Shown here: in pieces, positions 1 to 64,000 of the stretch
Layout: each line of letters begins with the position of its first letter
Position numbering within the stretch: the first letter of the stretch is position 1
Source: Actinomycetota bacterium
GTDB taxonomy: Bacteria > Actinomycetota > Acidimicrobiia > IMCC26256 > PALSA-555
NCBI GenBank assembly: GCA_003140175.1
Contig: PLJD01000025.1
Coordinates: forward strand, 1-64,000
Reading direction: 5' to 3'
DNA: 64,000 nt
Made by a program: the position numbers and the translations under genes
The notes under the pieces: model-generated
What the model saw: the letters and a program-made list of their open reading frames with translations, nothing else
What the model was told of the DNA's origin: nothing
Database searches by the model: none

Positions 1-1
1 C

Positions 2-691
2 ACAGAGATTCCGACACCCTCCGTGCCCGCCGAGCCGCTCCCCGCCACCGGCCGCCAGGTCGGCATCGACCTGGGGGTCAACGTCTTGGTGGCGACCAGC
101 GACGGGGCGCTGCTCAGCAACGACCGGTTCGGTGCCCGCGCCGCGGGGCGCCTCGCCGCCGCCCAGCGTGACGTGGCGCACAAGCAGCGGGGATCCCAGC
201 ACCGGCGCCGGGCGGTGGAACGAGTCGCCGCCGCGCATCGCCACGCCCGCAACGGTCGAGCCAACGCCCTACACCAGCTGTCGCGCCGCCTCGTCGACGA
301 CCATGACCTCATCGTCCACGAGCAACTCCAGGTGGTGAACCTGGTTCGTCGCCCCCGACCCCGACCGGATGGCACCGGCGGCTTCGAGCCCAATGGAGCC
401 GCCGCCAAGACCGGGCTGAATCGTTGTATCCACGACGCCGGGTGGGGTCGCCTGCTCGCGATGATCTCCTACAAGGCTGAAAGCGCCGGTCGGAGCGTCA
501 TCGCAGTAGACCCCCGCAACACCAGCCGAACCTGTGCCCACTGCGGGCACATCTCGGTTGGGAACCGGCACGCAACGGTGTTCAAGTGTCTTGCGTGCGG
601 CCACGGGGCCCACGCCGACACCAACGCCGCCATCAACATCCTTCGGGCCGGTAGAGCCCAGCAGCACACCGCTGCGCAGGGCCGAAACTGA
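2..691 (+). CDS. tnpB: TnpB, IS200/IS605-type RNA-guided nuclease (5' end cut by window edge)
   Basis: The frame is open to the window edge, so the N-terminal part is missing; a GTG at 23 lies inside the frame and is probably not the start. The visible part carries the three RuvC-like acidic residues in order: Asp in GIDLGV, Glu in VHEQLQVVNL, and Asp in HADTNAAINI near the C-terminus. A four-Cys zinc ribbon (CAHCGH then CLACGH) sits before the last Asp. TnpB proteins are RNA-guided DNA nucleases of IS200/IS605 and IS607 elements; the guide RNA normally overlaps the 3' end of the gene and the element's right end. No tnpA is visible; it could lie upstream of the window. The downstream neighbour is a damaged dioxygenase gene starting within a few bases of this stop. 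Confidence 0.9.
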   Translation, partial: TEIPTPSVPAEPLPATGRQVGIDLGVNVLVATSDGALLSNDRFGARAAGRLAAAQRDVAHKQRGSQHRRRAVERVAAAHRHARNGRANALHQLSRRLVDDHDLIVHEQLQVVNLVRRPRPRPDGTGGFEPNGAAAKTGLNRCIHDAGWGRLLAMISYKAESAGRSVIAVDPRNTSRTCAHCGHISVGNRHATVFKCLACGHGAHADTNAAINILRAGRAQQHTAAQGRN

Positions 692-692
692 C

Positions 693-1509
693 CCACTACC
701 CAATTTCGACGTCGAGCTCGTCGGCGCGACCATCGGCGGCCACGTGTCGGGCGTCGACCTCACTCGAGACCTGCCCGACGAGGTCATCGCCGAGCTACGC
801 CAGGCACTCCTCGACTACAAGGTCCTGTTCTTCCGCGACCAGCCCCTGACACCGGCCCAGCACGTGAGCTTCGCGCGTCGCGGAGAGCTCGAGATCCATC
901 CGTTCATCCCGTCGAACACCGCTCAGCCCGAGCTGGCCCGCTTCGCAAAGTCGGCCGACGTCGGCGGCTACGAGAACGGCTGGCACCACGACGTCACGTG
1001 GCGAGCGAGCCCGTCGTCGGGCGCCGTCCTCCACGCCGTCGAGGTGCCCCCGGCCGGGGTTGACACGCTCGTCGCCGACATGTACGCCGCGTACGACGGA
1101 CTCGACGACGCGCTCCGGGCACGCGTCGACGGGATGGTTGCCGTGCACGACTACGCCAAGACGTCGGACACCTGGTCCCCGAATCCGAACGAGACGCGAT
1201 GCGGGCCGAGTACCCGCCCTGGAGCATCCCGTCGTGCGGACCCATCCCGAGACCGGCCGCAAGCTGCTCTTCGTCAACCGGTTCTTCGTCAGCCACCTCG
1301 TCGGGCTCGAGGCCGCCGAGAGCACCGCGCTGATCGACCGCCTCTCCCATCAGGCCGACACGATCGAGTACCAATGCCGGTTTCGGTGGGCGCCGCACCC
1401 GGTCGCGTTCTGGGACAACCGGGCCGTGCAGCACTACACGGTGTCGGACTACTGGCCCGACGTGCGAGTCCTCGAGCGGGCGAGCATCGTCGGCGACCGG
1501 CCCCAGTAG
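693..1509 (+). pseudogene. TauD/TfdA-family Fe(II)/2-oxoglutarate dioxygenase, frameshifted
   Basis: The product would be an alpha-ketoglutarate-dependent dioxygenase. The similarity runs through three frames: frame 3 from about 693 to 1180 (ELVGATIGGHVSGVDL through HDYAKTSDTW), frame 2 from about 1181 to 1219 (ESERDAMRAEYPP), and frame 1 from 1219 to the stop at 1509 (LEHPVVRTHPETGRKLLF). The iron-binding HxD motif (WHHDVTW) and the distal His (AVQHYTVSDYW) both survive. The stretch FARRGELEIHPF lacks the Phe usually found between RR and GELE, so one codon may also be missing. No start codon lies at the expected N-terminus, because the TnpB stop is at 691. It is either a decaying gene disrupted by the TnpB element or a sequence-error cluster; several independent lesions favour decay. 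Confidence 0.75.
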
Positions 1510-1515
1510 CGGCGC

Positions 1516-3123
1516 CTACGGGGCGGGCGGCCCCAGGTACCGGCCCGGGAAGTACTCGGCGGCCGGCTCCACGAGCGCGTTGACGATGGACGGAGTCGAC
1601 GCGGCCAGCGCCCGCTCGAGCGCGGGGCGGATCTGGTCGGGGCGCTCGATGAGCTCGCCCTCGGCGTCGAAGCCGGGCGCGAGGCGTTCGTAGTGGCGGA
1701 CGCCGAGCGGCACCCAGTCCGCGGCCCACCCGCGGTTGTTCATCACGACGGTGACGATGGGGAGCCCGAAGCGGGCTGCGGTGTCGAGCTCCATGGCGTT
1801 GAATCCGAAGGACCCGTCGCCGGTGATCCAGACGACTTGGGAGCCGGGCCGGGCGAGTGCGGCGGCGAGCGCGTATCCGATGCCGTAGCCGATGTTGCCG
1901 AAGTTGCTCATGCTCGGGGTACGTCCAGGCTGGTAGGCGCGGAACGCGGCGCGGGCCCAGATCATGCTGTTCGCGCCGTCGGCGACGACGGTGGCGTCGC
2001 GGTCGAGGAGCGCTTGGAGCTCGAGGCATAGGCGCATCGGGTGCATGGGGACCTGCTCGGAGCTCGCCATCGCGGCCTGGCCGGCGGCGATGGTCTCGGT
2101 TTGGTCCCGCAGCTGTGCGCGCCAGTCGCCGACGTCCAACGGCTGGATGGCGTCGGTGAGCTGGCGCAGGGCGGTCTGGGCGTCGGCGACGATCCCGACG
2201 CTCACCGGTACCCGGTTGCGGCCGATCTCGAGCGGGTTGACGTCGACCTGGAGAAAGTGCTCGAGGTTCGGGAATCGTCCGTAGCCGAAGAAGTAGTCGA
2301 GCTGCTTGCCGACGCAGAGGAGCACGTCGGCTTGGTAGCAGACGTTCTGCCAGTCCTGACCGAAGCAGAGCGGGTGGTCGTCGGGGACGATGCCTCGGGC
2401 GGCCTGGCGGGTGATGACCGGGATGCCGGCGCGCTCGACGAAGGCGCGCAGCTCCTCGTCGGCGTCCGCCCACCACACGCCGCTTCCCACGACGAGCGCC
2501 GGGCGTCGCGCGCGCTGGAGCAGGTCGACGGCCCGCTCGATGAGCTCGGGGGCCGCGCCGCCGGCACCGGGCTGCGGCTCGAGCTGCGTAGGAAGCTCGA
2601 TCTGAGCGTCGTCGATCTGGGCGTGGATGAGATCGATCGCGACCTCGAGGTACACCGGACCGGGCTTGCCGGTTCGCGCCTCGCGAAACGCCCAGTCGAC
2701 GTACTCGGGGATCCGATCGAGGTGGTAGACGCGCCGGGCCCACTTGGTGAGCGGTCGGACCAGCTCAAGCTGGTCGAGCGATTCGACCTCGCCGGTGTCC
2801 TGGCCTCGAAGGGTCGACGCGCCGGCGATACACACCAGCGGAGCCCCGTTGGCGCGGGCGTTGGCCAGACCGGTCATGGCGTTGGTGACCCCAGGTGCTG
2901 CGGTGACGAGGCAGACGCCGGGCTGACGAGTGGCGAGCGCCCAACCCTCGGCTGCGTAGACCGCCGCGCCTTCGTGTCGGACGTCGACGAGCGTCATGTC
3001 GGGGTCGTCGCGCACCGCCCACCAGGTGGGGTTGATGTGGCCCCCGCCGAGCCCGAAGACGTGGGTGACGCCCTCCCGCCGAAGGGCGCGGCGCATGAGC
3101 TCGCCGCCGTCGACGAGTGTCAC
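1516..3123 (-). CDS. Thiamine-diphosphate-dependent lyase/decarboxylase (acetolactate synthase-like)
   Basis: This 535-residue protein has the three-domain ThDP enzyme plan. The N-terminal PYR domain has the activating glutamate at residue 51 (VRHEGAA). The C-terminal domain carries the ThDP/Mg motif, beginning GDGSFGFNAMEL near residue 434 and ending in the NN pair near 461. The central segment KQLDYFFGYGRFPN resembles 2-hydroxyacyl-CoA lyase and oxalyl-CoA decarboxylase more than biosynthetic acetolactate synthase; this is a judgement from memory of those families. The GTG start at 3123 shares GTGA with the stop of the small upstream gene, implying translational coupling. Longer in-frame starts exist but read into the shadow of the upstream gene. 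A family III CoA-transferase lies 3.4 kb away, so cleavage of a 2-hydroxyacyl-CoA is a reasonable but unproved role. Confidence 0.85.
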   Translation of the reverse strand: MTLVDGGELMRRALRREGVTHVFGLGGGHINPTWWAVRDDPDMTLVDVRHEGAAVYAAEGWALATRQPGVCLVTAAPGVTNAMTGLANARANGAPLVCIAGASTLRGQDTGEVESLDQLELVRPLTKWARRVYHLDRIPEYVDWAFREARTGKPGPVYLEVAIDLIHAQIDDAQIELPTQLEPQPGAGGAAPELIERAVDLLQRARRPALVVGSGVWWADADEELRAFVERAGIPVITRQAARGIVPDDHPLCFGQDWQNVCYQADVLLCVGKQLDYFFGYGRFPNLEHFLQVDVNPLEIGRNRVPVSVGIVADAQTALRQLTDAIQPLDVGDWRAQLRDQTETIAAGQAAMASSEQVPMHPMRLCLELQALLDRDATVVADGANSMIWARAAFRAYQPGRTPSMSNFGNIGYGIGYALAAALARPGSQVVWITGDGSFGFNAMELDTAARFGLPIVTVVMNNRGWAADWVPLGVRHYERLAPGFDAEGELIERPDQIRPALERALAASTPSIVNALVEPAAEYFPGRYLGPPAP

Positions 3124-3464
3124 GGCTCGACGGTCCGGATCAGCTCGTCGAGGCGGACGGCCACTGCGGCGACCCGTTGCGCGCTCGGGGTTCGATCGTT
3201 CAGCTGCGCGAGGGCCTCGACGTCGGCCTGGGCCAGGCCGTAGGTGCGCGCCACGACGTCGGTCGCGGGGCCGCCCGACTCGGGGTCCACGACGCCGATC
3301 GTGTTGCCGTAGAAGGTGATGTGGTGGAGCCCGGCCGAGAACAGCATCCATCCCAGGATGCAGAATCCTCCTTCGCCGAAGAGCATGCCGGCGTTGAGGT
3401 GGGGCGGCAGGCCGTCGCGAGCTTGACGGAGCAGGTCGAGACGGGCCGGCGGGGGTCCGCTCAT
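3120..3464 (-). CDS. Small conserved-looking protein of unknown function (114 aa)
   Basis: I do not recognise this family. ATG at 3464 gives 114 residues. It has a hydrophobic central stretch (GGFCILGWMLFSAGLHH, about residues 30-46), too short and polar-flanked to be called a membrane anchor, then a predicted helical C-terminus ending RTVEP. It lies 76 bases after the SDR gene and overlaps the ThDP enzyme gene by four bases (GTGA), so it almost certainly shares an operon and possibly a complex with that enzyme. It could be an accessory subunit or a substrate-specific partner, but nothing in the sequence shows which. Confidence 0.6.
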   Translation of the reverse strand: MSGPPPARLDLLRQARDGLPPHLNAGMLFGEGGFCILGWMLFSAGLHHITFYGNTIGVVDPESGGPATDVVARTYGLAQADVEALAQLNDRTPSAQRVAAVAVRLDELIRTVEP

Positions 3465-3540
3465 CGGCCCCCGGTCCGGCTCGGGTGGTACCCGGTGCGC
3501 AGACGCCCGAGGCGGGGGTGCCGGGAACGGCTCATCGCCG

Positions 3541-4320
3541 CTAACCGCGGGGCGCGGCGAACCCCGGCACCGCCGGGGGACCGCCGACGTAGATGGTCTG
3601 GCCGGACAGGAAGCTCGCCGCCGGCGAGGCAAGAAAGAGGATCGGCCACGCGATCTCCTCGGGGAGCCCCGCTCGCCCGAAGCCGTTCGAGCGGCCACCC
3701 ACCTCGTCGGGATCCTGGCCGATGCGCTGCATGGCGCGCAGGAACCCCTCGGACTTGATCGCGCCCACGCCGACGCAGTTGACCCGCACCCCGTAGGGCG
3801 CCAGGCCGGCCGCGAATGATGCGGTGAGGTTCTCGACCCCAGCCTTCGCGGCGCCGTACGGCGCGACGAAGGGAAGTCCGTGCTCGGCGGCGCCCGAGGA
3901 GATGTTGACGATGACACCCCGACGGCGGCTCATCATGTGACGCGCCGCGGCCTGGGAGAGCAGAAACACGCTGCGCAAGTTCAGGTCGATCGACTGTTGC
4001 CAGCTGTCGACATCCCAATCCTCGAGTGTGCGTGATTGGGAGCCGCCCGAGTTGTTCACGAGGATGTCGAGATGACCGAACGCGTCGAGTGTCGACGCGA
4101 CGAGGCGCGCGCAGGCGTCGGCGTCCCGGACGTCAGTTGGGACGACGAGCGCCTGGCGCTTCCGGTCGCGCACCTCGAGCGCCACGCGTTCGAGGTTCTC
4201 TTGCTTGCGGCTGGCGAGGACGACGTCCGCGCCGTGCTCCGCGAGGACGAGCGCGGTGGCTCGGCCGATCCCGGTTCCGCCGCCGGTGACGATCGCTGTC
4301 TGGCCGTCCAGGCTGAACAT
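3541..4320 (-). CDS. Short-chain dehydrogenase/reductase
   Basis: This is a classical SDR of 259 residues. It has the Rossmann glycine motif TGGGTGIG at residues 12-19, NNSG at 89-92, the catalytic Ser at about 141, and YGAAK giving Tyr155 and Lys159. Such enzymes oxidise or reduce alcohols and ketones with NAD(P)(H); an Asp or Arg that fixes cofactor choice cannot be called confidently. I chose the ATG at 4320; a GTG at 4353 (11 codons longer) is an alternative. It follows the solute-binding protein gene by about 40 bases and precedes the small unknown gene and ThDP enzyme on the same strand, so it likely acts on the product or precursor of that lyase. Confidence 0.88.
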   Translation of the reverse strand: MFSLDGQTAIVTGGGTGIGRATALVLAEHGADVVLASRKQENLERVALEVRDRKRQALVVPTDVRDADACARLVASTLDAFGHLDILVNNSGGSQSRTLEDWDVDSWQQSIDLNLRSVFLLSQAAARHMMSRRRGVIVNISSGAAEHGLPFVAPYGAAKAGVENLTASFAAGLAPYGVRVNCVGVGAIKSEGFLRAMQRIGQDPDEVGGRSNGFGRAGLPEEIAWPILFLASPAASFLSGQTIYVGGPPAVPGFAAPRG

Positions 4321-4361
4321 CGGCTCCGGCACGGCGCCGGTGGGGTCTGGCACGGAGTTCG

Positions 4362-5702
4362 TCAGCTCCCGCTCCCGAGCAGATCGAGCTTGATCGTATG
4401 GAGGTTCAACGGGTTGCAGTCGAAGGTCCCCGCCTTCTTCGGGTAGACACGGACGAACTTGGCGTGCTGCACTTGGAGCAGTGCATAGCACGGCGTGGGC
4501 AGGTGCTTCCCGACGTCGGTCTTGCCGAGCATCCCGTCCGCGGTGAAGCCGTTGATGGTCGGGGCGGTCGCCAGCACCGCGGCCCGGGTCAGGGCGTTCT
4601 CGCCTCCCTTGCCCACGATGGTGTTCACGACGTCTTGGAAGAAGATACCGGCGGCCCACGCATTCGCACCGAAGGCGTCGGCCTTGTCGCGGCCGGTGAA
4701 CTTGAGGAACGTCGCGGTCATCTTGTTGGCGCTTGCTTCCTCGAAGGGTACGAAGGTCGTGTACAGGTACTGACCCTCGACGCTCGATCCTCCCTGCTGG
4801 ATGAAGCGCTGGTCGTAGCACTGGATCGAGCAGTCCCACACCTTCACCGAGGTCAGGCCCTGCAGCACCGCCTCCTTGCGCAACTCAACCATGCTGCTGT
4901 ACGCGAGGCCCGCGTGCACGTAGGTCGATCCGTGCTGCTTGGCGGCTTGCACGACCGGCGTGAACGCGCTCTGGGGCGCCACGCCAGAGATGTCGAACTC
5001 CTGATCGGACTTGATACCGAGCTGCTGTTGCAATCGGAACAGCGGTACCTGCGCGTTCTTCGATGCCTGCAGGTCCGATGGGTAGATGTAGACGCCGTGC
5101 AGATCCTTGAACGTGCTGAGGAAGTAGCGGGTCGGCCCGACCGTCGCGACATAGGTCTGGGGGTGATCATTCTTGGTGGCGCAGTCCAGGGTCTCACCTT
5201 CCACCGAGAACGACACCGGCGAGCACTGATGCACGGGATCCGTCTGGACCACGGGAAAGTCCGGCAGTCCGACCGCTTTGCCGGCCGCGTTCTGGCAGTC
5301 CACCAAGTCGGTGATGTTGTCGACGAAGAGGGCGCTGGTGCCGACCAGAGCGAAGTCGCGCGCGCACGCGGTGATGATCGCCTCGCGCGCGTCGTCGGCG
5401 TTCAGGTGGGTGTCAATGAAGTCGACGACGACCTTGCGCCCGGCTAGGCCGCCGATGCTGTTCATGTATCTGGCCCAGCCCTCGACTGCGCTCACGGACC
5501 CCTGGAAGAGTCCCGGCGCCGATGGGGTGTCCACGTCGGCCAAGACACCGACCCGGATCGTCGTGGCCGTGATGCCGACGTCGGTCGCCCGGCGCGGGGA
5601 GGGGCGCGTCGCTGCGCCCGGGCCCGCCGTTGCTCCCGTCCAGGCGGCGCCGCTGGCAAGCACCACCGCGCTCAGCAGCCCGATCGCGCGACTCCACCGC
5701 AT
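4362..5702 (-). CDS. Branched-chain-amino-acid-type ABC transporter substrate-binding protein
   Basis: This is a 446-residue exported type I periplasmic-binding protein (Leu/Ile/Val-receptor fold). The first 27 residues form a signal peptide: Arg3 and Arg5, a hydrophobic core, then Ala-rich cleavage sites. The mature start, TTIRVGVLADVDTPSAPG, matches the opening strand of this family. No permease or ATPase gene is adjacent, so the protein either works with a transporter encoded elsewhere or senses ligand. A TetR gene lies directly upstream on the same strand, and an 18-bp perfect inverted repeat sits in the 93-bp gap, making it the probable target of that regulator. The following SDR and ThDP genes suggest the ligand is the catabolic substrate. 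Confidence 0.85.
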   Translation of the reverse strand: MRWSRAIGLLSAVVLASGAAWTGATAGPGAATRPSPRRATDVGITATTIRVGVLADVDTPSAPGLFQGSVSAVEGWARYMNSIGGLAGRKVVVDFIDTHLNADDAREAIITACARDFALVGTSALFVDNITDLVDCQNAAGKAVGLPDFPVVQTDPVHQCSPVSFSVEGETLDCATKNDHPQTYVATVGPTRYFLSTFKDLHGVYIYPSDLQASKNAQVPLFRLQQQLGIKSDQEFDISGVAPQSAFTPVVQAAKQHGSTYVHAGLAYSSMVELRKEAVLQGLTSVKVWDCSIQCYDQRFIQQGGSSVEGQYLYTTFVPFEEASANKMTATFLKFTGRDKADAFGANAWAAGIFFQDVVNTIVGKGGENALTRAAVLATAPTINGFTADGMLGKTDVGKHLPTPCYALLQVQHAKFVRVYPKKAGTFDCNPLNLHTIKLDLLGSGS

Positions 5703-5744
5703 TGTGTCCCCCCGGTTCGATGTCGAGCCGCCCTCGCCCGGCGG

Positions 5745-5773
5745 AACTCGCTTCTCGTAGACGAGAAGGAGTT
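5745..5773. promoter_or_regulatory. Candidate TetR operator upstream of the binding-protein operon
   Basis: Positions 5751-5768 read CTTCTCGT, AG, ACGAGAAG: two perfect 8-bp inverted arms around a 2-bp spacer. The symmetry extends outward to AACTC at 5745-5749 and GAGTT at 5769-5773, with one extra base on the left side. It lies between the TetR stop and the start of the binding-protein gene, in the position of that gene's promoter. TetR proteins bind palindromes of this size. No T-run follows it on the transcribed strand, so a terminator is less likely. Confidence 0.6.
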
Positions 5774-5795
5774 TCTCTCTCCGGGGTGGGGACTG

Positions 5796-6458
5796 TCAAG
5801 AACGAGGACGGCGCACCCCGGCCAGCGTGAAGGCCACGATGTCCTCGACGTCCGCTCCGCTGAGCGGGTCGCGCTGAATGAGGCTCCACGTCATGTGACC
5901 CAGGGTCAGCTGGACGATGTGCGAGACGTCGCGTTCCACGTCGAGCGCCCGAAGCTCTCCCGCCTCGTGCGCCGCGACGAGCGCTTCGCGCAACGGGGCG
6001 CGCAGTGCCTCGTCGGCGGCCAGCGACTCCTCGGGGAACTCGTAGGCGAGTCGCATGCCGTTGAGGATGAACGGGCGCGTGTCCGTGGCCTGGCTCGGGT
6101 TCTGAGCCCGCGCCAACATGCCGCGGATCCAGCACTCGACCGCCGCCACGCGCGTGTCGCAGGCTGCCATGCGACGCTCGAGGTGCTCCATGTACTGGCG
6201 GTTGCCGTCCTCGAGCACGGTCATGAGCAGCTCGGCCTTCCCACTGAAGTGGCGATAGAAGGCACGGTTCGAGACCCCGGCCGCGGCGATGACATCGGTG
6301 ACGCGCAGGTCCAGCGTCTCGGTCTCGCGGATGAGATCCACTGCAGCACGCATGATCTGCTCGACCTGCTCCGATGACCGTTCGAACCGCGGCTGGAGCG
6401 CACGCTCGACCGAACGGCTGCGCAGCGAGTCGGAGTTCGGCTGCTCCACGCTCAGCAC
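5796..6458 (-). CDS. TetR/AcrR-family transcriptional regulator
   Basis: This 220-residue protein has the TetR DNA-binding domain at about residues 30-80: IMRAAVDLI as helix 1, then VTDVIAAAGVSNRAFYRHF containing the helix-turn-helix and the typical YRHF end. The remaining helical domain would bind a ligand and dimerise. It is divergent from the CoA-transferase gene, with about 95 bp between starts, and precedes the binding-protein/SDR/ThDP operon on the same strand. It therefore probably controls one or both sides; the palindrome at 5745-5773 is the best operator candidate. Confidence 0.93.
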   Translation of the reverse strand: MLSVEQPNSDSLRSRSVERALQPRFERSSEQVEQIMRAAVDLIRETETLDLRVTDVIAAAGVSNRAFYRHFSGKAELLMTVLEDGNRQYMEHLERRMAACDTRVAAVECWIRGMLARAQNPSQATDTRPFILNGMRLAYEFPEESLAADEALRAPLREALVAAHEAGELRALDVERDVSHIVQLTLGHMTWSLIQRDPLSGADVEDIVAFTLAGVRRPRS

Positions 6459-6553
6459 CGTAGAACGAACTCGACCCCTCGGGGCTCGCCCCTGCCGGCG
6501 TTGGCCCCCAAATGCGAGACTGCGCCTCGGAGCACCACCAGAAGGAGCTGTAC

Positions 6554-7771
6554 ATGAACGAGATCCTCTCGGGAGTTCGGGTTCTCGAGGTCGCCTCCTG
6601 GACGTTCGTGCCGGCGGCGGGCGCGATCCTCGCCGACTGGGGCGCGGACGTCATCAAGATCGAGCATCCCGTCAGCGGCGACCCCCAGCGGGGCCTGGTG
6701 AGCTCGGGGCTGGTGCCGGGCGCGGTCGGTGGGTTCAACTACATGATGGAGCAGCCCAACCGCGGCAAGCGCAGCGTCGGCTTGAACCTGTCCAGCGACG
6801 AAGGCCGCGACCTGCTCTACCGGCTCGCCGAGTCCAGCGACGTCTTCCTCACCAACTTTCTGCCCGCGGCCCGGACCCGCTTGCAGATCGACGTCGAGCA
6901 CATCCGAGCTCACAACCCCGCCATCGTCTACGTGCGCGGGACCGGGCAGGGCACGCGAGGGCCCGACGCGGCCAAGGGCGGCTACGACGGTGCCTCCTAC
7001 TGGGCGCGCGGAGGAATAGCGAACGCGCTGACCCCTCGCGGTGTCGAGCCGCCGATCGGGCAACGCCCGGCGTTAGGCGACGTCATGGGGGGTCTCGCCA
7101 TCGCGGGGGGGATCGCGGCGGCGCTCCTCCGCCGAGAGCGCACCGGAACCCCATCGGTCGTTGACGTCTCGCTGCTCGCGACCGCGCTGTGGAACATCGC
7201 GCCCGACGTGGTGGCATCCAAGCTCTACGAGGGCGTCGAGATGCCGACGTTCGACGCCGACGCCCCACCTAACCCGCTCGTCGGGCTCTACCGAACCGGG
7301 GACGGGCGGTACCTGAGCCTGGTGATGCTGGAATCGGATCGGTTCTGGCCCGATCTGTGCCGCCATCTCGGTCGACCCGAGCTCATCGACGACCCCCGGT
7401 ACTCGAACGCGGCCGCCCGTTTCGAGCACCGCCGGGAGTGCCGACAGCAACTCGTCGAGATCTTCGCCACCGCGCCGCTCGACGAGTGGCGCACCCGGCT
7501 CGCGACCCTCGAGGGCGTGTGGGCACCGGTCCAGACGGCTCGGGAGCTCCACGACGACGTCCAGGTGGTGGCCAACGGCTACCTGCCGACCGTGTCCGCC
7601 GACGATGGGACACCGGTGGAGCTGGTGGCCAACCCGGTCCAGTTCGACGAGACCCCGGCCGTGCTGCGGCGCGCTCCCGACCACGGTCAGCACACCGAGG
7701 AAGTACTCCTCGAGCTCGGGCTGTCGTGGGACGAGCTCATCGTGCACAAGGAGTCGGGGGCGATCCTCTGA
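6554..7771 (+). CDS. CaiB/BaiF family III CoA-transferase
   Basis: This is a 405-residue family III CoA-transferase, the class that moves CoA between carboxylic acids. The N-terminus (ILSGVRVLEVASW) and DWGADVIKIEHP are family signatures, and the conserved catalytic Asp is Asp176 in ALGDVMGG. The ATG at 6554 follows AAGGAG with seven bases of spacing, which decides it over an in-frame start at 6512. The gene diverges from the TetR gene. Its probable job is to activate the acid substrate of the neighbouring ThDP enzyme/SDR block, by analogy with formyl-CoA transferase plus oxalyl-CoA decarboxylase, but the acid is unknown. Confidence 0.92.
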   Translation: MNEILSGVRVLEVASWTFVPAAGAILADWGADVIKIEHPVSGDPQRGLVSSGLVPGAVGGFNYMMEQPNRGKRSVGLNLSSDEGRDLLYRLAESSDVFLTNFLPAARTRLQIDVEHIRAHNPAIVYVRGTGQGTRGPDAAKGGYDGASYWARGGIANALTPRGVEPPIGQRPALGDVMGGLAIAGGIAAALLRRERTGTPSVVDVSLLATALWNIAPDVVASKLYEGVEMPTFDADAPPNPLVGLYRTGDGRYLSLVMLESDRFWPDLCRHLGRPELIDDPRYSNAAARFEHRRECRQQLVEIFATAPLDEWRTRLATLEGVWAPVQTARELHDDVQVVANGYLPTVSADDGTPVELVANPVQFDETPAVLRRAPDHGQHTEEVLLELGLSWDELIVHKESGAIL

Positions 7772-7793
7772 GCGGATCAGGGCGCGCCGGAGG

Positions 7794-8846
7794 TCACGCC
7801 GACCGCGGCGCATCGGTCCGGGCCAGGGCGGCGGCAACCCCGCGCCACCGGTCGAGGGTGCCGCCACCGTCGGGGGACCAGCCCGACGTCGCGCCGTACA
7901 TGACGATCCGGTCGGCGACGCCCCGGTAGCGGGCCGCGAGCACGCCGGGGAGCTGCTCCCACGTCGCGGTCACGATGTAGACGTCGAGCATCTCGTCGGT
8001 GATGGTGGCGGCCATGCCGGCCAGGTCGCCGGCGGCTTGCAGCTCGTGGAGCCGATCGCTGGTGCCCTCCCAGCCGTGGCAGTCAAAGACGCCGCGGTAG
8101 GTCCGGGTCGAGCCGTAGAAGGCGACGCGGAGCCGCAGTTCCTCGCGTCCGGCGGCCAGTTCGGCTTCGGTGTCGCCCACGCTCACCATCACGGGACAGA
8201 CCACCGCGACCTCACCCTGGTCACGTCCGGCGGCGACCGCACCGTCGCGTACCGACGCCAGCACGACGTCTTCGAGGTACTGGCGCGAGTGGAACGGGTG
8301 CACGTGGATCCCGTCGGCGATCTCTCCCGCCATGTGCGCCATCCACGGCCGCACCGCGGCAACATAGATCGGCACGTCTGGATGCTCGATGGGCCCGGGG
8401 CTCCACATCGCGGGGAGGAGATCGAGCGACCAGTACTGGCCGTGGAAGTCCAGCGGCGCTTCACGCTGGAAAGCGGCGAAAATCGCCCGCAACGCCAGCA
8501 CGTACTCGCGCAGCCGCGAACCGGGGTGGTCGAACGTCATGCCGTAGCGGCGTTCGATGTGCGCCTTCACCTGCGTGCCAAGCCCAAGCACGAACCGCCC
8601 GCCGGTGAGCTCGGCCAGCTCCCAGGCCAGCTGCGCGGTGACCATGGGGCTGCGCGGAAAAGCCAGCGCCACCGCGGTGCCGATCTCGAGCCCGGGTGCG
8701 CTCAGCGCCGCGGCGGTGCAGCCGAGGTAGGCGCTGCGCCCGCTCTCGGTGAACCACAGACCGTCGAAGCCGGCCGTCTCGACCGCGTCGGCGAGCGCTC
8801 CGACGCCAGCGATCGGCTGGCTCATCGCGATCGCGTCCAGCTTCAT
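7794..8846 (-). CDS. F420-dependent LLM-class oxidoreductase (TIGR03617-like)
   Basis: This 350-residue protein has the luciferase-like TIM-barrel fold. It opens MKLDAIAMSQP, has the GFDGLWFTESG segment (about residues 25-36), and RFVLGLGTQVKAHIERRYG near 90-110, typical of actinobacterial F420-dependent oxidoreductases and close in my recollection to the TIGR03617 group. Such enzymes transfer hydride between reduced F420 and an organic substrate; the substrate here is unknown. ATG at 8846 is the only good start; a much longer frame reaching 10289 is an artefact of GC-rich coding on the other strand. It converges with the CoA-transferase gene and diverges from the MBL-fold gene. Confidence 0.88.
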   Translation of the reverse strand: MKLDAIAMSQPIAGVGALADAVETAGFDGLWFTESGRSAYLGCTAAALSAPGLEIGTAVALAFPRSPMVTAQLAWELAELTGGRFVLGLGTQVKAHIERRYGMTFDHPGSRLREYVLALRAIFAAFQREAPLDFHGQYWSLDLLPAMWSPGPIEHPDVPIYVAAVRPWMAHMAGEIADGIHVHPFHSRQYLEDVVLASVRDGAVAAGRDQGEVAVVCPVMVSVGDTEAELAAGREELRLRVAFYGSTRTYRGVFDCHGWEGTSDRLHELQAAGDLAGMAATITDEMLDVYIVTATWEQLPGVLAARYRGVADRIVMYGATSGWSPDGGGTLDRWRGVAAALARTDAPRSA

Positions 8847-9049
8847 GGTCCCTCCGCGGCTCGAGTGACGAGCACCGCCAGGTCGTGACGCGCCGCGTCG
8901 AGCACGGCGCCCAGGTCGGTGAGCGCGTCCAGGATCGCGCGTCGTGGACGCTCGGGCAGGGCCGGGAGGCGACCACCGAGCTCGTTGATCGAGTCCGCCA
9001 GGCTCGGCGCGCCAGGCGGCCGACCCGCCGGGCGTACTGGACGCGGCGC
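8843..9049 (-). other. Open stretch with protein-like composition, possible gene remnant
   Basis: Reading the minus strand from after a TAG at 9050-9052 gives about 68 open codons ending in a TGA that overlaps the ATG of the F420 oxidoreductase gene (ATGA). The last part reads like a helix: LADSINELGGRLPAL and AILDALTDLGAVLDAARHDL. No ATG or GTG lies in the first two thirds of the stretch. It may be the 3' remnant of a gene formerly coupled to the oxidoreductase, or chance. The rest of the 288-bp divergent gap holds TAGGGT at 9084-9089, a possible -10 box for the MBL-fold gene. Confidence 0.25.
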
Positions 9050-9134
9050 CTATCGGCCCGTTCAGCTCGAGATACCTGACCAGTAGGGTTCTCTCCCGAG
9101 CGTCGGTCGGGGTGGCGGGTACGAGGGAGACGCG

Positions 9135-10448
9135 GTGGCTGAGGACACGCCGGGCGCGCCGGACGTACTGAATCTCGTCGCGGGTGGGGTCCGCCCCTCG
9201 GAGGCGGCGGCCGCGGTCCGGCGACCCGACGTCGTCCCGCTCGAAGTCTGTCCGCGAGCGTTCATCATCCAGCCCTCGCTGGTGAACATTTACGTCCTCG
9301 AGACCGACGACGGCCTGGTGATGATCGACTCCGGTCTCGCCACCGACGCCGATGCCGTCTTCGCGGCCGTGCGCGGCCGCTTCGACGCTCCCCTGCACAC
9401 AGTCGTGTTCACCCACGGTCACCTCGATCACGCCTTCGGGCTCCGACGCTTCCTCGACGCCGGCGAGCGACCACGCATCGTCGCCCACGAGAACGTGACC
9501 CGACGTTTCGACACCTACATGCGGACGGCGCGGCTGAACTCGCTCGTCAACAAGCGTCAGTGGCAGCTCCCGTTCCTCCCCTGGGCGCCCAGCACTCCGG
9601 GTGACTTCATCTGGCCCGACGTCACATACCGCGACGCGCTCGATCTTCGGATCGGCGGTGAGCGTTTCGCACTGCGCCACGCCAAGGGTGAAACCGATGA
9701 CCACACCTGGGTCTGGGTCCCGGGGCGAAAGCTGTTGGCGTCCGGAGACTTCTTCTGCATGACGATGCCGAACTGCGGGAACCCCAACAAGGTGCTGCGC
9801 TATCCCGAAGAGTGGGCGGACGCCGACGAGGAGATGGCGGCACTCGGGGCCGAGATCATGCTCCCCGGCCACGGTCAGCCGATCCTGGGCTCCGAGCGGA
9901 TACGTAGCGGGCTGCTCGAACAGGCCGAGTTTCTGCGCTCCATCGTCGCCCAGACCCTGGCTGGTTTGAACGCCGGGCTCCGCCACGACGAGATCGCACG
10001 CTCGATCCGGATTCCCGAGCACCTGGCGGACTTGGATCATCTCCAGCCGACCTACGACCGACCGGAGTTCATCGCCCGCAACGTGATCCGACGCTACGGC
10101 GGATGGTTCGACGGCTATGCCGCCGATCTTCTCCCCGCGGCCGGCGAGGAGATCGCGGCCGAGGTTGTCGGGTTGGCGGGCGGCACGGACCAGCTCGTCG
10201 CGCGCGCCCGCGAGCTCGCCGAGACGAACTTGGCCCTGGCCTGCCACCTGGCCGAATGGGCGTATCTCGCCAACCCCGACGACCCGCACGCCCGCGCCTG
10301 CGTCGTCGAGGTCTTCACCCGGCGGGCCGACGCCGACCCGTCGCTGATGTCCAAAGGGGTGTACATGCGCTTGGTGCGAACCGCCGACGGGTCCTACGAA
10401 CCCGAGAGCGAGGACGCTCCGAGTCAGCCCGGGCCTGGCGCCCCGTAG
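9135..10448 (+). CDS. MBL-fold hydrolase, alkylsulfatase-like
   Basis: This 437-residue metallo-beta-lactamase-fold enzyme has the metal motif THGHLDH at residues 93-99, a further ligand in the HAKGETDDH region, and the third in LPGHGQP. The segment YDRPEFIARNVIRRYGGWFDGY resembles the dimerisation region of Zn-dependent SDS-type alkylsulfatases, as does the C-terminal helical part. No signal peptide is visible, so it is cytosolic, unlike classical SdsA1. The GTG start at 9135 follows AGGGAG at a good distance. A role in hydrolysing a sulfate or other ester is likely; the window also carries a type I sulfatase and two sulfotransferases. Confidence 0.85.
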   Translation: MAEDTPGAPDVLNLVAGGVRPSEAAAAVRRPDVVPLEVCPRAFIIQPSLVNIYVLETDDGLVMIDSGLATDADAVFAAVRGRFDAPLHTVVFTHGHLDHAFGLRRFLDAGERPRIVAHENVTRRFDTYMRTARLNSLVNKRQWQLPFLPWAPSTPGDFIWPDVTYRDALDLRIGGERFALRHAKGETDDHTWVWVPGRKLLASGDFFCMTMPNCGNPNKVLRYPEEWADADEEMAALGAEIMLPGHGQPILGSERIRSGLLEQAEFLRSIVAQTLAGLNAGLRHDEIARSIRIPEHLADLDHLQPTYDRPEFIARNVIRRYGGWFDGYAADLLPAAGEEIAAEVVGLAGGTDQLVARARELAETNLALACHLAEWAYLANPDDPHARACVVEVFTRRADADPSLMSKGVYMRLVRTADGSYEPESEDAPSQPGPGAP

Positions 10449-10501
10449 CCGTCCGAGATCCAGCGAGCTTCGAAACCCGGCACCGGAGAGTCAACGAGAC
10501 G

Positions 10502-10990
10502 GTGGCTGATCTCGGCACGACGACAGGCTGGTTCTTCGGCTGCTCTCATCCTCCTTCCTGCAGAGTGGAGGGCCCACCACCCTCGAAAGGAACGGGATGT
10601 TCCACCACCAAGCTCGCTCCGGTCGCGTCGGCCAAGACGACCCATCCGAAGCAACCGGGCCTGCACTTGACCGCCGCACAGAAGAAATGCCTCACGGCGC
10701 ACGGCGTGCAGGTTCCGACCGCCGCGAACCGCTCGGCGCTGAGCCCCCAGCAGCGCCAGGCCCTGGCCACGGCGATGCAGGCGTGTGCCGTCCGGCGGTC
10801 CGGACCCGGTGGTAGATACCGGGGAACGGGGCTCACCAGTGCGCAGCGAACCTGCCTCACCCAGCATGGCGTGCAGCTCCCCGCGAGTGGGAGCGGCCAA
10901 GGCGGGGCGGGTGGCCAGCGCCAAGCGATTGCGGCCGCCGCGCAGGCTTGTGGCATCCACCTCGGGCGTGGTGCACCACCGACGACCTAA
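10502..10990 (+). CDS. Two-repeat cysteine-containing protein, N-terminus uncertain
   Basis: I do not recognise a named family. The clear part is two tandem copies of a motif: LTAAQKKCLTAHGVQVP ... QALATAMQACAV (about 10670-10795) and LTSAQRTCLTQHGVQLP ... QAIAAAAQACGI (about 10838-10970), each with two Cys. Proteins with such repeats are usually exported behind a Thr/Ser-rich linker, and SAKTTHPKQPG just before repeat 1 looks like such a linker. However, no signal peptide precedes it in this frame. The GTG at 10502 is only the first available start. An ATG at 10597 with an AAAGGA ribosome site reads a different frame, which hints at a frameshift that removed the leader. Confidence 0.55.
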   Translation: MADLGTTTGWFFGCSHPPSCRVEGPPPSKGTGCSTTKLAPVASAKTTHPKQPGLHLTAAQKKCLTAHGVQVPTAANRSALSPQQRQALATAMQACAVRRSGPGGRYRGTGLTSAQRTCLTQHGVQLPASGSGQGGAGGQRQAIAAAAQACGIHLGRGAPPTT

Positions 10991-11021
10991 CCGCCCGGCC
11001 CGCTCGGCGCGCCCGGACTCG

Positions 11022-11414
11022 TTAGGCCCTGCCCCAGGCCGCTTCGAACTCGTGCATGCTGCCCGGGTGCTCGGTCCACCGGGCGATCTTGGCGTCTCGG
11101 AACTCGACGAGATGCGTGGTCTGGTACTCGTGGTGTTGACCCTCGCGGTCGAAGGTGTCGACGAGCAGGACGACGCCGTGCTCGTCGTTCGCGACGATGT
11201 CGAGGACATCTTCGCGGAACGTGCCGCCGGTCCGGGCGATCACCCCGCCGATCCATTCCTCGAACTCGTTGCGACGATAGGTGCCACTGACCGACGCGTA
11301 GCCCGGCACGGCGAAAATCACGTCCTCGGTGCAGCCGTCCAAGAAGCCCGCCAGGTCGCCGGACGCGAACCCGGCGTACAGGTCCCGGAGCCGGGTTTCG
11401 TTCTCGTGCGCCAT
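11022..11414 (-). CDS. NTF2-like/SnoaL-fold protein
   Basis: This 130-residue single-domain protein begins TRLRDLYAGFASGDLAGFLDGC, the usual first helices of the SnoaL-like fold, followed by VIFAVPG and a C-terminal sheet with HHEYQTTHLVEFRDAKI. The fold forms a cone-shaped pocket used by isomerases, cyclases and hydrolases or merely for ligand binding. The ATG at 11414 gives the family's normal length. It converges with the repeat protein gene and has no operon partner, so the substrate cannot be guessed. Confidence 0.8.
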   Translation of the reverse strand: MAHENETRLRDLYAGFASGDLAGFLDGCTEDVIFAVPGYASVSGTYRRNEFEEWIGGVIARTGGTFREDVLDIVANDEHGVVLLVDTFDREGQHHEYQTTHLVEFRDAKIARWTEHPGSMHEFEAAWGRA

Positions 11415-11538
11415 GACCCCGCCTTTCGCCGCGACGATGCCGCGTGACGGCAGCAAGATAGGCCAGTGACCGATCCGGCGTCGGCCGCCGGCGATCGGGA
11501 CGGAGACTTTGCCCCTCGGCGCTCGTCGTGGTGACCGG

Positions 11539-12150
11539 TCAGGTGGCGCGCCCGAGTCGGAAGGGCTTGATCGGGCCGCTGCGCGGCGGCTCGTGACAGG
11601 CCAGCTCGAGGATCGAGAGCTCGCTCGCGTCGACGAGCTGCTCCGCGTCGCGGGTGAGGTGACAGCCGCCCGCCACACGCTTCCACACCGGTTCGAGGCG
11701 GCGCTGCCACCGGGCAAGCCGGGGATCATGCGTTCCGCCGTGTTCCAGGAAGAGGTAGTGGCCGCCGGGGCGTAACACCCGGCGGATCTCCGCGAGCACC
11801 CGGGGCGGACTGGCGACGCTGCACAACACGAGCGTCGACACGACCGTGTCGAACGCGTGGTCGGGGAACGGCAGCGCCTCGCCGCGCGCTTCTTCGACGA
11901 GCACCGGCACGCGAGCCTGCTCGGCGCGCCGCTGGAGGTGACGGAGCATGCTCGGCTCGGGTTCGGTGACCACCACGCGCACCGGTGTGCGATACCGAGG
12001 CAGGTTGAGGCCAGTCCCGGCGCCGACCTCGAGCGTCTCCCCCTCGGCGTGTCCCACGAGCTCGTCGCGGAGTTCGCCGAGCCAGCTGCGCTCGGCCTGC
12101 GCCATCAGCGGGTCATAGAGCGCGGCTTGGAGGCGACCGAACCCTGACAC
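11539..12150 (-). CDS. Class I SAM-dependent methyltransferase
   Basis: This 203-residue protein has the SAM-binding motif I, LEVGAGTGLNLPRY, at about residues 40-53; an acidic end of strand 2 (VVVTEPEP); motif IV FDTVVSTLVLCSV; and the post-motif RRVLRPGGHYLFLEHG. This is the UbiE/Methyltransf_11 type, close to phosphatidylethanolamine N-methyltransferase-like proteins in length. The GTG at 12150 is chosen because the N-terminal helix starts there; upstream codons are arginine-rich non-coding-type sequence. It diverges from the small membrane protein gene. Substrate unknown. Confidence 0.87.
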   Translation of the reverse strand: MSGFGRLQAALYDPLMAQAERSWLGELRDELVGHAEGETLEVGAGTGLNLPRYRTPVRVVVTEPEPSMLRHLQRRAEQARVPVLVEEARGEALPFPDHAFDTVVSTLVLCSVASPPRVLAEIRRVLRPGGHYLFLEHGGTHDPRLARWQRRLEPVWKRVAGGCHLTRDAEQLVDASELSILELACHEPPRSGPIKPFRLGRAT

Positions 12151-12263
12151 GAGGCCCAGCGTAGGACCCAGCGGCGGCGGTGCGCCGCGGACCGCGTGTT
12201 CTCGACGGCCCGACACCCGGCCCCGGATCGGGGACCGGTGAGTGTCGAACCCACGCGAGGGCT

Positions 12264-12269
12264 TACGCT
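12264..12269 (+). promoter_or_regulatory. -10 box (TACGCT), nearly leaderless start
   Basis: TACGCT fits the actinobacterial TANNNT -10 consensus and ends 10 bases before the ATG at 12280. Transcription would start only a few bases before the gene, which supports ATG 12280 over the upstream in-frame ATG at 12196. Confidence 0.5.
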
Positions 12270-12279
12270 GGCGGCGCCT

Positions 12280-12627
12280 ATGGAGTCCCAGAACGGTCAT
12301 CGCTCGGTCCCGGATCCGTCGTCGGGCTCCGCCACCGCGACGCCCGATCCCGGTGCGCCGTCGGTATCGGACCCCAACTCGCCAGCGAGCTCCCAGTTCG
12401 GGCGGGCCGCCCACAGCGCGCTACTCGTGTTCGTGGCGGGGCTGGGCTTCTTCGCGTTCGTGATCGGCTCGGGTCTGTTCGGGACGATCGGTCAGGTCGT
12501 GATCTCGCTCACCTTCTTCGGCACCGCCCTGAGCTACGTGTGGTGGGTCCGGCTCGACCAGACCCAGCGGGACCATGTGGTGCGCGAGGTCCGCGAGTAC
12601 GTGCGGCGTAAGCCGTCCCACTCCTGA
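12280..12627 (+). CDS. Small two-helix membrane protein
   Basis: This 115-residue protein has a Ser/Pro-rich N-terminal half, then two hydrophobic helices (ALLVFVAGLGFFAFVIGSG and VVISLTFFGTALSYVWWV) and a basic C-terminal tail (VREVREYVRRKPSHS). I do not recognise a named family. The start at 12280 is favoured by a -10 box ten bases upstream. It stands alone between a divergent methyltransferase gene and the amidohydrolase operon. Confidence 0.7.
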   Translation: MESQNGHRSVPDPSSGSATATPDPGAPSVSDPNSPASSQFGRAAHSALLVFVAGLGFFAFVIGSGLFGTIGQVVISLTFFGTALSYVWWVRLDQTQRDHVVREVREYVRRKPSHS

Positions 12628-12792
12628 GCCGGGGGCCTCGACCGGCCCCCAGGATCACGCGACCGCTTCGATCGCACCGGCGCGCCCCGCCGGAGGGTCC
12701 GCGGCGCTCGCCGGGACATCCCGACGGGCGTCGCAGACCCGACTGCGGTTGAATGACGCCCGAGATCCAGCGGCGGCCCCTCGAGGAGGTCC

Positions 12793-14247
12793 ATGGTGAC
12801 CACGACCACCCTCACCCGCGCGGCGACGGTGCGCGAGACGGTCCGGCATCCGATCGTCGACGCCGACGGGCACTTCGTCGAGATCGGCCCGCTGCTCGAC
12901 GACGAGCTGCTCGCCTACCTCGAGGAGTTCGGCGGCGCGGGTCTGCGCGACCGGTTCCTGCGGGGCCGTGTCGCGCCGACCGACACTGCCTCCAACCTTG
13001 CCGACCGCACCGACCCGTCGGTTCGCGGGGAGTGGCGGGCGATGCCCTCCTGGTGGGGCTGGCCGACCGAGGGGGTCCGGGACCGGGCCACGTCACACTT
13101 GCCGGCACTGCTCTATGAGCGACTCGACGAGCTCGGGATCGACTTCACGATCCTGTACCCGTCGATGAGCCTCGCCTTCTTCGAGGAGACCGACGAAGAG
13201 CTGTCGTCAGGCCTGTGCCGGGCGGTGAACCGTTACCACGCTCGCCTCTTCGAGCCCTACCGCGACCGCTGCACTGTCGGGGCGCTGATCCCGATGAACT
13301 CGCCGGACCAAGCCGCGACCGAGCTGCGCTACGCGGTCGAGGAGCTCGGGATGAAGTCGGCGCTGATCGCCGGGTACGCGCGCCGCCCGGTGGGGCGCGA
13401 CGCCTACCGGCTCGACATGTTCGGCCTCGACAGCGAGTACGACTACGACCCGTTCTGGGGGGCCTGCGTCGACCTCGGGGTGGCGCCCGTGGTTCACAGC
13501 GCGCTGCAACACCATCGCGTCACTCGGTCGATCTCGAACTATGTGTACAACCACATCAATGGGCTGGCGGCCGCGCACGAGTCGTTGTGCAAGTCGCTGT
13601 TCCTCGGTGGCGTGACCCGACGGTTCCCGGAGCTGCGGGTCGGGTTCCTCGAGGGTGGGGTGGCGTGGGCGTGCAGCCTGTTCGCGGGGCTGGTCGGTCA
13701 CTGGGAGAAGCGCAACGGGCGCGCCATCGTCGGCCTGGACCCGGATCGCCTCGATGTCGATGAGCTGATGCGTTACTTCCGCGAGTACGGCGACGAGACC
13801 GTGGTCGCCCGGATCGAGGAGCTCCGGCGCTACTACGCCCGTCCCGCGGCGCGCCCGGCGGTCGTCGACGAGTTCGCCGCCTGCGAGATCACCACGCGCG
13901 ACGACCTGCGGGATCTCTTCGAGTCGCATTTCTACTTCGGCTGCGAAGCCGACGATCCGCTGCTCGTGTGGGCCTTCCGCGAGGACGTCAACCCGCTCGG
14001 CGCCCGGTTCCGTCCGGTACTCGGCTCGGACATCTCGCACTGGGACGTGACCGACATGACCGAGCCGATCGCCGAGGCCTTCGAGCTCGTCGAGCATGGC
14101 TTGATGAGCGAGGACGAGTTCCGGGAGCTGACGTTCCTCAACCCGGTCCGGCTCCACGCCGCCTCGAATCCCGACTTCTTCACCGGCACCGTGTGCGAAC
14201 AGGCGGTCGCCGACGTGCTCGCCGGCGAGACCGGCTCCGGATGCTGA
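12793..14247 (+). CDS. Amidohydrolase family 2 protein (long form)
   Basis: This 484-residue TIM-barrel metal-dependent hydrolase/decarboxylase has the metal-binding start IVDADGHFVE (residues 20-29), a barrel His in APVVHSALQHH, and the C-terminal metal Asp in LGSDISHWDVTD. The family includes ACMSD-type decarboxylases and hydrolases of aromatic or lactone substrates. At 484 residues it is longer than the other three relatives in this window (367-383), owing to an inserted helical segment around 310-370. ATG at 12793 follows GAGGAGG. A CitE-like gene begins 16 bases after its stop, so the two form an operon and the product may be cleaved by that lyase. Confidence 0.88.
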   Translation: MVTTTTLTRAATVRETVRHPIVDADGHFVEIGPLLDDELLAYLEEFGGAGLRDRFLRGRVAPTDTASNLADRTDPSVRGEWRAMPSWWGWPTEGVRDRATSHLPALLYERLDELGIDFTILYPSMSLAFFEETDEELSSGLCRAVNRYHARLFEPYRDRCTVGALIPMNSPDQAATELRYAVEELGMKSALIAGYARRPVGRDAYRLDMFGLDSEYDYDPFWGACVDLGVAPVVHSALQHHRVTRSISNYVYNHINGLAAAHESLCKSLFLGGVTRRFPELRVGFLEGGVAWACSLFAGLVGHWEKRNGRAIVGLDPDRLDVDELMRYFREYGDETVVARIEELRRYYARPAARPAVVDEFAACEITTRDDLRDLFESHFYFGCEADDPLLVWAFREDVNPLGARFRPVLGSDISHWDVTDMTEPIAEAFELVEHGLMSEDEFRELTFLNPVRLHAASNPDFFTGTVCEQAVADVLAGETGSGC

Positions 14248-14263
14248 TCGCCAGGAGGGTGAC

Positions 14264-15208
14264 ATGAACAAGGAGACGGCGCGGCCGCTGCGATCGCTGC
14301 TCTTTGTCCCCGGCGATCAACGATCCGGCGTGGAGCAGGCCCTGTCGTCGGGAGCCGACGCGGTAATGATCGACCTCGAGGAGCCGCGAACCCCCTTCCC
14401 CGAGTCGGCCCGCCAGGCGGCGCGCACCGAGATGCGGGCGTTCTTCGATTCGCTGCCCGCCGAGCGCGACGGCCCGGTGCTCTTCGCCCGGGTGCAGCCC
14501 CCCGCGTCGGGTCAGACGCTCAAGGACCTGCGCGCGGTGCTCGGCCCGTCGCTCACCGGGATCCTGCTCCCCAAGGTCCACGGCCCCGAAGACGTCCACG
14601 CGGCGCAGGGGCTGCTGTCGTGCGCGGAGGTCGACGCGGGCCTCCCCATGGGCTCGACCGCGATCTATCCGATCCTCGAGACCGCGCCGGCGCTCCGATC
14701 CGCCTACGAGATCGCGATGGCCTCCCCCCGGGTCGCCTACATGGGCGGAGCCGTCTCGCGGTTCGGGGACATCCACCAGGCGCTCGGCTATCGCTGGACC
14801 CCGGAAGGTCGCGAGACCCTCTACCTGCGTTCCAAGGTGCTCATCGACGCCCGAGCGGCGGGGATCCGCTACCCGATCAGCGGCATGTGGGGCGGCGACC
14901 GCGACGACCTCGACGGACTCCGGGCGTGGGCCGAGCAGCTCCGAGATCTGGGCTACTACGGGATGATGCTCGGCGACCCAGCCCACCTGCCCCTCGTCCA
15001 CGAGGTGTTCACGCCCACCGCCGCCGAGGTGGCGTACTGGACGGATCTTGATCGGCTCGCCGCCGACGCGGAGGCGTCGGGGACCGGGCCGATCACCTAC
15101 GGCGACGCCAACCAGGGTGAAGGACACGTCGTGCACATCGCGCACGTCGGGTCCGCCCGGCAGAACCTGCGCTGGGCCCGAGCGCTGGGCGTGGCACCCG
15201 GAGGCTGA
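14264..15208 (+). CDS. HpcH/HpaI aldolase / citrate lyase beta-like protein
   Basis: This 314-residue TIM-barrel protein of the CitE family starts with RSLLFVPGDQR and has the acid pair in AVMIDLEEP (about residues 36-44) and LLPKVHGPED, followed by an ILETAPAL strand that supplies a metal-binding Glu. Family members cleave or form malyl-CoA, citramalyl-CoA or 2-keto-3-deoxy acids. ATG at 14264 follows AGGAGG. It is cotranscribed with the preceding amidohydrolase, suggesting a ring-cleavage or lactone-hydrolysis branch ending in C-C bond cleavage. The exact substrate is not evident. Confidence 0.88.
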   Translation: MNKETARPLRSLLFVPGDQRSGVEQALSSGADAVMIDLEEPRTPFPESARQAARTEMRAFFDSLPAERDGPVLFARVQPPASGQTLKDLRAVLGPSLTGILLPKVHGPEDVHAAQGLLSCAEVDAGLPMGSTAIYPILETAPALRSAYEIAMASPRVAYMGGAVSRFGDIHQALGYRWTPEGRETLYLRSKVLIDARAAGIRYPISGMWGGDRDDLDGLRAWAEQLRDLGYYGMMLGDPAHLPLVHEVFTPTAAEVAYWTDLDRLAADAEASGTGPITYGDANQGEGHVVHIAHVGSARQNLRWARALGVAPGG

Positions 15209-15389
15209 CCGAAGCCCTGGTCGTGCCTCGGTGACCGCCACGGACAGAGTCCAGGAGGGGGCAGATCGTGACGGCCCCCGGGGCACCCCGCGATCGTGGT
15301 CCGGCGCGGCTGTGACCGGGCTGAGAGGTGCCTCGGTCGGCCCCGTCCCCGCGGCCCGGATCCCGGTCCCTCCGTGGAAGGCTGCCGCG

Positions 15390-17447
15390 GTGGCGCCGAA
15401 CCGATCCTCGGAGTCCGCACCGCGGCGTCGGGGGCGTCTGCGGGCCGACGAGCTCGCCGAGGCGGTCGTGATGGCGGACCTGACGCTGGCGTTGTGCCTC
15501 GTCGGTCACCTGCTGCCGATCGCGTCGGTGCTGTTCGCGGCGGCCGTGGTGCCGATGGCGGCCATCGTGGTGCGTCACCGGCTCCGGGCGCTGCTCGCCG
15601 GCACGGTGGCCGCCTGCGCGGTCGGATTCCTGATCGCGGGGCTTGGGCTGCTCATCTCGCTCGTGGTGTGCGCCGGGCTCGGAGCGGTCGTGGGCTGGTC
15701 CACTCGTCGCGCCTGGGGGGTTCGCAAGACCGTGGTCGTGGGCACGCTGGTGCTGTGGCCACCCCTGGCTGCGGTGGCGGTCGCCGGGCTCGCCGTGCTC
15801 GCCGAGCTGCGTCGCTTGACCCTCGTGCAGATCACGAACTCCTGGCGGGGAGCGAGCCGGATCTTGCGCCACGTCGGCCTGGGGGTCGTCGCCAACGTCG
15901 GTGATCCGATCGTGCGGTCAGCGACGCGGGACTGGTGGGCCACCATCCCCCTCGGGTTGCTGGTCGCGGCGATGGTCTGCCTGGCGGTGAGCTGGATCAT
16001 CGCCCGGCCCACGCTGCGCCGCGTGCAGGACGCGCTGGGTCCACCCCGACCCGACGATCCCCTCGATCGGCTCGACGACGTCGAACCGTCAGATCCGGTC
16101 CCGGTCGAGCTCTCCGGCGTCGCGTACCGCTACCCCAGCGGCCCGCTGGTCCTTCGGGACGTCAGCTTGCGCATCGATCCGGGTGAGCTGGTCGCGGTGG
16201 TGGGCCCGAACGGGTCGGGCAAGTCCACCCTGGCGAGCATCCTCGTCGGGCGGACCCCGACCGGCGGGACCGTGACCCGACCGGGCGGACCCGGCCTGGG
16301 CCGCCGGCACGGCAGCGCGATCGTGTTCCAACGCCCCGAGGCCCAGGTCCTGGGCGTGCGGGTCCGCGACGACGTCGTGTGGGGCCTGAACTCGGCGACC
16401 GTCGACGTCGACGGCATCCTCGACCAGGTCGGTCTGCGCGACCTCGCCGACCGCGAGACCTCGACGCTCTCAGGCGGGGAGCTCCAACGACTCGCGGTCG
16501 GGGCGGCGCTCGCCCGGGCCCCCCGACTCCTCGTCTCGGACGAATCCACGTCGATGGTCGATCCCGACGGGCGACACGCCCTGATCGAGCTGTTGCACGA
16601 GATCCCCGCGTCGGGAGACGTCGCGGTCGTTCATGTCACGCACCGACGCGCCGAGTGCACGAGCGCGGATCGCGTCGTAGCCCTCGACGCCGGTCGGCTC
16701 GTGGCACCCCCGGGACCGCCACCGGTTCGAAGCCCGACCCGGCCCGCCGCGCACCCACGCGGCGCACCGTCCCTCCTGACGTTGCGCGACGTCGGCCACG
16801 AGTACATGCGCGAGACCCCGTGGGCAGGGCGGGCACTCACCGACGTGAACCTCGACCTCGACGCCGGGGAGGGCCTGCTCGTGCTCGGCCGCAACGGCTC
16901 GGGGAAGTCGACCTTGGCCTGGATCCTCGCCGGCGTGCTCACGCCCACTGAGGGCACCGCGCGGTTGGCGGGCCGGCCGCTCGAGCGCTGCGTCGGCCAG
17001 GTCGGACTCGCCGTCCAGCACGCGCGACTCCAGCTCCTGCGCTCCACCGCCGGTGCCGACGTGGCCGCCGCCGCCGGCGTCGATCGCGCCGCCGCAGCGT
17101 CGGCGCTGGCCTCGGTCGGCCTCGACCCGGCGGTGTTCGCCGCCCGTCGGGTCGACGAGCTGAGCGGCGGCGAGATGCGACGAGTCGCGCTCGCCGGGAT
17201 CCTCGCCGGTCGGCCCCAGGCGATCGTGCTCGACGAGCCGTTCGCGGGCCTCGACGACCCCGGACGCGACGCGCTCGTCGAGCTGCTGGTGGAGCTGCGC
17301 GAGTCGGCCGGGATCACCCTCGTGGTGGTGTCCCACGACGACGAGCTCCCCGATGGCCTCGTCGACCGCGTCGTGCGGCTCGAGCGCGGGCGGATGGTCG
17401 AGGACTCCGACGCCGATCGTCCCGCGAACCGGACCGGCCGACGATGA
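15390..17447 (+). CDS. ECF transporter fusion: membrane domain plus two ABC ATPase domains
   Basis: The protein has about 685 residues. Residues 25-205 form five or six hydrophobic helices of a DUF2232/S-component-like domain. Two ATPase domains follow: the first has Walker A GPNGSGKST (272-280), signature LSGGELQR (360-367) and a Walker B reading LLVSDEST; the second has GRNGSGKST (500-508), LSGGEMRR (near 593) and IVLDEPFAG. H-loops HVTHR and VVSHDD are present. The architecture and size match the mycobacterial Rv2326c type. The stop overlaps the EcfT start (ATGA). GTG at 15390 is preferred for its AAGG site; GTG 15312 is possible. The ligand is unknown. Confidence 0.87.
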   Translation: MAPNRSSESAPRRRGRLRADELAEAVVMADLTLALCLVGHLLPIASVLFAAAVVPMAAIVVRHRLRALLAGTVAACAVGFLIAGLGLLISLVVCAGLGAVVGWSTRRAWGVRKTVVVGTLVLWPPLAAVAVAGLAVLAELRRLTLVQITNSWRGASRILRHVGLGVVANVGDPIVRSATRDWWATIPLGLLVAAMVCLAVSWIIARPTLRRVQDALGPPRPDDPLDRLDDVEPSDPVPVELSGVAYRYPSGPLVLRDVSLRIDPGELVAVVGPNGSGKSTLASILVGRTPTGGTVTRPGGPGLGRRHGSAIVFQRPEAQVLGVRVRDDVVWGLNSATVDVDGILDQVGLRDLADRETSTLSGGELQRLAVGAALARAPRLLVSDESTSMVDPDGRHALIELLHEIPASGDVAVVHVTHRRAECTSADRVVALDAGRLVAPPGPPPVRSPTRPAAHPRGAPSLLTLRDVGHEYMRETPWAGRALTDVNLDLDAGEGLLVLGRNGSGKSTLAWILAGVLTPTEGTARLAGRPLERCVGQVGLAVQHARLQLLRSTAGADVAAAAGVDRAAAASALASVGLDPAVFAARRVDELSGGEMRRVALAGILAGRPQAIVLDEPFAGLDDPGRDALVELLVELRESAGITLVVVSHDDELPDGLVDRVVRLERGRMVEDSDADRPANRTGRR

Positions 17448-18283
17448 TCCCGGCACCGGCGGAGACGACGACGTCGAGACGGCCGCGGCGACGTCCCGAA
17501 ATCACCGTCTTGCGCTTGCTTCCCCGACCGTCGCCGCTGCACCGGCTGTGGGCGGGCACGAAGCTGCTGGTCGTCGCCGCCCTGGCGCTCATGGTGTCCG
17601 TTCGCCCCACGTGGCCCGCGCTGGGCGTCGCGGCCGCGATCGTCGCGCTCGGCGCCGTCGTCGCCCACGTCCCGCGAGGCGCGGTGCCCCGCCTGCCGCG
17701 CTGGATCTGGATGGCGCTAGCCCTGGGAGCAGTGCTGGCCGCCCAGTCGGGGACTGCGCCGCTGACGCACGTCGCCGGCGTCGAACTCAGCCTCGGCGGT
17801 CTCGGAGATTGGGGGCTCTTGACGCTGCTCACCGTGGTGCTCCTCGCCGCCGCGCTGCTCGTGGGCTGGACCACGCCACTCGGCGAGGTGGCGCCCGCGC
17901 TGGCGCGCCTCGCCACGCCGGCCCGGTGGGTGCGTCTCCCCGTCGACGAGTGGGTCGTGGCAGTGGGGCTCGCGATCCGCTGCCTGCCGTTGCTGATCGA
18001 CGAAACCCGCACGCTGGTCGCGGTCCGTCGCGTCCGGCGCCGACGCGTCACGATCCGGCGGTCACCGGTGCGGACGACGCTGCGCATGGTGGGCTTCGAG
18101 GCCCACGATCTCCTGGCGACGGCGGTGGTCGCCGCGCTGCGCCGAGCCCGAGACCTGGCCGACGCCATCGAGGCCCGCGGCGGGATCAAGGCCACCACCG
18201 GCGAAGCCTCCGCGCCGGGGATGGCCGACCTCGTGGTACTGGGAACGATCATCGTCGTCGTAGCGGCAACCCTGCTCCTCTGA
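17444..18283 (+). CDS. ecfT: ECF transporter T component (CbiQ/EcfT)
   Basis: This 279-residue membrane protein has hydrophobic helices around residues 42-75, 90-105, 122-146 and a final one at 258-279. The cytoplasmic coupling region contains VRRVRRRRV and LADAIEARGG; the second is the Ala-Arg-Gly coupling motif that docks on the ATPases. It overlaps the fused membrane/ATPase gene by four bases, so the two subunits are made together. Together they form the energy-coupling module of a vitamin or metal importer. Mycobacterial Rv2325c is the comparable neighbour of Rv2326c. Confidence 0.9.
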   Translation: MIPAPAETTTSRRPRRRPEITVLRLLPRPSPLHRLWAGTKLLVVAALALMVSVRPTWPALGVAAAIVALGAVVAHVPRGAVPRLPRWIWMALALGAVLAAQSGTAPLTHVAGVELSLGGLGDWGLLTLLTVVLLAAALLVGWTTPLGEVAPALARLATPARWVRLPVDEWVVAVGLAIRCLPLLIDETRTLVAVRRVRRRRVTIRRSPVRTTLRMVGFEAHDLLATAVVAALRRARDLADAIEARGGIKATTGEASAPGMADLVVLGTIIVVVAATLLL

Positions 18284-18321
18284 GCTGCCCTCACCGCAGC
18301 CGGGCCCGGCCCGGGGCCGCC

Positions 18322-18327
18322 TACGAT
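18322..18327 (+). promoter_or_regulatory. -10 box (TACGAT), leaderless or near-leaderless start
   Basis: TACGAT ends nine bases before the ATG at 18337, so transcription probably begins at or within three bases of the start codon. The 53-bp gap after ecfT otherwise contains only GC-rich sequence. Confidence 0.5.
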
Positions 18328-18336
18328 CAGGCCGCC

Positions 18337-19374
18337 ATGCCACCCAGCACCATGCCTGCTGCGGTCTACGTGGGTTCGGGGATGCTCGAGGTACGCGAGC
18401 TGAGCGTCCCCGAGATCAGTGCGACCGACGTCTTGGTGGAGGTGTCGCACTGCGGGATCTGCGGCACCGATCTCCACCTCGTGCTCGAGCAGTACGCCCG
18501 CCCCGGATCGGTGCTCGGCCACGAATGGGCCGGCACCATCGCCGCACTCGGCTCGGCGGTGTCGGGCTGGGAGCTGGGCGCCGCGGTCGTGTGGAACTCC
18601 CAGCCGGGATGCGGCCGCTGCCGCGCCTGCCGCCAGGGTCGACCGTCGGTCTGCCTCGAGCGACCCGCCCCCGACTACCTGGACTTCAGCGGGGCCTTCT
18701 GCCGCTACCTCAAGGTGCCCGCCGCGCGGCTGCTACGAATCCCCGAGGGCCTCCCAGTACGGGCGGCGGCGCTCACTGAGCCGACCGCGATCGCGCTGCA
18801 CGCGGTGCGGCTCGCCGGCGTCTCGGCCGACGATCGGGTGCTGGTCACCGGCGCGGGCCCGATGGGCCTCCTGATCGTCGCGGTGCTGCGAACGCTCGGG
18901 GTCGAGAACATCACGGTGTCCGAGCCGGCACCGGCCCGTCGAGCGCGGGCGCGGGCGGTGGGGGCGTCGCGAGCATTGGCACCCGACGAGCTCCCGGCGG
19001 TGCCGATCGGGCGGACCGCCGACATCACCTACACGGTGGCCTTCGAGTGCTCGGGGCGGGCCGCGGCGGTCGCGTCGGCGCTCGACCAGCTCGACTACGC
19101 GGGCACGCTCGTCTTCGTCGGCACGGGCAGCGAGACGCCTCGCATCAACCACAATCGGATGATCGTGCTCGAGCTGACCGCGATCGGCGCCTACAACTAC
19201 GACGCCGAAGGATTCGGGCCAGCGCTCGAGCTGCTCGCCTCGGGCCGCATGCCCGTGGACCTGCTCATCGAGCCGACCGATGTTGGCCTCGACGGGTTGC
19301 TCCCCGCGCTGGAGCGCCTCGGTCGGGGTGAACTGCCCGGCAAAGTCCTCGTCCGACCGGAGGTGTCCCCGTGA
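18337..19374 (+). CDS. Zinc-dependent alcohol/polyol dehydrogenase (MDR family)
   Basis: This 345-residue medium-chain dehydrogenase keeps the catalytic zinc site Cys in SHCGICGTD with GHEWAG following, and the structural zinc site of four Cys in GCGRCRACRQGRPSVC. The nucleotide-binding motif is VTGAGPMGLL. The pattern fits threonine/sorbitol/butanediol dehydrogenase-like enzymes; the substrate cannot be fixed. The ATG at 18337 is supported by a -10 box immediately upstream; a second ATG lies five codons later. The GTGA overlap with the VOC gene links the two in one transcript. Confidence 0.9.
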   Translation: MPPSTMPAAVYVGSGMLEVRELSVPEISATDVLVEVSHCGICGTDLHLVLEQYARPGSVLGHEWAGTIAALGSAVSGWELGAAVVWNSQPGCGRCRACRQGRPSVCLERPAPDYLDFSGAFCRYLKVPAARLLRIPEGLPVRAAALTEPTAIALHAVRLAGVSADDRVLVTGAGPMGLLIVAVLRTLGVENITVSEPAPARRARARAVGASRALAPDELPAVPIGRTADITYTVAFECSGRAAAVASALDQLDYAGTLVFVGTGSETPRINHNRMIVLELTAIGAYNYDAEGFGPALELLASGRMPVDLLIEPTDVGLDGLLPALERLGRGELPGKVLVRPEVSP

Positions 19375-19832
19375 ACGAACCCGGCCTGCGCCCACAGCTG
19401 AACCACGTGGCGTTGAGCATGGACCCTGCCGCGCTCGACGAGCATGGGCGCGCCGAGATTCTCGACTTCTACGGCGACGTGTTCGGCTGGACCGAAGGCG
19501 ACAACACCGGAGAGTCTGGCAACCCGCTCATCCTCTACACCGGGACCTTCGCCCAGTTCATCTACCTGCTGCCCGCCGAGCCGTTCGTGGTCGCCCCGGC
19601 GCTCGATCACTTCGGCATCCAGGTCGGGACCGGGGCCGAACTCGAGGAGATCGTCGCTCGGGCCGAGGCGCGCCAGGCGCGCGATTCGCGGGTTCGGATC
19701 ATCGGGATCAAGTCGCGCACAACGCCCGGCCCGACCCACGACTACACGCTGACCAGCGCGTACGTCGGCTTTCTGCTTCCCCTCATGGTCGAGATCCAGC
19801 ACCTCGTGCGCCACGAAGCCCGGGTGACCTGA
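19371..19832 (+). CDS. VOC-fold (glyoxalase/dioxygenase superfamily) protein
   Basis: This 153-residue protein has the paired beta-alpha-beta-beta-beta modules of the VOC fold: LNHVALSMDPAAL at the start and ALDHFGIQVGTGAELEEIVAR in the second module, with a final strand LLPLMVEIQHLV carrying a Glu metal-ligand candidate. Such proteins are metal-dependent isomerases, dioxygenases or binding proteins. The gene is translationally coupled to the upstream dehydrogenase and converges with the sulfotransferase gene. It probably acts on the same small-molecule pathway as the dehydrogenase. Confidence 0.82.
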   Translation: MNEPGLRPQLNHVALSMDPAALDEHGRAEILDFYGDVFGWTEGDNTGESGNPLILYTGTFAQFIYLLPAEPFVVAPALDHFGIQVGTGAELEEIVARAEARQARDSRVRIIGIKSRTTPGPTHDYTLTSAYVGFLLPLMVEIQHLVRHEARVT

Positions 19833-19856
19833 GCAACGCTCCACCGCGCCCGGATC

Positions 19857-21029
19857 TCAGGCGAAGGGCTCTGGTGTCACGTCGAAGTACTCCTGGTAGC
19901 GGCGCGATCGCTCTCGGATCTCACCGGGGTCGAGGCCGGTGTCCGCAACCGAGTACCGGTGGGGGCCGTGCTTGTTCTGGGCGTTCTCGGCGAGAAAGGC
20001 TCGCATCCGCGCCTCGACGTCGGGCGTGAGCTCGACGTCCCAGCGGTCGTAGATCGCACGCACCGTCTGGATCGGATCGGCGACGAACCCGTCGTAGGGG
20101 ACGTCGATGACACGCCCGGGCGCGATCGTCCCGTCCTCGCGAGCCGTCACCGAGCGGTCGAGCGCGTCGAGGATCGGGTCCGCCCAGTCCCCCGCGACCT
20201 GTTCGATCGACACGTCGTCGCTGGCGACCTGACGCACCGTGGCGAACAGCGACGAGAGCGACGAGATCACCCGCCCCGGGTCACGGTGGGTCTGGATCAG
20301 GGTCGCATTCGGGTACTCCGCCAGCAGCGCCGGCAGAGCCCACAGATGCGCGCCTGACTTCAGCACCCAACGATCGCCGCCGTGATGCCACTGCAACAGC
20401 TGCAGGAAGTGACGGTGCCAGCGATAGGCGGGGGCGAGGTCGGCGTCCTGGGTGAGCCACCGCATATAGGAGGGGAGCCGGAACTGGCTCAAGAAGATGA
20501 CGCTCGCGAACTCTCCGCCCGTGATGCGGATGCACTCTTGACCCAGGCGAGCTCCGGTGGGGTGCATGGTCTTGAACTCGGGGTGCAGCTGGTCCATCAT
20601 CCCGGCCTGGGCGTCGGCCTCCTCAATTCGAGGATCCGTCTCGTAGGTGTCGGTCTCGGGTGGTGGACAGGGCCGGTCGACCTCCCACGTCAGGGGGACC
20701 CGGTTCGCCGGGTCCTGACCGAGCAGGTCGTGGAGGATCGTCGTGCCGGTGCGTCCCATGCCGATCATCACCACCGGCGGGGTCACGTCCGCCGTGGCCA
20801 TCTCGGGCTGGCGGCGGTGCCAGTCGAGGACCTGGAGGCGGTTCACGAGGTACGTCACGACCCCCTCGGGGGCCATGACCTGGCCCACCTCGTTCAGCTG
20901 CGCCTCGTGGGCGAAGCCATCGAGCAGCCGGTCGAGTCCCACCCGGAAGGTCGGGGAGCCGAAGTCGTCGAGACCCGCTCGGTCGCTGGCCGTCGCCATC
21001 AGGTCCTCGGCCCGCAGTTCGCTCGCCAT
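19857..21029 (-). CDS. PAPS-dependent sulfotransferase (Sulfotransfer_3 type)
   Basis: This 390-residue protein has the 5'-phosphosulfate loop IGMGRTGTT at about residues 89-97 and the 3'-phosphate-binding stretch TLIQTHRDPGRVISSLSSLF. The family transfers sulfate from PAPS to lipids, sterols or carbohydrates. A helical N-terminus (about 60 residues) precedes the core. No signal or membrane segment is present, so it is cytosolic. It shares a 174-bp divergent gap with the NlpC/P60 gene. A second, unrelated P-loop sulfotransferase lies at 61149-61778. Confidence 0.87.
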   Translation of the reverse strand: MASELRAEDLMATASDRAGLDDFGSPTFRVGLDRLLDGFAHEAQLNEVGQVMAPEGVVTYLVNRLQVLDWHRRQPEMATADVTPPVVMIGMGRTGTTILHDLLGQDPANRVPLTWEVDRPCPPPETDTYETDPRIEEADAQAGMMDQLHPEFKTMHPTGARLGQECIRITGGEFASVIFLSQFRLPSYMRWLTQDADLAPAYRWHRHFLQLLQWHHGGDRWVLKSGAHLWALPALLAEYPNATLIQTHRDPGRVISSLSSLFATVRQVASDDVSIEQVAGDWADPILDALDRSVTAREDGTIAPGRVIDVPYDGFVADPIQTVRAIYDRWDVELTPDVEARMRAFLAENAQNKHGPHRYSVADTGLDPGEIRERSRRYQEYFDVTPEPFA

Positions 21030-21189
21030 CCCGTCTCCCCCGTCGAAGCGTCGCCGGGGACACTAGGCGGGCCGGCGCCGAGCCCGGCGGGGAGGTCGGA
21101 ACCCATCCACCCGGATCCGACGAATGACGCCATTCCCGGGGCGGGTGAGGCCTTCTGGGGCCCCGGTTGCCCCCGATTGGCCAGGCCGT

Positions 21190-21195
21190 TAGCCT
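21190..21195 (+). promoter_or_regulatory. -10 box (TAGCCT), leaderless start
   Basis: TAGCCT fits TANNNT and ends eight bases before ATG 21204, placing the transcription start next to the initiation codon. No ribosome-binding site precedes the ATG, consistent with a leaderless mRNA. Confidence 0.45.
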
Positions 21196-21203
21196 CCAGA
21201 CTC

Positions 21204-22274
21204 ATGTCTGGCCACACCCGCCGCTCTGGCCTCATCCTCCTCGCCATCACCGTGACTTGCGGCAGCCTCGCCGGCGCTGGACTCCAATCGGCTGGGGCCG
21301 ACCCCATCAGCAACGACCAGGCCCAGGCCCAGGCGCTCCAGTCCCAGATCGCGGCCAACAACGAGAAGATCGACGCGCTCGGACAGCAGGTCGACGGCGC
21401 GCAGCTGCGCTTTCAGCAAGCCCAACAGACGCTCGCGACCACCCAGGCGCACCTCGCGACCACCCAGAGCGCGCTCGCCCGGCTCCGCACCCTGGTGAGC
21501 CAGCGAGCCGTGTCCGCCTACCAGGGCGCCCTCTCGGGTGAGGAGTTCCAGGGCCTCGACCTCGGCGACGCCCAGCGGCTCCTGATCGCCCAGAAATACA
21601 CCGCCACCCAGGCGGCCCAGGACGACGCGCTCTTCCGGTCGCTGAGCGCCACCGAGCAGCAACTCGGTCAGCAAAAGACGGCCGCCGAGCGCGCCACCGC
21701 CCAGGCGGACGCCGACCGCCAGCAGATCCAGAGCACCCGGGCCAGCCTCCAGGCGGTGACGGCCCAACAGCAACAGACCCTCAGCCAGGTTCAGGGTCAG
21801 CTCATCGCGCTGGTGCAACAGCAACAGGCTTTGGCGGACCAAGCGAACCTGGCGTCGTCGATCAACGAGTTCGGGGGATCCGACGGCGGCGACCCCAGCG
21901 CCTACCCGAACCTGCCGCCGGTCAGCCCGCAGGCCGCGCAGGCGCTGGCCTACGCCCGGGCGCAGCTCGGCAAGCCGTACCTGTACGCCGCGGCGGGACC
22001 GAACAGCTTCGACTGCTCAGGCCTCGTGATGGCGGCCTACGCGTCGGCGGGCGTGCAGCTGCCGCACTACTCGGGAGCGCAGTACGCGATGCTCCCCCAC
22101 ATCCCGTTCAGCCAGCTCCAGCCCGGCGACCTGCTGTTCTGGGGCGTCAACGCCAGCGAACACGTCGCCTTCTACGTCGGCGACGGCAAGCTCCTCGAAG
22201 CCGGCGGCGACACCAACGAGGTGCACATCGGCCCGATCTGGGGCTCACCGATGGGAGCCGCCCGCGTCCCCTAA
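21204..22274 (+). CDS. Secreted NlpC/P60 peptidoglycan hydrolase with coiled-coil domain
   Basis: This 356-residue exported cell-wall hydrolase has a signal peptide over residues 1-32 (TRRSG, hydrophobic core, AGADP). Residues 35-220 are Gln/Ala-rich heptads (IAANNEKIDALGQQV and similar) forming a long coiled coil, as in RipA/PcsB-type proteins regulated by FtsEX-like partners. The C-terminal NlpC/P60 domain has catalytic Cys271 in FDCSGLV and His320 in EHVAFYVG. It probably cleaves peptide stems at the septum. It is a single-gene unit, followed by a 345-bp gene-free stretch before the convergent cyclase gene. Confidence 0.92.
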   Translation: MSGHTRRSGLILLAITVTCGSLAGAGLQSAGADPISNDQAQAQALQSQIAANNEKIDALGQQVDGAQLRFQQAQQTLATTQAHLATTQSALARLRTLVSQRAVSAYQGALSGEEFQGLDLGDAQRLLIAQKYTATQAAQDDALFRSLSATEQQLGQQKTAAERATAQADADRQQIQSTRASLQAVTAQQQQTLSQVQGQLIALVQQQQALADQANLASSINEFGGSDGGDPSAYPNLPPVSPQAAQALAYARAQLGKPYLYAAAGPNSFDCSGLVMAAYASAGVQLPHYSGAQYAMLPHIPFSQLQPGDLLFWGVNASEHVAFYVGDGKLLEAGGDTNEVHIGPIWGSPMGAARVP

Positions 22275-22619
22275 CAGGACGCGGCGACACCCGCCGTGCG
22301 CGCCTCGCGGGCGAACACCGGACCGCCCGCTGCTGGGCAGCGGGTCAGAACCGACACCGGCGCGTCGGCGCGAACGGCGACGAGACGCGGGCTTCGAGAA
22401 CCTGCCGCGTCCCAGCGCGGGTCGCTGCAGCGCTCCTCGCGCCGATGCCCGGGCTGACCTGCTCCAACGCCGCCGGGTCCAGCGGATCGGCCGACGCGAC
22501 CGCGCGACTCGACATTTCGATTCGCATCACCGCCGCTCGGAACTCCCGTTGCTGCTGTCACGCACGCGGCCGAGACCGCGACCTCACCGCCGCCCGGCGG
22601 ACCGGGCGACGCGGTCGGG
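22275..22619. other. Gene-free convergent intergenic region
   Basis: The 345 bases lie between the stops of the NlpC/P60 and cyclase genes. No supported reading frame was seen on either strand. The only structure noted is the hairpin at 22591-22608. Confidence 0.6.
22591..22608 (-). terminator. Hairpin after the FHA-cyclase gene
   Basis: CGCCCGG, loop CGGA, CCGGGCG form a perfect 7-bp stem 11 bases beyond the cyclase stop on the minus strand. There is no T-run after it, so it would be a U-less terminator of the kind proposed in actinobacteria, or an mRNA 3' stabiliser. Confidence 0.35.
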
Positions 22620-23555
22620 CTACTCGAGGATGCCGTACACGTCGGCCGACGCACTGCGCCCCTTCACCTGCACGGTTACGGGACCTTCGTACGTGTAGCT
22701 GTCTGGGAGCGCGTCCCGGATCGCGTCGGTGACCAGGACGCGGGGAAGCCCATCTCGGCCCGCGACCCCCGAGAGTCGAAACGCCAGGTTGGTCGTGTCA
22801 CCGATCACCGCGGGCTGGGACTGCGTGAGCGTGCTGACCGCGACCGGGCCGACGACGACCGCCCACCCCATCTGGACCGGGCTTCCGTCGATGTTGCGTA
22901 ACGCCAGCGCCGGCGCGCGCTCGAGGACGTAACGGTCCGCGGCCCGCGCGAACGCGACCGCGAGTGCCGGTCCCTCGGTGGGCGGGTCCGCGTCCCAGAC
23001 TGCGAAGAGCGCATCGCCCGCGTAGGCGTTCAGCGTCCCCTGGTGCTCGACCAGCAGGCCACGCAGCCCCTCCCACAGGCCTTCGAGGGCGTCGAGCACC
23101 ACGGAGCTGTCGGCATGCTCCGAAATCGTCGAGTAGCCGATGATGTCGCCGACCACCAGCGCCATGGACGGAGTGCTGACGAAACGGCTCGTGCGTCGGC
23201 GGTCGGTCGCGCCGCCGCTCAAGAAGCGGTCGGAGCGGAACTCGAGCTGGGTTGTACCGACCAGGATCCGATCGCCGGTCCGCAGCGGGATGGGGACCGC
23301 CCGCTCGATGCGGACCCCGTTGACGCGGGTCCCGTTCGTGCTCAGGTCGATCAGCACCGCCCGGTCCTCGGCCAGATCGAGACGGATCTCGAAGTGATGG
23401 CGCGACACCGTCTCGTCCAGGACCAGCAGCCGCCGGTTCTCCTCGATCCCGGAGCACTCACGCCCCACCACGAGGCGGTCGATGACCGGAACCACGCGCT
23501 CCTGCTCCGTGCCGGGCTCCACGACGACAACGGCGGGTGCTTCGGCCTGGGTCAT
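22620..23555 (-). CDS. FHA domain-adenylate/guanylate cyclase
   Basis: This 311-residue cytosolic protein has an N-terminal FHA domain (about 25-108; LVVGRE, SRHHFEI and the STNGTRVNG loop are visible), which binds phosphothreonine. A class III nucleotide cyclase domain follows (about 130-300), with the two metal-binding aspartates in VVGDIIGYS and AYAGDALFAVW and the transition-state region IGDTTNLAFRLSG. Order FHA then cyclase suggests that a phosphorylated partner gates cyclic-nucleotide synthesis. Divergently transcribed next door is a transmembrane Ser/Thr kinase, an obvious candidate to make the phosphothreonine ligand. A cyclic-nucleotide-binding protein is encoded at 37168-37614. Confidence 0.9.
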   Translation of the reverse strand: MTQAEAPAVVVVEPGTEQERVVPVIDRLVVGRECSGIEENRRLLVLDETVSRHHFEIRLDLAEDRAVLIDLSTNGTRVNGVRIERAVPIPLRTGDRILVGTTQLEFRSDRFLSGGATDRRRTSRFVSTPSMALVVGDIIGYSTISEHADSSVVLDALEGLWEGLRGLLVEHQGTLNAYAGDALFAVWDADPPTEGPALAVAFARAADRYVLERAPALALRNIDGSPVQMGWAVVVGPVAVSTLTQSQPAVIGDTTNLAFRLSGVAGRDGLPRVLVTDAIRDALPDSYTYEGPVTVQVKGRSASADVYGILE

Positions 23556-23894
23556 GACATGGTCACTTTTCGGCCAGGGGCCTGGGTGGACTCAGAAATC
23601 GGCCGGCGTCATGGTGACGAAGCCCGACGGCGCAGAGCCTAATGGGGGTCCATCCCGTTGCTTCCTCGACGAGTGCGGCTGGGGGAGTCGCGCGCCGGTG
23701 AGCACTGACGTGTCGCGGCGCGCCGCGTGGCCCGGGGACCCGACTCGAGCGGGCCGACGGCTCGGGGCGTCCGCCTCGCGGGTTCCTCGGCCACTTGCTG
23801 GAGCGTCGCGCCGCTCAGTACGGTGCCCCACGGTGCGGGTCGTCGTCGACGACATCCAGGCCTCCCAACGACGCCGCGGTCCTGAGGTGACGTG
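23556..23894. promoter_or_regulatory. Divergent control region between FHA-cyclase and kinase genes
   Basis: This 339-bp gap holds no supported gene. TACGGT at 23819-23824 is a possible -10 box for the kinase gene, about 70 bases before its start. A GTCGTCGACGAC palindrome follows at about 23839 and could be a binding site, although such repeats are common in GC-rich DNA. Confidence 0.35.
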
Positions 23895-25562
23895 ATGCCA
23901 GAGACGTTGGGCCTGGCGGGGTTCGACGAGGTCGCGGTCATCGGGCGCGGCGGATTCGGGGTCGTCTATCGCGCCCGTCAGATGGACTTCGACCGGCTGG
24001 TCGCCGTGAAGGTCCTCCCCGGCGTCTTCGACGATCGGGCCCGCTCTCGCTTCGATCGCGAGCGTCGGGCGCTCGGTGCGCTGTCGTCGCACCCGAACAT
24101 CGTCCAGGTCCACTCGTCTGGCCTCACCGATGACGGATACCCGTACCTCGTGATGGAGTTCGCGCCCGGAGGGTCACTCGGGGAGCGGATCGGCCGCGAC
24201 GGGCATCTGCCGTGGGCCGAGGGAGCCACGGTCGGCGCCAAGCTCGCCGATGCACTCGGCGTCGCGCACGACCGCGGGGTGCTGCATCGAGACGTCAAGC
24301 CCGAGAACGTCCTGTTCTCCGAGTTCGGAGAGCCGATGCTGGCCGACTTCGGGATCGCCCAGATCGCCGGGCAGACCGCGACGCGCACGGGGATCGTCAC
24401 CGCGACGCTCGAGCACGCGGCGCCCGAGGTGCTTCAGGGTGGACGCCCGGGGCAAGCATCGGACCAGTACGCGCTGGCGTCCACCTTGTTCGCGGCCATC
24501 GCCGGCCGGGCGCCATTCGTTCGTGAGGACGACGAGTCGTTCATCCCGCTCATCACGCGCACCGCGACCGAGCCGCCGCCGGACCTCCGAAGCCGGGGGG
24601 TGCCCGACGGGGTCTGTGCGACCCTCGAACGTGGGTTGGCGAAGGACCCCGACGAGCGGTATCCGTCCGTCCGCGACTTCGGCGCGGCGCTCCGCGACGC
24701 AGTCAGTGAGCAGTCCGGCCCGCCGGTCGCGTCGCCGCCTCCGCCGCCCGTGTCCGCCGCGTCCCGGGTGGTGCCGACCCCTCCCCCGCCGCCGAACTCC
24801 CCGCCGCCCCCGAGCCCGCCGGACGCGACCCGTCGTGTCGACGCGCCGGTCCCGCCGGAGCCCGGTTCGTCGGCTCGGCGCCGCATCCCGCCTCGGATCC
24901 TGGTCGCGGCGCTCGGCGGGGTGGTGGTGGTCGTGGCGGTCGTGGTGGGGATCTTCGTGTTCAGCTCGGGCTCGTCGTCCGGGCCAGCTCCGGTGTCCGG
25001 AACGCTGCTCTTCGACAGCTCCCTCGCCAAGTCCTCCGGGGTCAGGTTCACGTCGCCGCAGTTCAACGGTTCGGGGAGCGTTTCGTTCACCGGCAGCCAG
25101 GTCACGATCACCAGCCACGACCCCAACGGGATCTACGAGGCCCTTCCCGACTTCCACGCGTCGGGCAGCCAGCTCGCCTCGATCCGAGCCGCGGTCGACA
25201 TCTCCATCCCCGACGGTCAGACCCAGGCTGGGCTGGCGTGGCGTAACCAGAGCGACGGTTCACGGTACGTGTTTCTCATCGACCGCGGCGGTTCGTTCCA
25301 GATCTTCAAGGACAGCGGCGGGACGGGCACGCAGCTGCTGACGGGCAGCGTCGACGCCAGTGATCACTACCGGCTGCAGATTGAGGGCTCAGGCCCCGAC
25401 ACACCCGGCGCCAACGACACCGTCAACTTGGTGTTTCAGATCGACACCAACAGCATGGCGGTGACGGACCAGAGCGGGGCGCTCCCCACCGGGCCGGTCG
25501 GGATGGAGGTCGATGGGGCCGGCTCTGCGGCGTTCTCCAACCTGTCCGTCGCGCACAAGTAG
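23895..25562 (+). CDS. Transmembrane Ser/Thr protein kinase with lectin-like ectodomain
   Basis: This 555-residue PknB-type kinase has the glycine loop GRGGFGVVY (18-26), Lys39, HRDVKPEN (131-138), DFG (151-153) and APE (176-178). A Pro-rich linker (275-330) leads to one membrane helix (about 334-356). The ectodomain (about 365-555) reads as a beta-sandwich (AAVDISIPDGQTQAGLAW, SRYVFLIDRGGSFQIF), resembling the concanavalin/DUF1080-like glycan-binding fold. ATG at 23895 follows GAGGTGA; a GTG sits three bases earlier. Its kinase domain is a close paralogue of that at 32147-33700, but the ectodomains differ, so they sense different signals. A likely substrate partner is the divergent FHA-cyclase. 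Confidence 0.92.
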   Translation: MPETLGLAGFDEVAVIGRGGFGVVYRARQMDFDRLVAVKVLPGVFDDRARSRFDRERRALGALSSHPNIVQVHSSGLTDDGYPYLVMEFAPGGSLGERIGRDGHLPWAEGATVGAKLADALGVAHDRGVLHRDVKPENVLFSEFGEPMLADFGIAQIAGQTATRTGIVTATLEHAAPEVLQGGRPGQASDQYALASTLFAAIAGRAPFVREDDESFIPLITRTATEPPPDLRSRGVPDGVCATLERGLAKDPDERYPSVRDFGAALRDAVSEQSGPPVASPPPPPVSAASRVVPTPPPPPNSPPPPSPPDATRRVDAPVPPEPGSSARRRIPPRILVAALGGVVVVVAVVVGIFVFSSGSSSGPAPVSGTLLFDSSLAKSSGVRFTSPQFNGSGSVSFTGSQVTITSHDPNGIYEALPDFHASGSQLASIRAAVDISIPDGQTQAGLAWRNQSDGSRYVFLIDRGGSFQIFKDSGGTGTQLLTGSVDASDHYRLQIEGSGPDTPGANDTVNLVFQIDTNSMAVTDQSGALPTGPVGMEVDGAGSAAFSNLSVAHK

Positions 25563-25689
25563 CTGCGCCTCGCCATTCGGGGACGGCCGGCGACGACGGG
25601 TCGAGGCGTCGGCGTCGTCGATCCGGTTGACCGCGGACACGCTCACGCCGCCTCGTCGCACGATCCCTGCCGGCACCGGGACGTCGAGA

Positions 25690-27789
25690 TCAGCCCGGCG
25701 TCCCACTGAGCCGCCGGACGCGCTCGACGGCATCGTCGCCGGCGAGCGTCGGCTTCGCTCGTACGACGAGGGCGGGAGCCGACCGCCGCTCGACGAGTCC
25801 CGCGAGCTCCGCGCCCGCGTCCGGCGCCGGGTACACCAGCAGTCCGGCCGGTTCGGCCACGCCGTCCTGGCTGGCCCGGACTCCCCCGCGCACGAGGTCG
25901 CGGCGCAGCGACCCGACGTAGCGGGCGCTCCGTCGACCGCGGGCAGCGCCGTCCACCAGCGTCAGCTCGACATTTCGAGCCCGGGCGCAGCGAGCAGCGA
26001 GCTCGAGTGCTCCGCCGTCGTTGATTCCACCGACGAGCGTCACCGCGACTGGCTCGTCAGCTGTCCCGGGCTGAGGGGCTGGGCCGATCACCAGCCCGAC
26101 GTCGCACGACAACGCGTCGCGCAGCACCGCGGCAGCCTCTGGAGAGACATCGGCGGCGGCGTCCAACCCGAGCAGCACGACGTCGCTCTCGGTGCTCTCG
26201 ATCTGGGCGACGAGGTCCCGACTGATGTCGTCGGAGAATCGAGACATCGCAGCGCACCGCACGCCGTGCGCCTCAACCCGAGCGGTCAGCTGATGCAGCT
26301 CGGCCATGGACGCGGTCATCCGGCTCAGATCGCCACTGATGCCGCTGGCGATCTCGAGGGGTGGACTCGAGGGGAGGAACCTCGTCAGCACGACCGCGGC
26401 CTGCGCTTCGCCGCTGGTGAGCTCGGCCGCCAGGTCTGCCAACCCGTCCGCCCGACTCGGATCCTCGACGACGACCAGCACGCGGAACGCGTCGGCCTCG
26501 CCCAGGGCCAGCCGTTCCGCGTCCGCGATGTCTCGCTCCAACAGCTTGTCGGGATAGACGAGGCGGAGGGCCGGCTCGGTGATCACCGTCGTCACGATCG
26601 CCATGATGACGAGCAGCGTGAACAACGACGGATCGAGCACCCCCTTGGCGAGGCCGACGTTCAAGATCACGAGCTCCGTCAAGCCTCTCGTGTTCATCAG
26701 CACACCGATCGCCGAGGCTTCCCGCGGCGCGAGGCCCTGAGCCCGGGCTGAGACGGTGGCACCGACGAACTTTCCTACGCAGGCCACGAACAGGATCAGG
26801 CTCAGCTGCCAGATCCCTTGGACGCCGATGTCACGGATGTTCGTGCTGAGACCGGTCACGATGAAGAACACGGGAAGGAACAACAGCAGCGTCAGGCTCT
26901 CGATCCGTTCGAGGATCTCGTGCACCATCTCCGCGGTGTCGTCGCGCGGCATGATCGCCCCGAAGAGGAACGCACCGAAGATCTGGTGGATCCCGATCTT
27001 CTGGGTGATGTACGCGGACAAGAAGACCCCAACGAGCACGACGGCGAGTAGCTCCGGGGTCAGGCCTCGCTGTCGATACCACGTACCAAGCCGTTTCAGC
27101 TGCGGTCGAACCACGAGGATCATCACAGTCGCGAAGAGGACTGCTTCCACGATGATCCGCGGGAAGTCCAACGCACCGCTGGCGTCGACGACCGCGACCG
27201 CGATGGCCAGCAGCGACCACGCCAGCACGTCGTCGACCGCCGCGCAAGCGAGCGCGAGCGTCCCGATCGAGGTCCGATACATCCCGCGCTCGCTGAGGAT
27301 TCGGGCCAACACCGGGAACGCGGTGACGGACATCGACGCGCCGAGGAAGACCGCGAAGGGCAAGTAGTCGATCTTCTTCCCGGCGACCGTCATGTGCGTC
27401 GAGTACAGGATGCTGGCCAGCACGAAGCCCAAACCGAACGGCAGCGCGATCGACGACACGGATATGCCAGCCGCGGTTCGCTCCTTGCCGCGGATCAGCT
27501 TGAGGTCGAGCTCGAGACCGACGATGAACATGAAGATCACCAAACCGACCTGCGCAATGATGTTCAGGAACGGCTGCACCTCCATCGGGAACAGGTGCCG
27601 GTCGAGATGGCCGGGCAGCGCGCCGAGCAACGTCGGGCCGAGGATGATCCCGGCGATGATCTCGCCGACGACCGCGGGTTGGCCGAGTCGGCGAAACAGC
27701 AGGCCCATGAGGCGAGCCACCACGACGATGACCGCGATGTCGATGAACACCAACCCCGCGATGGTGTCAAGGTTCAGGGCTGCGAGCAC
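25690..27789 (-). CDS. CPA2 cation/proton antiporter with UspA-like C-terminus
   Basis: This 699-residue protein opens with about 12 membrane helices (residues 10-410). QPAVVGEIIAGIILGP, VGLVIFMFIVGLELD and the ion-binding region ALACAAVDDVLAW with its Asp pair are hallmarks of the KefB/NapA-type CPA2 exchangers. Residues 440-699 are two soluble USP-like alpha/beta domains (VLVVVEDPSRADGL; VTLVGGINDGGALELAARCA) that probably regulate activity. No TrkA-N domain is present. It swaps Na+ or K+ for H+ across the membrane. It lies between the two kinase-rich clusters, converging with the kinase gene at 23895. Confidence 0.92.
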   Translation of the reverse strand: MLAALNLDTIAGLVFIDIAVIVVVARLMGLLFRRLGQPAVVGEIIAGIILGPTLLGALPGHLDRHLFPMEVQPFLNIIAQVGLVIFMFIVGLELDLKLIRGKERTAAGISVSSIALPFGLGFVLASILYSTHMTVAGKKIDYLPFAVFLGASMSVTAFPVLARILSERGMYRTSIGTLALACAAVDDVLAWSLLAIAVAVVDASGALDFPRIIVEAVLFATVMILVVRPQLKRLGTWYRQRGLTPELLAVVLVGVFLSAYITQKIGIHQIFGAFLFGAIMPRDDTAEMVHEILERIESLTLLLFLPVFFIVTGLSTNIRDIGVQGIWQLSLILFVACVGKFVGATVSARAQGLAPREASAIGVLMNTRGLTELVILNVGLAKGVLDPSLFTLLVIMAIVTTVITEPALRLVYPDKLLERDIADAERLALGEADAFRVLVVVEDPSRADGLADLAAELTSGEAQAAVVLTRFLPSSPPLEIASGISGDLSRMTASMAELHQLTARVEAHGVRCAAMSRFSDDISRDLVAQIESTESDVVLLGLDAAADVSPEAAAVLRDALSCDVGLVIGPAPQPGTADEPVAVTLVGGINDGGALELAARCARARNVELTLVDGAARGRRSARYVGSLRRDLVRGGVRASQDGVAEPAGLLVYPAPDAGAELAGLVERRSAPALVVRAKPTLAGDDAVERVRRLSGTPG

Positions 27790-27850
27790 GGAACCGCCCT
27801 CGGGTCTGGACCACCGTGATCGGCGGCGGTCGGTGTCGGATCACCCATCG

Positions 27851-29071
27851 CTACTGATCTCGGTGCTCGAAGGGCGATTCGAAGAGAAACGTCCGACGGC
27901 CGACGCCAGCTCGGGCGCCGGGCTTCAACACGGTCGGCTGATCCGGCGCCAACAAGGTCCACGAACCGGCCGGCTCGTCCCAAATGAAGGTGCCGTTCGT
28001 CGAGCCGCGGTCGACGAGCATGACGTGCCATCCGACGAGGCGAAGCTCGGCATGCACCCGTGACACGGTGCGCTGGTCCGCGTCGTCCAGGACGAGGGGT
28101 CGCGCCTCACCGGAGCGGACGCGTGGATCCTCGCTCGGGTCGCGTCCAATGACGTAGTCAGTGTCGAGGCTGTACGTACTCGAGTCCTCAAAGACCACGA
28201 AGCCCAGCGGCGGCCGGGGACCGTTGACCAGGTTGTGAGTCTGTTGGACGAGGCTGATCCCGTCCACCCCGCAGAACAGGTTGTCGGGGTCGTTGAAATG
28301 GCCGTGTGAGCAGTAGATGCCTTCGACGATGGCCCGTGCCGAGGCCGGTTCGGGGACAGCGGGTTCGCCGAGCGGCAGCGGATCGCGCGCTGGCTCGGGC
28401 GGCGTGTCGACCAGGACGACGGACTCGAAGTCGATGTGCTGGCGAGCTGAGCTGGGCGGGCGGGTGGCGGGCGGGCGGGTGGCGGGCGCGGCCGGTACGT
28501 CGGCGGGCGGGGAGCTCGGCCCGCCATCCGCCGGCGGCTCGGGTTGCGGGGGTGCAGCATCGGTATGGTCTCCGTCCGGCCCGGTGCTGGGGCGACGCTC
28601 CGGGCCGAGGAGAAATCCACTCGCGGGCACGATCCCCGACTGGAGGTCGAGCAGCGGGCCGGCCGTCGTGGGCACCGCTCCGCTGGTACTCGCGCGCGCC
28701 TCGCTGAACCCGCCAGCGAAGAGACGATCGACCCACGTGGCCGAGTCGCGCCCCGACAGCGCCACCTCCTGGCTGTCACTCCGGCACGTCGCGTCGACCG
28801 CGCCGTGCAGGATCACGGCCGCGCCGTCGTCGGTGCCTCCGATGGCGCAGAACGGGGGGTAGTCCTCGTCGCCCGCACCGAGCAGCGCGGCAAAGCGCCG
28901 TGCCATCATCCGCCCCGGCCGCGGTCCGGATGCGACGACGCTTCGACACAGGTCGAGCAGCTCGCCCACGGTTGGAGCCGTGGCGTCCGGTGTGAAGAAC
29001 ACGACGCCGGGAAGCCGGGCCAGGAGCCCGTCCCCGGGCACGGCAGCGAGCCGGAGCTCGTCGATCGTCAC
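27851..29071 (-). CDS. FHA-domain protein with degenerate zinc ribbon and unknown N-terminal domain
   Basis: This 406-residue protein has four parts. Residues 1-155 are a domain I do not recognise (LLARLPGVVFF; YPPFCAIGGTDDGAAVILHG; SATWVDRLFAGG). A Pro-rich linker follows (170-215). Then comes a zinc-ribbon-like stretch, YCSHGHFNDPDNLFCGVDG, where the last Cys pair is incomplete. The C-terminal FHA domain has YVIGRDPSED, TVSRVHAEL and the DRGSTNGTF loop. FHA domains bind phosphothreonine. The ATG overlaps the stop of the upstream kinase gene (ATGA), so kinase and reader are coupled. It is the last gene of a four-gene operon. Confidence 0.88.
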   Translation of the reverse strand: MTIDELRLAAVPGDGLLARLPGVVFFTPDATAPTVGELLDLCRSVVASGPRPGRMMARRFAALLGAGDEDYPPFCAIGGTDDGAAVILHGAVDATCRSDSQEVALSGRDSATWVDRLFAGGFSEARASTSGAVPTTAGPLLDLQSGIVPASGFLLGPERRPSTGPDGDHTDAAPPQPEPPADGGPSSPPADVPAAPATRPPATRPPSSARQHIDFESVVLVDTPPEPARDPLPLGEPAVPEPASARAIVEGIYCSHGHFNDPDNLFCGVDGISLVQQTHNLVNGPRPPLGFVVFEDSSTYSLDTDYVIGRDPSEDPRVRSGEARPLVLDDADQRTVSRVHAELRLVGWHVMLVDRGSTNGTFIWDEPAGSWTLLAPDQPTVLKPGARAGVGRRTFLFESPFEHRDQ

Positions 29072-29874
29072 GACGCAGCCCCCAGCCCCTCGATCTCGCT
29101 CGCGACCTCAGCGGCCGAGATCGGCCGCTTCGACGAGTCCGCCTCGAGACAATGGCGGATCACGGCCGCCTCGTCGGGCGACAGCGATGGCGCCAGGAGC
29201 GGCTCGGACGACAACACGACCCGCAGGGCGAGCAGCGGGGCGTCCGGCAGCTCGCCGTAGATGCCCTCACCGGTCAGCGCCCGGTGCAACGTGGCGCCGA
29301 GCGACCAGATGTCGCACGCCCGCGACGGGCGAGCACCGCGCACCACGACAGGATCCATGAACTCCATCGAGCCCAGGCTGCCAATTCCAGTCACGGTCTG
29401 ACCCGGATTCAGGATCTGCGCTAAACCCAGGTCTGACAGCACCGCACCTTGCTCGTGGAGCAAGACGTTCGCGGGCTTGATGTCGCGATGGACGCAGCCC
29501 ACCTCGTGCAGGTCGTGAGCAGCGCGCGCGGCGTGCGTCATCGCCCGCAACACCTCGGCCCGGTTCAGTGGACGCCCCGGCGTCGCCAACGACCCGAGCG
29601 GGTGATACTCCATCGCGTAGTAGAAGGTGCCGCCTTCCTGACCCGCGTCGAACAGGCGCACGAGGTACGGGGACTGGATGGAGGCAAACAGCTGGAGCTC
29701 GCGAGTCGAGCGCCGGAACGTTTCGTCGGTCGTCCCGCCCGCCAGCACCTTGACCGCCACGAACTCGCTCTCGACTGGGAGCCGCGGGGGTGTCTTGGCG
29801 AGATGGAAGGTTCCGTAGTTCCCGTCACCGAGGTCTCGGACGAACTCGTAGTCAGCGATCCCGCTGCGCGCCAC
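29068..29874 (-). CDS. Soluble Ser/Thr protein kinase with DLG motif
   Basis: This 268-residue kinase domain has no membrane helix. The glycine loop is GDGNYGTFHLA (16-26), with Lys42 in VAVKVLAG and HRDIKPANVL (129-138). The magnesium motif is DLG (148-150) rather than DFG, and the usual APE is replaced by MDPVVVRG. All core catalytic residues are present, so it should be active. The GTG at 29874 starts nine bases after the membrane protein gene. Neighbours on the same strand are the flavoprotein, the membrane protein and, overlapping by four bases, an FHA protein. The kinase and its phosphothreonine reader probably control the first two products. Confidence 0.9.
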   Translation of the reverse strand: MARSGIADYEFVRDLGDGNYGTFHLAKTPPRLPVESEFVAVKVLAGGTTDETFRRSTRELQLFASIQSPYLVRLFDAGQEGGTFYYAMEYHPLGSLATPGRPLNRAEVLRAMTHAARAAHDLHEVGCVHRDIKPANVLLHEQGAVLSDLGLAQILNPGQTVTGIGSLGSMEFMDPVVVRGARPSRACDIWSLGATLHRALTGEGIYGELPDAPLLALRVVLSSEPLLAPSLSPDEAAVIRHCLEADSSKRPISAAEVASEIEGLGAAS

Positions 29875-29882
29875 GGATCGGC

Positions 29883-30347
29883 CTACAGGACTCGTCCACC
29901 GCGGAAGCGCCAGCGGATGAACGGGACACGCATGGGACCGTTGAGGAAGACGAACGCGCTGAGCCACACGAACGCGAAGTCGACCGCGAAACCGCCGGCC
30001 CCGACCTGGACGCCACTGGGCGTCGGCCCGATCGCCTTCAGGAGCACGTAGGTCAGGATTCCCTCGTTGATCCCGGTGATCAGGCCGAAGAGTGTCGGCC
30101 AGTCCTTCTCCCATCGGAACTGCTGCAGGGAGTGGTAGATGGGCTCCCACACGACGACGCCGACGATCAAGACGATGGCGAGGGCGGTGAACGTGATCGC
30201 GTAGAGGCCACCGAGCGCGGCACCCCGCGACTTCCCGGTCGCGAGGGTGGCCGGGATGACGAGCGTGATCAGGAGCGTGGCCGGCACGCCGATCACGATC
30301 AGTGCGAAGATCCGGGTCTGGATCCGACCGATGAACGTTGGGGTCAT
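29883..30347 (-). CDS. Four-helix membrane protein of unknown function
   Basis: This 154-residue protein has hydrophobic helices at about 13-34, 47-66, 88-108 and 117-137, with basic ends (RWRFRGGRVL) suggesting a cytosolic C-terminus. I do not recognise the family. It sits between the flavoprotein gene (seven bases) and the kinase gene (eight bases) and must be cotranscribed. It could anchor the soluble flavoprotein or form the membrane part of a redox complex. Confidence 0.8.
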   Translation of the reverse strand: MTPTFIGRIQTRIFALIVIGVPATLLITLVIPATLATGKSRGAALGGLYAITFTALAIVLIVGVVVWEPIYHSLQQFRWEKDWPTLFGLITGINEGILTYVLLKAIGPTPSGVQVGAGGFAVDFAFVWLSAFVFLNGPMRVPFIRWRFRGGRVL

Positions 30348-30354
30348 CTGGCTC

Positions 30355-31941
30355 CTACGAGAGCTTGGTGTTCAGAGCCCATTTCCACCACTGCGAGATG
30401 GAACGCCCGAACCCAATCCGACGACAAAAGGACTGACGCGCGAGGTCGTCGCACACCTGCTGCGCCGCGTACTGCAGGCCGAGGAAGGTGTCCACGCCGG
30501 CGAAGTAGCCGCCCAGCGCGGCGGAGCCCACCGCGTACAGGCGCCCGGGATCGTTGCGGGTGCCCCGCACCTCGAACGTGCGCTCGACGTCTAGACGGCC
30601 CAGCGGGTTGCGTCCCGCGCCGGCGTGGTCCAGCAGATCCGCGAGGACCCGGTGCTCACGAATGTCGGACTCCAGCCCGGTGGCGTCGATGACGAAGTCG
30701 GCGCTGAGTTCGAGGTTGGCCCCATCCTTGGTGCGGATCGCGGTCACGACCTGGTCGTGGTCACCGGGCTTGACCTGCATGACCTGGCCGACGTACGTCT
30801 TGTAGAAGCCCTCCCGGCGGCCGCGCGCCAACTGACGCAGCCACAGCTTGCGGTGCGGCGTGTTCGTCCCTCCGAGGACGTCGTAGTACGCCTTGCGCTC
30901 GTCGCCTTCGAGTTTGAGGAACCGCTCTTTGGCCTGTCCACCCCACGCCGACTTGGGCCAGTTGAAACCCTGGTATGCCCAGCCGTCGCCGCCGCGTCGG
31001 CGCATGAAGATCGACGGTCCCTGCGAGGAGTCCACGTACGTTCGGAACAGGTGGATGATCTGGGTCTGGGCGCCGGCCGAGTCGCGGTCGTCGATGAGGC
31101 GCTGCAGGAGCCGGGAGGCGACGATGCCGCTGCCTCGGATCATGACGACGCCGGGTCGGCGGCGGAGCTGCTGATAGACGTGCTCGTGGGGCTCGTAGGC
31201 GTTCACGATCCGCCCCGCGTCGGGATAGCGCTGCCGGTAGTCCTGGAGATCGGGGAGGAACTTGAGCCCCGGGTACCCGACCGCGAGGTGAACGTACGTG
31301 CTGCGGTACGCGACCCGCTTCGTCGACGCCGTGCCCGACGGCGGCGTGAACAGGGTGAAGTAGCCCCCGCCCGCGCGCTTGCGCACCATCCGCACCTGGC
31401 CCTTGACGGCGCCGTCCCACCACGAGATCCGATCGGCCTCGCGCTGGATGTCGGCGAAGACTCGACCGGCCTTGGGGGTCCAGTAGTCGGTGAGGATCGG
31501 CTCGGTGACGGCACTGAAGAGCGGGGCAAGGGTCTTTTCGGCCCAGGCCTCGCGCATCCCGTACGACGGGAAGCCCCAGATGCAGCCCGGGCACGACGCC
31601 GAGTCCGACCGCAGGCGCTCGCCTGCGGGGACCTGGGAGACCCGGGTCAGGTACTGGTAGGTCTGCCAGGGCTGGTCAAGCGCGGTCAGCGCCCGGATGT
31701 TCGAGATCGGCACGCCCGCGATCCGGAGATAGTCGGTGAAGACGAACGAGCCCATGCCTCCGCCCACGGTGACCATCGGTGCGTCGACCACCGGGATCCC
31801 CGCGTCGGCCAGCAGCGCCTCGGACCAGACGTCGGTGTCGATGAGTTGGGGCGTCAGATCGCCACGTCCAGGCGCGGAGCCGGAAGCGTCGTCGTCCTCG
31901 ACGGCTCCGACACCCAGCCTGATGGTCTCGTTCGGTGCCAC
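30355..31941 (-). CDS. FAD/NAD(P)-binding oxidoreductase of unknown specificity
   Basis: The 528-residue protein has a Rossmann dinucleotide loop VTVGGGMGSFV at about residues 50-60, a second nucleotide-type segment VVMIRGSGIVASRLLQRL in the middle, and a C-terminal FAD-site motif LYAVGSAALGGYFAGVD. DFVIDATGLESD is the usual ATG-type strand of flavin-dependent oxidoreductases. A CPGC pair occurs near residue 118. The fold suggests a flavin monooxygenase or a ketoreductase-like enzyme, but no specific family is recognised. GTG at 31941 follows a G-rich ribosome site; the longer frame beyond it reads non-coding sequence. It heads the operon with a membrane protein, kinase and FHA protein. Confidence 0.82.
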   Translation of the reverse strand: MAPNETIRLGVGAVEDDDASGSAPGRGDLTPQLIDTDVWSEALLADAGIPVVDAPMVTVGGGMGSFVFTDYLRIAGVPISNIRALTALDQPWQTYQYLTRVSQVPAGERLRSDSASCPGCIWGFPSYGMREAWAEKTLAPLFSAVTEPILTDYWTPKAGRVFADIQREADRISWWDGAVKGQVRMVRKRAGGGYFTLFTPPSGTASTKRVAYRSTYVHLAVGYPGLKFLPDLQDYRQRYPDAGRIVNAYEPHEHVYQQLRRRPGVVMIRGSGIVASRLLQRLIDDRDSAGAQTQIIHLFRTYVDSSQGPSIFMRRRGGDGWAYQGFNWPKSAWGGQAKERFLKLEGDERKAYYDVLGGTNTPHRKLWLRQLARGRREGFYKTYVGQVMQVKPGDHDQVVTAIRTKDGANLELSADFVIDATGLESDIREHRVLADLLDHAGAGRNPLGRLDVERTFEVRGTRNDPGRLYAVGSAALGGYFAGVDTFLGLQYAAQQVCDDLARQSFCRRIGFGRSISQWWKWALNTKLS

Positions 31942-32146
31942 GTCTCGCCCCCCGGCAACGCTCGCCCGGTCCCCCGAGCGGGGAAGCATAGAGTGTCGGC
32001 GCGAGGTCGCGTCCGGCGGTCGGGCGACGAGGCCGGGCTGACTCGCGCCGGACCCTGGTTCGACGCGACACTCTGAGATACAAAGGGCCCGACGGCCGCG
32101 CTCGCGACCGCTGCCGCTCAGCAACTGGACCCACAAGGACCGAGCG

Positions 32147-33700
32147 ATGCCTGACCCGAAGGAACCACCCGACGCTGGGTCGACCCGCCGCGTTCCAGCC
32201 CCCGGCGCCCTGCTGGTAGTCGGGTACGTGGGGCTCGTCGAGATCGGGCGCGGCGGGTTCGGGGTCGTGTACCAGGGATCGCAGGTCGAGTTCAACCGCA
32301 CCGTCGCGTTGAAGGTCCTCACCGGCGTCTTCGACGACTCGGCTCGGTCGCGTTTCGAGCGGGAGTGTCAGGCTCTCGGTTCTCTGTCGGGCCATCCGAA
32401 CATCGTCACGGTGTACGCGGCGGGGTTCACCCAGGACGGCCGCCCATTCCTCGCGATGGAATATCTCCCCGGAGGGTCGCTCGGGCAGCGGCTCGGTGGT
32501 CACGATCTCTCGTGGACCCAAGCCGCGTCGGTCGGCATTCGAATCGCCGGGGCGCTGCAGCGAGCGCACGACCTCGGCGTGCTGCACCGGGACGTGAAGC
32601 CGGACAACATCCTCATGTCCGCATACGGCGAGCCCAAGCTCGCCGACTTCGGGATCGCGCGGTTCCACGGAGGTTACGAGACCCGCACGGGTGTCATCAC
32701 CGCGACGTTCGCGCATGCCGCGCCGGAACTCTTGGAGGGCAAACATCCCTCGCCGGCGTCGGACGTCTACGCGCTCGGCTCGACCGTCTACGAGCTCATT
32801 ACCGGGCGCGCTCCGTTCGTGACCGACGACGAAGACACGCTGCCGGTCCTCTTGGCCCGCATCGCGAGCCAGCCTCCCCCCGACCTGCGGCCCCTGGGGC
32901 TGCCCGACGGGGTGTGCGCCGTGCTCGAGCGAGCCCTCGACAAGAACCCCGAGACGCGCGTCGCGTCCGCCGCGGAGTTCGGTCGCCAGCTCCAAGCCGC
33001 GGTTCGCGACGCGGGTGAGACTCCCACCGACCTGATCGTGCTGCCGCCGGCCCCCGACGCGGACACCGAGCCCCTCCGGCCGGATCCGCCCGGCGCACCC
33101 CCAACGAGCCGCGCCGGCGCGCCCGCCCCGCCGCCGGGGACGCCCGCTCCGCCGCCCGGGGCCCCGCCGACCGGCCCGTCGGGCGCGTCCCGTCGGGGCT
33201 GGGTTCTCGCCGGGATCGCGGCGGTCGTGCTCGCGGTCGCGGGCGTGGGCACGTACCTGCTCGTCGCCGGGGGCAACGGCACCCATACTCCGACGACGAC
33301 GACCACCAGCGCGGTGGCCTCCGGTACCCAGATTCCGTCCCACCTCGCCGGGTTCCAGAAGGACGGAGCGGCCGTGTCCACGGCACCCTTGCGGGTCTTC
33401 TCGAGCCAGCCGAACTACATCTCGAACTTCCCCTGGACCATGAACGGCTGTTCGGATGGGGAGATCACGACGGTGTGGCGCTCGCTCACCCCGGGCGACA
33501 CCGTCTCGGCGGGCCCGACCGACGTGCACGGCTCGACCACCTTGACCGCCCAGGACGTCACGGGCGTCACGACCGGCCAGCAGGGCCTCGTCACCGGCAA
33601 CAACTGTCAGGAGCCGGTCTTCTTCTTTGCCGGCAGTACCGGCCAGGACAATCTCACCGATGTCGCGATCACCTACCAGCGCTGGACCGCCACCGGGTAG
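32147..33700 (+). CDS. Transmembrane Ser/Thr protein kinase, paralogue of 23895-25562
   Basis: This 517-residue kinase has GRGGFGVVYQG (34-44), Lys56, HRDVKPDN and DFG. Its kinase domain is strikingly like that at 23895 (FGVVY, FDDSARSRFERE, SLSGHPNIV, PGGSLGQRLG). After a Pro/Gly-rich linker, one membrane helix (about 350-372; GIAAVVLAVAGVGTYLLVA) leads to a roughly 140-residue ectodomain with Cys in MNGCSDGEIT and GNNCQEP, unrelated to the first kinase's ectodomain. It is divergent from the flavoprotein operon with about 200 bp between starts, placing two kinases at one control region. It likely senses an envelope signal. Confidence 0.92.
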   Translation: MPDPKEPPDAGSTRRVPAPGALLVVGYVGLVEIGRGGFGVVYQGSQVEFNRTVALKVLTGVFDDSARSRFERECQALGSLSGHPNIVTVYAAGFTQDGRPFLAMEYLPGGSLGQRLGGHDLSWTQAASVGIRIAGALQRAHDLGVLHRDVKPDNILMSAYGEPKLADFGIARFHGGYETRTGVITATFAHAAPELLEGKHPSPASDVYALGSTVYELITGRAPFVTDDEDTLPVLLARIASQPPPDLRPLGLPDGVCAVLERALDKNPETRVASAAEFGRQLQAAVRDAGETPTDLIVLPPAPDADTEPLRPDPPGAPPTSRAGAPAPPPGTPAPPPGAPPTGPSGASRRGWVLAGIAAVVLAVAGVGTYLLVAGGNGTHTPTTTTTSAVASGTQIPSHLAGFQKDGAAVSTAPLRVFSSQPNYISNFPWTMNGCSDGEITTVWRSLTPGDTVSAGPTDVHGSTTLTAQDVTGVTTGQQGLVTGNNCQEPVFFFAGSTGQDNLTDVAITYQRWTATG

Positions 33701-33814
33701 AGATGGGCGCCGTTTCACCCGGCACCGATGGGCAGGAGCGAACGTGAGGCGTCGACGCCGGGCGCCGGACTCGCGCTCGTATGGCACACTGGCGCGCCAG
33801 CGAGGGGGTTGTCG

Positions 33815-34966
33815 ATGAGCGCGGTCACCGATTGCGACCAGCATCTCTACGAGACCCGCACGTTGTGGGCCGATCACATCGCGCCGGCCTGGCGGGACGA
33901 GGCGCTGCGCATCGAGGATGACGATCTGGGCTACGCGTGGCTGTGGTGGCGCGACCGTCGCCTCGGCATGGCCGACGTGCAGATCCCGGGCCGCACCGCC
34001 GAGCTGGGCGAGCATCGCCAGCGCTGGCGCCAGGGCCTGGCGGCGACCTACCAGTACGACGAGGCGCTCCCGGCCGACTACTGGGATCCGTCCGCACGCG
34101 TCGGGCGACTGGACCACTTGGGCCTCGACGCCGCGGTGCTCTTCCCGAACTTCGGGCTGCTCTGGGAACGGACGCTCTCGGAGTCGTTGCCGGCCCTCAC
34201 CGCGAACATGTCGGCCTGGAATCGGTGGTGCGAGACGGTGGTCGCGGATGGCCGCGGCCGGCTCCAGCCGGTTGCGCACTTGAGCCTGCGTGACCCGGCG
34301 TGGCTCGAGCACGAACTCGACCGGCTGGGCCGGGCCGGGGTGCGACTCGGCATGGTCGCGCCCGCCACCGTCGACGGGAGGCCCCTGTCCCATCCGGACC
34401 ACGAGCGCCTCTGGGCCTCGTTCGTGGAACACGGCGTCACGCCCGTGTTCCACGTCGCCGATCAGGCCCGGGTGTTCGAGGATGCGTGGTACACCGATCC
34501 CGCCGATTCCTTCGTTCCCACGGTGGAATCGGTGTTCTTGTGGACGCCCGCCGCGCTCGCCGTCACCGACCTCATCGTGAACGGCGTGCTGGCCCGCCAC
34601 CCCCAGCTGCGCCTCGGGATCGTGGAACTCAGCGCGATCTGGGTCCCCATGTACCTGCTGATGCTGGACGGCGCCGTGTCCTTCACCGCCCGGCTGAACG
34701 GCCGTCCACTGTGCGAACTCGAGCTGCGCCCGAGTGAGTACTTCCGTCGCCAGGTGCGGGTGGCGGCGTTCTCCTACGAACAGCCGGATCGGCTCCGGGC
34801 ACGGTCAGACGCCATCTTCATGTGCTGCAGCGACTACCCACACTCGGAGGGAACCGCGTCGATCCTGGCGGACTACCGCGCCATCGGCGCGGAGCCCGAC
34901 CACGACCGCGCGTTGTTCCACGACAACGTCGCCTTCCTGCTCGGCCAGCACGGGCAACCGACCTGA
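33815..34966 (+). CDS. Amidohydrolase family 2 protein
   Basis: This 383-residue member of the metal-dependent amidohydrolase superfamily has DCDQHLYE at the N-terminal metal site, a barrel His in TPVFHVADQ and the C-terminal acidic residue in CCSDYPHSEG. AVLFPNFGLLWERTLSE is the usual loop after strand 2. The ATG at 33815 follows GAGGGGG; the frame extends upstream but loses family similarity. It is monocistronic and converges with the RDD gene. The substrate is unknown. Together with 12793, 39559 and 58827 it forms a set of four diverged relatives. Confidence 0.88.
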   Translation: MSAVTDCDQHLYETRTLWADHIAPAWRDEALRIEDDDLGYAWLWWRDRRLGMADVQIPGRTAELGEHRQRWRQGLAATYQYDEALPADYWDPSARVGRLDHLGLDAAVLFPNFGLLWERTLSESLPALTANMSAWNRWCETVVADGRGRLQPVAHLSLRDPAWLEHELDRLGRAGVRLGMVAPATVDGRPLSHPDHERLWASFVEHGVTPVFHVADQARVFEDAWYTDPADSFVPTVESVFLWTPAALAVTDLIVNGVLARHPQLRLGIVELSAIWVPMYLLMLDGAVSFTARLNGRPLCELELRPSEYFRRQVRVAAFSYEQPDRLRARSDAIFMCCSDYPHSEGTASILADYRAIGAEPDHDRALFHDNVAFLLGQHGQPT

Positions 34967-35023
34967 GCGGAGCGACCAGGGTGGCGTCGCACCACCGCCG
35001 ATCAGGGTGAGCCGGTCCGAACG

Positions 35024-35659
35024 TCAGCCCATCGCGGCGTGTCGGCCGCGCGAGTCCACGACGATCGTGCCCGCCGCCCGATCGTGGAGCCCCCGAAACC
35101 ACCGGTCGCGCAGCGCAGGCATGTAGACGAGTAGACCGGTTCCCGGCAGCGGAACCGCGCCGCTCATCTGCGGGATCAGCCACCGCAGCGCGGCTTTGGC
35201 GAGCGATGGCGTCGCGGTCGGGTTGGTCGCGTCGACGACGCGCAGACCCAGGCACCACTTCCCGGGTGTGCGCCCGAAGCGAGCGGTCGCGACGATCCGC
35301 GTCGCGACCCAGGCCGCGCCGAATACGACCACGACGCCGACTAGCAACAGGATCTCGCTCAACGCGGTGTGGGCACCGACGAGGTTGGAGCCAGGCAGCG
35401 CCGCCGCGCTGGACACCACGCCGAGCTCCCTCCCCGCGATCTCCCGCACCACACGCAGCATCAGCGCCAGGCCACCGGTCACGTAGATCACCGCCGCGGC
35501 GGGGACGACGAAGAGCACCACGTCGAGCACCCAGGCCAGGAGTCGGCGTCGCACCGGAGCGACACGGAGCCCGGCGCGGCGCAGGACCATCTCGAGGTCG
35601 GGTCGAAGCGACGACGTCGGGTCGGCCGTTCGGCGGCGCCTGAGCGTGGCAGTCAGCAT
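35024..35659 (-). CDS. RDD-family membrane protein
   Basis: This 211-residue protein has the RDD pattern: an Arg-rich entrance (RVAPVRRRLLAWVLDVVLFVVP, where Arg and Asp flank the first helix), then a pair of helices around 100-125, and the tail ATARFGRTPGKWCLGLRVVD that ends RDD domains. Function of RDD proteins is mostly unknown; some act as ion antiporters. The ATG at 35659 follows AGGAG at seven bases. The start diverges from the acetyltransferase gene. There is no evident operon partner. Confidence 0.87.
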   Translation of the reverse strand: MLTATLRRRRTADPTSSLRPDLEMVLRRAGLRVAPVRRRLLAWVLDVVLFVVPAAAVIYVTGGLALMLRVVREIAGRELGVVSSAAALPGSNLVGAHTALSEILLLVGVVVVFGAAWVATRIVATARFGRTPGKWCLGLRVVDATNPTATPSLAKAALRWLIPQMSGAVPLPGTGLLVYMPALRDRWFRGLHDRAAGTIVVDSRGRHAAMG

Positions 35660-35876
35660 CCTGACGCTCCTGGGAGGTGAGCCATGTCCGTCACCCCATA
35701 CCCCGTAGGCATCGTAGGCATGCGCCGGGCGGGCCACCAAGCCGACCCGGTCATCGTCGGGACGCGGGCGGCATGGAAGGATCACGCCATGGCCAGTGCG
35801 AGGAGGGCCCGCGTCGGGGACCACACCGGGGCGCCGGCCCTCGGTCACCCCGCCAGGACCGGGGTGGTCAGCGCCC

Positions 35877-36710
35877 GTGCCTGAGCGGCTCGCCGCGCTG
35901 GGACCGGACACGGTCTCGGCGATCGCGAGGCTGTGCGACGAGAGCCTCGACGACCCACCGACCGAAGCGGACCTGCGGGCGTCGCTGTTCACCCCCGGCT
36001 TCCCCGTCATGGTTCGAGGCGACCCCGCCCAGGGTGTCGTGGCGTCGTGCGTCCGCGAGGACCAGGCGTACCTCCGGCTGCTGGTCGTCCATCCCCGCGC
36101 TCGGGGCCAGGGTCTGGGGAGCGCGCTGCTCGACGCGGCGGAGGAGGACCTCGCCCCGGCACCGTCGATCATGGTCGGCGCCGACGCCCCGGACTACCTC
36201 TACCCCGGTGTGGAAACCACCCAGGTGGCCTTGCATTGCCTGCTCGAACGCCGGCACTACTCCCGTGGTGAGGCCAACTTCAACATGGCGGTCGACCTGC
36301 GCGACCTTCCCGCGGTTCCGGGCGAGGACGCCGTGACGTTGGCGCGCGTCGAAGACCGCGACGAGGTCGCACCGTGGGTGGCCGCCAACTGGCCGAACTG
36401 GGAGATCGAGGTCCTGCGCTGCCTCGACCGCGGTCGACTCATGGTGGCCCGCGACCGTGCCGGCATCGTCGCCGTTTGCTGCTGGGACGGGGCTCGCACC
36501 GGCTGGGTCGGCCCGGTCGCGGTGCGCCCGGCGGCCATCGGCCAGGGCAGGGGACGCTCGGTGCTCATCGCGGCCCTGCACCAGCTCCGAGACAGCGGGC
36601 GGACCCGAGCCGAGATCGGCTGGGTCGGACCGATCCGGCCGTATGCGCAGACCGTGTCGGCGGTCGTGCACCGCGTGTTCTACGTGTACCGACGCCAAAC
36701 AGCCAGGTGA
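35877..36710 (+). CDS. Double-GNAT-domain acetyltransferase
   Basis: This protein of about 277 residues carries two GNAT domains. The first has LRLLVVHPRARGQGLGSALLDAA (acetyl-CoA loop RGQGLG); the second has TGWVGPVAVRPAAIGQGRGRSVL with IGQGRG. Tandem GNATs occur in mycothiol synthase and in several aminoglycoside or amine acetyltransferases. The length is near that of MshD but I see no decisive marker. The start is uncertain: GTG at 35877 is the closest to the first domain. Arg-rich upstream codons look non-coding. It is followed by a TTG-start NTF2-like gene. Confidence 0.8.
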   Translation: MPERLAALGPDTVSAIARLCDESLDDPPTEADLRASLFTPGFPVMVRGDPAQGVVASCVREDQAYLRLLVVHPRARGQGLGSALLDAAEEDLAPAPSIMVGADAPDYLYPGVETTQVALHCLLERRHYSRGEANFNMAVDLRDLPAVPGEDAVTLARVEDRDEVAPWVAANWPNWEIEVLRCLDRGRLMVARDRAGIVAVCCWDGARTGWVGPVAVRPAAIGQGRGRSVLIAALHQLRDSGRTRAEIGWVGPIRPYAQTVSAVVHRVFYVYRRQTAR

Positions 36711-36820
36711 CACGCGACCCCCCGGGGCCCGGAGCCGCCCAACGCGGCGGCCCCTCCCCGCCCGGCCGGTTGCATCTGGTCCCCCGGCGCCACCATCACC
36801 ACACCCAAGGAGTCGACCTG

Positions 36821-37156
36821 TTGACCTCACCGGGACGCGCCGCGGCCGAGACCTATCTCGCCGCGGTCAACGCCAAGGATCGCACCGCACTCGCGGCCCG
36901 GTTCGCCGCGGACGCCGTCGCGCTCAATCCGTTCGGAGCGTTCCTCGGCCTCGACGCGGTCCTCGGCTTCTACGACGAGTACGTCGTTGCCCATGACGTC
37001 ACGGTGCGAGCGGCCGCCGTCATCGAAGCCGACGACACCTGCGTCGTCGAGCTCGACGGCTCGACCCCCTCGACGCCCGAGGTTCAGCGGATGGTCGACA
37101 TCTTCACCGTCGGCGAGCGGAGCCAGGTCACCCGCCTTTCCATCTACCGCCGTTAG
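36821..37156 (+). CDS. NTF2-like/SnoaL-fold protein with TTG start
   Basis: This is a 111-residue SnoaL-fold protein (AAAETYLAAVNAKDRTALAA, then AVALNPFGAFLGLDAVLGFY). No ATG or GTG fits the N-terminus; a TTG at 36821 follows AAGGAG with eight bases of spacing and gives the family length. The C-terminal strand VTRLSIYRR closes the sheet. It lies 110 bases after the acetyltransferase and converges on the cyclic-nucleotide-binding gene (11-bp gap). Specific function unknown. Confidence 0.75.
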   Translation: MTSPGRAAAETYLAAVNAKDRTALAARFAADAVALNPFGAFLGLDAVLGFYDEYVVAHDVTVRAAAVIEADDTCVVELDGSTPSTPEVQRMVDIFTVGERSQVTRLSIYRR

Positions 37157-37167
37157 CGGCCGGAGCG

Positions 37168-37614
37168 TCAATAGCCGAGCAACGGTCGACCCTCGTGACG
37201 GGCCAAGTCGCGCATGCGACGCCCGACGACGGCGAGCAGCTTGGGGGCGATCGCCGGCATGGCGGCCTCGAGCATGATGTTGAAGTCCTCGCGGTTGAGG
37301 ACGAGCAACGCCATCGGCGTCGTCGCGGTGACGGTCGCGAGACGTTCGCCACCGTCGAGGAGGGCCATCTCACCGAAGAACGAGCCCGACGTGAGCTCCC
37401 CGACCTGGTCACCGTCCACGGTGGGAGTCGCCGACCCAGACACGATGACGAAGAAGTCGTCTCCGGGCTCGCCCTCCCGCACAACGGCAGTGCCCGCTTC
37501 GATGGAGCGGGGAGTCACGAGCGACGCGATGTAGCCGAGCTCGGCGTCGCTGCATCCCGAGAAGAGCCACACCTTGCGCAGGAGCTCTTGGGGGTTCTCA
37601 CTGGGCTCGCTCAT
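37168..37614 (-). CDS. Cyclic-nucleotide-binding domain protein
   Basis: This 148-residue protein is essentially one cNMP-binding beta-roll: LFSGCSDAELGYIA at the N-terminus, VVREGEPGDDFFVIVSGSA, and the phosphate-binding cassette GSFFGEMALLDGGERLATV, where Glu and the Arg/Thr positions contact the cyclic nucleotide. No DNA-binding domain follows, so it is a sensor or regulatory subunit rather than a Crp-type factor. It could read signals from a cyclase such as the FHA-cyclase in this window. The start at ATG 37614 lies about 190 bases from the start of the TGA-containing redox gene, which is divergent. Confidence 0.9.
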   Translation of the reverse strand: MSEPSENPQELLRKVWLFSGCSDAELGYIASLVTPRSIEAGTAVVREGEPGDDFFVIVSGSATPTVDGDQVGELTSGSFFGEMALLDGGERLATVTATTPMALLVLNREDFNIMLEAAMPAIAPKLLAVVGRRMRDLARHEGRPLLGY

Positions 37615-37799
37615 CTCGGTCCCCTCTCGTCCGTGATGCTCGGACGCTACCGTCGCCGACGCGCGCCGGGGGCGCTGCTCGAGCACCGTCTGCTCGCGGC
37701 CGGTGCACGCCACTGTGTGAGACTGGGACCAGCATCGGTCGCGCCCACGAGCGACGCTCGAGCCTCACGACCGCTGACCATGGGAAAAGGGGATCGGCA

Positions 37800-38870
37800 A
37801 TGCTCCTCACCGACCTTGCGGTCGACCCGGCGGACTTCGAAGCGCGGACCGGCTGGGCACTCAAGCCTGAAGGGGCTTGCAAGGCGGAGGTCTGCGTACC
37901 GCTCCCCCCGGCGGCGCGTACCGCCACCGGACAGCTTGACGTCAGTGTCGTCGCGCAGCGGCTCGGGATGCCCATCGCGCGCGACGCCGGGCACGGGCTC
38001 TGGGCGCTGGGGCCCGAGACCTCGGTCAGCGGCCGGGTGTTGACCACGGCTCAGGCCCCCGACCTCGAGCTTCCCGCCGCGGATGGCACACCGTTTCGAC
38101 TCTCGAACCTGCGCGGCCAGAAGGTGATGCTCGTCGCCTGGGCTTCGTGGTGAGGCTGCCGCTTCGACCTGCCCGTGTGGCAGGAACTGCGGACCCGGTT
38201 CCACCCGCAGGGTCTTGAGGTCGTCACGGTCGCGCTCGATGTCGATCCCGACGCGGCACGCCCATTTATCGAGGCCGCGAAGCCTGAGCATCCGTCGCTC
38301 ATCGATCAGGCGCACGTCGTCGATGAGCTCTTCGGGATCGTCAACGTTCCCAACGGCGTGTGGATCGACGAGCAGGGCACGATCGTGCGACCCGCGGAGC
38401 CAGCCTTCCCCGGCGCCAACCCGGTCATCGACGCGCTCCGAGAAGTTGATGTCTCCAAGCTGCCGCCCGAAACCGCCGAGATGCTCGTCGAAGCCCGCAA
38501 GATCAAGGCCGATCCTGAGGGCTATCTCGACATGCTGGTGGACTGGGTGGAACACGGGACGGCGAGTCGGCACGCATTGACACCGGACGAGGTGATCCGG
38601 CGCTCGCAACCCCGCTCCACCAATGAGGCGCTTGCCGCGGCGCAGTTTGAGCTCGGCCAGCACCTCCACCGGAGCGGCGATCACGATGCTGCGATCCCAC
38701 ACTGGCGCGAAGCCCATCGTCTCTTTCCTGACAACTGGACTTACAAGCGACAAGCGTGGGAGTTCGAGGACCCGATGCGACAAGGCCGAACCGACGCCTA
38801 CGACAGTTCGTGGTTCGACGACATCAAGCGGCTGGGGGCCGAGAACTACTACCCGCCGATCGTGCCCTAG
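37800..38870 (+). CDS. Candidate selenoprotein: thioredoxin-fold (TlpA/redoxin-like), Sec at residue 118
   Basis: Two frame-compatible reading frames (37800-38153 and the following open stretch to 38870) join into one 356-residue protein if the TGA at 38151-38153 is decoded. Upstream: VMLVAWASW; downstream: GCRFDLPVWQELR. This is the redox-active site of a TlpA/redoxin thioredoxin fold, with TGA where a Cys normally stands, giving U-G-C. The downstream half continues the fold (LEVVTVALDVDPDAARPF, GIVNVPNGVWIDEQG) and adds a helical tail. Coding quality is even on both sides. A hairpin fitting the bacterial SECIS rules begins six bases after the TGA. The alternative is a single TGC-to-TGA mutation making a pseudogene. 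ATG 37800 follows AAAAGGGG. Confidence 0.72.
38159..38192 (+). promoter_or_regulatory. Candidate bacterial SECIS element
   Basis: Directly after the in-frame TGA (38151-38153), CCTGCC at 38168-38173 pairs perfectly with GGCAGG at 38179-38184 around the loop CGTGT. A lower stem CCGC (38159-38162) pairs with GCGG (38189-38192) across an internal loop. The apical loop starts 20 bases after the TGA and has G as its second base, as in known bacterial SECIS elements that bind SelB. GC-rich DNA forms hairpins easily, so this is support, not proof. Confidence 0.6.
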
Positions 38871-38882
38871 CCGTCCCGACGC

Positions 38883-39371
38883 TCACCACCAACCGCTGCT
38901 GAACCGTCGGGGAACGGCCAACGACTGCACCGCGTGAGGAGTGACGACGCCGGGCCGGCCCGAGGCGCTGCTCGTCAAGAACGCCGCGCTGGCCGCGGCG
39001 GCGAGGCAGACAACGATCACGACGGCCGCCGCGACCATGAACCACCGCCGAGCGGGTCGCCGCCGAGCCGCACCGTCGGGCGACGCCGCGTGCTCGGCTC
39101 CCTCCGAGTCCGGTTCGGCGACGCTCAGGTCGGCGGGGCGCGACTCGATGCGCAGGGGTGGAGCAACCGCGACCCGCAGGACTGGCATCCCCCAGCGAAT
39201 GGGGGGCGGGAGCTCGCCGAGCGCGGGCTGCCAGGCGATCGAGGGAGTCTCGACGGGTGACGCCACGACCCATGCGGTCCAGTGGTCTCCCGCCCACCAG
39301 CGCAGATGCGGCGGCCCGACGAACGGGTCGGTGTGCCACGACGCCGGCTGAGGGCTCGGTGCGTCGTGCAT
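38883..39371 (-). CDS. DUF2510-like single-pass membrane protein
   Basis: The 162-residue protein starts with SWHTDPFVGPPHLRWWAGDHWTAW, the W-x(2)-D-P ... R-W-W-x-G-x-W-T pattern of the DUF2510 domain. A central Arg/Pro-rich part precedes a membrane helix (about 112-137; FMVAAAVVIVVCLAAAASAAFL) and a short exterior tail. The role of DUF2510 proteins is unknown, and they are common in actinobacteria. It converges with the candidate selenoprotein gene with 12 bases between stops and diverges from the following amidohydrolase gene. Confidence 0.8.
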   Translation of the reverse strand: MHDAPSPQPASWHTDPFVGPPHLRWWAGDHWTAWVVASPVETPSIAWQPALGELPPPIRWGMPVLRVAVAPPLRIESRPADLSVAEPDSEGAEHAASPDGAARRRPARRWFMVAAAVVIVVCLAAAASAAFLTSSASGRPGVVTPHAVQSLAVPRRFSSGWW

Positions 39372-39558
39372 CCGTGCCTGCCTTGCTCGTCGTCACCACC
39401 ACAGCCGCCGAGCCCAGCGCTGTCAAGTGTGTACGCAGAACCGCGGCGAGGGTCCCGGTGACGGCCATCGCCGGGGGGCGCGCCCGCCCCCGGGCACCAC
39501 GGGGACCAGGGCAGGATATGGTCACGCGGCGCGGCGCGAACCAGAGGGGTGGTCCCCG

Positions 39559-40686
39559 ATGACCCTGTTCACGATCTCCGCCGACTCTCACGTCACGGAG
39601 CCGGGCGACTGTTACCTCGATCGGATTGATCCGCGCTTTCGCGACCGGGCGCCGCGTGCGATCACCGACGACACGATGGGCGCGGTCATGGACATCGACC
39701 AGGGACGGGCCCGGGTGCCCTACGGGATGATCGCTGCCGCCGGACGTCCAGTGGAGAGCATCCATCCGTTCAACTTCGTCAACTGGGACGAGCTCCACGC
39801 GGGAGGCTGGGATCCGGCGGCTCGGATCGCCGAGCAGGATCTCGATGGCGTCGCGGCCGAGATCCTGTACCCGTCAGTGGGCATGCTGCTCTGCAATCAT
39901 CCCGACGTCGACTACAAGAAGGCCTGTTTCGACGCGTACAACCTCTGGATCACCGAGTTTCAGAGCCACGCTCCGGATCGGCTGATCGGGCTCGGCCAGA
40001 CCGCGCTGCGCTCCGTCGAGGAGGGGATCGAGGATCTCGAGCGCATCCACAACCTTGGCCTCCGGGGCGTGATGATGCCCGGGTTCGCCGGATGTCACGC
40101 CGACGGGGACTACGACGATCACCGCTGGGATCCGTTCTGGGAGGCGGCGATCGAGCTCGATCTGCCCTTGTCGTTCCATATCCTCACCAACAACGACAAC
40201 TTGGCCAGTCCGGGCTACCGCGGTCCGAGGATGAACAGCTTCCTCGGGATCATCCGCGGTTGTCAGGACATCGTCGGGACGCTGATCTTCGGCGGCGTCT
40301 TCGAGCGCCACCCCGACCTGCGGGTGGTCTGCGTCGAAGCGGACGCGGGGTGGGCGCCCCATTGGATGTACCGGGCCGATCACGCGTTCAAGCGCCACCG
40401 CAACTGGCTGACCGCCGACGCCCTGTCGAGGCTTCCCAGCGAGTACTTCCGGGACAATGTCTCCCTCACCTTCCAGGACGACTGGGTGGTGTTCCGGATG
40501 ACGGACCTGTTGAACCACCGCCGGCTCATGTGGGCCAACGACTATCCCCACAGTGACGCGACGTGGCCCGAGTCGCAGGCTGTCCTCGCCGAGCACACCC
40601 GGGACCTGGATCCCGAGGTGCGTGACGACATCGTCTGGCGTAACTGCGCGCGGCTCTACCACCTCCAAGTGCCGGTGGGTGTCTGA
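39559..40686 (+). CDS. Amidohydrolase family 2 protein
   Basis: This 375-residue protein has the metal-site start ISADSHVTEP, the barrel His in LSFHILTNN and the C-terminal ANDYPHSDATWPES, a near-textbook amidohydrolase-2 ending with the metal Asp. The lid region (NFVNWDELHAGGWDP) and ILYPSVGMLL match the group often found in actinobacterial aromatic and steroid degradation. ATG at 39559 follows AGAGGGG; TATGGT at 39527-39532 is a possible -10 box. It stands alone and converges with the NYN RNase gene. Substrate unknown. Confidence 0.9.
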   Translation: MTLFTISADSHVTEPGDCYLDRIDPRFRDRAPRAITDDTMGAVMDIDQGRARVPYGMIAAAGRPVESIHPFNFVNWDELHAGGWDPAARIAEQDLDGVAAEILYPSVGMLLCNHPDVDYKKACFDAYNLWITEFQSHAPDRLIGLGQTALRSVEEGIEDLERIHNLGLRGVMMPGFAGCHADGDYDDHRWDPFWEAAIELDLPLSFHILTNNDNLASPGYRGPRMNSFLGIIRGCQDIVGTLIFGGVFERHPDLRVVCVEADAGWAPHWMYRADHAFKRHRNWLTADALSRLPSEYFRDNVSLTFQDDWVVFRMTDLLNHRRLMWANDYPHSDATWPESQAVLAEHTRDLDPEVRDDIVWRNCARLYHLQVPVGV

Positions 40687-40779
40687 CCACTTGCGTCGGG
40701 CTCGCACGGCCGACTCCTCGAGCCCATCGATCGCTGGCGCCGCACGGTCGGCGAGACGCGGCGCTGGCCCGGGGTGCCG

Positions 40780-41184
40780 TTAGCCGTCGAGCGCGTCGAG
40801 ACGCTCCAGGAGACTCCGGGCGCCGTGCACGGAGACGCCGAGCTGTTGCACCCGAGCCGCCAGTCCCCGATCCGACGTCACGACCGATACTCCGGATTGG
40901 TCCCGCAGCGCGCGGAGGACCTCGACGAGACGGTCGTCGCCCGCGTCGCGACCGGCGCGGCGCGCGTACGTCACCTCGACGCCGTCGTACTGGCCGGCGG
41001 GGAGATCGCTGAGGGGTCGACCGTCGAGCACCAGCGTGACTTGGGGTCCCCGGTCGCGGGCCAGGTGCTGGAGGCGAGCCAGGAGTCGGCGGGCTGCCCC
41101 GTCGCGGTCCCGCCACCATCCGTCGGGTCGGGAGCCGATGACGTTCATGCCGTCGACGATGATGTGCTCGGACCCGGACCTCAC
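40780..41184 (-). CDS. NYN-domain (YacP-like) RNase
   Basis: This 134-residue protein begins HIIVDGMNVIGSRPDGWWRDRDGAARRLL, the NYN/PIN-like signature with the first catalytic Asp in VDGMN, then TLVLDGRPLSD and VSVVTSDRGLAARV with further acidic residues. These are metal-dependent ribonucleases of the YacP/Rae1 type that act on mRNA or ribosome-bound RNA. The GTG at 41184 lacks a clear ribosome site. It lies 94 bp after a 31-residue gene on the same strand, so the three genes from 42112 down may form one transcript. Confidence 0.85.
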   Translation of the reverse strand: MRSGSEHIIVDGMNVIGSRPDGWWRDRDGAARRLLARLQHLARDRGPQVTLVLDGRPLSDLPAGQYDGVEVTYARRAGRDAGDDRLVEVLRALRDQSGVSVVTSDRGLAARVQQLGVSVHGARSLLERLDALDG

Positions 41185-41278
41185 GATCAGAACGCCGGAC
41201 CAAAGCCGCGGCGATGCTCACCGACGCGGCGGCCGACGGGCCACCGGCGGATCGCCGTGGTGGCGCCGAAGCGTTCCG

Positions 41279-41374
41279 TCACCTGGTGACGGCGTCGAAG
41301 ATTTGGAACCCGCCGTAGATGCCGGCCAGGATCGCCGCGATGTGCAGGCTGATCAAGAAGAGTCGGGTCGACAT
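41279..41374 (-). CDS. 31-residue membrane peptide
   Basis: An ATG at 41374 opens a short frame encoding 31 residues: a hydrophobic segment with LISLHIAAILAGIYGGF flanked by Arg near the N-terminus (STRLF) and AVTR at the end. GAGGAG lies 10 bases upstream, and the start is only three bases after the stop of the SHOCT-domain gene. The membrane-peptide composition, ribosome site and operon position support a real small protein. Its role is unknown; it may associate with the multi-helix product of the upstream gene. Confidence 0.55.
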   Translation of the reverse strand: MSTRLFLISLHIAAILAGIYGGFQIFDAVTR

Positions 41375-41377
41375 GGG

Positions 41378-42112
41378 CTAGGTGCTCCTCGGGGTCTCGA
41401 GGGTTTTGCGTTTCGCTTCGTCGTATTCGGTATCGGACAGTTCGCCGCGCGCATGCAGCGACGCGAGCCGTTCAAGGTCCGCCGCGACGTCGCCGGTCGC
41501 GGATGGCGATGACGCCGCCGGGGGCGCGGTTGGCGGGGCTGGGGTGACGACGGGCCACGCGGTGGGCGTCATCGTGGGCGGGGTCGTCATGCCGCTCCAG
41601 GGGGTCGGCTGGCTGAACTGGACGCGCGTGCTGGCGAACGGCCGAGGCGTGCTGGTCGACGTCGAGTCGTCGCGGCCCCGGAGCGCCTGGAAGAGCTGCG
41701 GGATGATGTAGAGCAACGGCAGCCCGCCCATGGCGATGAAGGTCACCGCACAGACCAGGAAGCCGACGCTGGTCCCTCCGGTGGCGGGGTGAAGTCCGGA
41801 GTCGAGGAAGTTCCACCCCAGCGTCAAGAACAGGGCCGGCCAGGCGAGCAGCACGACGGGACGCCCCCGCTCGCCGACGCAGACGACGAAGAGTGCCAGG
41901 AACGCCAACCCGGCGAAGATCCCACCGGTGAGGAGACCGGGGACAGCCGCCGGGCATGCGTGTGCGGTCACAGAGGATTGGGCGCCCGACTGGCACGCGC
42001 CGCCAATTTTTTCGACCGAGCGCATCCCTTGCGAGACGATCGTGATACAGAGCGCCACGCCTCCGATGCCGATGATGCTCCCGGCCCAGCGCAGTATGGA
42101 TCGAACGCTCAT
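41378..42112 (-). CDS. Multi-helix membrane protein with C-terminal SHOCT domain
   Basis: The 244-residue protein has hydrophobic helices at about 8-28, 60-80, 88-106 and 115-140, then a Thr/Pro-rich linker (150-210) and a C-terminal SHOCT motif, LERLASLHARGELSDTEYDEAKRKTL. SHOCT segments are short oligomerisation or membrane-linked modules. ATG at 42112 follows GGGAGG at ten bases; a longer in-frame start at 42184 reads unlikely sequence. The downstream 31-residue gene starts three bases after its stop. No enzymatic motif was seen. Confidence 0.82.
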   Translation of the reverse strand: MSVRSILRWAGSIIGIGGVALCITIVSQGMRSVEKIGGACQSGAQSSVTAHACPAAVPGLLTGGIFAGLAFLALFVVCVGERGRPVVLLAWPALFLTLGWNFLDSGLHPATGGTSVGFLVCAVTFIAMGGLPLLYIIPQLFQALRGRDDSTSTSTPRPFASTRVQFSQPTPWSGMTTPPTMTPTAWPVVTPAPPTAPPAASSPSATGDVAADLERLASLHARGELSDTEYDEAKRKTLETPRST

Positions 42113-42221
42113 GATGTGGTCCCTCCCCGCCAAGGGGCAGTGTCTGCTGACGATCCAGTGGCCGCCTGAGTAACCACTACTCAATCTGTGCGGCGACCGA
42201 GCGGTGATTTACCCTCTCGTC

Positions 42222-42473
42222 GTGTCAGCGCGCCTCGACAAGTCTTGGACAGTGCTCGCGAGCCATCAGACGCCCGGTGCCGACCGCTGCGTCGACATCT
42301 TCTCCCGGCCCGACGGAACCTTCGGGTTCGAGGAATTCCGCAGAGAGCCCGAGGACATGGGGGCATGGACGCCGGTTGCCTACTTCTCGGTTCGTGAATA
42401 CGCGACCATCGAGGCTGCGATCGCGGCGGCACGAGACTCGGTGCGCTGGCTGGGCGGCATCCTCGACGGCTGA
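42222..42473 (+). CDS. Small protein of unknown function (83 aa)
   Basis: This is a compact 83-residue frame with SARLDKSWTVLASH, FSRPDGTFGFEEFRREP, DMGAWTPVAYFSVREY and a C-terminal helix (AAIAAARDSVRWLGGIL). The composition is balanced, unlike random GC-rich frames, and the pattern is one I recall in conserved hypothetical proteins of mycobacteria and relatives, without a named family. GTG at 42222 is taken as start; GTG 42204 is also in frame. It diverges from the SHOCT gene. Confidence 0.65.
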   Translation: MSARLDKSWTVLASHQTPGADRCVDIFSRPDGTFGFEEFRREPEDMGAWTPVAYFSVREYATIEAAIAAARDSVRWLGGILDG

Positions 42474-42505
42474 ACCGAAGCCACCGGGGGTGGACCGTCC
42501 CCAAA

Positions 42506-44035
42506 TCAGGGCGGGCTCGGCGGGCTGGCCCTCCCCTCGGCGATCGGCCCGTGCCCGACCCGCTCGTAGACGGTGACACCCTCGATGGTGGCGATCGGCC
42601 GGTAGTGCTGCTGGACGAACGCGGCCACAGCCGGGATCAGCGTGATCGGGTAGTACTGGTACTTGCGAACACCACCGGTGGAGGTGTCGAGAAACAGTTT
42701 CGGCGGGTGTTCGTGCAGGCTCGTCAAGAACGTGTGGAGCGCCCCGGGGGTGGCGTCCTTGAGCCGCTGCGGCCCGTCCGATCGACCGGCGGTCCGTCCA
42801 ACGAGGAAGTCGCTCAACACCAAGGCTCCACCGGGTGCCCGTCCCGAGAGCCAGTAGATCTCCGGGAACGACCCCCACACGGTGATCAGGTCGCTTTGTC
42901 GTGTGGTCCGGCGGACTTCCGCGACGAGTGGGAAGGCTCGCTGATCGATGTTGCTGGCCCCGTGGATGGGCCGCCACGCTTGCTGCCAGAACAGGAACGT
43001 GGGGACGAGCACGATCGCGGCGAGACCCACCTTGATGTAGGTCAGGCACGACGTGATCGCGGGAGCCGCCAGCAGACACAACGGCGGGAGCACCTGATAC
43101 CAGTAATGGCCGAAGTACCGGAAGCCAGCGAAGAAGGCGATGAGCCCGGTCAAGAGCCAGAGCCACAGGTCGAAGTCCTCGCGTTTCCAGCCGCGACGGA
43201 TCGCGAGCGCGATGAGCACGGCGTGGCCGATCACGAAAAACTCGACCGCGACCAGCGCGCGCTGGAACGGGTCTTGGCTCGATCCGAAGAGCAGCGACCC
43301 GTTGCCCGAGAACGTCCAATGCACGAAGGGTCCGAAGGGGACGAACAATCCGATGCTCGCGACGGTCGCGGCCGTGACGGCGACCACGACGACCGCGCGA
43401 CTGACCCGTCGACCGCTGTGCCACCACGCGGCGAGCGCGGCCGGCATGACGCCGATGAGCCAGGTCTGGCGGGTCAGGGTGGCGACGCCGAGCAGGAACC
43501 CGGCGAGCACTGCGGCGCGGAGCGAGTCGCGTCGTGCCGCGACGATGGCCCCGCACGCGGGGAGCAGCGCAAGCTGCGAGTAGTTCGCCGCCTGTGCGTC
43601 GTTGGGTCGCAAGGCGATCGCACCGGCGATCAAGAGCCCGGCGGCCCACCAGGCCGCCTGTGACCCCGCACGGCGGCGCACCTCATGGGCGATCACCAAC
43701 GCCGCCCCCGCGAGCTCGGCGGCAGTCAGCAGGTGCAGCGGCTCGAGGCGTCGGCTTCCCGTCACGAGGAACGAGAGGGCGTAGAGCAGCGGCGCGAGCG
43801 GCGGCTTGCGGTCGATGACGTCTCGGTACAGGACCCCGCCCCGAGCAACCACCATTCCCATCGTGGCGATGGCGGCCTCGTCGGGGTCGAAGAGACCACG
43901 CGACAGTCCGGGGGCGTGGGCGAGCAGCGCGCCGGCGAAGACGATCAGCCCGAAGGAGATCTTGGCCGTCCAACCGGAGCGCCGCGAGGGCGGCGGCGTC
44001 GCTTCCTCGTTGGGCGCGGTCTCGCTGGTGATCAC
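42506..44035 (-). CDS. GT-C glycosyltransferase, family 39/ArnT-like
   Basis: This 509-residue polytopic protein with about 11 membrane helices carries the periplasmic catalytic motif LFDPDEAAIATMGMV (DPDE at 50-53) near the first loop. RKPPLAPLLYALSFL after it is typical of ArnT/PMT-type lipid-linked sugar transferases. The remaining loop FRYFGHYWYQVLPPL is also usual for GT39. It would move a sugar from a polyprenyl-phosphate donor to a lipid or protein on the outer face of the membrane. A 203-bp gap separates it from the following gene. Confidence 0.88.
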   Translation of the reverse strand: MITSETAPNEEATPPPSRRSGWTAKISFGLIVFAGALLAHAPGLSRGLFDPDEAAIATMGMVVARGGVLYRDVIDRKPPLAPLLYALSFLVTGSRRLEPLHLLTAAELAGAALVIAHEVRRRAGSQAAWWAAGLLIAGAIALRPNDAQAANYSQLALLPACGAIVAARRDSLRAAVLAGFLLGVATLTRQTWLIGVMPAALAAWWHSGRRVSRAVVVVAVTAATVASIGLFVPFGPFVHWTFSGNGSLLFGSSQDPFQRALVAVEFFVIGHAVLIALAIRRGWKREDFDLWLWLLTGLIAFFAGFRYFGHYWYQVLPPLCLLAAPAITSCLTYIKVGLAAIVLVPTFLFWQQAWRPIHGASNIDQRAFPLVAEVRRTTRQSDLITVWGSFPEIYWLSGRAPGGALVLSDFLVGRTAGRSDGPQRLKDATPGALHTFLTSLHEHPPKLFLDTSTGGVRKYQYYPITLIPAVAAFVQQHYRPIATIEGVTVYERVGHGPIAEGRASPPSPP

Positions 44036-44238
44036 CGATCGACGCCGGTCATGTCGTCGGGCATCGTCGAGGTCGGGTCACGCGTACCAGCGTGCCAGGC
44101 AAGCCCGGCCGCCTGGCGGCGCGGAGTCCAGGCGCTGCGGCGGAAGCTGTCGAAGCGAGCCCGGGGTACGGAAACCCAGCGGGGACTACTTCAGGATGTT
44201 CACGGCCCGGGCGACGACGAGCACGACCACGCGCGAGA

Positions 44239-45123
44239 TCACGCCCCCGGTTTGGCGGGCCCGGGTAGGCGCGGCCGAATGTCATCTTCGAGGAAGGCGA
44301 CCACCGCGTGCGAAAAGACATCGTTTTGGTCCCCGGCAACCATGTGGGCTGCGCCCCCGACGTCGACCAGCCTCGCTCCGGGGATCTGGTCGAGGAAGTC
44401 CTGGACACCCTCCTCGGTGACGACGTCACTGAGCAGACCGCGCACCAGCAACGTCGGCACGCGGATTCCGCGCAGGGCCGCCTCGAACAAGGCCTGGAAG
44501 TCCTCCCGCGGGACCTCGGTTCGGCCATGCTCGAGGAACTTCGGGTCCCAGTGCCAGTACCACCGACCGTCGCCGCGTTGGCGGAGGACCTTCATCAGCC
44601 CGGCCGGGTTCATCCGCTTGGGTCGGTTGGGCGTGTAGCCCGCGATGGCCTGCGCGGCATCGTCCAGGGTCGCGAACCCGCCGAGGCCGGAGCTCATGAA
44701 GTCGCGGATTCGCTGGATTCCCTCCGGGTTGCTGCGGTGCGTGATGTCGACGACGACCAAGCCGCTCGACACGACGCGGTCGCTGCCGCCCTCGGCGAGC
44801 ATCGCGGCGACGCCACCGAGGGAGGCACCGACCAGCACCGGGGGTCGGCCCAGCTGGTCAGCGACTGCCACACAGTCGGCGGCGTACACGGTGAAGGAAT
44901 AGTCGCCGTTGAGCGCCCACTCGCTGTCGCCGTGCCCCCGCAGGTCGAGTGACACCGCCTTCCAGCCCGCCTCGGCGAGGACCCGGGCCGTGTCACCCCA
45001 CGCGTGACGGGTCTGGCCTCCTCCGTGCATGAGCAGCACCGGCCAGGCGCCCTCGTCACCCCAGACATCCGCGACGAGGTGGATGCCCTCGAAACCCTCG
45101 AAGCGAGCAGCTCTCGAATCCAT
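44239..45123 (-). CDS. Alpha/beta-fold hydrolase
   Basis: This 294-residue serine hydrolase has the oxyanion entrance LLMHGGGQTRHAWGD (31-45), the nucleophile Ser101 in GASLGG, an acid Asp in LLVRGLLSDVV (about 236) and the catalytic His in GGAAHMVAGDQ. Family members are esterases, lactonases or C-C hydrolases. ATG at 45123 is used; the in-frame N-terminal extension to 45201 is Arg/Pro-rich. It diverges from the DsbA-family gene. An 18-codon GTG frame overlaps its stop (44186-44242), too short to call. Confidence 0.88.
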   Translation of the reverse strand: MDSRAARFEGFEGIHLVADVWGDEGAWPVLLMHGGGQTRHAWGDTARVLAEAGWKAVSLDLRGHGDSEWALNGDYSFTVYAADCVAVADQLGRPPVLVGASLGGVAAMLAEGGSDRVVSSGLVVVDITHRSNPEGIQRIRDFMSSGLGGFATLDDAAQAIAGYTPNRPKRMNPAGLMKVLRQRGDGRWYWHWDPKFLEHGRTEVPREDFQALFEAALRGIRVPTLLVRGLLSDVVTEEGVQDFLDQIPGARLVDVGGAAHMVAGDQNDVFSHAVVAFLEDDIRPRLPGPAKPGA

Positions 45124-45247
45124 TGAGGCATCCTCGCACGCCCCGGAACGCGGCTCGGACGCACGGGCTTGCGGGCGACCGGGCCCGGCCGCGGCGGGCA
45201 CACGGCGAGGTACGGTGACTGCGATCAGTCGCGGAGGGAGTAGTCAC

Positions 45248-45910
45248 GTGGACCACGTCAAGTTCTACTTCGATCCACGCTGCCCGTGGTGTTACCAGAC
45301 CTCGCGGTGGGCCAACCGGCTGGAGCAGCTCGGCGAGATCGAGCTCGACTGGGGAGTGTTTTCCCTCGAGGTCGCGAATCTGCCCGAAGGGGAGGATCCT
45401 CGACAGCTGGAGGCGGTCTCCGGGCCGGCCCTGCGAACCGCGGTCACGATCCGCGACCGGGTGGGCTCGCCCGCGATCGGGCCGTTTTACGCGGCACTCG
45501 GCGCGCGGATCTGGGAGCAGCCGCCTCCACCGGAGGACATGGTCGTCGCCGTCCGTTCGGCCCTCGAGGAGGGACAGCTCGACCCGTCCCTCGTCGACGC
45601 CGCTCTCGCCGACCGGTCGTCGTGGGATGCGGTACTCGCGGAGCACGACGCGCTGGTCACCCGCACGGGTGCGTTCGGAGTCCCGACGCTCGTGGTCGAT
45701 GGCGACGCCGGGCCCGCGATGTTCGGCCCGGTCATCAGCACGCTGCCCAACGACGAGGACGCGGTGGAGCTGTGGCGCCACACCCGGTGGCTCGTCCGCG
45801 ACGGCAACTTCGCGGAGCTCAAGCGGGGCCGCGGGAACCCACCCGATCTCCCCACCGCGGCGTGGTTTCGCCGCGAGCGCGAGAAGGCCTCGGCGGCCGC
45901 CGCCACCTGA
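45248..45910 (+). CDS. DsbA-family thiol protein (2-hydroxychromene-2-carboxylate isomerase-like)
   Basis: The 220-residue protein begins with a thioredoxin-fold strand FYFDPRCPWCYQTSRW with a CPWC active pair (Cys12 and Cys15), as in FrnE/DsbA-type oxidoreductases and HCCA isomerases. A helical insertion spans about 65-150. The cis-Pro strand FGVPTLVVDGD completes the fold. No signal peptide is present, so it acts in the cytosol, as FrnE-like proteins do. GTG at 45248 follows GGAGGGAG; TACGGT at 45211-45216 is the likely -10 box. Confidence 0.88.
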   Translation: MDHVKFYFDPRCPWCYQTSRWANRLEQLGEIELDWGVFSLEVANLPEGEDPRQLEAVSGPALRTAVTIRDRVGSPAIGPFYAALGARIWEQPPPPEDMVVAVRSALEEGQLDPSLVDAALADRSSWDAVLAEHDALVTRTGAFGVPTLVVDGDAGPAMFGPVISTLPNDEDAVELWRHTRWLVRDGNFAELKRGRGNPPDLPTAAWFRREREKASAAAAT

Positions 45911-45987
45911 GCGCCGACGGCCACCGGGCCGACGACTGCCCCGCACCGCCGACGCGCCCGAGAACGCACCGACCGGGCGATTCAGCG

Positions 45988-47481
45988 TTACCGGACCCGG
46001 ATCTCGGCCACGTCCAGCTTGCCGGACGGCGGCAGATACGTGATCCACACCAAGACGACCCGCGCTCGGGTCTTGGGCCGGAGCGTGAACTGGGTCTGGG
46101 TTCCCAGATTGGTCCCGGCGGCGACTGGCCGTCCCCATCCGGCCAGGGTGGGCGATGGGGTGGCCGCCGCGTAGATGGCGGCGTTCCAACCGGGTTCCTC
46201 GGTCAACACTGAGACCTGGGTGACCACGGCGGGGGTGGCGAGCGTCACGTAGATCCCGACTCCGGGCTTGGCGTGCCCGAAGTCGCGGCTGTCATAGATC
46301 TCGGTCGGCCAGGCGGTGAGCGGGTTCCCGTCGATGGCGAGCCCGACCAGCGCGTGGTTCTCGTGGCCGTCACCGAGCGGGTCGAAATCCTGAGCCGAGA
46401 CCAGGGGGAGCAACGCCGGCGCGACTCCGGCCTTCGTGGTCCCCCCGGGTCCGCCCGACCCGTGCAGGGCGAGCGCCGTGCCCCCAGCCGCGAGCACCAC
46501 GATGACGGCGACCGTGATCCACCAGCGAGCCCGTCGCCGGGGAGGGCCCGGCTCGCTCCGAGACGGCCCGCGAATCGGGTCGGGAAACGACGTCGGGGCC
46601 GGACGCGAGGCGGGCAGCGTGGCGGTGATCTCGTTCGGTGCGGTCGCGTCATGGTCGTGCAGCGCGGCGAGCGCCGCGGCGAGCGCGTGGGCGCTCGGGT
46701 ATCGGCGGGCGGGGTCGAGGGCGAGGCATCGCTCGACGATCGCGGCGAGCGCGGTCGGCGTGCTCGGTGGAAGCGGCGCGGGTGGCGTGCTCAGCCGCGC
46801 CAGCGCCGTTTGTAGGTCGGTGTCACCGCGGAAGGGCAAGCGCGTGGTGAGCATCTCGTAGAGGAGGAGACCGGTGGCATAGATATCGGCTCGTGCATCG
46901 GTGGGTTCCCCGCGTACCTGCTCGGGCGCGAGGTACCGGGCGGTGCCGAGGATGGCGCCCGTGCCCGTCAGATCAGGGTCATCACGATTCGCCTTCGCGA
47001 TTCCGAAGTCGGTGACCTTGACGCGGCCGTCGGTCGCCATGAGGACGTTCGCCGGCTTGATGTCGCGGTGGACCACGCCACATCGGTGCGCGTGGTCGAG
47101 CGCGGTTGCCACCCGCCCGGCGATGCGAGCCGCGGTCATCGGCGGCAGGGGACCTTCCTCGTCGAGGAGGTGGCGCAGGTCTTGGCCCTCGACGAACTCC
47201 ATGACGATGTACGCGACGCCGTCGTCGTCACCAGTGTCGTACACCGCAACAATTCCCGGGTCCTCGACGCTGGCGGAGGAGATCGCTTCGTTCCGGAAGC
47301 GAGTGCGCAGCGACGCGTCGGGCGAGAGCTGAGCGTGGAGCGTCTTGACGGCTACGCGTCGAGCCAGCAGCGTGTCCTCACCGATCCACACCGATGCCAT
47401 GCCGCCGTGCGCGAGATGCTCGAGCAGTCGGTACCGTCGACCGAGGATTCGGCCGGGGGCCGCGGGCTGCATCAACTGCAC
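45988..47481 (-). CDS. Transmembrane Ser/Thr kinase with discoidin-like C-terminus
   Basis: The 497-residue kinase has the loop AHGGMASVW (24-32), Lys46, HRDIKPANVL, DFG and APE. A linker with Pro/Ser precedes a membrane helix (about 320-340; WWITVAVIVVLAAGGTALAL). The extracytoplasmic part has a galactose-binding/discoidin-like pattern: LVGLAIDGNPLTAWPTEIYDS and the final KTRARVVLVWITYLPP with KLDVAEIRVR. This architecture occurs in actinobacterial PknB relatives near cell-wall genes. GTG 47481 and ATG 47472 are both possible starts. It lies 110 bp downstream of a DAO-type oxidase on the same strand. Confidence 0.88.
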   Translation of the reverse strand: MQLMQPAAPGRILGRRYRLLEHLAHGGMASVWIGEDTLLARRVAVKTLHAQLSPDASLRTRFRNEAISSASVEDPGIVAVYDTGDDDGVAYIVMEFVEGQDLRHLLDEEGPLPPMTAARIAGRVATALDHAHRCGVVHRDIKPANVLMATDGRVKVTDFGIAKANRDDPDLTGTGAILGTARYLAPEQVRGEPTDARADIYATGLLLYEMLTTRLPFRGDTDLQTALARLSTPPAPLPPSTPTALAAIVERCLALDPARRYPSAHALAAALAALHDHDATAPNEITATLPASRPAPTSFPDPIRGPSRSEPGPPRRRARWWITVAVIVVLAAGGTALALHGSGGPGGTTKAGVAPALLPLVSAQDFDPLGDGHENHALVGLAIDGNPLTAWPTEIYDSRDFGHAKPGVGIYVTLATPAVVTQVSVLTEEPGWNAAIYAAATPSPTLAGWGRPVAAGTNLGTQTQFTLRPKTRARVVLVWITYLPPSGKLDVAEIRVR

Positions 47482-47591
47482 GCTACCGAGAGGCGGCGCT
47501 CAAGGTCAGGTCGTGGCGCAATGTGCAGCGACGAGAGCGCGAGTCGCCGCTCACATCTGGGCGCCGGGCGATCCGCGTGTCGATTCGGTGA

Positions 47592-48716
47592 TCACGCAGG
47601 GCTGAATCGATCGGGCGCGAATGGCTCGAGATCGGTGGACGGTCCACGACCGAGCAGCAACTCCGCGACCAACCGGGCCGAGTACGGGCCGAGGAGCAGA
47701 CCGTTCGCTCCGTGACCGGTCGCGACGTACACGTTGTCGGTGCCAGCCACACGACCGAGGATCGGAACGTCGTCGGCGCTGACTGGGCGAAGCCCGGTTC
47801 GAACCTCCACGAACGTCGCGTCGCCGAGTCCCGGAGCGAGGTGCAGCACCTCCGAGAGCAGCTGGCGAATCCCCGCAGCCGTGGGACGGGCATCGAATCC
47901 GGCGTCGGGCTCCACCGTCGCGCCGACTGCGATCCGCCCGCCGGGCCACGACACGACGTAGTGGCTGAGGACGGGCTGCAGGATCGGCCAGCTTCGGGTG
48001 TCGGCTCCCTCCACCAGGAGGTGGACGATTTGGCCCCGCACGGGGACGATCGGCAACTCGATGCCGAGTTGCGCGCCGAGCTCCGGCGTCCAGGCCCCGC
48101 CGGCGATCACCGCCGCCCCGCACGCCAGCGTGGCGGCGTCGGTCTCGACGGCGACTACCTCGCTCCCGACCCGCTGGAACCCGGTCACCGACGCCGCGAG
48201 CTCGGTCAGACCTCGGAGCCGGGCGCCGTGCAGGAGCGCGGCGGTCGCGAGCCGGCCGTCGACCCGCGCCGCCTGCGGGTTGTGCAGCGCGGCGCGCACC
48301 GTTCCCAGCGGTGGACACATCGCTCGAGCTTCCGCGGGGTCGAGGTCGTGGACGGTGCCCACCGACCGGGCGAGGATCTGCTGGCGCGTGGTCGCGAAGA
48401 GCTCGTCGTCCCACTCACGAATGGCGAGTCGCAGCGACCCACACTGCGCGTACCCGGTGTCGGGCGCGCCCAGCTCGGCCAGCTCCGGAACGAGGTGACG
48501 GTAGTGATCGGCTGAGGCCATCGCGAGTCCGGACCACGGATCGCTCTTGGTGACGATCGTCTCGGGGGAGAGGATCCCCGCTCCGGCGTCGGTTGCTCGA
48601 CCGCGATCGTGGCGGTCGACGAGCGCGGTGTGCAGGCCTTCCCCACAGAGTTCGTAGGCGAGGGCGGCGCCGACCAGGCCGCCGCCGACGACCACCGCGT
48701 CGACCGGTGTGCTCAC
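47592..48716 (-). CDS. FAD-dependent amine/amino-acid oxidase (DAO family)
   Basis: This 374-residue DAO-fold flavoenzyme has the N-terminal FAD loop VVVGGGLVGAALAYEL (about 8-23) and a C-terminal FAD motif NVYVATGHGANGLLLGPYSARLV. GRIAVGATVEPDAGFD is the substrate-cap strand typical of glycine oxidase/ThiO and sarcosine-oxidase-like enzymes. The role may be thiamine synthesis, amino-acid oxidation or opine metabolism. No thi genes flank it. The GTG start overlaps the stop of the upstream SGNH gene (GTGA), so both are made from one mRNA. Confidence 0.88.
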   Translation of the reverse strand: MSTPVDAVVVGGGLVGAALAYELCGEGLHTALVDRHDRGRATDAGAGILSPETIVTKSDPWSGLAMASADHYRHLVPELAELGAPDTGYAQCGSLRLAIREWDDELFATTRQQILARSVGTVHDLDPAEARAMCPPLGTVRAALHNPQAARVDGRLATAALLHGARLRGLTELAASVTGFQRVGSEVVAVETDAATLACGAAVIAGGAWTPELGAQLGIELPIVPVRGQIVHLLVEGADTRSWPILQPVLSHYVVSWPGGRIAVGATVEPDAGFDARPTAAGIRQLLSEVLHLAPGLGDATFVEVRTGLRPVSADDVPILGRVAGTDNVYVATGHGANGLLLGPYSARLVAELLLGRGPSTDLEPFAPDRFSPA

Positions 48717-49660
48717 GGGCGCCAGCGTGCCAGAGCCAGTCGAGGGTGGGCGCGAGCCGCTTTGTGCGTTCGGGAGCGAAACGATGAGCGGAAGATGGCC
48801 TGCGGGGCCGGACGCAGCTCACGCATGATCGCGTCCATCAGCCGGGGTGCGACCCACGCCGGGCCGTCACCGGCGAAGTGACCGCCGTCGTTGGGTCGCA
48901 GGTCGACGCCGTCGACATCTTCGGGACACGGTGGGCCGCTGGGGCACACGATCTTGGCGAGGTCGACCACGGTCACCGAGTCGGTGTGCTGCGCAGCGAA
49001 CGTCCGGAGCAGCTCGTCGAGGTGGAGGTACTGCTGGTCCTCGGCCGGGTTGTCGTTGGGCACCGTGGCGCTGTGCTGGGCGCGCGGCGCGATGGTCACG
49101 AGGACGAGGCGGGCGCCGCCCGCGGTGAGAATCTCGCGGGACTGCTCGAACTCCTCCAGCAGCATCGCGTCGGCCGCCGGGGTCCCGAACGTATAGAACT
49201 GCCCGTTGATCAGCTGGTCGGCGTTCTCCCAGGTGCTGAGCCAGACCACGACCTGCGGGTTCGCCTGGCGGACGGCATCGCTCAGATAGGAGACCGTGCC
49301 GCTCGCACACCCCGGCCCCCACGGGATGGCGGTGCCATTGGGATAGGCGGGGATCCCGGTGACGAGGCCGCAGCCGTCCCGAACCTGGGCGGTGAACCTG
49401 ATCCCCCGAATGGCCGCCTGGGCGGCCAGGGCCGGGCTCAACGAGTCAGCCACCGAGTCGCCCACCAGGAGCATGGTCGGAGGTGGCGCGGGCGCGGTCG
49501 CGGGAGGGGGCGCCACGGTCGAGGTGGTCGTTGACGTCGCGGGGTGCCCGGGGCGAGCGGCGGTGGGGACCGCGGTGGCGCTGAGCAACCCGCCCACCAG
49601 GGCGAGCACTGCTAGCAGTCGGGCGCCCGGACCTTTCGCCAGTCGGTGTGGTGGCACCAC
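48713..49660 (-). CDS. Secreted SGNH/GDSL-type hydrolase
   Basis: This 315-residue protein has a signal peptide over about residues 1-35 (basic N-terminus, then LLAVLALVGGLLSATAVPTA) and a Thr/Pro linker. The catalytic Ser is in LLVGDSVADS (about 65-74) and the Asp-His pair in PNDGGHFAGDG near the C-terminus, where DxxH is normal for SGNH hydrolases. Similar domains deacylate or acylate cell-surface glycans. The C-terminus is rich in Arg and may be extended by the overlap. It is translationally coupled to the DAO-family gene. Confidence 0.88.
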   Translation of the reverse strand: MVPPHRLAKGPGARLLAVLALVGGLLSATAVPTAARPGHPATSTTTSTVAPPPATAPAPPPTMLLVGDSVADSLSPALAAQAAIRGIRFTAQVRDGCGLVTGIPAYPNGTAIPWGPGCASGTVSYLSDAVRQANPQVVVWLSTWENADQLINGQFYTFGTPAADAMLLEEFEQSREILTAGGARLVLVTIAPRAQHSATVPNDNPAEDQQYLHLDELLRTFAAQHTDSVTVVDLAKIVCPSGPPCPEDVDGVDLRPNDGGHFAGDGPAWVAPRLMDAIMRELRPAPQAIFRSSFRSRTHKAARAHPRLALARWRP

Positions 49661-49789
49661 GAACCTTCGCGCTGCCGTGTCCCTGAGTCCGCATCGTATG
49701 CCGCGGGGCGCCGAGGCGGGACGGGGGAGGGCTTCGCCGGTCGTGCCGCAAGGGACCCGGAGCTCGGATCCCGGTTCGCGCCCGGTGGG

Positions 49790-50608
49790 TTACGCGGGCA
49801 CCGGCGATTCGCGGGACAACCCGACCGTCGCCTGGCACCTCTCAACCGCGCGAGCCAGGGTGTGCGAAAGCAAGACGAGCACGGCCCCACCAATCGCGTC
49901 GAGCACCCAGTGGTTCGCGGTCACGAGCACCGCCAGCACCATCAGGGTGGGATAGAGCAGGAGGGCAGCCTTCGCCCAGCGCCGGCGGAGCAGCGGCCAC
50001 AGCGCGATGGCTGCCCAGATCGCCCATCCGACGTGCAGGCTGGGCATGGCGGCGTACGGATTGGTGGAACCGGTCACCGATGGACCTGAGCTGGCGGTGG
50101 CGCTGACGAGGCTGGCGAGCGGCGTCTTGGTGAGGCTGAAGTACACCGTCGAGGTGTCGAGGAGGTGGCCCGTTCCCGTCACGAGTCGAGGTGGCATCAC
50201 GGGGTAGAGCCAGAAGCACAACGCGGCAAGGCCGAGCATGATCACGAAGACGTTGCGCCAGTGGCGGTAGCGCTGCGGAGCTCGGCGATACAGCATCACG
50301 AGCACGATCGGGGGGGCGACCAGGTGCAGGGAGTTGTACGAGACGTTGCACGCCGCCACGAGCCACGGAAGGTGCAGCGCCGCCGATTGGATGCCTCGTT
50401 CCAGGTTGAGGCCGAGCGTCCGCTCGACGCCGAACAGCGCCCGAGCGTGCTGGGACGCCTTGGCCGTGGCACCAGCCACGTGGGACCGCAGCTCGTCATA
50501 GAGCGCATAGACCCATAACAGGGCGACGATCTGCACCAGGCCGTGATGAGCACGGAAGAGCGCCTGGTCAGTGTCCGGCGCGGACGGGTTCGCGGTGAGC
50601 GTCGTCAT
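49790..50608 (-). CDS. PAP2-family membrane phosphatase
   Basis: The 272-residue membrane protein has about six helices and the three phosphatase motifs: motif 1 is weak, motif 2 AAMPSLHVGWA (His), and motif 3 VTANHWVLDAIGG (His and Asp). The fold acts on lipid phosphates such as undecaprenyl pyrophosphate or phosphatidic acid, or transfers inositol phosphate in Aur1-like enzymes; the spacing here resembles the inositolphosphotransferase group. ATG at 50608 is the first of the family-like region. It diverges from the TetR-sulfatase pair. Confidence 0.87.
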   Translation of the reverse strand: MTTLTANPSAPDTDQALFRAHHGLVQIVALLWVYALYDELRSHVAGATAKASQHARALFGVERTLGLNLERGIQSAALHLPWLVAACNVSYNSLHLVAPPIVLVMLYRRAPQRYRHWRNVFVIMLGLAALCFWLYPVMPPRLVTGTGHLLDTSTVYFSLTKTPLASLVSATASSGPSVTGSTNPYAAMPSLHVGWAIWAAIALWPLLRRRWAKAALLLYPTLMVLAVLVTANHWVLDAIGGAVLVLLSHTLARAVERCQATVGLSRESPVPA

Positions 50609-50847
50609 CCGACGGCGCCGCGGCGCGGGAACGACGCCCAGACCGGGCCGGCGGATCGGCAGCGGGCGGCGATCGGCGCCACCTCACCCTGGCGTGCGGG
50701 GGGCATGGGGATGGGTCGGCAATCCGGGCGCCGAACCTGAGCCGAGCGAGCCGGGCCGGTGCGCTGCCGCCGGGTTCGCGCCCCTCGCGCCGCTGGGCTC
50801 GGGGCCGATCCGCCGGCCCGGCCTGGACCCGGGGGCGCGAATACTTT

Positions 50848-50853
50848 TATTAT
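50848..50853 (+). promoter_or_regulatory. -10 box (TATTAT) in an AT-rich patch
   Basis: TATTAT lies in the only clearly AT-rich patch of the surrounding region and ends six bases before the GTG at 50860. Transcription would start at the GTG itself, giving a leaderless mRNA. It supports 50860 as the start. Confidence 0.6.
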
Positions 50854-50859
50854 CGCCGG

Positions 50860-51474
50860 GTGGCGACCGTGGAAATTCAGGTCCAGGCGTCAGTGCGGGA
50901 TCGGCTGCTCGAGGCGGCCGCCTCGGTGTTCGTGGAGCGGGGCTTTTGGGGGACCCGGGTTCAAGACATCGCCCGCGCGGCCGGGCTCAGCACCGGCGCG
51001 CTCTACTCGCAGTTCGACAGCAAGAGCGCGCTGCTGGCAGAGGCGGTGGCGACCCACGGAGAGTTCGCGCTCGCTGCGCTCGTGCGGGCGGCCGGCGCGC
51101 AGGATCAGTCTGGTGTCGCTCGGGCGGCCCGGCTCGGGAGCATGTTGAGTGGATCGGCCACCCCGCTCGACACGCTGTTGCTCGACGCGTTCGCGGCGGC
51201 CAGCCACGACGCCGAGGCGGCGCGGCGGCTCGGCCCGGGCCTCGACGAACTCCACGCCGCGGTCAGGGAGCGGATCGCGGCGATGCGCGCCAGCGGCGAG
51301 CTCTCCGACGAGGTCGCCGACGCTGCGGTCGTCGCGCTCGTCGAAGCGGTGATCCTGGGCACGGTGGTGATGCGCGCGACTCGGATGCCCTTGTCGGGTC
51401 TCGACGAGGCTTCGCAGCTGATGCGCCACCTCGTCCGGGCCCTGAGCGACGAACCCGGCACCGAAGAGGCCTGA
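50860..51474 (+). CDS. TetR-family transcriptional regulator
   Basis: The 204-residue protein has a TetR DNA-binding domain at about residues 8-58 (RDRLLEAAASVFVERGFWGT, then IARAAGLSTGALYSQF) and a helical ligand domain. The GTG start sits directly at the predicted transcription start (leaderless, box at 50848-50853). Its stop shares TGATG with the sulfatase start, so the regulator and the enzyme are in one transcription unit; it probably represses that unit and responds to the sulfatase substrate or product. Confidence 0.92.
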   Translation: MATVEIQVQASVRDRLLEAAASVFVERGFWGTRVQDIARAAGLSTGALYSQFDSKSALLAEAVATHGEFALAALVRAAGAQDQSGVARAARLGSMLSGSATPLDTLLLDAFAAASHDAEAARRLGPGLDELHAAVRERIAAMRASGELSDEVADAAVVALVEAVILGTVVMRATRMPLSGLDEASQLMRHLVRALSDEPGTEEA

Positions 51475-53087
51475 TGGGTCGAAACATCTTGTTCATCACG
51501 ACGGACCAGCAGCGCTACGACTCGCTGGGCTGCAACGGGGGGACGATCGCGCGAACCCCGGTCGTCGATGGCCTGGCCAGCGAGGGGATCAACTTCCGCG
51601 GTGCGTACTGCAACTCGACCGTGTGCACCCCGGCCCGTTCCACGATTCTGACCGGGCAGTACATCCGGACCCACGGCGCCATTGCGAACGGCGTCCCGCT
51701 ACCCGTCGACGCTCCCAGCGTGGCGGCGTACCTGGGCGAGCGAGCCGGCTACCGAACCGCGCTGCTCGGCAAGGCGCACTTCGAGCCCGGCCTCGACCTT
51801 CAGGCGGACTACCAAGAGACCCAGCTCGGTCGGAGTGGCGAGACCGGACCCATGCGCGGATTCGAGCACGTCGAACTCGTGATGCACGGCGCCCTTCCCC
51901 CACTCCACTACTCGCGGTGGCTTCAGGAGCACCATCCCGAGCACATGGGCAGCTACGTGCGTGTCCTCAGCGCGGAGCGTGGCGGCGACACCGGGATGAT
52001 CGAGACCAAGAACAACCCGATCCCGCGAGCCTGGTACCACACCGACTGGGTCGCCGATCGGACCGTCGCCTACCTCGACGGCCTCGCCGCCGACGACGAC
52101 TGGTTCGTCTGGATGAGCTTCCCGGATCCCCACCATCCATGGGACCCACCCGCCGAGGAGCTGCACCGGGTCGACTGGCACGACCTGCCCCTGCCGGCGG
52201 GCCACCCGGGCTCGGACGAAGCCGTGCGCAGCGTGCTCGAGCGCAAGCCCGCGCACTGGCTCGCGTGCTGGGAGGGCCGCTTTATCAATCAGGAAGGCGG
52301 ACCCGCCAGCTACCGACCGGCCCGCGTCACCGACGACCAGTTCCGAGAAATCAACGCCAAGACCCACGTCATGAACGAGCTCATCGACGAGGCCTGCGGA
52401 CGAGTCCTGGACCGGGTCGCGGCCCGTGGCTGGACCGACCGCACCGACGTCTTCTTCACGACCGACCACGGCGAGCTGCAGGGAGACCTCGGCCTGCTCT
52501 TCAAGGGTCCCTTCCACGTCGAGTCGCTCATGCACATCCCGCTCGTGTGGCGTCCCGCCCCCGGGGCGGCCGTCTCCGCCGACGAGGTAAACGAGCCGGT
52601 CGGACAGGTCGATCTCGCCCCGACGTTCTGTCAGATCGCGGGCGTTTCCCCCCCAGACTGGATGCAGGGCGCGGCCCTGCCCCGCGCCGGCGGATCCGAC
52701 CGGGAACGGGCACTGTGCGAATGGGACAGCCAGTTCCCCGGATACGGCATGCATCTCCGATCGATCGTGCGCGACGGCTGGCTCTGCACCGCCTACGAGC
52801 CGACGACCAGGAACCAACCCAACGGGCTCGAGCGATGGTTTGCGAACCTCCCGCCCCAGGTCCGCGAGCTGCTCGGCGTCGACGACAACCCGATGGGTCC
52901 CCAGAGCCCGATCGACTACGACGGAACCGAAGGCGAGCTGTACAACCTCGCCGACGACCCGCACCAGTTCGAGAACCTCTGGGACGACCCGAACCACCGA
53001 TCGACGCGCCGTGACCTGGTCGCGGATCTCTATGACAGCTTGCCCGAGCCGCGCCCCGAGCCGCTGCTCGTGGCCCGGCCGGCATAA
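51474..53087 (+). CDS. Type I arylsulfatase-family hydrolase
   Basis: This 537-residue formylglycine-dependent sulfatase has the metal motif ITTDQQRYDSLGC at the N-terminus and the modification site CTPAR with Cys51, which must become formylglycine. The second metal motif TTDHGELQGDLGL lies near residue 325, and a C-terminal subdomain follows. No signal peptide is present. It lies just after the TetR gene with TGATG overlap, so it is regulated by it; the substrate may be a sulfate ester, phosphonate monoester or related compound. A formylglycine-generating enzyme is not in the window. Confidence 0.9.
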   Translation: MGRNILFITTDQQRYDSLGCNGGTIARTPVVDGLASEGINFRGAYCNSTVCTPARSTILTGQYIRTHGAIANGVPLPVDAPSVAAYLGERAGYRTALLGKAHFEPGLDLQADYQETQLGRSGETGPMRGFEHVELVMHGALPPLHYSRWLQEHHPEHMGSYVRVLSAERGGDTGMIETKNNPIPRAWYHTDWVADRTVAYLDGLAADDDWFVWMSFPDPHHPWDPPAEELHRVDWHDLPLPAGHPGSDEAVRSVLERKPAHWLACWEGRFINQEGGPASYRPARVTDDQFREINAKTHVMNELIDEACGRVLDRVAARGWTDRTDVFFTTDHGELQGDLGLLFKGPFHVESLMHIPLVWRPAPGAAVSADEVNEPVGQVDLAPTFCQIAGVSPPDWMQGAALPRAGGSDRERALCEWDSQFPGYGMHLRSIVRDGWLCTAYEPTTRNQPNGLERWFANLPPQVRELLGVDDNPMGPQSPIDYDGTEGELYNLADDPHQFENLWDDPNHRSTRRDLVADLYDSLPEPRPEPLLVARPA

Positions 53088-53115
53088 CCGACGATCACGC
53101 CGCGAGGAGCACGAC

Positions 53116-53508
53116 ATGCCGATCCAGCCGACCCGGGAGCAGATCCAGGATCTGGTGTCGAGCGACCACGAGGGCCCGGTCGTCATGCTCAACCTGCTGC
53201 GCTTCCGCGACCAGTCCAACGACGGTGCTGGCAGCGGGCGGGACTCCTACGGCCGTTACGGCGACTCGGTCCGTTCGCTCCTCGAGGCCGCGGGCGGCCG
53301 CGTGCTCTGGCAGGGCCGGGCGGATTCGGTGGTGATCGGAGACGAGGCCGACGCCTGGGACGCGGTGATCCTCGTGGAGTATCCATCCCGAGCCCGGTTC
53401 CTCGACATGGTGTCCAAGCCCGACTACCAAGAAGTGTCGTCGCATCGGACCAACGCCCTGGTCGACTCGCGACTGATCGCGTGCACGGAGGTCTTCCGCT
53501 CCACCTGA
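53116..53508 (+). CDS. DUF1330-like protein
   Basis: This 130-residue single-domain protein has PVVMLNLLRFRD near the start and YGDSVRSLLEAAGGRVLW with VILVEYPSRARFLDMVSKPDYQEV, the ferredoxin-like dimer fold of the DUF1330/EthD-type family. Function is unknown; the fold often sits beside hydrolases in catabolic units. The ATG at 53116 follows GAGGAG and starts 28 bases after the sulfatase stop, so it likely belongs to the same transcript. Confidence 0.85.
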   Translation: MPIQPTREQIQDLVSSDHEGPVVMLNLLRFRDQSNDGAGSGRDSYGRYGDSVRSLLEAAGGRVLWQGRADSVVIGDEADAWDAVILVEYPSRARFLDMVSKPDYQEVSSHRTNALVDSRLIACTEVFRST

Positions 53509-53671
53509 GCGGGGCGCCACTCGGGTTGCGAGTCGCGTGACCATCGGCACATTTCGTACCGACGCGCGGATCCGGTAATAGCCACACCGCCGAGACTTCC
53601 TAGAGTGTGCGACGAGCGCGCTCCCTCGTGACGGCCGACCCGGCCACGGACGCGCCGAGAGGAGCCCAATC

Positions 53672-54649
53672 GTGCGAGCGGCGCGCTGTGTCGCCTACGG
53701 GCCGCCGGAGAACATCGTCGTCGAGGACCTTCCTGACCCTTCGGTGAGCGCCGGCCAGGCGCTCGTGCAGATCCGCGCCGCGGCGGTCAACTTCCCCGAC
53801 GTGCTGATGGTCGCCGACCAGTACCAGATCTCGCTGCCCGTTCCGTTCATCCCGGGCAGCGAGTTCGCGGGCGTCGTGACCGCGGTCGGCGACGACGTCA
53901 CCGAGGTCAGCGTCGGCGAGCGCGTCTTCGGGAGCGGCTTCGCCGGCGCCTTCGCCGAGCAGGTCGCCTTGCCGGCCACGATGCTGCGCCAAGTCCCCGA
54001 TTCGATCCGTTTCGACGAGGCAGCGGCGTTCGGCGTCGCTCACACCACCGCGTACCACGCCCTGCGCAGCGTCGCCGAGGTCACCCCGGGAGAGTGGGTC
54101 GTGGTCCTGGGGGCCGCCGGCGGCGTCGGTCTCGCCGCGGTGGACGTCGCCCGGGCGTTCGGGGCGCGGGTCCTCGCGGCGGCGTCCAGCGCCGAGAAAT
54201 TGGCGCTGTGCACCCAGCGGGGCGCCGAGGCGGTCGTGAACTACGACACCGAGAACCTCAAGGAGCGGATCAAGGAGCTCACCGACGGCGGGGCCGACGT
54301 CGTCATCGACCCGGTCGGTGGCCCGTACTCTGAAGCGGCCCTCCGGGCGACCCGATGGGGTGGACGCTTCGTGGTCGTCGGCTTCGCCTCCGGCGAGATT
54401 CCCCGCATCCCCTTGAACCTGGTGCTCCTCAAGGGAGTCATCATCAAGGGGTTCGAGGTCCGCACCTTCGCGCAGCACGCACCCGACGCGGCGCGTCGCG
54501 ACCACGACGAGCTCCACGCGCGGTTCCAGAGCGGACAGCTGCGGCCCTACGTGTCCGCGACGTTCCCGTTGGCCGAAGTCGGCGCTGCGCTCCGCTCGGT
54601 CGCGGACCGGCGAGCCCTCGGCAAGGTGATCGTGGACCCCACCCGATGA
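53672..54649 (+). CDS. Zinc-independent quinone oxidoreductase (MDR family)
   Basis: The 325-residue protein lacks zinc-binding Cys clusters. It has NFPDVLMVADQYQ and PFIPGSEFAGVV in the N-terminal catalytic domain and the NADPH motif VVVLGAAGGVGLAAV (about 142-156). HTTAYHALR and VYGPVGGPYSE-like segments fit NADPH:quinone reductase/enoyl-CoA reductase-type MDRs. The start is GTG at 53672 preceded by GAGGAG. It is probably a separate unit from the DUF1330 gene (163-bp gap). The substrate is an enone or quinone. Confidence 0.9.
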   Translation: MRAARCVAYGPPENIVVEDLPDPSVSAGQALVQIRAAAVNFPDVLMVADQYQISLPVPFIPGSEFAGVVTAVGDDVTEVSVGERVFGSGFAGAFAEQVALPATMLRQVPDSIRFDEAAAFGVAHTTAYHALRSVAEVTPGEWVVVLGAAGGVGLAAVDVARAFGARVLAAASSAEKLALCTQRGAEAVVNYDTENLKERIKELTDGGADVVIDPVGGPYSEAALRATRWGGRFVVVGFASGEIPRIPLNLVLLKGVIIKGFEVRTFAQHAPDAARRDHDELHARFQSGQLRPYVSATFPLAEVGAALRSVADRRALGKVIVDPTR

Positions 54650-54742
54650 CCGCGGCGGCCCGCCGGGTCTGAACCCGTGAAGCTCGGATCATCAGCGCCG
54701 GGTGTCGCCGCGCGGCTCCCGTCGCGCTCGACGGCTGCCGCG

Positions 54743-54748
54743 TAATCT
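54743..54748 (+). promoter_or_regulatory. -10 box (TAATCT), leaderless start
   Basis: TAATCT ends six bases before the ATG at 54755; transcription would begin at the start codon. No ribosome site precedes this ATG, consistent with leaderless expression. Confidence 0.55.
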
Positions 54749-54754
54749 GGGCGC

Positions 54755-55513
54755 ATGAATCGGGCGCAGCGGGTCGCCGCCGCCGCGGTCCTCCTCGGCG
54801 TGCTGGGAATGTGGACCGCAGGTTCGGCCGCGGCGGTGCAGCCGCCGACCGCCGCGACATCGCTGGTCGCCGTGAACGTCGTCTCGTGCCAGGTCCAGTT
54901 CGGTGCGCCCGGCACGGCCCCCGCGTGGTCGCCGTCGAGTCTTGCGGTCACCCTCCCGGCACGCACCGCGGCCCGGGTCAGCTTCTATTCGGACGGGTTC
55001 GTGACGGTGCTCGGACCGAAAGGATGGGACTGTTCAGGACTCGAGGCCGCCGACGGAGGCCAGAGCCTCAGCGTGTTCCCCGCCGCTCAGCGCAATCCAC
55101 TCAGCGCCGAGAACCTGCCGGCCAGCGCAGCCGGGGTCACCGTCAGGCTCGACTACACGGGCCACGGTCCTGGCGCCGGGCTGGTGTGCGCGCTGTTCCC
55201 CGGGACCCAAGCCGCCTCCATCGCCGACTCGACCGGCGGCTGCGCCGCGGTGCCTCGGGCCGAACTGGTGCAGCATCTCAGCGCCGACGTCGCCAGGTTC
55301 GTCGACGCCCCGAGGGTGAAGGGATCCGGCGAGCCGTCCGGGGGCCGGAACGCCTCCACGGGTGTCGTGATCTTCCCGCAGCTCCACCCCGAGCCGGGCT
55401 CGGTGAACGTCGCCAAGGCCAGCTGCACGCTGCCGACCACGTCGAGCTCCCTCTGCGGACCCATCATCGGCGACTTCGTCGCGCGCGACCTCCCCCGCGA
55501 GCCGGCGAGCTGA
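54755..55513 (+). CDS. Secreted protein of unknown function
   Basis: This 252-residue protein begins with a signal peptide (MNRAQRVAAAAVLLGVLGMW, then TAGSAAAV with an Ala-x-Ala cleavage site). The mature part has six Cys, with WDCSGLEAADGG, LVCALFPGT and GGCAAVPRAEL among the sites, suggesting disulfides, and a Pro/Ser-rich composition. No known domain was recognised. The gene is expressed from a -10 box directly at its start and is alone between two unrelated genes. Confidence 0.75.
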   Translation: MNRAQRVAAAAVLLGVLGMWTAGSAAAVQPPTAATSLVAVNVVSCQVQFGAPGTAPAWSPSSLAVTLPARTAARVSFYSDGFVTVLGPKGWDCSGLEAADGGQSLSVFPAAQRNPLSAENLPASAAGVTVRLDYTGHGPGAGLVCALFPGTQAASIADSTGGCAAVPRAELVQHLSADVARFVDAPRVKGSGEPSGGRNASTGVVIFPQLHPEPGSVNVAKASCTLPTTSSSLCGPIIGDFVARDLPREPAS

Positions 55514-55668
55514 GCGGTCACCGGCGTCGGCGACGACGCGCTGACCGCCCGCGATGCCCCGCCTCGAGGTCCTCGTACCGGCAGTGATCGACGGGTCGGC
55601 CAGAGGAAGTCCCGGCCGCGACGATGGGCCCGTCGCTACGCTCGAACCAGTAGGAGCCGAGGAGACCA

Positions 55669-56406
55669 ATGACCACGCTCATCTTGCTGCGCCACGGTGA
55701 GAGCACGTGGAACCTCGAGAATCGCTTCACCGGCTGGGTCGACGTCGACCTTTCCACGGCGGGTGAGCGCGAGGCGGTCGACGGCGGCCGGCTGCTGCAG
55801 GCCCGTGACTGTCTCCCCGACGTGGTCCACACCTCGCTGCAGCTCCGCGCGATCCGCACCGCGGAGCTCGCGCTGCGGGCGTGTGATCGGCTGTGGATCC
55901 CGGTTCGCCGGTCGTGGCGGCTCAACGAGCGCCACTACGGCGCGCTGCAAGGCTTGAACAAGAGGGAGACCGCGGAGAAGTTCGGCCCGGAGAAGGTGAA
56001 GACCTGGCGGCGCTCGTACACGACGCGACCACCACCACTCGCGGCCGACGACCCGTCGCATCCCCGCTTCGACCCGCGATACGGGTCGCTTCCCGCCGAT
56101 GCGCTGCCGGCGGCGGAGTGCCTCGCGGATGTGGTGGTGCGCATGCTGCCGTACTGGTATGACGGGATCGTGCCGGATCTCGTCGCCGGGCGCGTCGTGC
56201 TGGTGGCCGCCCACGGCAACTCGCTCCGCGCGTTGATCAAGCACCTCGATGACCTGTCCGACGACGAGGTGGTCGAGCTCAACGTGCCGACCGGGCAGCC
56301 GCTGGTCTACGAGCTCGACGACCGTCTCGAGGTCGCGTCCCGCGGCTACCTCGACCCGGAGGCGGCCGCGGCTGCGGCGGCGCTGGTCGCCAAGCAAGCC
56401 GGCTAA
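55669..56406 (+). CDS. gpmA: 2,3-bisphosphoglycerate-dependent phosphoglycerate mutase
   Basis: This 245-residue enzyme interconverts 3- and 2-phosphoglycerate in glycolysis. It has the phospho-His motif LLRHGES with His9, the [10 protein letters not shown] substrate loop, [15 protein letters not shown] and a second catalytic His in VAAHGNSLR. Length and all active-site segments match GpmA. GGAGCCGAGGAG gives a good ribosome site and TACGCT at 55637-55642 a possible -10 box. It is a housekeeping gene with no functional neighbours. Confidence 0.95.
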
Positions 56407-56469
56407 GACGCCCGGGTCGCCCCAACCCGGCGACAACCCCGACCGTGGGCGATGGGTACGACCTCGCCG

Positions 56470-57378
56470 CTAGCCGGGGATCAAGACGAGCTTGCCGCGC
56501 ATGTGGTCACCCTCGACGATCTCGTGCGCACGGGCTGCCTCGTCGAGCGGGATCCGCTCCTGGATCTCGACCCGGACGCTGCCTTCGTCGATGAGCCGAG
56601 CCGCCGCCGCGAGGCGCTCGGCGGTGATCGACGCCGAGAAGCTGCTGACCGTCACGGCGTCTCGGCCGGACGGTGGGCCCGGGGACGTGATGATGGTCAC
56701 GGCCCGACCGCCGTCGCGTACCGCTTGGAGGCACCCGTCCCAGGTGGGACCGCCGACGCAGTCGAACGCCGCGTCGACGCCCCGGGCGCGCTCGACCCAG
56801 TCGCCGTGGTAGTCGAGGACCTCGTTCGCGCCGAGGTTGCGGAGGAACTCGTCGTTGCCGGGGCTCGCCGTCGCGACGACGCGCGCGCCTCGCGCCTTGG
56901 CGATCTGCACCACGAAGAGGCCGACGCCGCCTGCGGCACCGGCCACGAGCACCGAGTCGCCCGCGGCGACATGCAGGTGGTCGTCGAGCCCCTCGATCGC
57001 GGTGCCCGCACCGATCGGGACCGCACCGGCTGCCTCGAGGTCGAGCCCGCCGGGTGCCTGGGTGAGGCCGTCGGCACCAACGACCGCGTACTCGGCGTAG
57101 CCGCCGAAGAATCCGGTTCTTCCGAACACCGGCTCACCGATCGTGAAGGTCGTGCTGGCGTCGCCGAGCGCGGTGACCAGGCCGGACACCTCGGCGCCGG
57201 GAACGTAGGGGAAGTCTTGGGGCCCGAACAGTCCCTGGCGCATCTTGGTGTCCCAGGGGCCGACCCCGGCTCCGGTGACCTCGATCAGCACCTGCCCCGG
57301 ACCCGGGCTGGGGGTCGCCACCTCGGCGGGCACGAGGACCGATGGCGGACCGAACTCCGAGACGGTGATGGCTCGCAT
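56470..57378 (-). CDS. NADP-dependent MDR oxidoreductase
   Basis: The 302-residue quinone reductase-type enzyme lacks zinc ligands. It has MRAITVSEFGPPSVL at the start, DFPYVPGAEVSGLV, and the NADPH motif VLVAGAAGGVGLFVVQ. The sequence differs from the MDR at 53672, so it is not a recent duplicate. Ends converge with gpmA. The SDR at 57494 lies upstream on the same strand, 115 bases away, so the two may be cotranscribed. Substrate unknown. Confidence 0.88.
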   Translation of the reverse strand: MRAITVSEFGPPSVLVPAEVATPSPGPGQVLIEVTGAGVGPWDTKMRQGLFGPQDFPYVPGAEVSGLVTALGDASTTFTIGEPVFGRTGFFGGYAEYAVVGADGLTQAPGGLDLEAAGAVPIGAGTAIEGLDDHLHVAAGDSVLVAGAAGGVGLFVVQIAKARGARVVATASPGNDEFLRNLGANEVLDYHGDWVERARGVDAAFDCVGGPTWDGCLQAVRDGGRAVTIITSPGPPSGRDAVTVSSFSASITAERLAAAARLIDEGSVRVEIQERIPLDEAARAHEIVEGDHMRGKLVLIPG

Positions 57379-57493
57379 GGCTTGAACCTACCCAACTGGC
57401 ACGGCGTTTCGTGACATCAGCGAACAAATTCGCTGGCGGCTGCGGTGTCGCGTGCCGTCGGGTCCGCCCTCGCGGCGTGGCGACTGAGCCGCG

Positions 57494-58336
57494 CTACGAA
57501 GCGGGGGCTCCGGCGTCAGCCACGAAGTGGCCGAGCCCGTCGGGTGTCGTCGAGCGTGGGGGATGCCACGCCGTGCCCATGTGTCCGCCTCCGTCGGCGA
57601 ACAGCGTGTGACCGGTGATATAGCCCCCGTCGTCGCTGGCCAGGAACAATGCGACGCCTCCGAGGTCCTGTTCGGGGTCGCCCATCCGTCGCAGCGGGAT
57701 CGTCGCTTCCGCGCCTCGGGCCTGGTCGGGGTTCTGCTCAGCCCAGGCGCGGTAACCCTCGGATGCCGCGCCGGGTGCGATGGCGTTGACCGTGATGTTG
57801 TGCTCTCCCCACTCCCGGGCCGCGCTGCGCGTGAGCCCTCGGATGCCCTCTTTCGTGGCGTTGTAGTCGACCGAGTACCACGCGCCGGTCACCCCGTTCA
57901 ACGAGCAGAAATTGATGATGCGACCGAAGTGCTGCTCGCGCATGTGGGGAAACACGGCCTGCATGGACCAGAAGCTGGCCCACAGCCCCGTCTCCAGCGA
58001 GCGGGCCATCATGTCGTCGGTTTTCTCCTCGAGTGGCACGAGCGGCGTGTATCCCTGCGCGTTGTTGACCAGGATGTCCACTCGGCCCTCGGACTCCACC
58101 GTCTCGCGAACCATCCGCTCGACGTCGGGTCGGCGTCCGACGTCGACGTGGGAGAATCGCGCCGCGGCACCGAACTCAGTGGACAGCTCGTTCGCGGTGC
58201 GCTCGCCGAAGTCCTCGCGGACGTCGACGACGACGACGTGGCAACCCTCGCGGGCGAACCGGCGTGCGATGCCACGGCCGATCCCCATCCCAGCGCCGGT
58301 CACGATCGCGATCCGACCGCTGAGTCGGTCCCCCAT
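57494..58336 (-). CDS. Short-chain dehydrogenase/reductase
   Basis: This 280-residue classical SDR has TGAGMGIG at residues 12-19, VDVRED for cofactor binding (Asp suggests NAD), NNAQG in the NNAG position, and the active-site Tyr in YNATK with a Ser about 13 residues earlier. The C-terminal tail, after FLASDDGGYITGHTLFADGG, has about 30 extra residues beyond the family norm. ATG at 58336 is the first good start; the upstream frame to 58609 is Arg-rich. The nearest upstream unit is a 44-residue open frame. Confidence 0.9.
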   Translation of the reverse strand: MGDRLSGRIAIVTGAGMGIGRGIARRFAREGCHVVVVDVREDFGERTANELSTEFGAAARFSHVDVGRRPDVERMVRETVESEGRVDILVNNAQGYTPLVPLEEKTDDMMARSLETGLWASFWSMQAVFPHMREQHFGRIINFCSLNGVTGAWYSVDYNATKEGIRGLTRSAAREWGEHNITVNAIAPGAASEGYRAWAEQNPDQARGAEATIPLRRMGDPEQDLGGVALFLASDDGGYITGHTLFADGGGHMGTAWHPPRSTTPDGLGHFVADAGAPAS

Positions 58337-58562
58337 GGCACGCTCCCATCGCCGCTGCTGGGTCGAACTTACGAGCGCGGCGAGCAGGTTGCCAGCCTGC
58401 GCACCGTCCGACGCGTGCGTCGCACACGCACGCGTCGGCCGGGAACGTTCGAGCGGAGCGTACGACGGGCCGACGGGGCGCCGTTCGAGAAGACCGGCTC
58501 CGTCGCCGAGGTTCCGCTGGGCGTCGACCTCGTCGAGGGCGAGACGCCGCGGGTCAGGCTGC

Positions 58563-58697
58563 TCAGCCGACTGGCTTGCCGCCGTGGTGTTGACTCCACG
58601 GGTGCTCACTCGGGTAGGGCTGCTCCGGTAGCTGCCAGACGAGCCGACGGGCCCACCGGCACAGGCGTTCCGTGAGGTGCTGTGGCTGCTCCTTCAT
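58563..58697 (-). CDS. Possible 44-residue protein
   Basis: An ATG at 58697 with AAGGGG six bases upstream opens a short frame encoding 44 residues, with LTERLCRWARRLVWQLPEQ in its first half and a Pro/His-rich tail. The composition is not that of random GC-rich frames. A second in-frame ATG at 58718 lacks a ribosome site. It may be a small regulator or leader for the SDR downstream. The remainder of the gap (58337-58562 and 58698-58826) shows no other gene. Confidence 0.4.
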   Translation of the reverse strand: MKEQPQHLTERLCRWARRLVWQLPEQPYPSEHPWSQHHGGKPVG

Positions 58698-58826
58698 TGC
58701 TGACCCCTTCTTCCCCATCCTGACTATCTGTCCGTAGTCCAAGGAACGCCGCGGAGGGCCCCGACGTTCCTGGGCGGGCCCCGGGCCCCGGCGCGCCGCT
58801 TGACCGGCGGGCGTTCGAGGCCCACC

Positions 58827-59930
58827 ATGCGCCTCGTGGAACCCGTCATCGACGCCGACGGCCACGTGCTCGAGCCGATGTCGGCGTGGGACGGCCTGGC
58901 GGCTGACCACCAGGTCCGCAGCGAGCGCGACGCCGGGGGGCTGGACCATGTCTACGTCGGGGCCCAAGAGATCGTGACCGTCTCCCTGGGTCTGCTCGGC
59001 TCGCCGGGATCTCACATGGAGGACTTCGCGCAGTCACGCACCTACGAGGAAGCCCAGCCGGGAGGGTTCGACCCCCGGGTGCGGCTCGCCGACATGGACA
59101 CCGAAGGCATCGACGCCGCGGTGCTCTACCCGTCGGTCGGGCTGAACTTCTGGGCCGTGGAGGACCCGCCCGCGGCGGTCGCCCTGGCTCGCGCGTACAA
59201 CGACTGGCTGGCCGGGTACTGCGCCGCCGACCCGAATCGCCTCTTCGGCGCCGCGATGCTGCCCTTCCAGGACCCGGAGGCATCGGTCCAGGAGCTTCGA
59301 CGCGCGCATCACGAGCTCGGGTTCCCCGCCGCGTTCGTGAGACCCAACCCGTGTCGGGGACGCGCGATCTCGCACCCGGCCTACGAGCCGGTCTGGGCCA
59401 CCGCGGACGAGCTCGGCGTCACGATCGGGATCCACGAAGGCTCGTCGAACACCATCCGCACCCTGGGCATGGATCGACCCTTCAACCCGCTGATCCTCCA
59501 TGCCGTCTCGCACGCCTTCGAGCAGATGCTGGCGTGCGCGCAGCTGATGGTGTTCGGGGTCCTCGAGCGTCACCCCGAGCTGCGTTTCGTCTTCCTCGAG
59601 GCGGGAGGCGGCTGGGCGCCCTACTGGCTCTACCGCCTCGACGAGCAGATGCACGGCTTCGGAGGCTTCTGCCCTGAGCTGCGCCGATCGCCCAGCGAAT
59701 ACTTCGCCCGCCAATGCTGGGTGAGTTTCGAGGTGGACGAGCCGACCCTGGCGGCGCTCGCCCCGTTCGTCGGCGTGGACCGCATCGTGTGGGGATCTGA
59801 CTACCCGCACCACGACGCCACCTTCCCGGGAGCGGTGAAGGCGCTCCGCGAAGTGATCGAGCCCCTGTCCACGTCCGCGCAAGCCCTGGTCCTGGGCGGG
59901 AACGCGGCGGCGCTCTACCGGCTCTCGTGA
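58827..59930 (+). CDS. Amidohydrolase family 2 protein
   Basis: This 367-residue enzyme has the metal-site entrance VIDADGHVLEP, the barrel His in VTIGIHEGSSN and the C-terminal WGSDYPHHDATFPGA. AVLYPSVGLNFWAVEDPPAA is the usual second strand. Family members hydrolyse or decarboxylate ring acids. ATG at 58827 is near a weak ribosome site. The downstream NTF2-like gene starts by GTGA overlap, so they are translated together and probably form a two-step catabolic pair. Confidence 0.9.
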   Translation: MRLVEPVIDADGHVLEPMSAWDGLAADHQVRSERDAGGLDHVYVGAQEIVTVSLGLLGSPGSHMEDFAQSRTYEEAQPGGFDPRVRLADMDTEGIDAAVLYPSVGLNFWAVEDPPAAVALARAYNDWLAGYCAADPNRLFGAAMLPFQDPEASVQELRRAHHELGFPAAFVRPNPCRGRAISHPAYEPVWATADELGVTIGIHEGSSNTIRTLGMDRPFNPLILHAVSHAFEQMLACAQLMVFGVLERHPELRFVFLEAGGGWAPYWLYRLDEQMHGFGGFCPELRRSPSEYFARQCWVSFEVDEPTLAALAPFVGVDRIVWGSDYPHHDATFPGAVKALREVIEPLSTSAQALVLGGNAAALYRLS

Positions 59931-60265
59931 GCGATCCCGCGGCGGTTGCGACCGCCTACTTCGCGGCGATCACCGCCCACGACGCCGACGCCGTCGCGGC
60001 GTGCTTCACCGCCGACGCCGAGCTGATCACCGCCGCGGGCATCTTCCGAGGCCCCGCCGAGATCGGCGACTTCTACCGCCAGAACGCCTTTCAGTTCGAG
60101 GACCTCCGCCCCACCCCCGGCCCCCTGCTCGTCGACGGCGACCGCGTCGCGGTGGAGATCGACCTCTTCATGGCGGGGGCGACCACGCCCGTCGCCGACT
60201 TCTTCACCGTCGAGGGCGATCGGATCCGCCGCCTCGTCATCTATATGGCGCCGCTCCCCCGCTAA
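59927..60265 (+). CDS. NTF2-like/SnoaL-fold protein
   Basis: The 112-residue protein has the SnoaL-type opening PAAVATAYFAAITAHDADAV, then FTADAELITAAGIFRGPAEIG and a sheet ending IRRLVIYMAPL. It is translationally coupled to the amidohydrolase at 58827, so it likely isomerises, hydrates or binds the same substrate. It resembles the TTG-start protein at 36821 in the same fold but is not a close copy. A hairpin follows the stop immediately. Confidence 0.85.
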   Translation: MSDPAAVATAYFAAITAHDADAVAACFTADAELITAAGIFRGPAEIGDFYRQNAFQFEDLRPTPGPLLVDGDRVAVEIDLFMAGATTPVADFFTVEGDRIRRLVIYMAPLPR

Positions 60266-60286
60266 CCCCTGGCCGAGCGACAGGGG
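60266..60286 (+). terminator. Hairpin directly after the NTF2-like gene
   Basis: CCCCTG (60266-60271), a 9-base loop, and CAGGGG (60281-60286) form a perfect 6-bp stem starting at the base after the stop codon. No T-run follows. It fits a U-less terminator ending the amidohydrolase/NTF2 unit. Confidence 0.4.
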
Positions 60287-60599
60287 ATGGGTTGAACCTG
60301 GTCGTCTGGGCGGTCGGGGGCCGCTCGCTCCCGGCCGGGGATTCGGGGCGAGGAACCGCTCCAGGCTGGGCGGTGCCCGACGGGGTTCGCGCGCTCCACG
60401 CGGCCGGGCTTTCCCGGTACACGGCGAGCTTCGGCGTCATCGAAGCTGACCCGAACGGAAGCCTCACCTCGCCCGCGTCGGCGGCCGGCGGCGGCAAGCG
60501 CGGCGGAACCGATCGGCGGGGAGCGATCGGTCGGGTTCGGTAGGTTCCGGGGTCGGGTGGACCTCGGAACCTCCGGGGCGGCCTGGCGCGGAGGTGGCG
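60287..60599. other. Intergenic region, no supported gene
   Basis: These 313 bases separate the NTF2-like gene from the P-loop kinase. Open frames exist on both strands but have the Arg/Pro/Ser composition of GC-rich noise. I see no promoter that stands out. Confidence 0.5.
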
Positions 60600-61145
60600 G
60601 TGTCCGATCGCGGAGCCCCGGTCGATCCCCGGCCGGTGGTGCTGGTCGGACTGATGGGCTCGGGCAAAACGACGGTGGGGCAGCGTCTGGCCGCCTCGCT
60701 CGGCCGGCGGTTCATCGACAACGACGAGGCGCTCCGCGCCGAGACCGGCCGCACGACCGCGCAGATCGCCGCCGAGGAGAGCGTCGACACGTTGCACCGT
60801 CGTGAGGCCGAGACGCTGCTCTCGGCCCTCGCGCGGCCGGGCCCGACGGTCATCGCCGCCGCCGCGTCGGTGGTGCTGAACGCCGACGTGCGCCGGCGGC
60901 TCCAACGGGACGCGGTGGTGGTCTGGCTCCAGGCGAGCGACGTCACGTTGCGGGAACGTCTCGCCGCCCCGGGGGTGCGTCCCGATCTGGGCGGGCAGCC
61001 GGCCAGCGTCGTCGCCGAGCAGCGTGAGGCTCGCGCCGCCTGGTACCGCGAGGTAGCCGACTACTCGGTCGAGACGACCGGCCGGGCGCCCGCCGACGTG
61101 GTCCGCGAGGTGGGCGCGTTCCTGCGCCACGCCCGCGACGGTTAA
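60600..61145 (+). CDS. Shikimate-kinase-like P-loop kinase
   Basis: This 181-residue NMP-kinase-fold protein has the Walker A GLMGSGKT (residues 17-24), FIDNDEALRAETGRT in the shikimate/Asp position, and a C-terminal half with WLQASDVTLRERLAAPGVRPDLGG, the lid region. It resembles shikimate kinase (AroK) and gluconate kinase, but the GGG motif that binds shikimate is AAAASVV here, so the substrate may differ. GTG at 60600 is chosen for GGAGG five bases upstream; GTG 60594 is in frame. It has no aro neighbours, so I do not call it aroK. Confidence 0.8.
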   Translation: MSDRGAPVDPRPVVLVGLMGSGKTTVGQRLAASLGRRFIDNDEALRAETGRTTAQIAAEESVDTLHRREAETLLSALARPGPTVIAAAASVVLNADVRRRLQRDAVVVWLQASDVTLRERLAAPGVRPDLGGQPASVVAEQREARAAWYREVADYSVETTGRAPADVVREVGAFLRHARDG

Positions 61146-61148
61146 GGG

Positions 61149-61778
61149 CTAGTCGGGCTCGTCGAGACCGGCCATCGCTCGGAAATCGCTCGTGGTGTTG
61201 ACGTGTGGGAACGGCTCGTCGGGCTCCGCCAGGTCGAGGGCGTTGCAGAGGGGTCTCCACCCGTCCCCGGCCCGCCACTCCACGCGCCGACCCGGCTCGA
61301 CGCTCGCCCGCACCGTGTCGTTGTGCTGTTCGTAGGCGGCCTTCGCGGCGGCCTCGTCGGCCCATTCCGGCGTGAAGCGCCGCTCGAACATCGTGTTGAC
61401 CATCTGGAGCTGGTCCCGGAACATCGGGTCGGATGGCGGCGTGCGGCGCGACACGTCGAAGATCGTCTGCTTGGCGCTTTGCCACCACCCGTCGGTGTCG
61501 CGGACCGAGAGCAGCACGATCGCGCCGGGGAACGCGCCGCTCAGCTCGGCCCAGAACGCCGCGACGGGCCAGTCGACCGCGGCTGCATAGTCAGCGAAGA
61601 ACTCGTCCCAGCGGGGCGGGTCGCCGTCGATGGCCCGCTGCCACACCTCGATGTGGTCGGGGTGTTGGAGCACCTCGATCATGTGGTAGCAGGGCCCGCC
61701 GAGGAGCTGTTCGAGCGCAAGCTTCAACGAATGCGTGCCGGTGCGTCCCAGGCCGGCACCGACGACCCGAAGCGTCAC
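61149..61778 (-). CDS. Sulfotransferase-like P-loop protein (Sulfotransfer_4 type)
   Basis: This 209-residue protein has the PAPS loop VVGAGLGRTGTHSLKLAL (residues 5-22), GGPCYHMIEVLQHPD, and FPGAIVLLSVRDTDGWWQS, which fits the small sulfotransferase-4 family. Its GTG start overlaps the stop of an antiporter fragment (GTGA), and the two are on the same strand. Function is sulfation of an unknown small molecule. Convergent with the P-loop kinase gene. Confidence 0.85.
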   Translation of the reverse strand: MTLRVVGAGLGRTGTHSLKLALEQLLGGPCYHMIEVLQHPDHIEVWQRAIDGDPPRWDEFFADYAAAVDWPVAAFWAELSGAFPGAIVLLSVRDTDGWWQSAKQTIFDVSRRTPPSDPMFRDQLQMVNTMFERRFTPEWADEAAAKAAYEQHNDTVRASVEPGRRVEWRAGDGWRPLCNALDLAEPDEPFPHVNTTSDFRAMAGLDEPD

Positions 61779-62005
61779 GTCGGCTGCTGCTGGTCGTCGG
61801 CCTGCGCCCGGGAGAGCAGGGAGAGCACGCCGACGGGGACGTCGACCCGAACCCATCCGAGCCCCGAGGGTCCGACGATGATCCCGAGCACGATCTTGAG
61901 CACCACCGGCGGGCGTCGCAGCCGCGCCACGAGGGTGACGAGGAGGGGGGCGGCCAGCGCGATCGCCGCCACCGCGAGCAGCGACACGTACGACTCGGAC
62001 GGCAC
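61775..62005 (-). pseudogene. Truncated CPA2 antiporter N-terminus
   Basis: This 76-codon frame encodes only the first two membrane helices of a Na+/H+ or K+/H+ exchanger: VSLLAVAAIALAAPLLVTLV, PPVVLKIVLGIIVGPSGLG and WVRVDVPVGVLSLLS, where the family would continue with LAFLLFLAGLE-type helices. It then breaks into QADDQQQPT and stops, sharing GTGA with the sulfotransferase. A complete exchanger has over 380 residues (699 in the one at 25690). So a deletion likely removed the rest of the gene, leaving the start joined to the sulfotransferase. It may still be transcribed. Confidence 0.65.
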
Positions 62006-62145
62006 AGGGTCCGTCTACCACGCGACGTCGACGTCGGCCACCGTGCGCCGGGCTCAGCCGAGGCGGTCGGCGGCCCAGCGCCCACCATCCCGTCGGGGTC
62101 CGCGTACAGTGACCGGGCGTCACAGCACCGAGTACGGGAGGCGGC

Positions 62146-62529
62146 ATGGACGTGCGCTCGATCGAGGATGTCGAGCCGGTCGTCGAGCACAACGGGACCG
62201 TTCCGGTCTGGTGGCTGGTCAACCCTCGGGAGATGAAAGAGATCACCGACGGCGGGTACCTCGAGCTCGCCAACGAGTTCGAGGTCAAGGGTGGCGACAT
62301 GGTGTTCCCCCACACCCATCCGACGCACGAGTTCTATTACGTGACCTCCGGGCGGGGGATCATGACGATCGACGGTGAAGACCGCCCGGTCGTGCAGGGC
62401 GATCTCGTCTACATCCCGCCCGACAAGGTGCACAGCCTCCGTCCAGTCAGCGATCATGCGCCGATCCACTGCTTTTGCTTCGCGGTCGGCGTCAAGGGCG
62501 CCGGGCCGATCGACTACACGACGCACTGA
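62146..62529 (+). CDS. Cupin-domain protein
   Basis: This 127-residue single cupin has motif 1, FPHTHPTHEFYYVTSGRG, containing the metal-binding His and Glu, and motif 2 PPDKVHSLRPVSD, in which the third His sits. It is probably a metal-dependent dioxygenase, isomerase or sensor. ATG at 62146 follows GGGAGG; TACAGT at 62105-62110 is a possible -10 box. It precedes an SRPBCC-family gene on the same strand by 65 bases, which may share its transcript. Confidence 0.88.
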   Translation: MDVRSIEDVEPVVEHNGTVPVWWLVNPREMKEITDGGYLELANEFEVKGGDMVFPHTHPTHEFYYVTSGRGIMTIDGEDRPVVQGDLVYIPPDKVHSLRPVSDHAPIHCFCFAVGVKGAGPIDYTTH

Positions 62530-62594
62530 CCGTCCGCGGCAGCCGGGCCGGACCGGGCCTCGGTGCGGGCCGACGACGCGTGCCAGGATGCGGC

Positions 62595-63074
62595 GTGCGG
62601 GAGCATCAGTACACCCTGGACCTGCCCCATTCCGCCGCTCGGCTCTGGGCCCTGTTCCAGGACTACGACCACTGGGCCGACTACGCGCCAATGGTCAAAC
62701 GCGTCGACGTCCTCTGGGCGGGCGACGAGCACCACAACGGGCGCCTGCGTCGCGTGATCTACAAGATGCCGCTGGGCCGTGAGGGTTCGGCCCTCGAGCT
62801 CGTCCATGACGTCGACCCGGGCGTGGGTTACACGTACACGATGATCAGCCGCGAGCCCGGCAACGACCAGACGGGCCGGGTGCGCCTCGAGCCGGTCGAC
62901 GCCGGCCACACCCGGATGCATTTCGAGGAGCGGTACCACCTCACCAAGGCCCCGTGGCGCTGGTTCGAAGGACCGATCTACCACTTCATCAACCGGCAGA
63001 ACGAGGCCAGCATGCGAGCCGCCTCCGACTGGCTCGACCAGCACGCCGAGTACCGCTCCGACCTCGGCACGTAA
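62595..63074 (+). CDS. SRPBCC-family (START-like) protein
   Basis: This 159-residue protein has the helix-grip fold: HQYTLDLPHSAARLWALFQDYDHWADYAP at the start (split here across two strands and a helix) and a C-terminal helix FEGPIYHFINRQNEASMRAASDWL. Such proteins bind hydrophobic ligands or act as polyketide cyclases. GTG at 62595 is the first start in the family-like region; a longer in-frame start at 62475 overlaps the cupin gene. Ligand unknown. Confidence 0.82.
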   Translation: MREHQYTLDLPHSAARLWALFQDYDHWADYAPMVKRVDVLWAGDEHHNGRLRRVIYKMPLGREGSALELVHDVDPGVGYTYTMISREPGNDQTGRVRLEPVDAGHTRMHFEERYHLTKAPWRWFEGPIYHFINRQNEASMRAASDWLDQHAEYRSDLGT

Positions 63075-63101
63075 CCGGCCCGACCGGCGGGCGCCGGACG
63101 C

Positions 63102-63830
63102 TCAGCTCGACAGGTGGGTCCCGAACCAGCTCCACACCCGCTGCCAGCCGTCGAGCGCAGCCTCGACCGAGTAGCTCGGACGATCAACCGAGAAGAAGGC
63201 GTGCCCGGCGTCGGGATAGCTGTGGAACTCGAACGTCTTGTGGTGAGCGCCGAGCGCCTCCTCGATGATGGCGACGTGGGCCGGTGACGGGTTGCGGTCC
63301 TGGCCGCCGAAGAGCCCGAGCAGCGGGCACGACAACCCCGGGGTGAGGTCGATCGGCGCGACCGGCTGACGTTCGGTGAGCTCGTCGGGCGCAGCGACGA
63401 CGCGACCCCCGTAGCAGTCGACCGCGGCATCGAGCGGGAGCTGACACGCCACGACGTAAGCCTGGCGACCACCCGAGCAGTAGCCGATCACCCCCACCTT
63501 TCCGTTGCCGGTGACCAGAGAGCGAAGCTGATGCGCGGCCCCGGCGACGTCGCCGACGCAGCGCTCGTCGGGCACGCCGCCCGCCGCCCGGACCGCGGCG
63601 GCCGCGTCGTGCGGTTCGGCGTCTGGTCCCTCGCGGTAGTGCAGGTTCGGGCAGAGGGCCGCGTAGCCGTTCACGGCGAAGGTGCGCGTGATCTCCTTCG
63701 TCGAGGCGTCGTAGCCCGGCATGTGGTGGATCACCACGACCCCGGGATACGGCCCGTCGCCGAGCGGCCGCGCCAGATAGCCGGGGATCTCGTCACCCCC
63801 GTGGCCCTCGAATCGGATCGTCTCCGCCAT
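63102..63830 (-). CDS. Dienelactone hydrolase-family protein
   Basis: This 242-residue alpha/beta hydrolase has VVVIHHMPGYDAST in the oxyanion region and the nucleophile Cys in GYCSGGRQAYV, the hallmark of dienelactone hydrolase (Cys instead of Ser). Asp in FGGQDRNPSP and His in YPDAGHAFF complete the triad. It hydrolyses dienelactone or related esters in aromatic ring degradation. ATG at 63830 is preferred. The remaining 170 bases to the window end show no gene. Confidence 0.9.
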   Translation of the reverse strand: MAETIRFEGHGGDEIPGYLARPLGDGPYPGVVVIHHMPGYDASTKEITRTFAVNGYAALCPNLHYREGPDAEPHDAAAAVRAAGGVPDERCVGDVAGAAHQLRSLVTGNGKVGVIGYCSGGRQAYVVACQLPLDAAVDCYGGRVVAAPDELTERQPVAPIDLTPGLSCPLLGLFGGQDRNPSPAHVAIIEEALGAHHKTFEFHSYPDAGHAFFSVDRPSYSVEAALDGWQRVWSWFGTHLSS

Positions 63831-64000
63831 GATCCCGTCGTACACAGCACCCCTTCCGACACGCCCGGCGGTCCGGGCCTTCGACGATACGGGCCGGCGC
63901 CGGGGAGTGGCCGAACCGGCCGGAGAGCCGGCATTCCCGGCCGGTTCGGCGGAGTCGGGCGCCCCCGCTGCCCCATCCACCCCGCCGAGCGGTCAGAATG

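What the first reader, a model, noticed from the sequence alone, without database searches (positions are those of the whole stretch)
38120..38200. Candidate selenoprotein: in-frame TGA at the redox-active position of a TlpA/redoxin-like protein, followed by a SECIS-like hairpin
Two frame-compatible open stretches (37800-38153 and on to 38870) read as one 356-residue thioredoxin-fold protein if TGA at 38151 is decoded. The flanking text VMLVAWASW and GCRFDLPVWQ places the TGA exactly where family members have Cys, giving U-G-C. The hairpin after it (6-bp upper stem CCTGCC/GGCAGG, loop CGTGT beginning 20 bases after the TGA with G at loop position 2, plus a 4-bp lower stem) meets the published bacterial SECIS rules. 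The protein also has a long N-terminal extension and a helical tail, so the Sec form may be a little-described family. A single TGC-to-TGA change making a pseudogene is the main alternative.
Basis: partly seen in the sequence, partly recalled or inferred. Interest (0 to 1): 0.85.

Follow-up and report, generated by a model that had tools for sequence, protein, structure and literature searches.

The report
Genuine selenoprotein of a known family
The in-frame "stop" codon in this gene is almost certainly read as selenocysteine, the rare 21st amino acid, making a thioredoxin-like redox protein of a family NCBI has already named (WAxxUGC), so the find is real but mostly already known.

Summary
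TGA 38151-38153 is codon 118 of a 356-residue frame (37800-38870). Read through, the protein matches NCBIfam NF041054 'WAxxUGC_long' over its whole length, 558 bits against a cut-off of 300. The genome has selA, selD and tRNA-Sec, plus a C-terminal selB piece cut by a contig end. Of 19 homologues fetched from other genomes, 18 have TGA at this codon and one has TGC. Across 45 genomes TGA goes with selA (36 of 38) and Cys without it (0 of 7). The hairpin alone proves nothing (fold z -0.11). Its conservation does: in 54 Sec genes the loop-closing pair between two synonymous third positions is complementary 54/54 (22 expected), as C-G, G-C or A-U, and Cys homologues lose it. Selection on protein is equal on both sides of the TGA. 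Best reading: a cytoplasmic ResA-fold selenoprotein oxidoreductase with a U118-G-C120 centre and an invariant N-terminal C27-x4-C32 pair. The substrate is unknown. It is a new member of a known family. Less described: a sister subfamily, also with Sec, below every NCBIfam cut-off, and the second Cys pair.

The parts
37800..38870 (+). Selenoprotein gene, NCBIfam WAxxUGC_long family: 356 codons plus TAG, read through TGA at codon 118
   Evidence: NF041054 558.3 bits over model 1-352/354; pN/pS equal on both sides of the TGA
38151..38153 (+). TGA codon 118, read as selenocysteine (U of W-A-S-W-U-G-C)
   Evidence: TGA in 18 of 19 homologues, TGC in one; TGA goes with selA
38157..38159 (+). Codon for invariant Cys120, partner of Sec118 in the UGC motif
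   Evidence: invariant column in alignment A1
38168..38184 (+). SECIS apical hairpin CCTGCC-CGTGT-GGCAGG
   Evidence: conserved and co-varying in 54 Sec genes
38174..38177 (+). Loop core N1-G-U-N4; C38174 and G38177 form the co-varying loop-closing pair
   Evidence: complementary in 54/54 Sec genes as C-G, G-C or A-U (types counted); 8 changes of type on the tree
37878..37895 (+). Codons of the invariant N-terminal pair Cys27-x4-Cys32
   Evidence: invariant columns; kept in both subfamilies wherever the N-terminus is in hand
38046..38399 (+). ResA/TlpA-like thioredoxin-fold domain (about residues 83-200)
   Evidence: Pfam AhpC-TSA 53.9 bits; Foldseek ResA 2f9s TMt 0.76, rmsd 1.8
38460..38790 (+). 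C-terminal helical part with a TPR-like stretch (residues about 221-330)
   Evidence: helices in the AlphaFold2 model; TPR_2 24.5 bits, below its cut-off 27

Best explanation
37800-38870 is one working gene for a selenoprotein. SelB carrying Sec-tRNA-Sec binds the hairpin 38168-38184, 20 nt after UGA 38151, and selenocysteine is inserted at residue 118 (inferred from comparison, not shown by protein data). The product is a cytoplasmic ResA/TlpA-fold oxidoreductase of the NCBIfam WAxxUGC_long family; no signal peptide or membrane segment is visible in the sequence. Its centre is U118-G-C120, one residue shorter than the usual CxxC. The likely chemistry: the Sec selenolate attacks a disulfide or peroxide, C120 resolves the bond, and the invariant C27-x4-C32 pair of the N-terminal domain passes or receives electrons. 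That last step and the substrate are inference.
For: Full-length match to NF041054, 558.3 bits, cut-off 300. Genome has selA, selD 405 bits, tRNA-Sec 66.1 bits with anticodon tca, and the C-terminal part of selB at the start of a contig. TGA at the same codon with an intact frame beyond it in 18 of 19 homologues from Actinomycetota, Chloroflexota and Pseudomonadota, Cys in one. Genomes with TGA forms have selA in 36 of 38 cases, Cys forms in 0 of 7 (Fisher p 8e-7). Tree: four Sec/Cys changes. SECIS: 365 pairs against 288.8 +- 6.2 under synonymous shuffling, N1:N4 54/54 against 22.3; Cys forms at the null level. pN/pS 0.27-0.40 after the TGA, 0.36-0.42 before it. ResA fold.
Against: selB is seen only in part: no hit passes the TIGR00475 cut-off, because a contig ends inside it. 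Two genomes with TGA forms show no selA (G017, 70% complete, no tRNA-Sec either; G075, which has a 77.9-bit tRNA-Sec). The window hairpin alone is not exceptional. Shuffle and Fisher counts ignore relatedness, though the tree needs 8 changes of the co-varying pair. No protein-level evidence. No conserved gene neighbours to point at a substrate.
Confidence: 0.95

Rival explanations
1. Pseudogene or sequencing error: a TGC-to-TGA change broke a Cys-type redoxin and the TGA is a real stop.
For: One base separates TGA from TGC, and a Cys form with TGC exists (L036). The hairpin alone is no better than shuffles.
Against: Same TGA in 18 of 19 separately assembled relatives and in 38 genomes of two kinship samples; protein-level selection after the TGA; TGA follows selA; co-varying synonymous hairpin only in TGA genes.
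Confidence: 0.02
2. TGA is read through by another route: near-cognate suppression or a reassignment of TGA to Trp or Cys.
For: None specific; an open frame after the TGA is all that such a route predicts.
Against: tRNA-Sec, selA and selD are present; the TGA aligns with a redox Cys; Cys forms sit in genomes without selA; the hairpin is under selection of its own.
Confidence: 0.01
3. Two separate proteins: a 117-residue N-terminal product and a re-initiated product from GTG 38175.
For: A 231-codon frame from GTG 38175 exists.
Against: It would cut the thioredoxin fold in two just after the strand that leads to the redox centre; homologues with Cys are one unbroken protein (L036, L058, L062, L090).
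Confidence: 0.02

Closest known systems
NCBIfam NF041054.1 WAxxUGC_long, 'ResA-like WAxxUGC motif-containing protein' (equivalog)
   Same: Full-length match 1-352/354, 558 bits, same U-G-C motif, same length.
   Different: Nothing that matters; this is a member.
'UGC-containing TlpA disulfide reductase family' / 'Prx-like (UGC-containing)' selenoproteins (PMC2398784, PMC9312934, PMC13188914)
   Same: Same domain type and same UGC motif; predicted in ocean metagenomes in 2008 with 46 Sec and 855 Cys forms.
   Different: The papers give no NF041054 number and their example sequences could not be compared here; identity with the long family is likely but not shown.
ResA / TlpA / DsbE thiol-disulfide oxidoreductases
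   Same: Same thioredoxin fold and active-site place.
   Different: UGC in place of CxxC; extra N-terminal domain with C27/C32; helical tail; no visible signal peptide or anchor.

Membership tests
NCBIfam NF041054 WAxxUGC_long | Score over curated cut-off 300 bits, full length | tested here: met
   558.3 bits, residues 1-354 of 356 on model 1-352/354
NCBIfam NF041054 WAxxUGC_long | WAxx-U-GC motif with TGA at U | tested here: met
   WASW-TGA-GC
Bacterial selenoproteins | selA, selD and tRNA-Sec in the genome | tested here: met
   selA, selD, tRNA-Sec tca
Bacterial selenoproteins | selB in the genome | tested here: inconclusive
   only a C-terminal piece at a contig edge, no hit over the TIGR00475 cut-off
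Bacterial selenoproteins | SECIS hairpin within published limits after the UGA | tested here: met
   6-bp stem, 5-nt loop with G at 2, spacing 20, MFE -9.3; limits from PMC13188914; conserved in relatives
Bacterial selenoproteins | Cys homologues at the Sec position | tested here: met
   L036, L057, L058, L061, L062, L090, L096
Bacterial selenoproteins | Sec found in the protein | not testable with these tools
   needs 75Se labelling or mass spectrometry
ResA / TlpA (classical) | Thioredoxin fold of ResA type | tested here: met
   2f9s TMt 0.76, rmsd 1.8
ResA / TlpA (classical) | CxxC active site | tested here: not met
   U-G-C, one residue shorter
ResA / TlpA (classical) | Exported or membrane-anchored | tested here: inconclusive
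   no hydrophobic N-terminal stretch in the sequence; no dedicated predictor run
ResA / TlpA (classical) | Role in cytochrome c or oxidase maturation | not tested
   no conserved gene neighbours found

The most novel reading that the evidence does not exclude
The WAxxUGC proteins are two-centre selenoenzymes. An N-terminal domain with an invariant C-x4-C pair exchanges electrons with the U-G-C centre, and a sister subfamily, also with Sec and found across the same order, is not recognised by any NCBIfam model above cut-off.
Probability: 0.4. Interest if true: 0.45.

Novelty: new member of a known kind. Interest (0 to 1): 0.3.

Why it matters
It confirms a selenoprotein in a little-studied group of Actinomycetota (named relatives are Acidimicrobiia) that ordinary gene callers would cut into two pieces. 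It also gives a clean case of Sec/Cys exchange tracking presence of the Sec machinery, and of a SECIS supported by synonymous co-variation. The function of the family remains open: no substrate is known, and the invariant N-terminal Cys pair is a direct handle for testing it.

Tried and rejected
A search of the papers for 'WAxxUGC' and for 'NF041054' found nothing. Rfam found no RNA family over 36800-39400. Gene neighbourhood: no family shared by more than three loci apart from the gene itself and its shadow frames, so no operon evidence. No relative in viral contigs. Plasmids hold no full-length copy; a Rhodococcus plasmid has only the C-terminal part, under a 'hypothetical protein'. No promoter or terminator was found by consensus. 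The highest TIGR00475 hit in the genome, on contig C69, is EF-Tu by its sequence, not SelB. Formate dehydrogenase, the usual selenoprotein: no hit over cut-off and no TGA.

Full report
WHAT IS THERE. The frame starts at ATG 37800, meets TGA at 38151-38153 (codon 118) and ends at TAG 38868-38870. Read with TGA as a residue it gives 356 amino acids, with ...VMLVAWASW-U-GCRFDLPVWQELR... at the centre. Taken alone it is weak evidence: it folds no better than shuffles (z -0.11), and about 12% of random synonymous recodings keep the same pairs.

FAMILY. The read-through protein matches NCBIfam NF041054.1 'WAxxUGC_long' (ResA-like WAxxUGC motif-containing protein, equivalog) from end to end, 558.3 bits against a cut-off of 300. 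Pfam gives AhpC-TSA (53.9 bits) and a weak TPR stretch. So the family is known and its name already states the Sec motif. Papers held here do not use that name, but 'UGC-containing' Prx-like or TlpA-like selenoproteins have been predicted since 2008 (PMC2398784; PMC9312934; PMC13188914).

MACHINERY. The genome (4.25 Mb, 128 contigs, 94.5% complete) has selA (466 bits), selD (405 bits) and a tRNA-Sec with anticodon tca (66.1 bits). selB is cut by a contig end: the start of contig C70 carries what reads as its middle and C-terminal winged-helix part. No selB hit passes the curated cut-off, probably for that reason. The best-scoring hit, on C69, is EF-Tu by its sequence.

RELATIVES. Nineteen homologues came from a scan of one genome for each of 84,980 species. 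Eighteen have TGA at this codon and an open frame beyond it as far as the contig reaches; one, Patulibacter minatonensis, has TGC. In 41 relatives and 396 genomes of the phylum, 38 genomes carry a TGA form of this family or its sister, and 36 of them have selA. The two exceptions are G017 (70% complete, no tRNA-Sec found) and G075 (tRNA-Sec 77.9 bits but no selA found). Seven genomes carry a Cys form (G018, G024, G030, G034, G205, G412 and Patulibacter) and none has selA. One of them, G030, has a tRNA-Sec-like hit just over the cut-off (49.8 bits). Fisher p = 8e-7, not corrected for relatedness. On the tree the Sec/Cys label changes four times, and Cys rows lie among Sec rows.

SECIS BY COMPARISON. 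In 54 different Sec genes the stretch keeps the pattern CUGCC-N1-G-(U/G)-N4-U-GGCAG, with few exceptions in the outer pairs, at one fixed distance from the UGA. N1 and N4 are third positions of the Pro and the Val/Gly codons. They are complementary in all 54, against a mean of 22.3 (highest 33 in 2000 trials) when codons are redrawn by usage. All seven pairs together score 365 against 288.8 +- 6.2. Among the 56 rows before duplicates were merged the types are C-G 40, G-C 13 and A-U 3, with 8 changes of type on the tree. Cys forms score 30 against 31.4, and N1:N4 pairs in 1 of 6. One further Sec gene (L093) has changed amino acids, V-P-V-W-D, yet keeps the stem through changes on both sides: GUCCC-GGUCU-GGGAC. 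The lower stem of the window is not conserved.

SELECTION. Against six relatives, pN/pS after the TGA is 0.27-0.40 and before it 0.36-0.42, with no other stop in frame. The downstream part is kept as protein.

STRUCTURE AND FUNCTION. The AlphaFold2 model is good (mean pLDDT 88.2, pTM 0.87). The middle domain is a ResA-type thioredoxin fold (2f9s, TMt 0.76, rmsd 1.8). Invariant redox residues are C27, C32, U118 (Sec or Cys) and C120; the C-x4-C pair is also present in the sister subfamily. No signal peptide or membrane segment is visible in the sequence. The best-supported role is a cytoplasmic selenium-based thiol-disulfide or peroxide oxidoreductase, with U118 as attacking group and C120 as resolving thiol; the use of C27/C32 as a second centre is inference. 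No gene is conserved next to it, so the substrate is open.

SISTER SUBFAMILY. The same genome has a second Sec gene, C85:19946-20836, at 235 bits, below the 300-bit cut-off of NF041054 and above no other cut-off. Such genes form a separate, fully supported branch, with TGA in genomes that have selA and TGC or TGT in those without. This is the less described part of the find.

VERDICT. A genuine selenoprotein (0.95), a new member of a known family.

Noticed in passing
L098:1501-2391 (own genome contig C85:19946-20836): Second Sec gene of a shorter sister subfamily, below the NF041054 cut-off and unnamed by NCBIfam; common in the same order, Cys in genomes without selA.
   Followed up: partly
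L036:5001-6050 (Patulibacter minatonensis): Cys form that keeps the complete SECIS-like stem although no selA or tRNA-Sec was found in that genome: possibly a recent Sec-to-Cys change.
   Followed up: partly
L093 (genome G075): Sec gene with changed residues (VPVWD) whose hairpin is kept by changes on both sides of the stem; genome has tRNA-Sec but no selA was found.
   Followed up: partly
L054 (genome G040): Variant motif U-H-C in place of U-G-C in a long-family member with the usual hairpin.
   Followed up: no
L105:2417-2761 (Rhodococcus qingshengii plasmid pLP4): C-terminal part of the family alone (60% identity over residues 237-323), annotated as hypothetical protein; looks like a truncated relic or a separate small protein.
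   Followed up: partly
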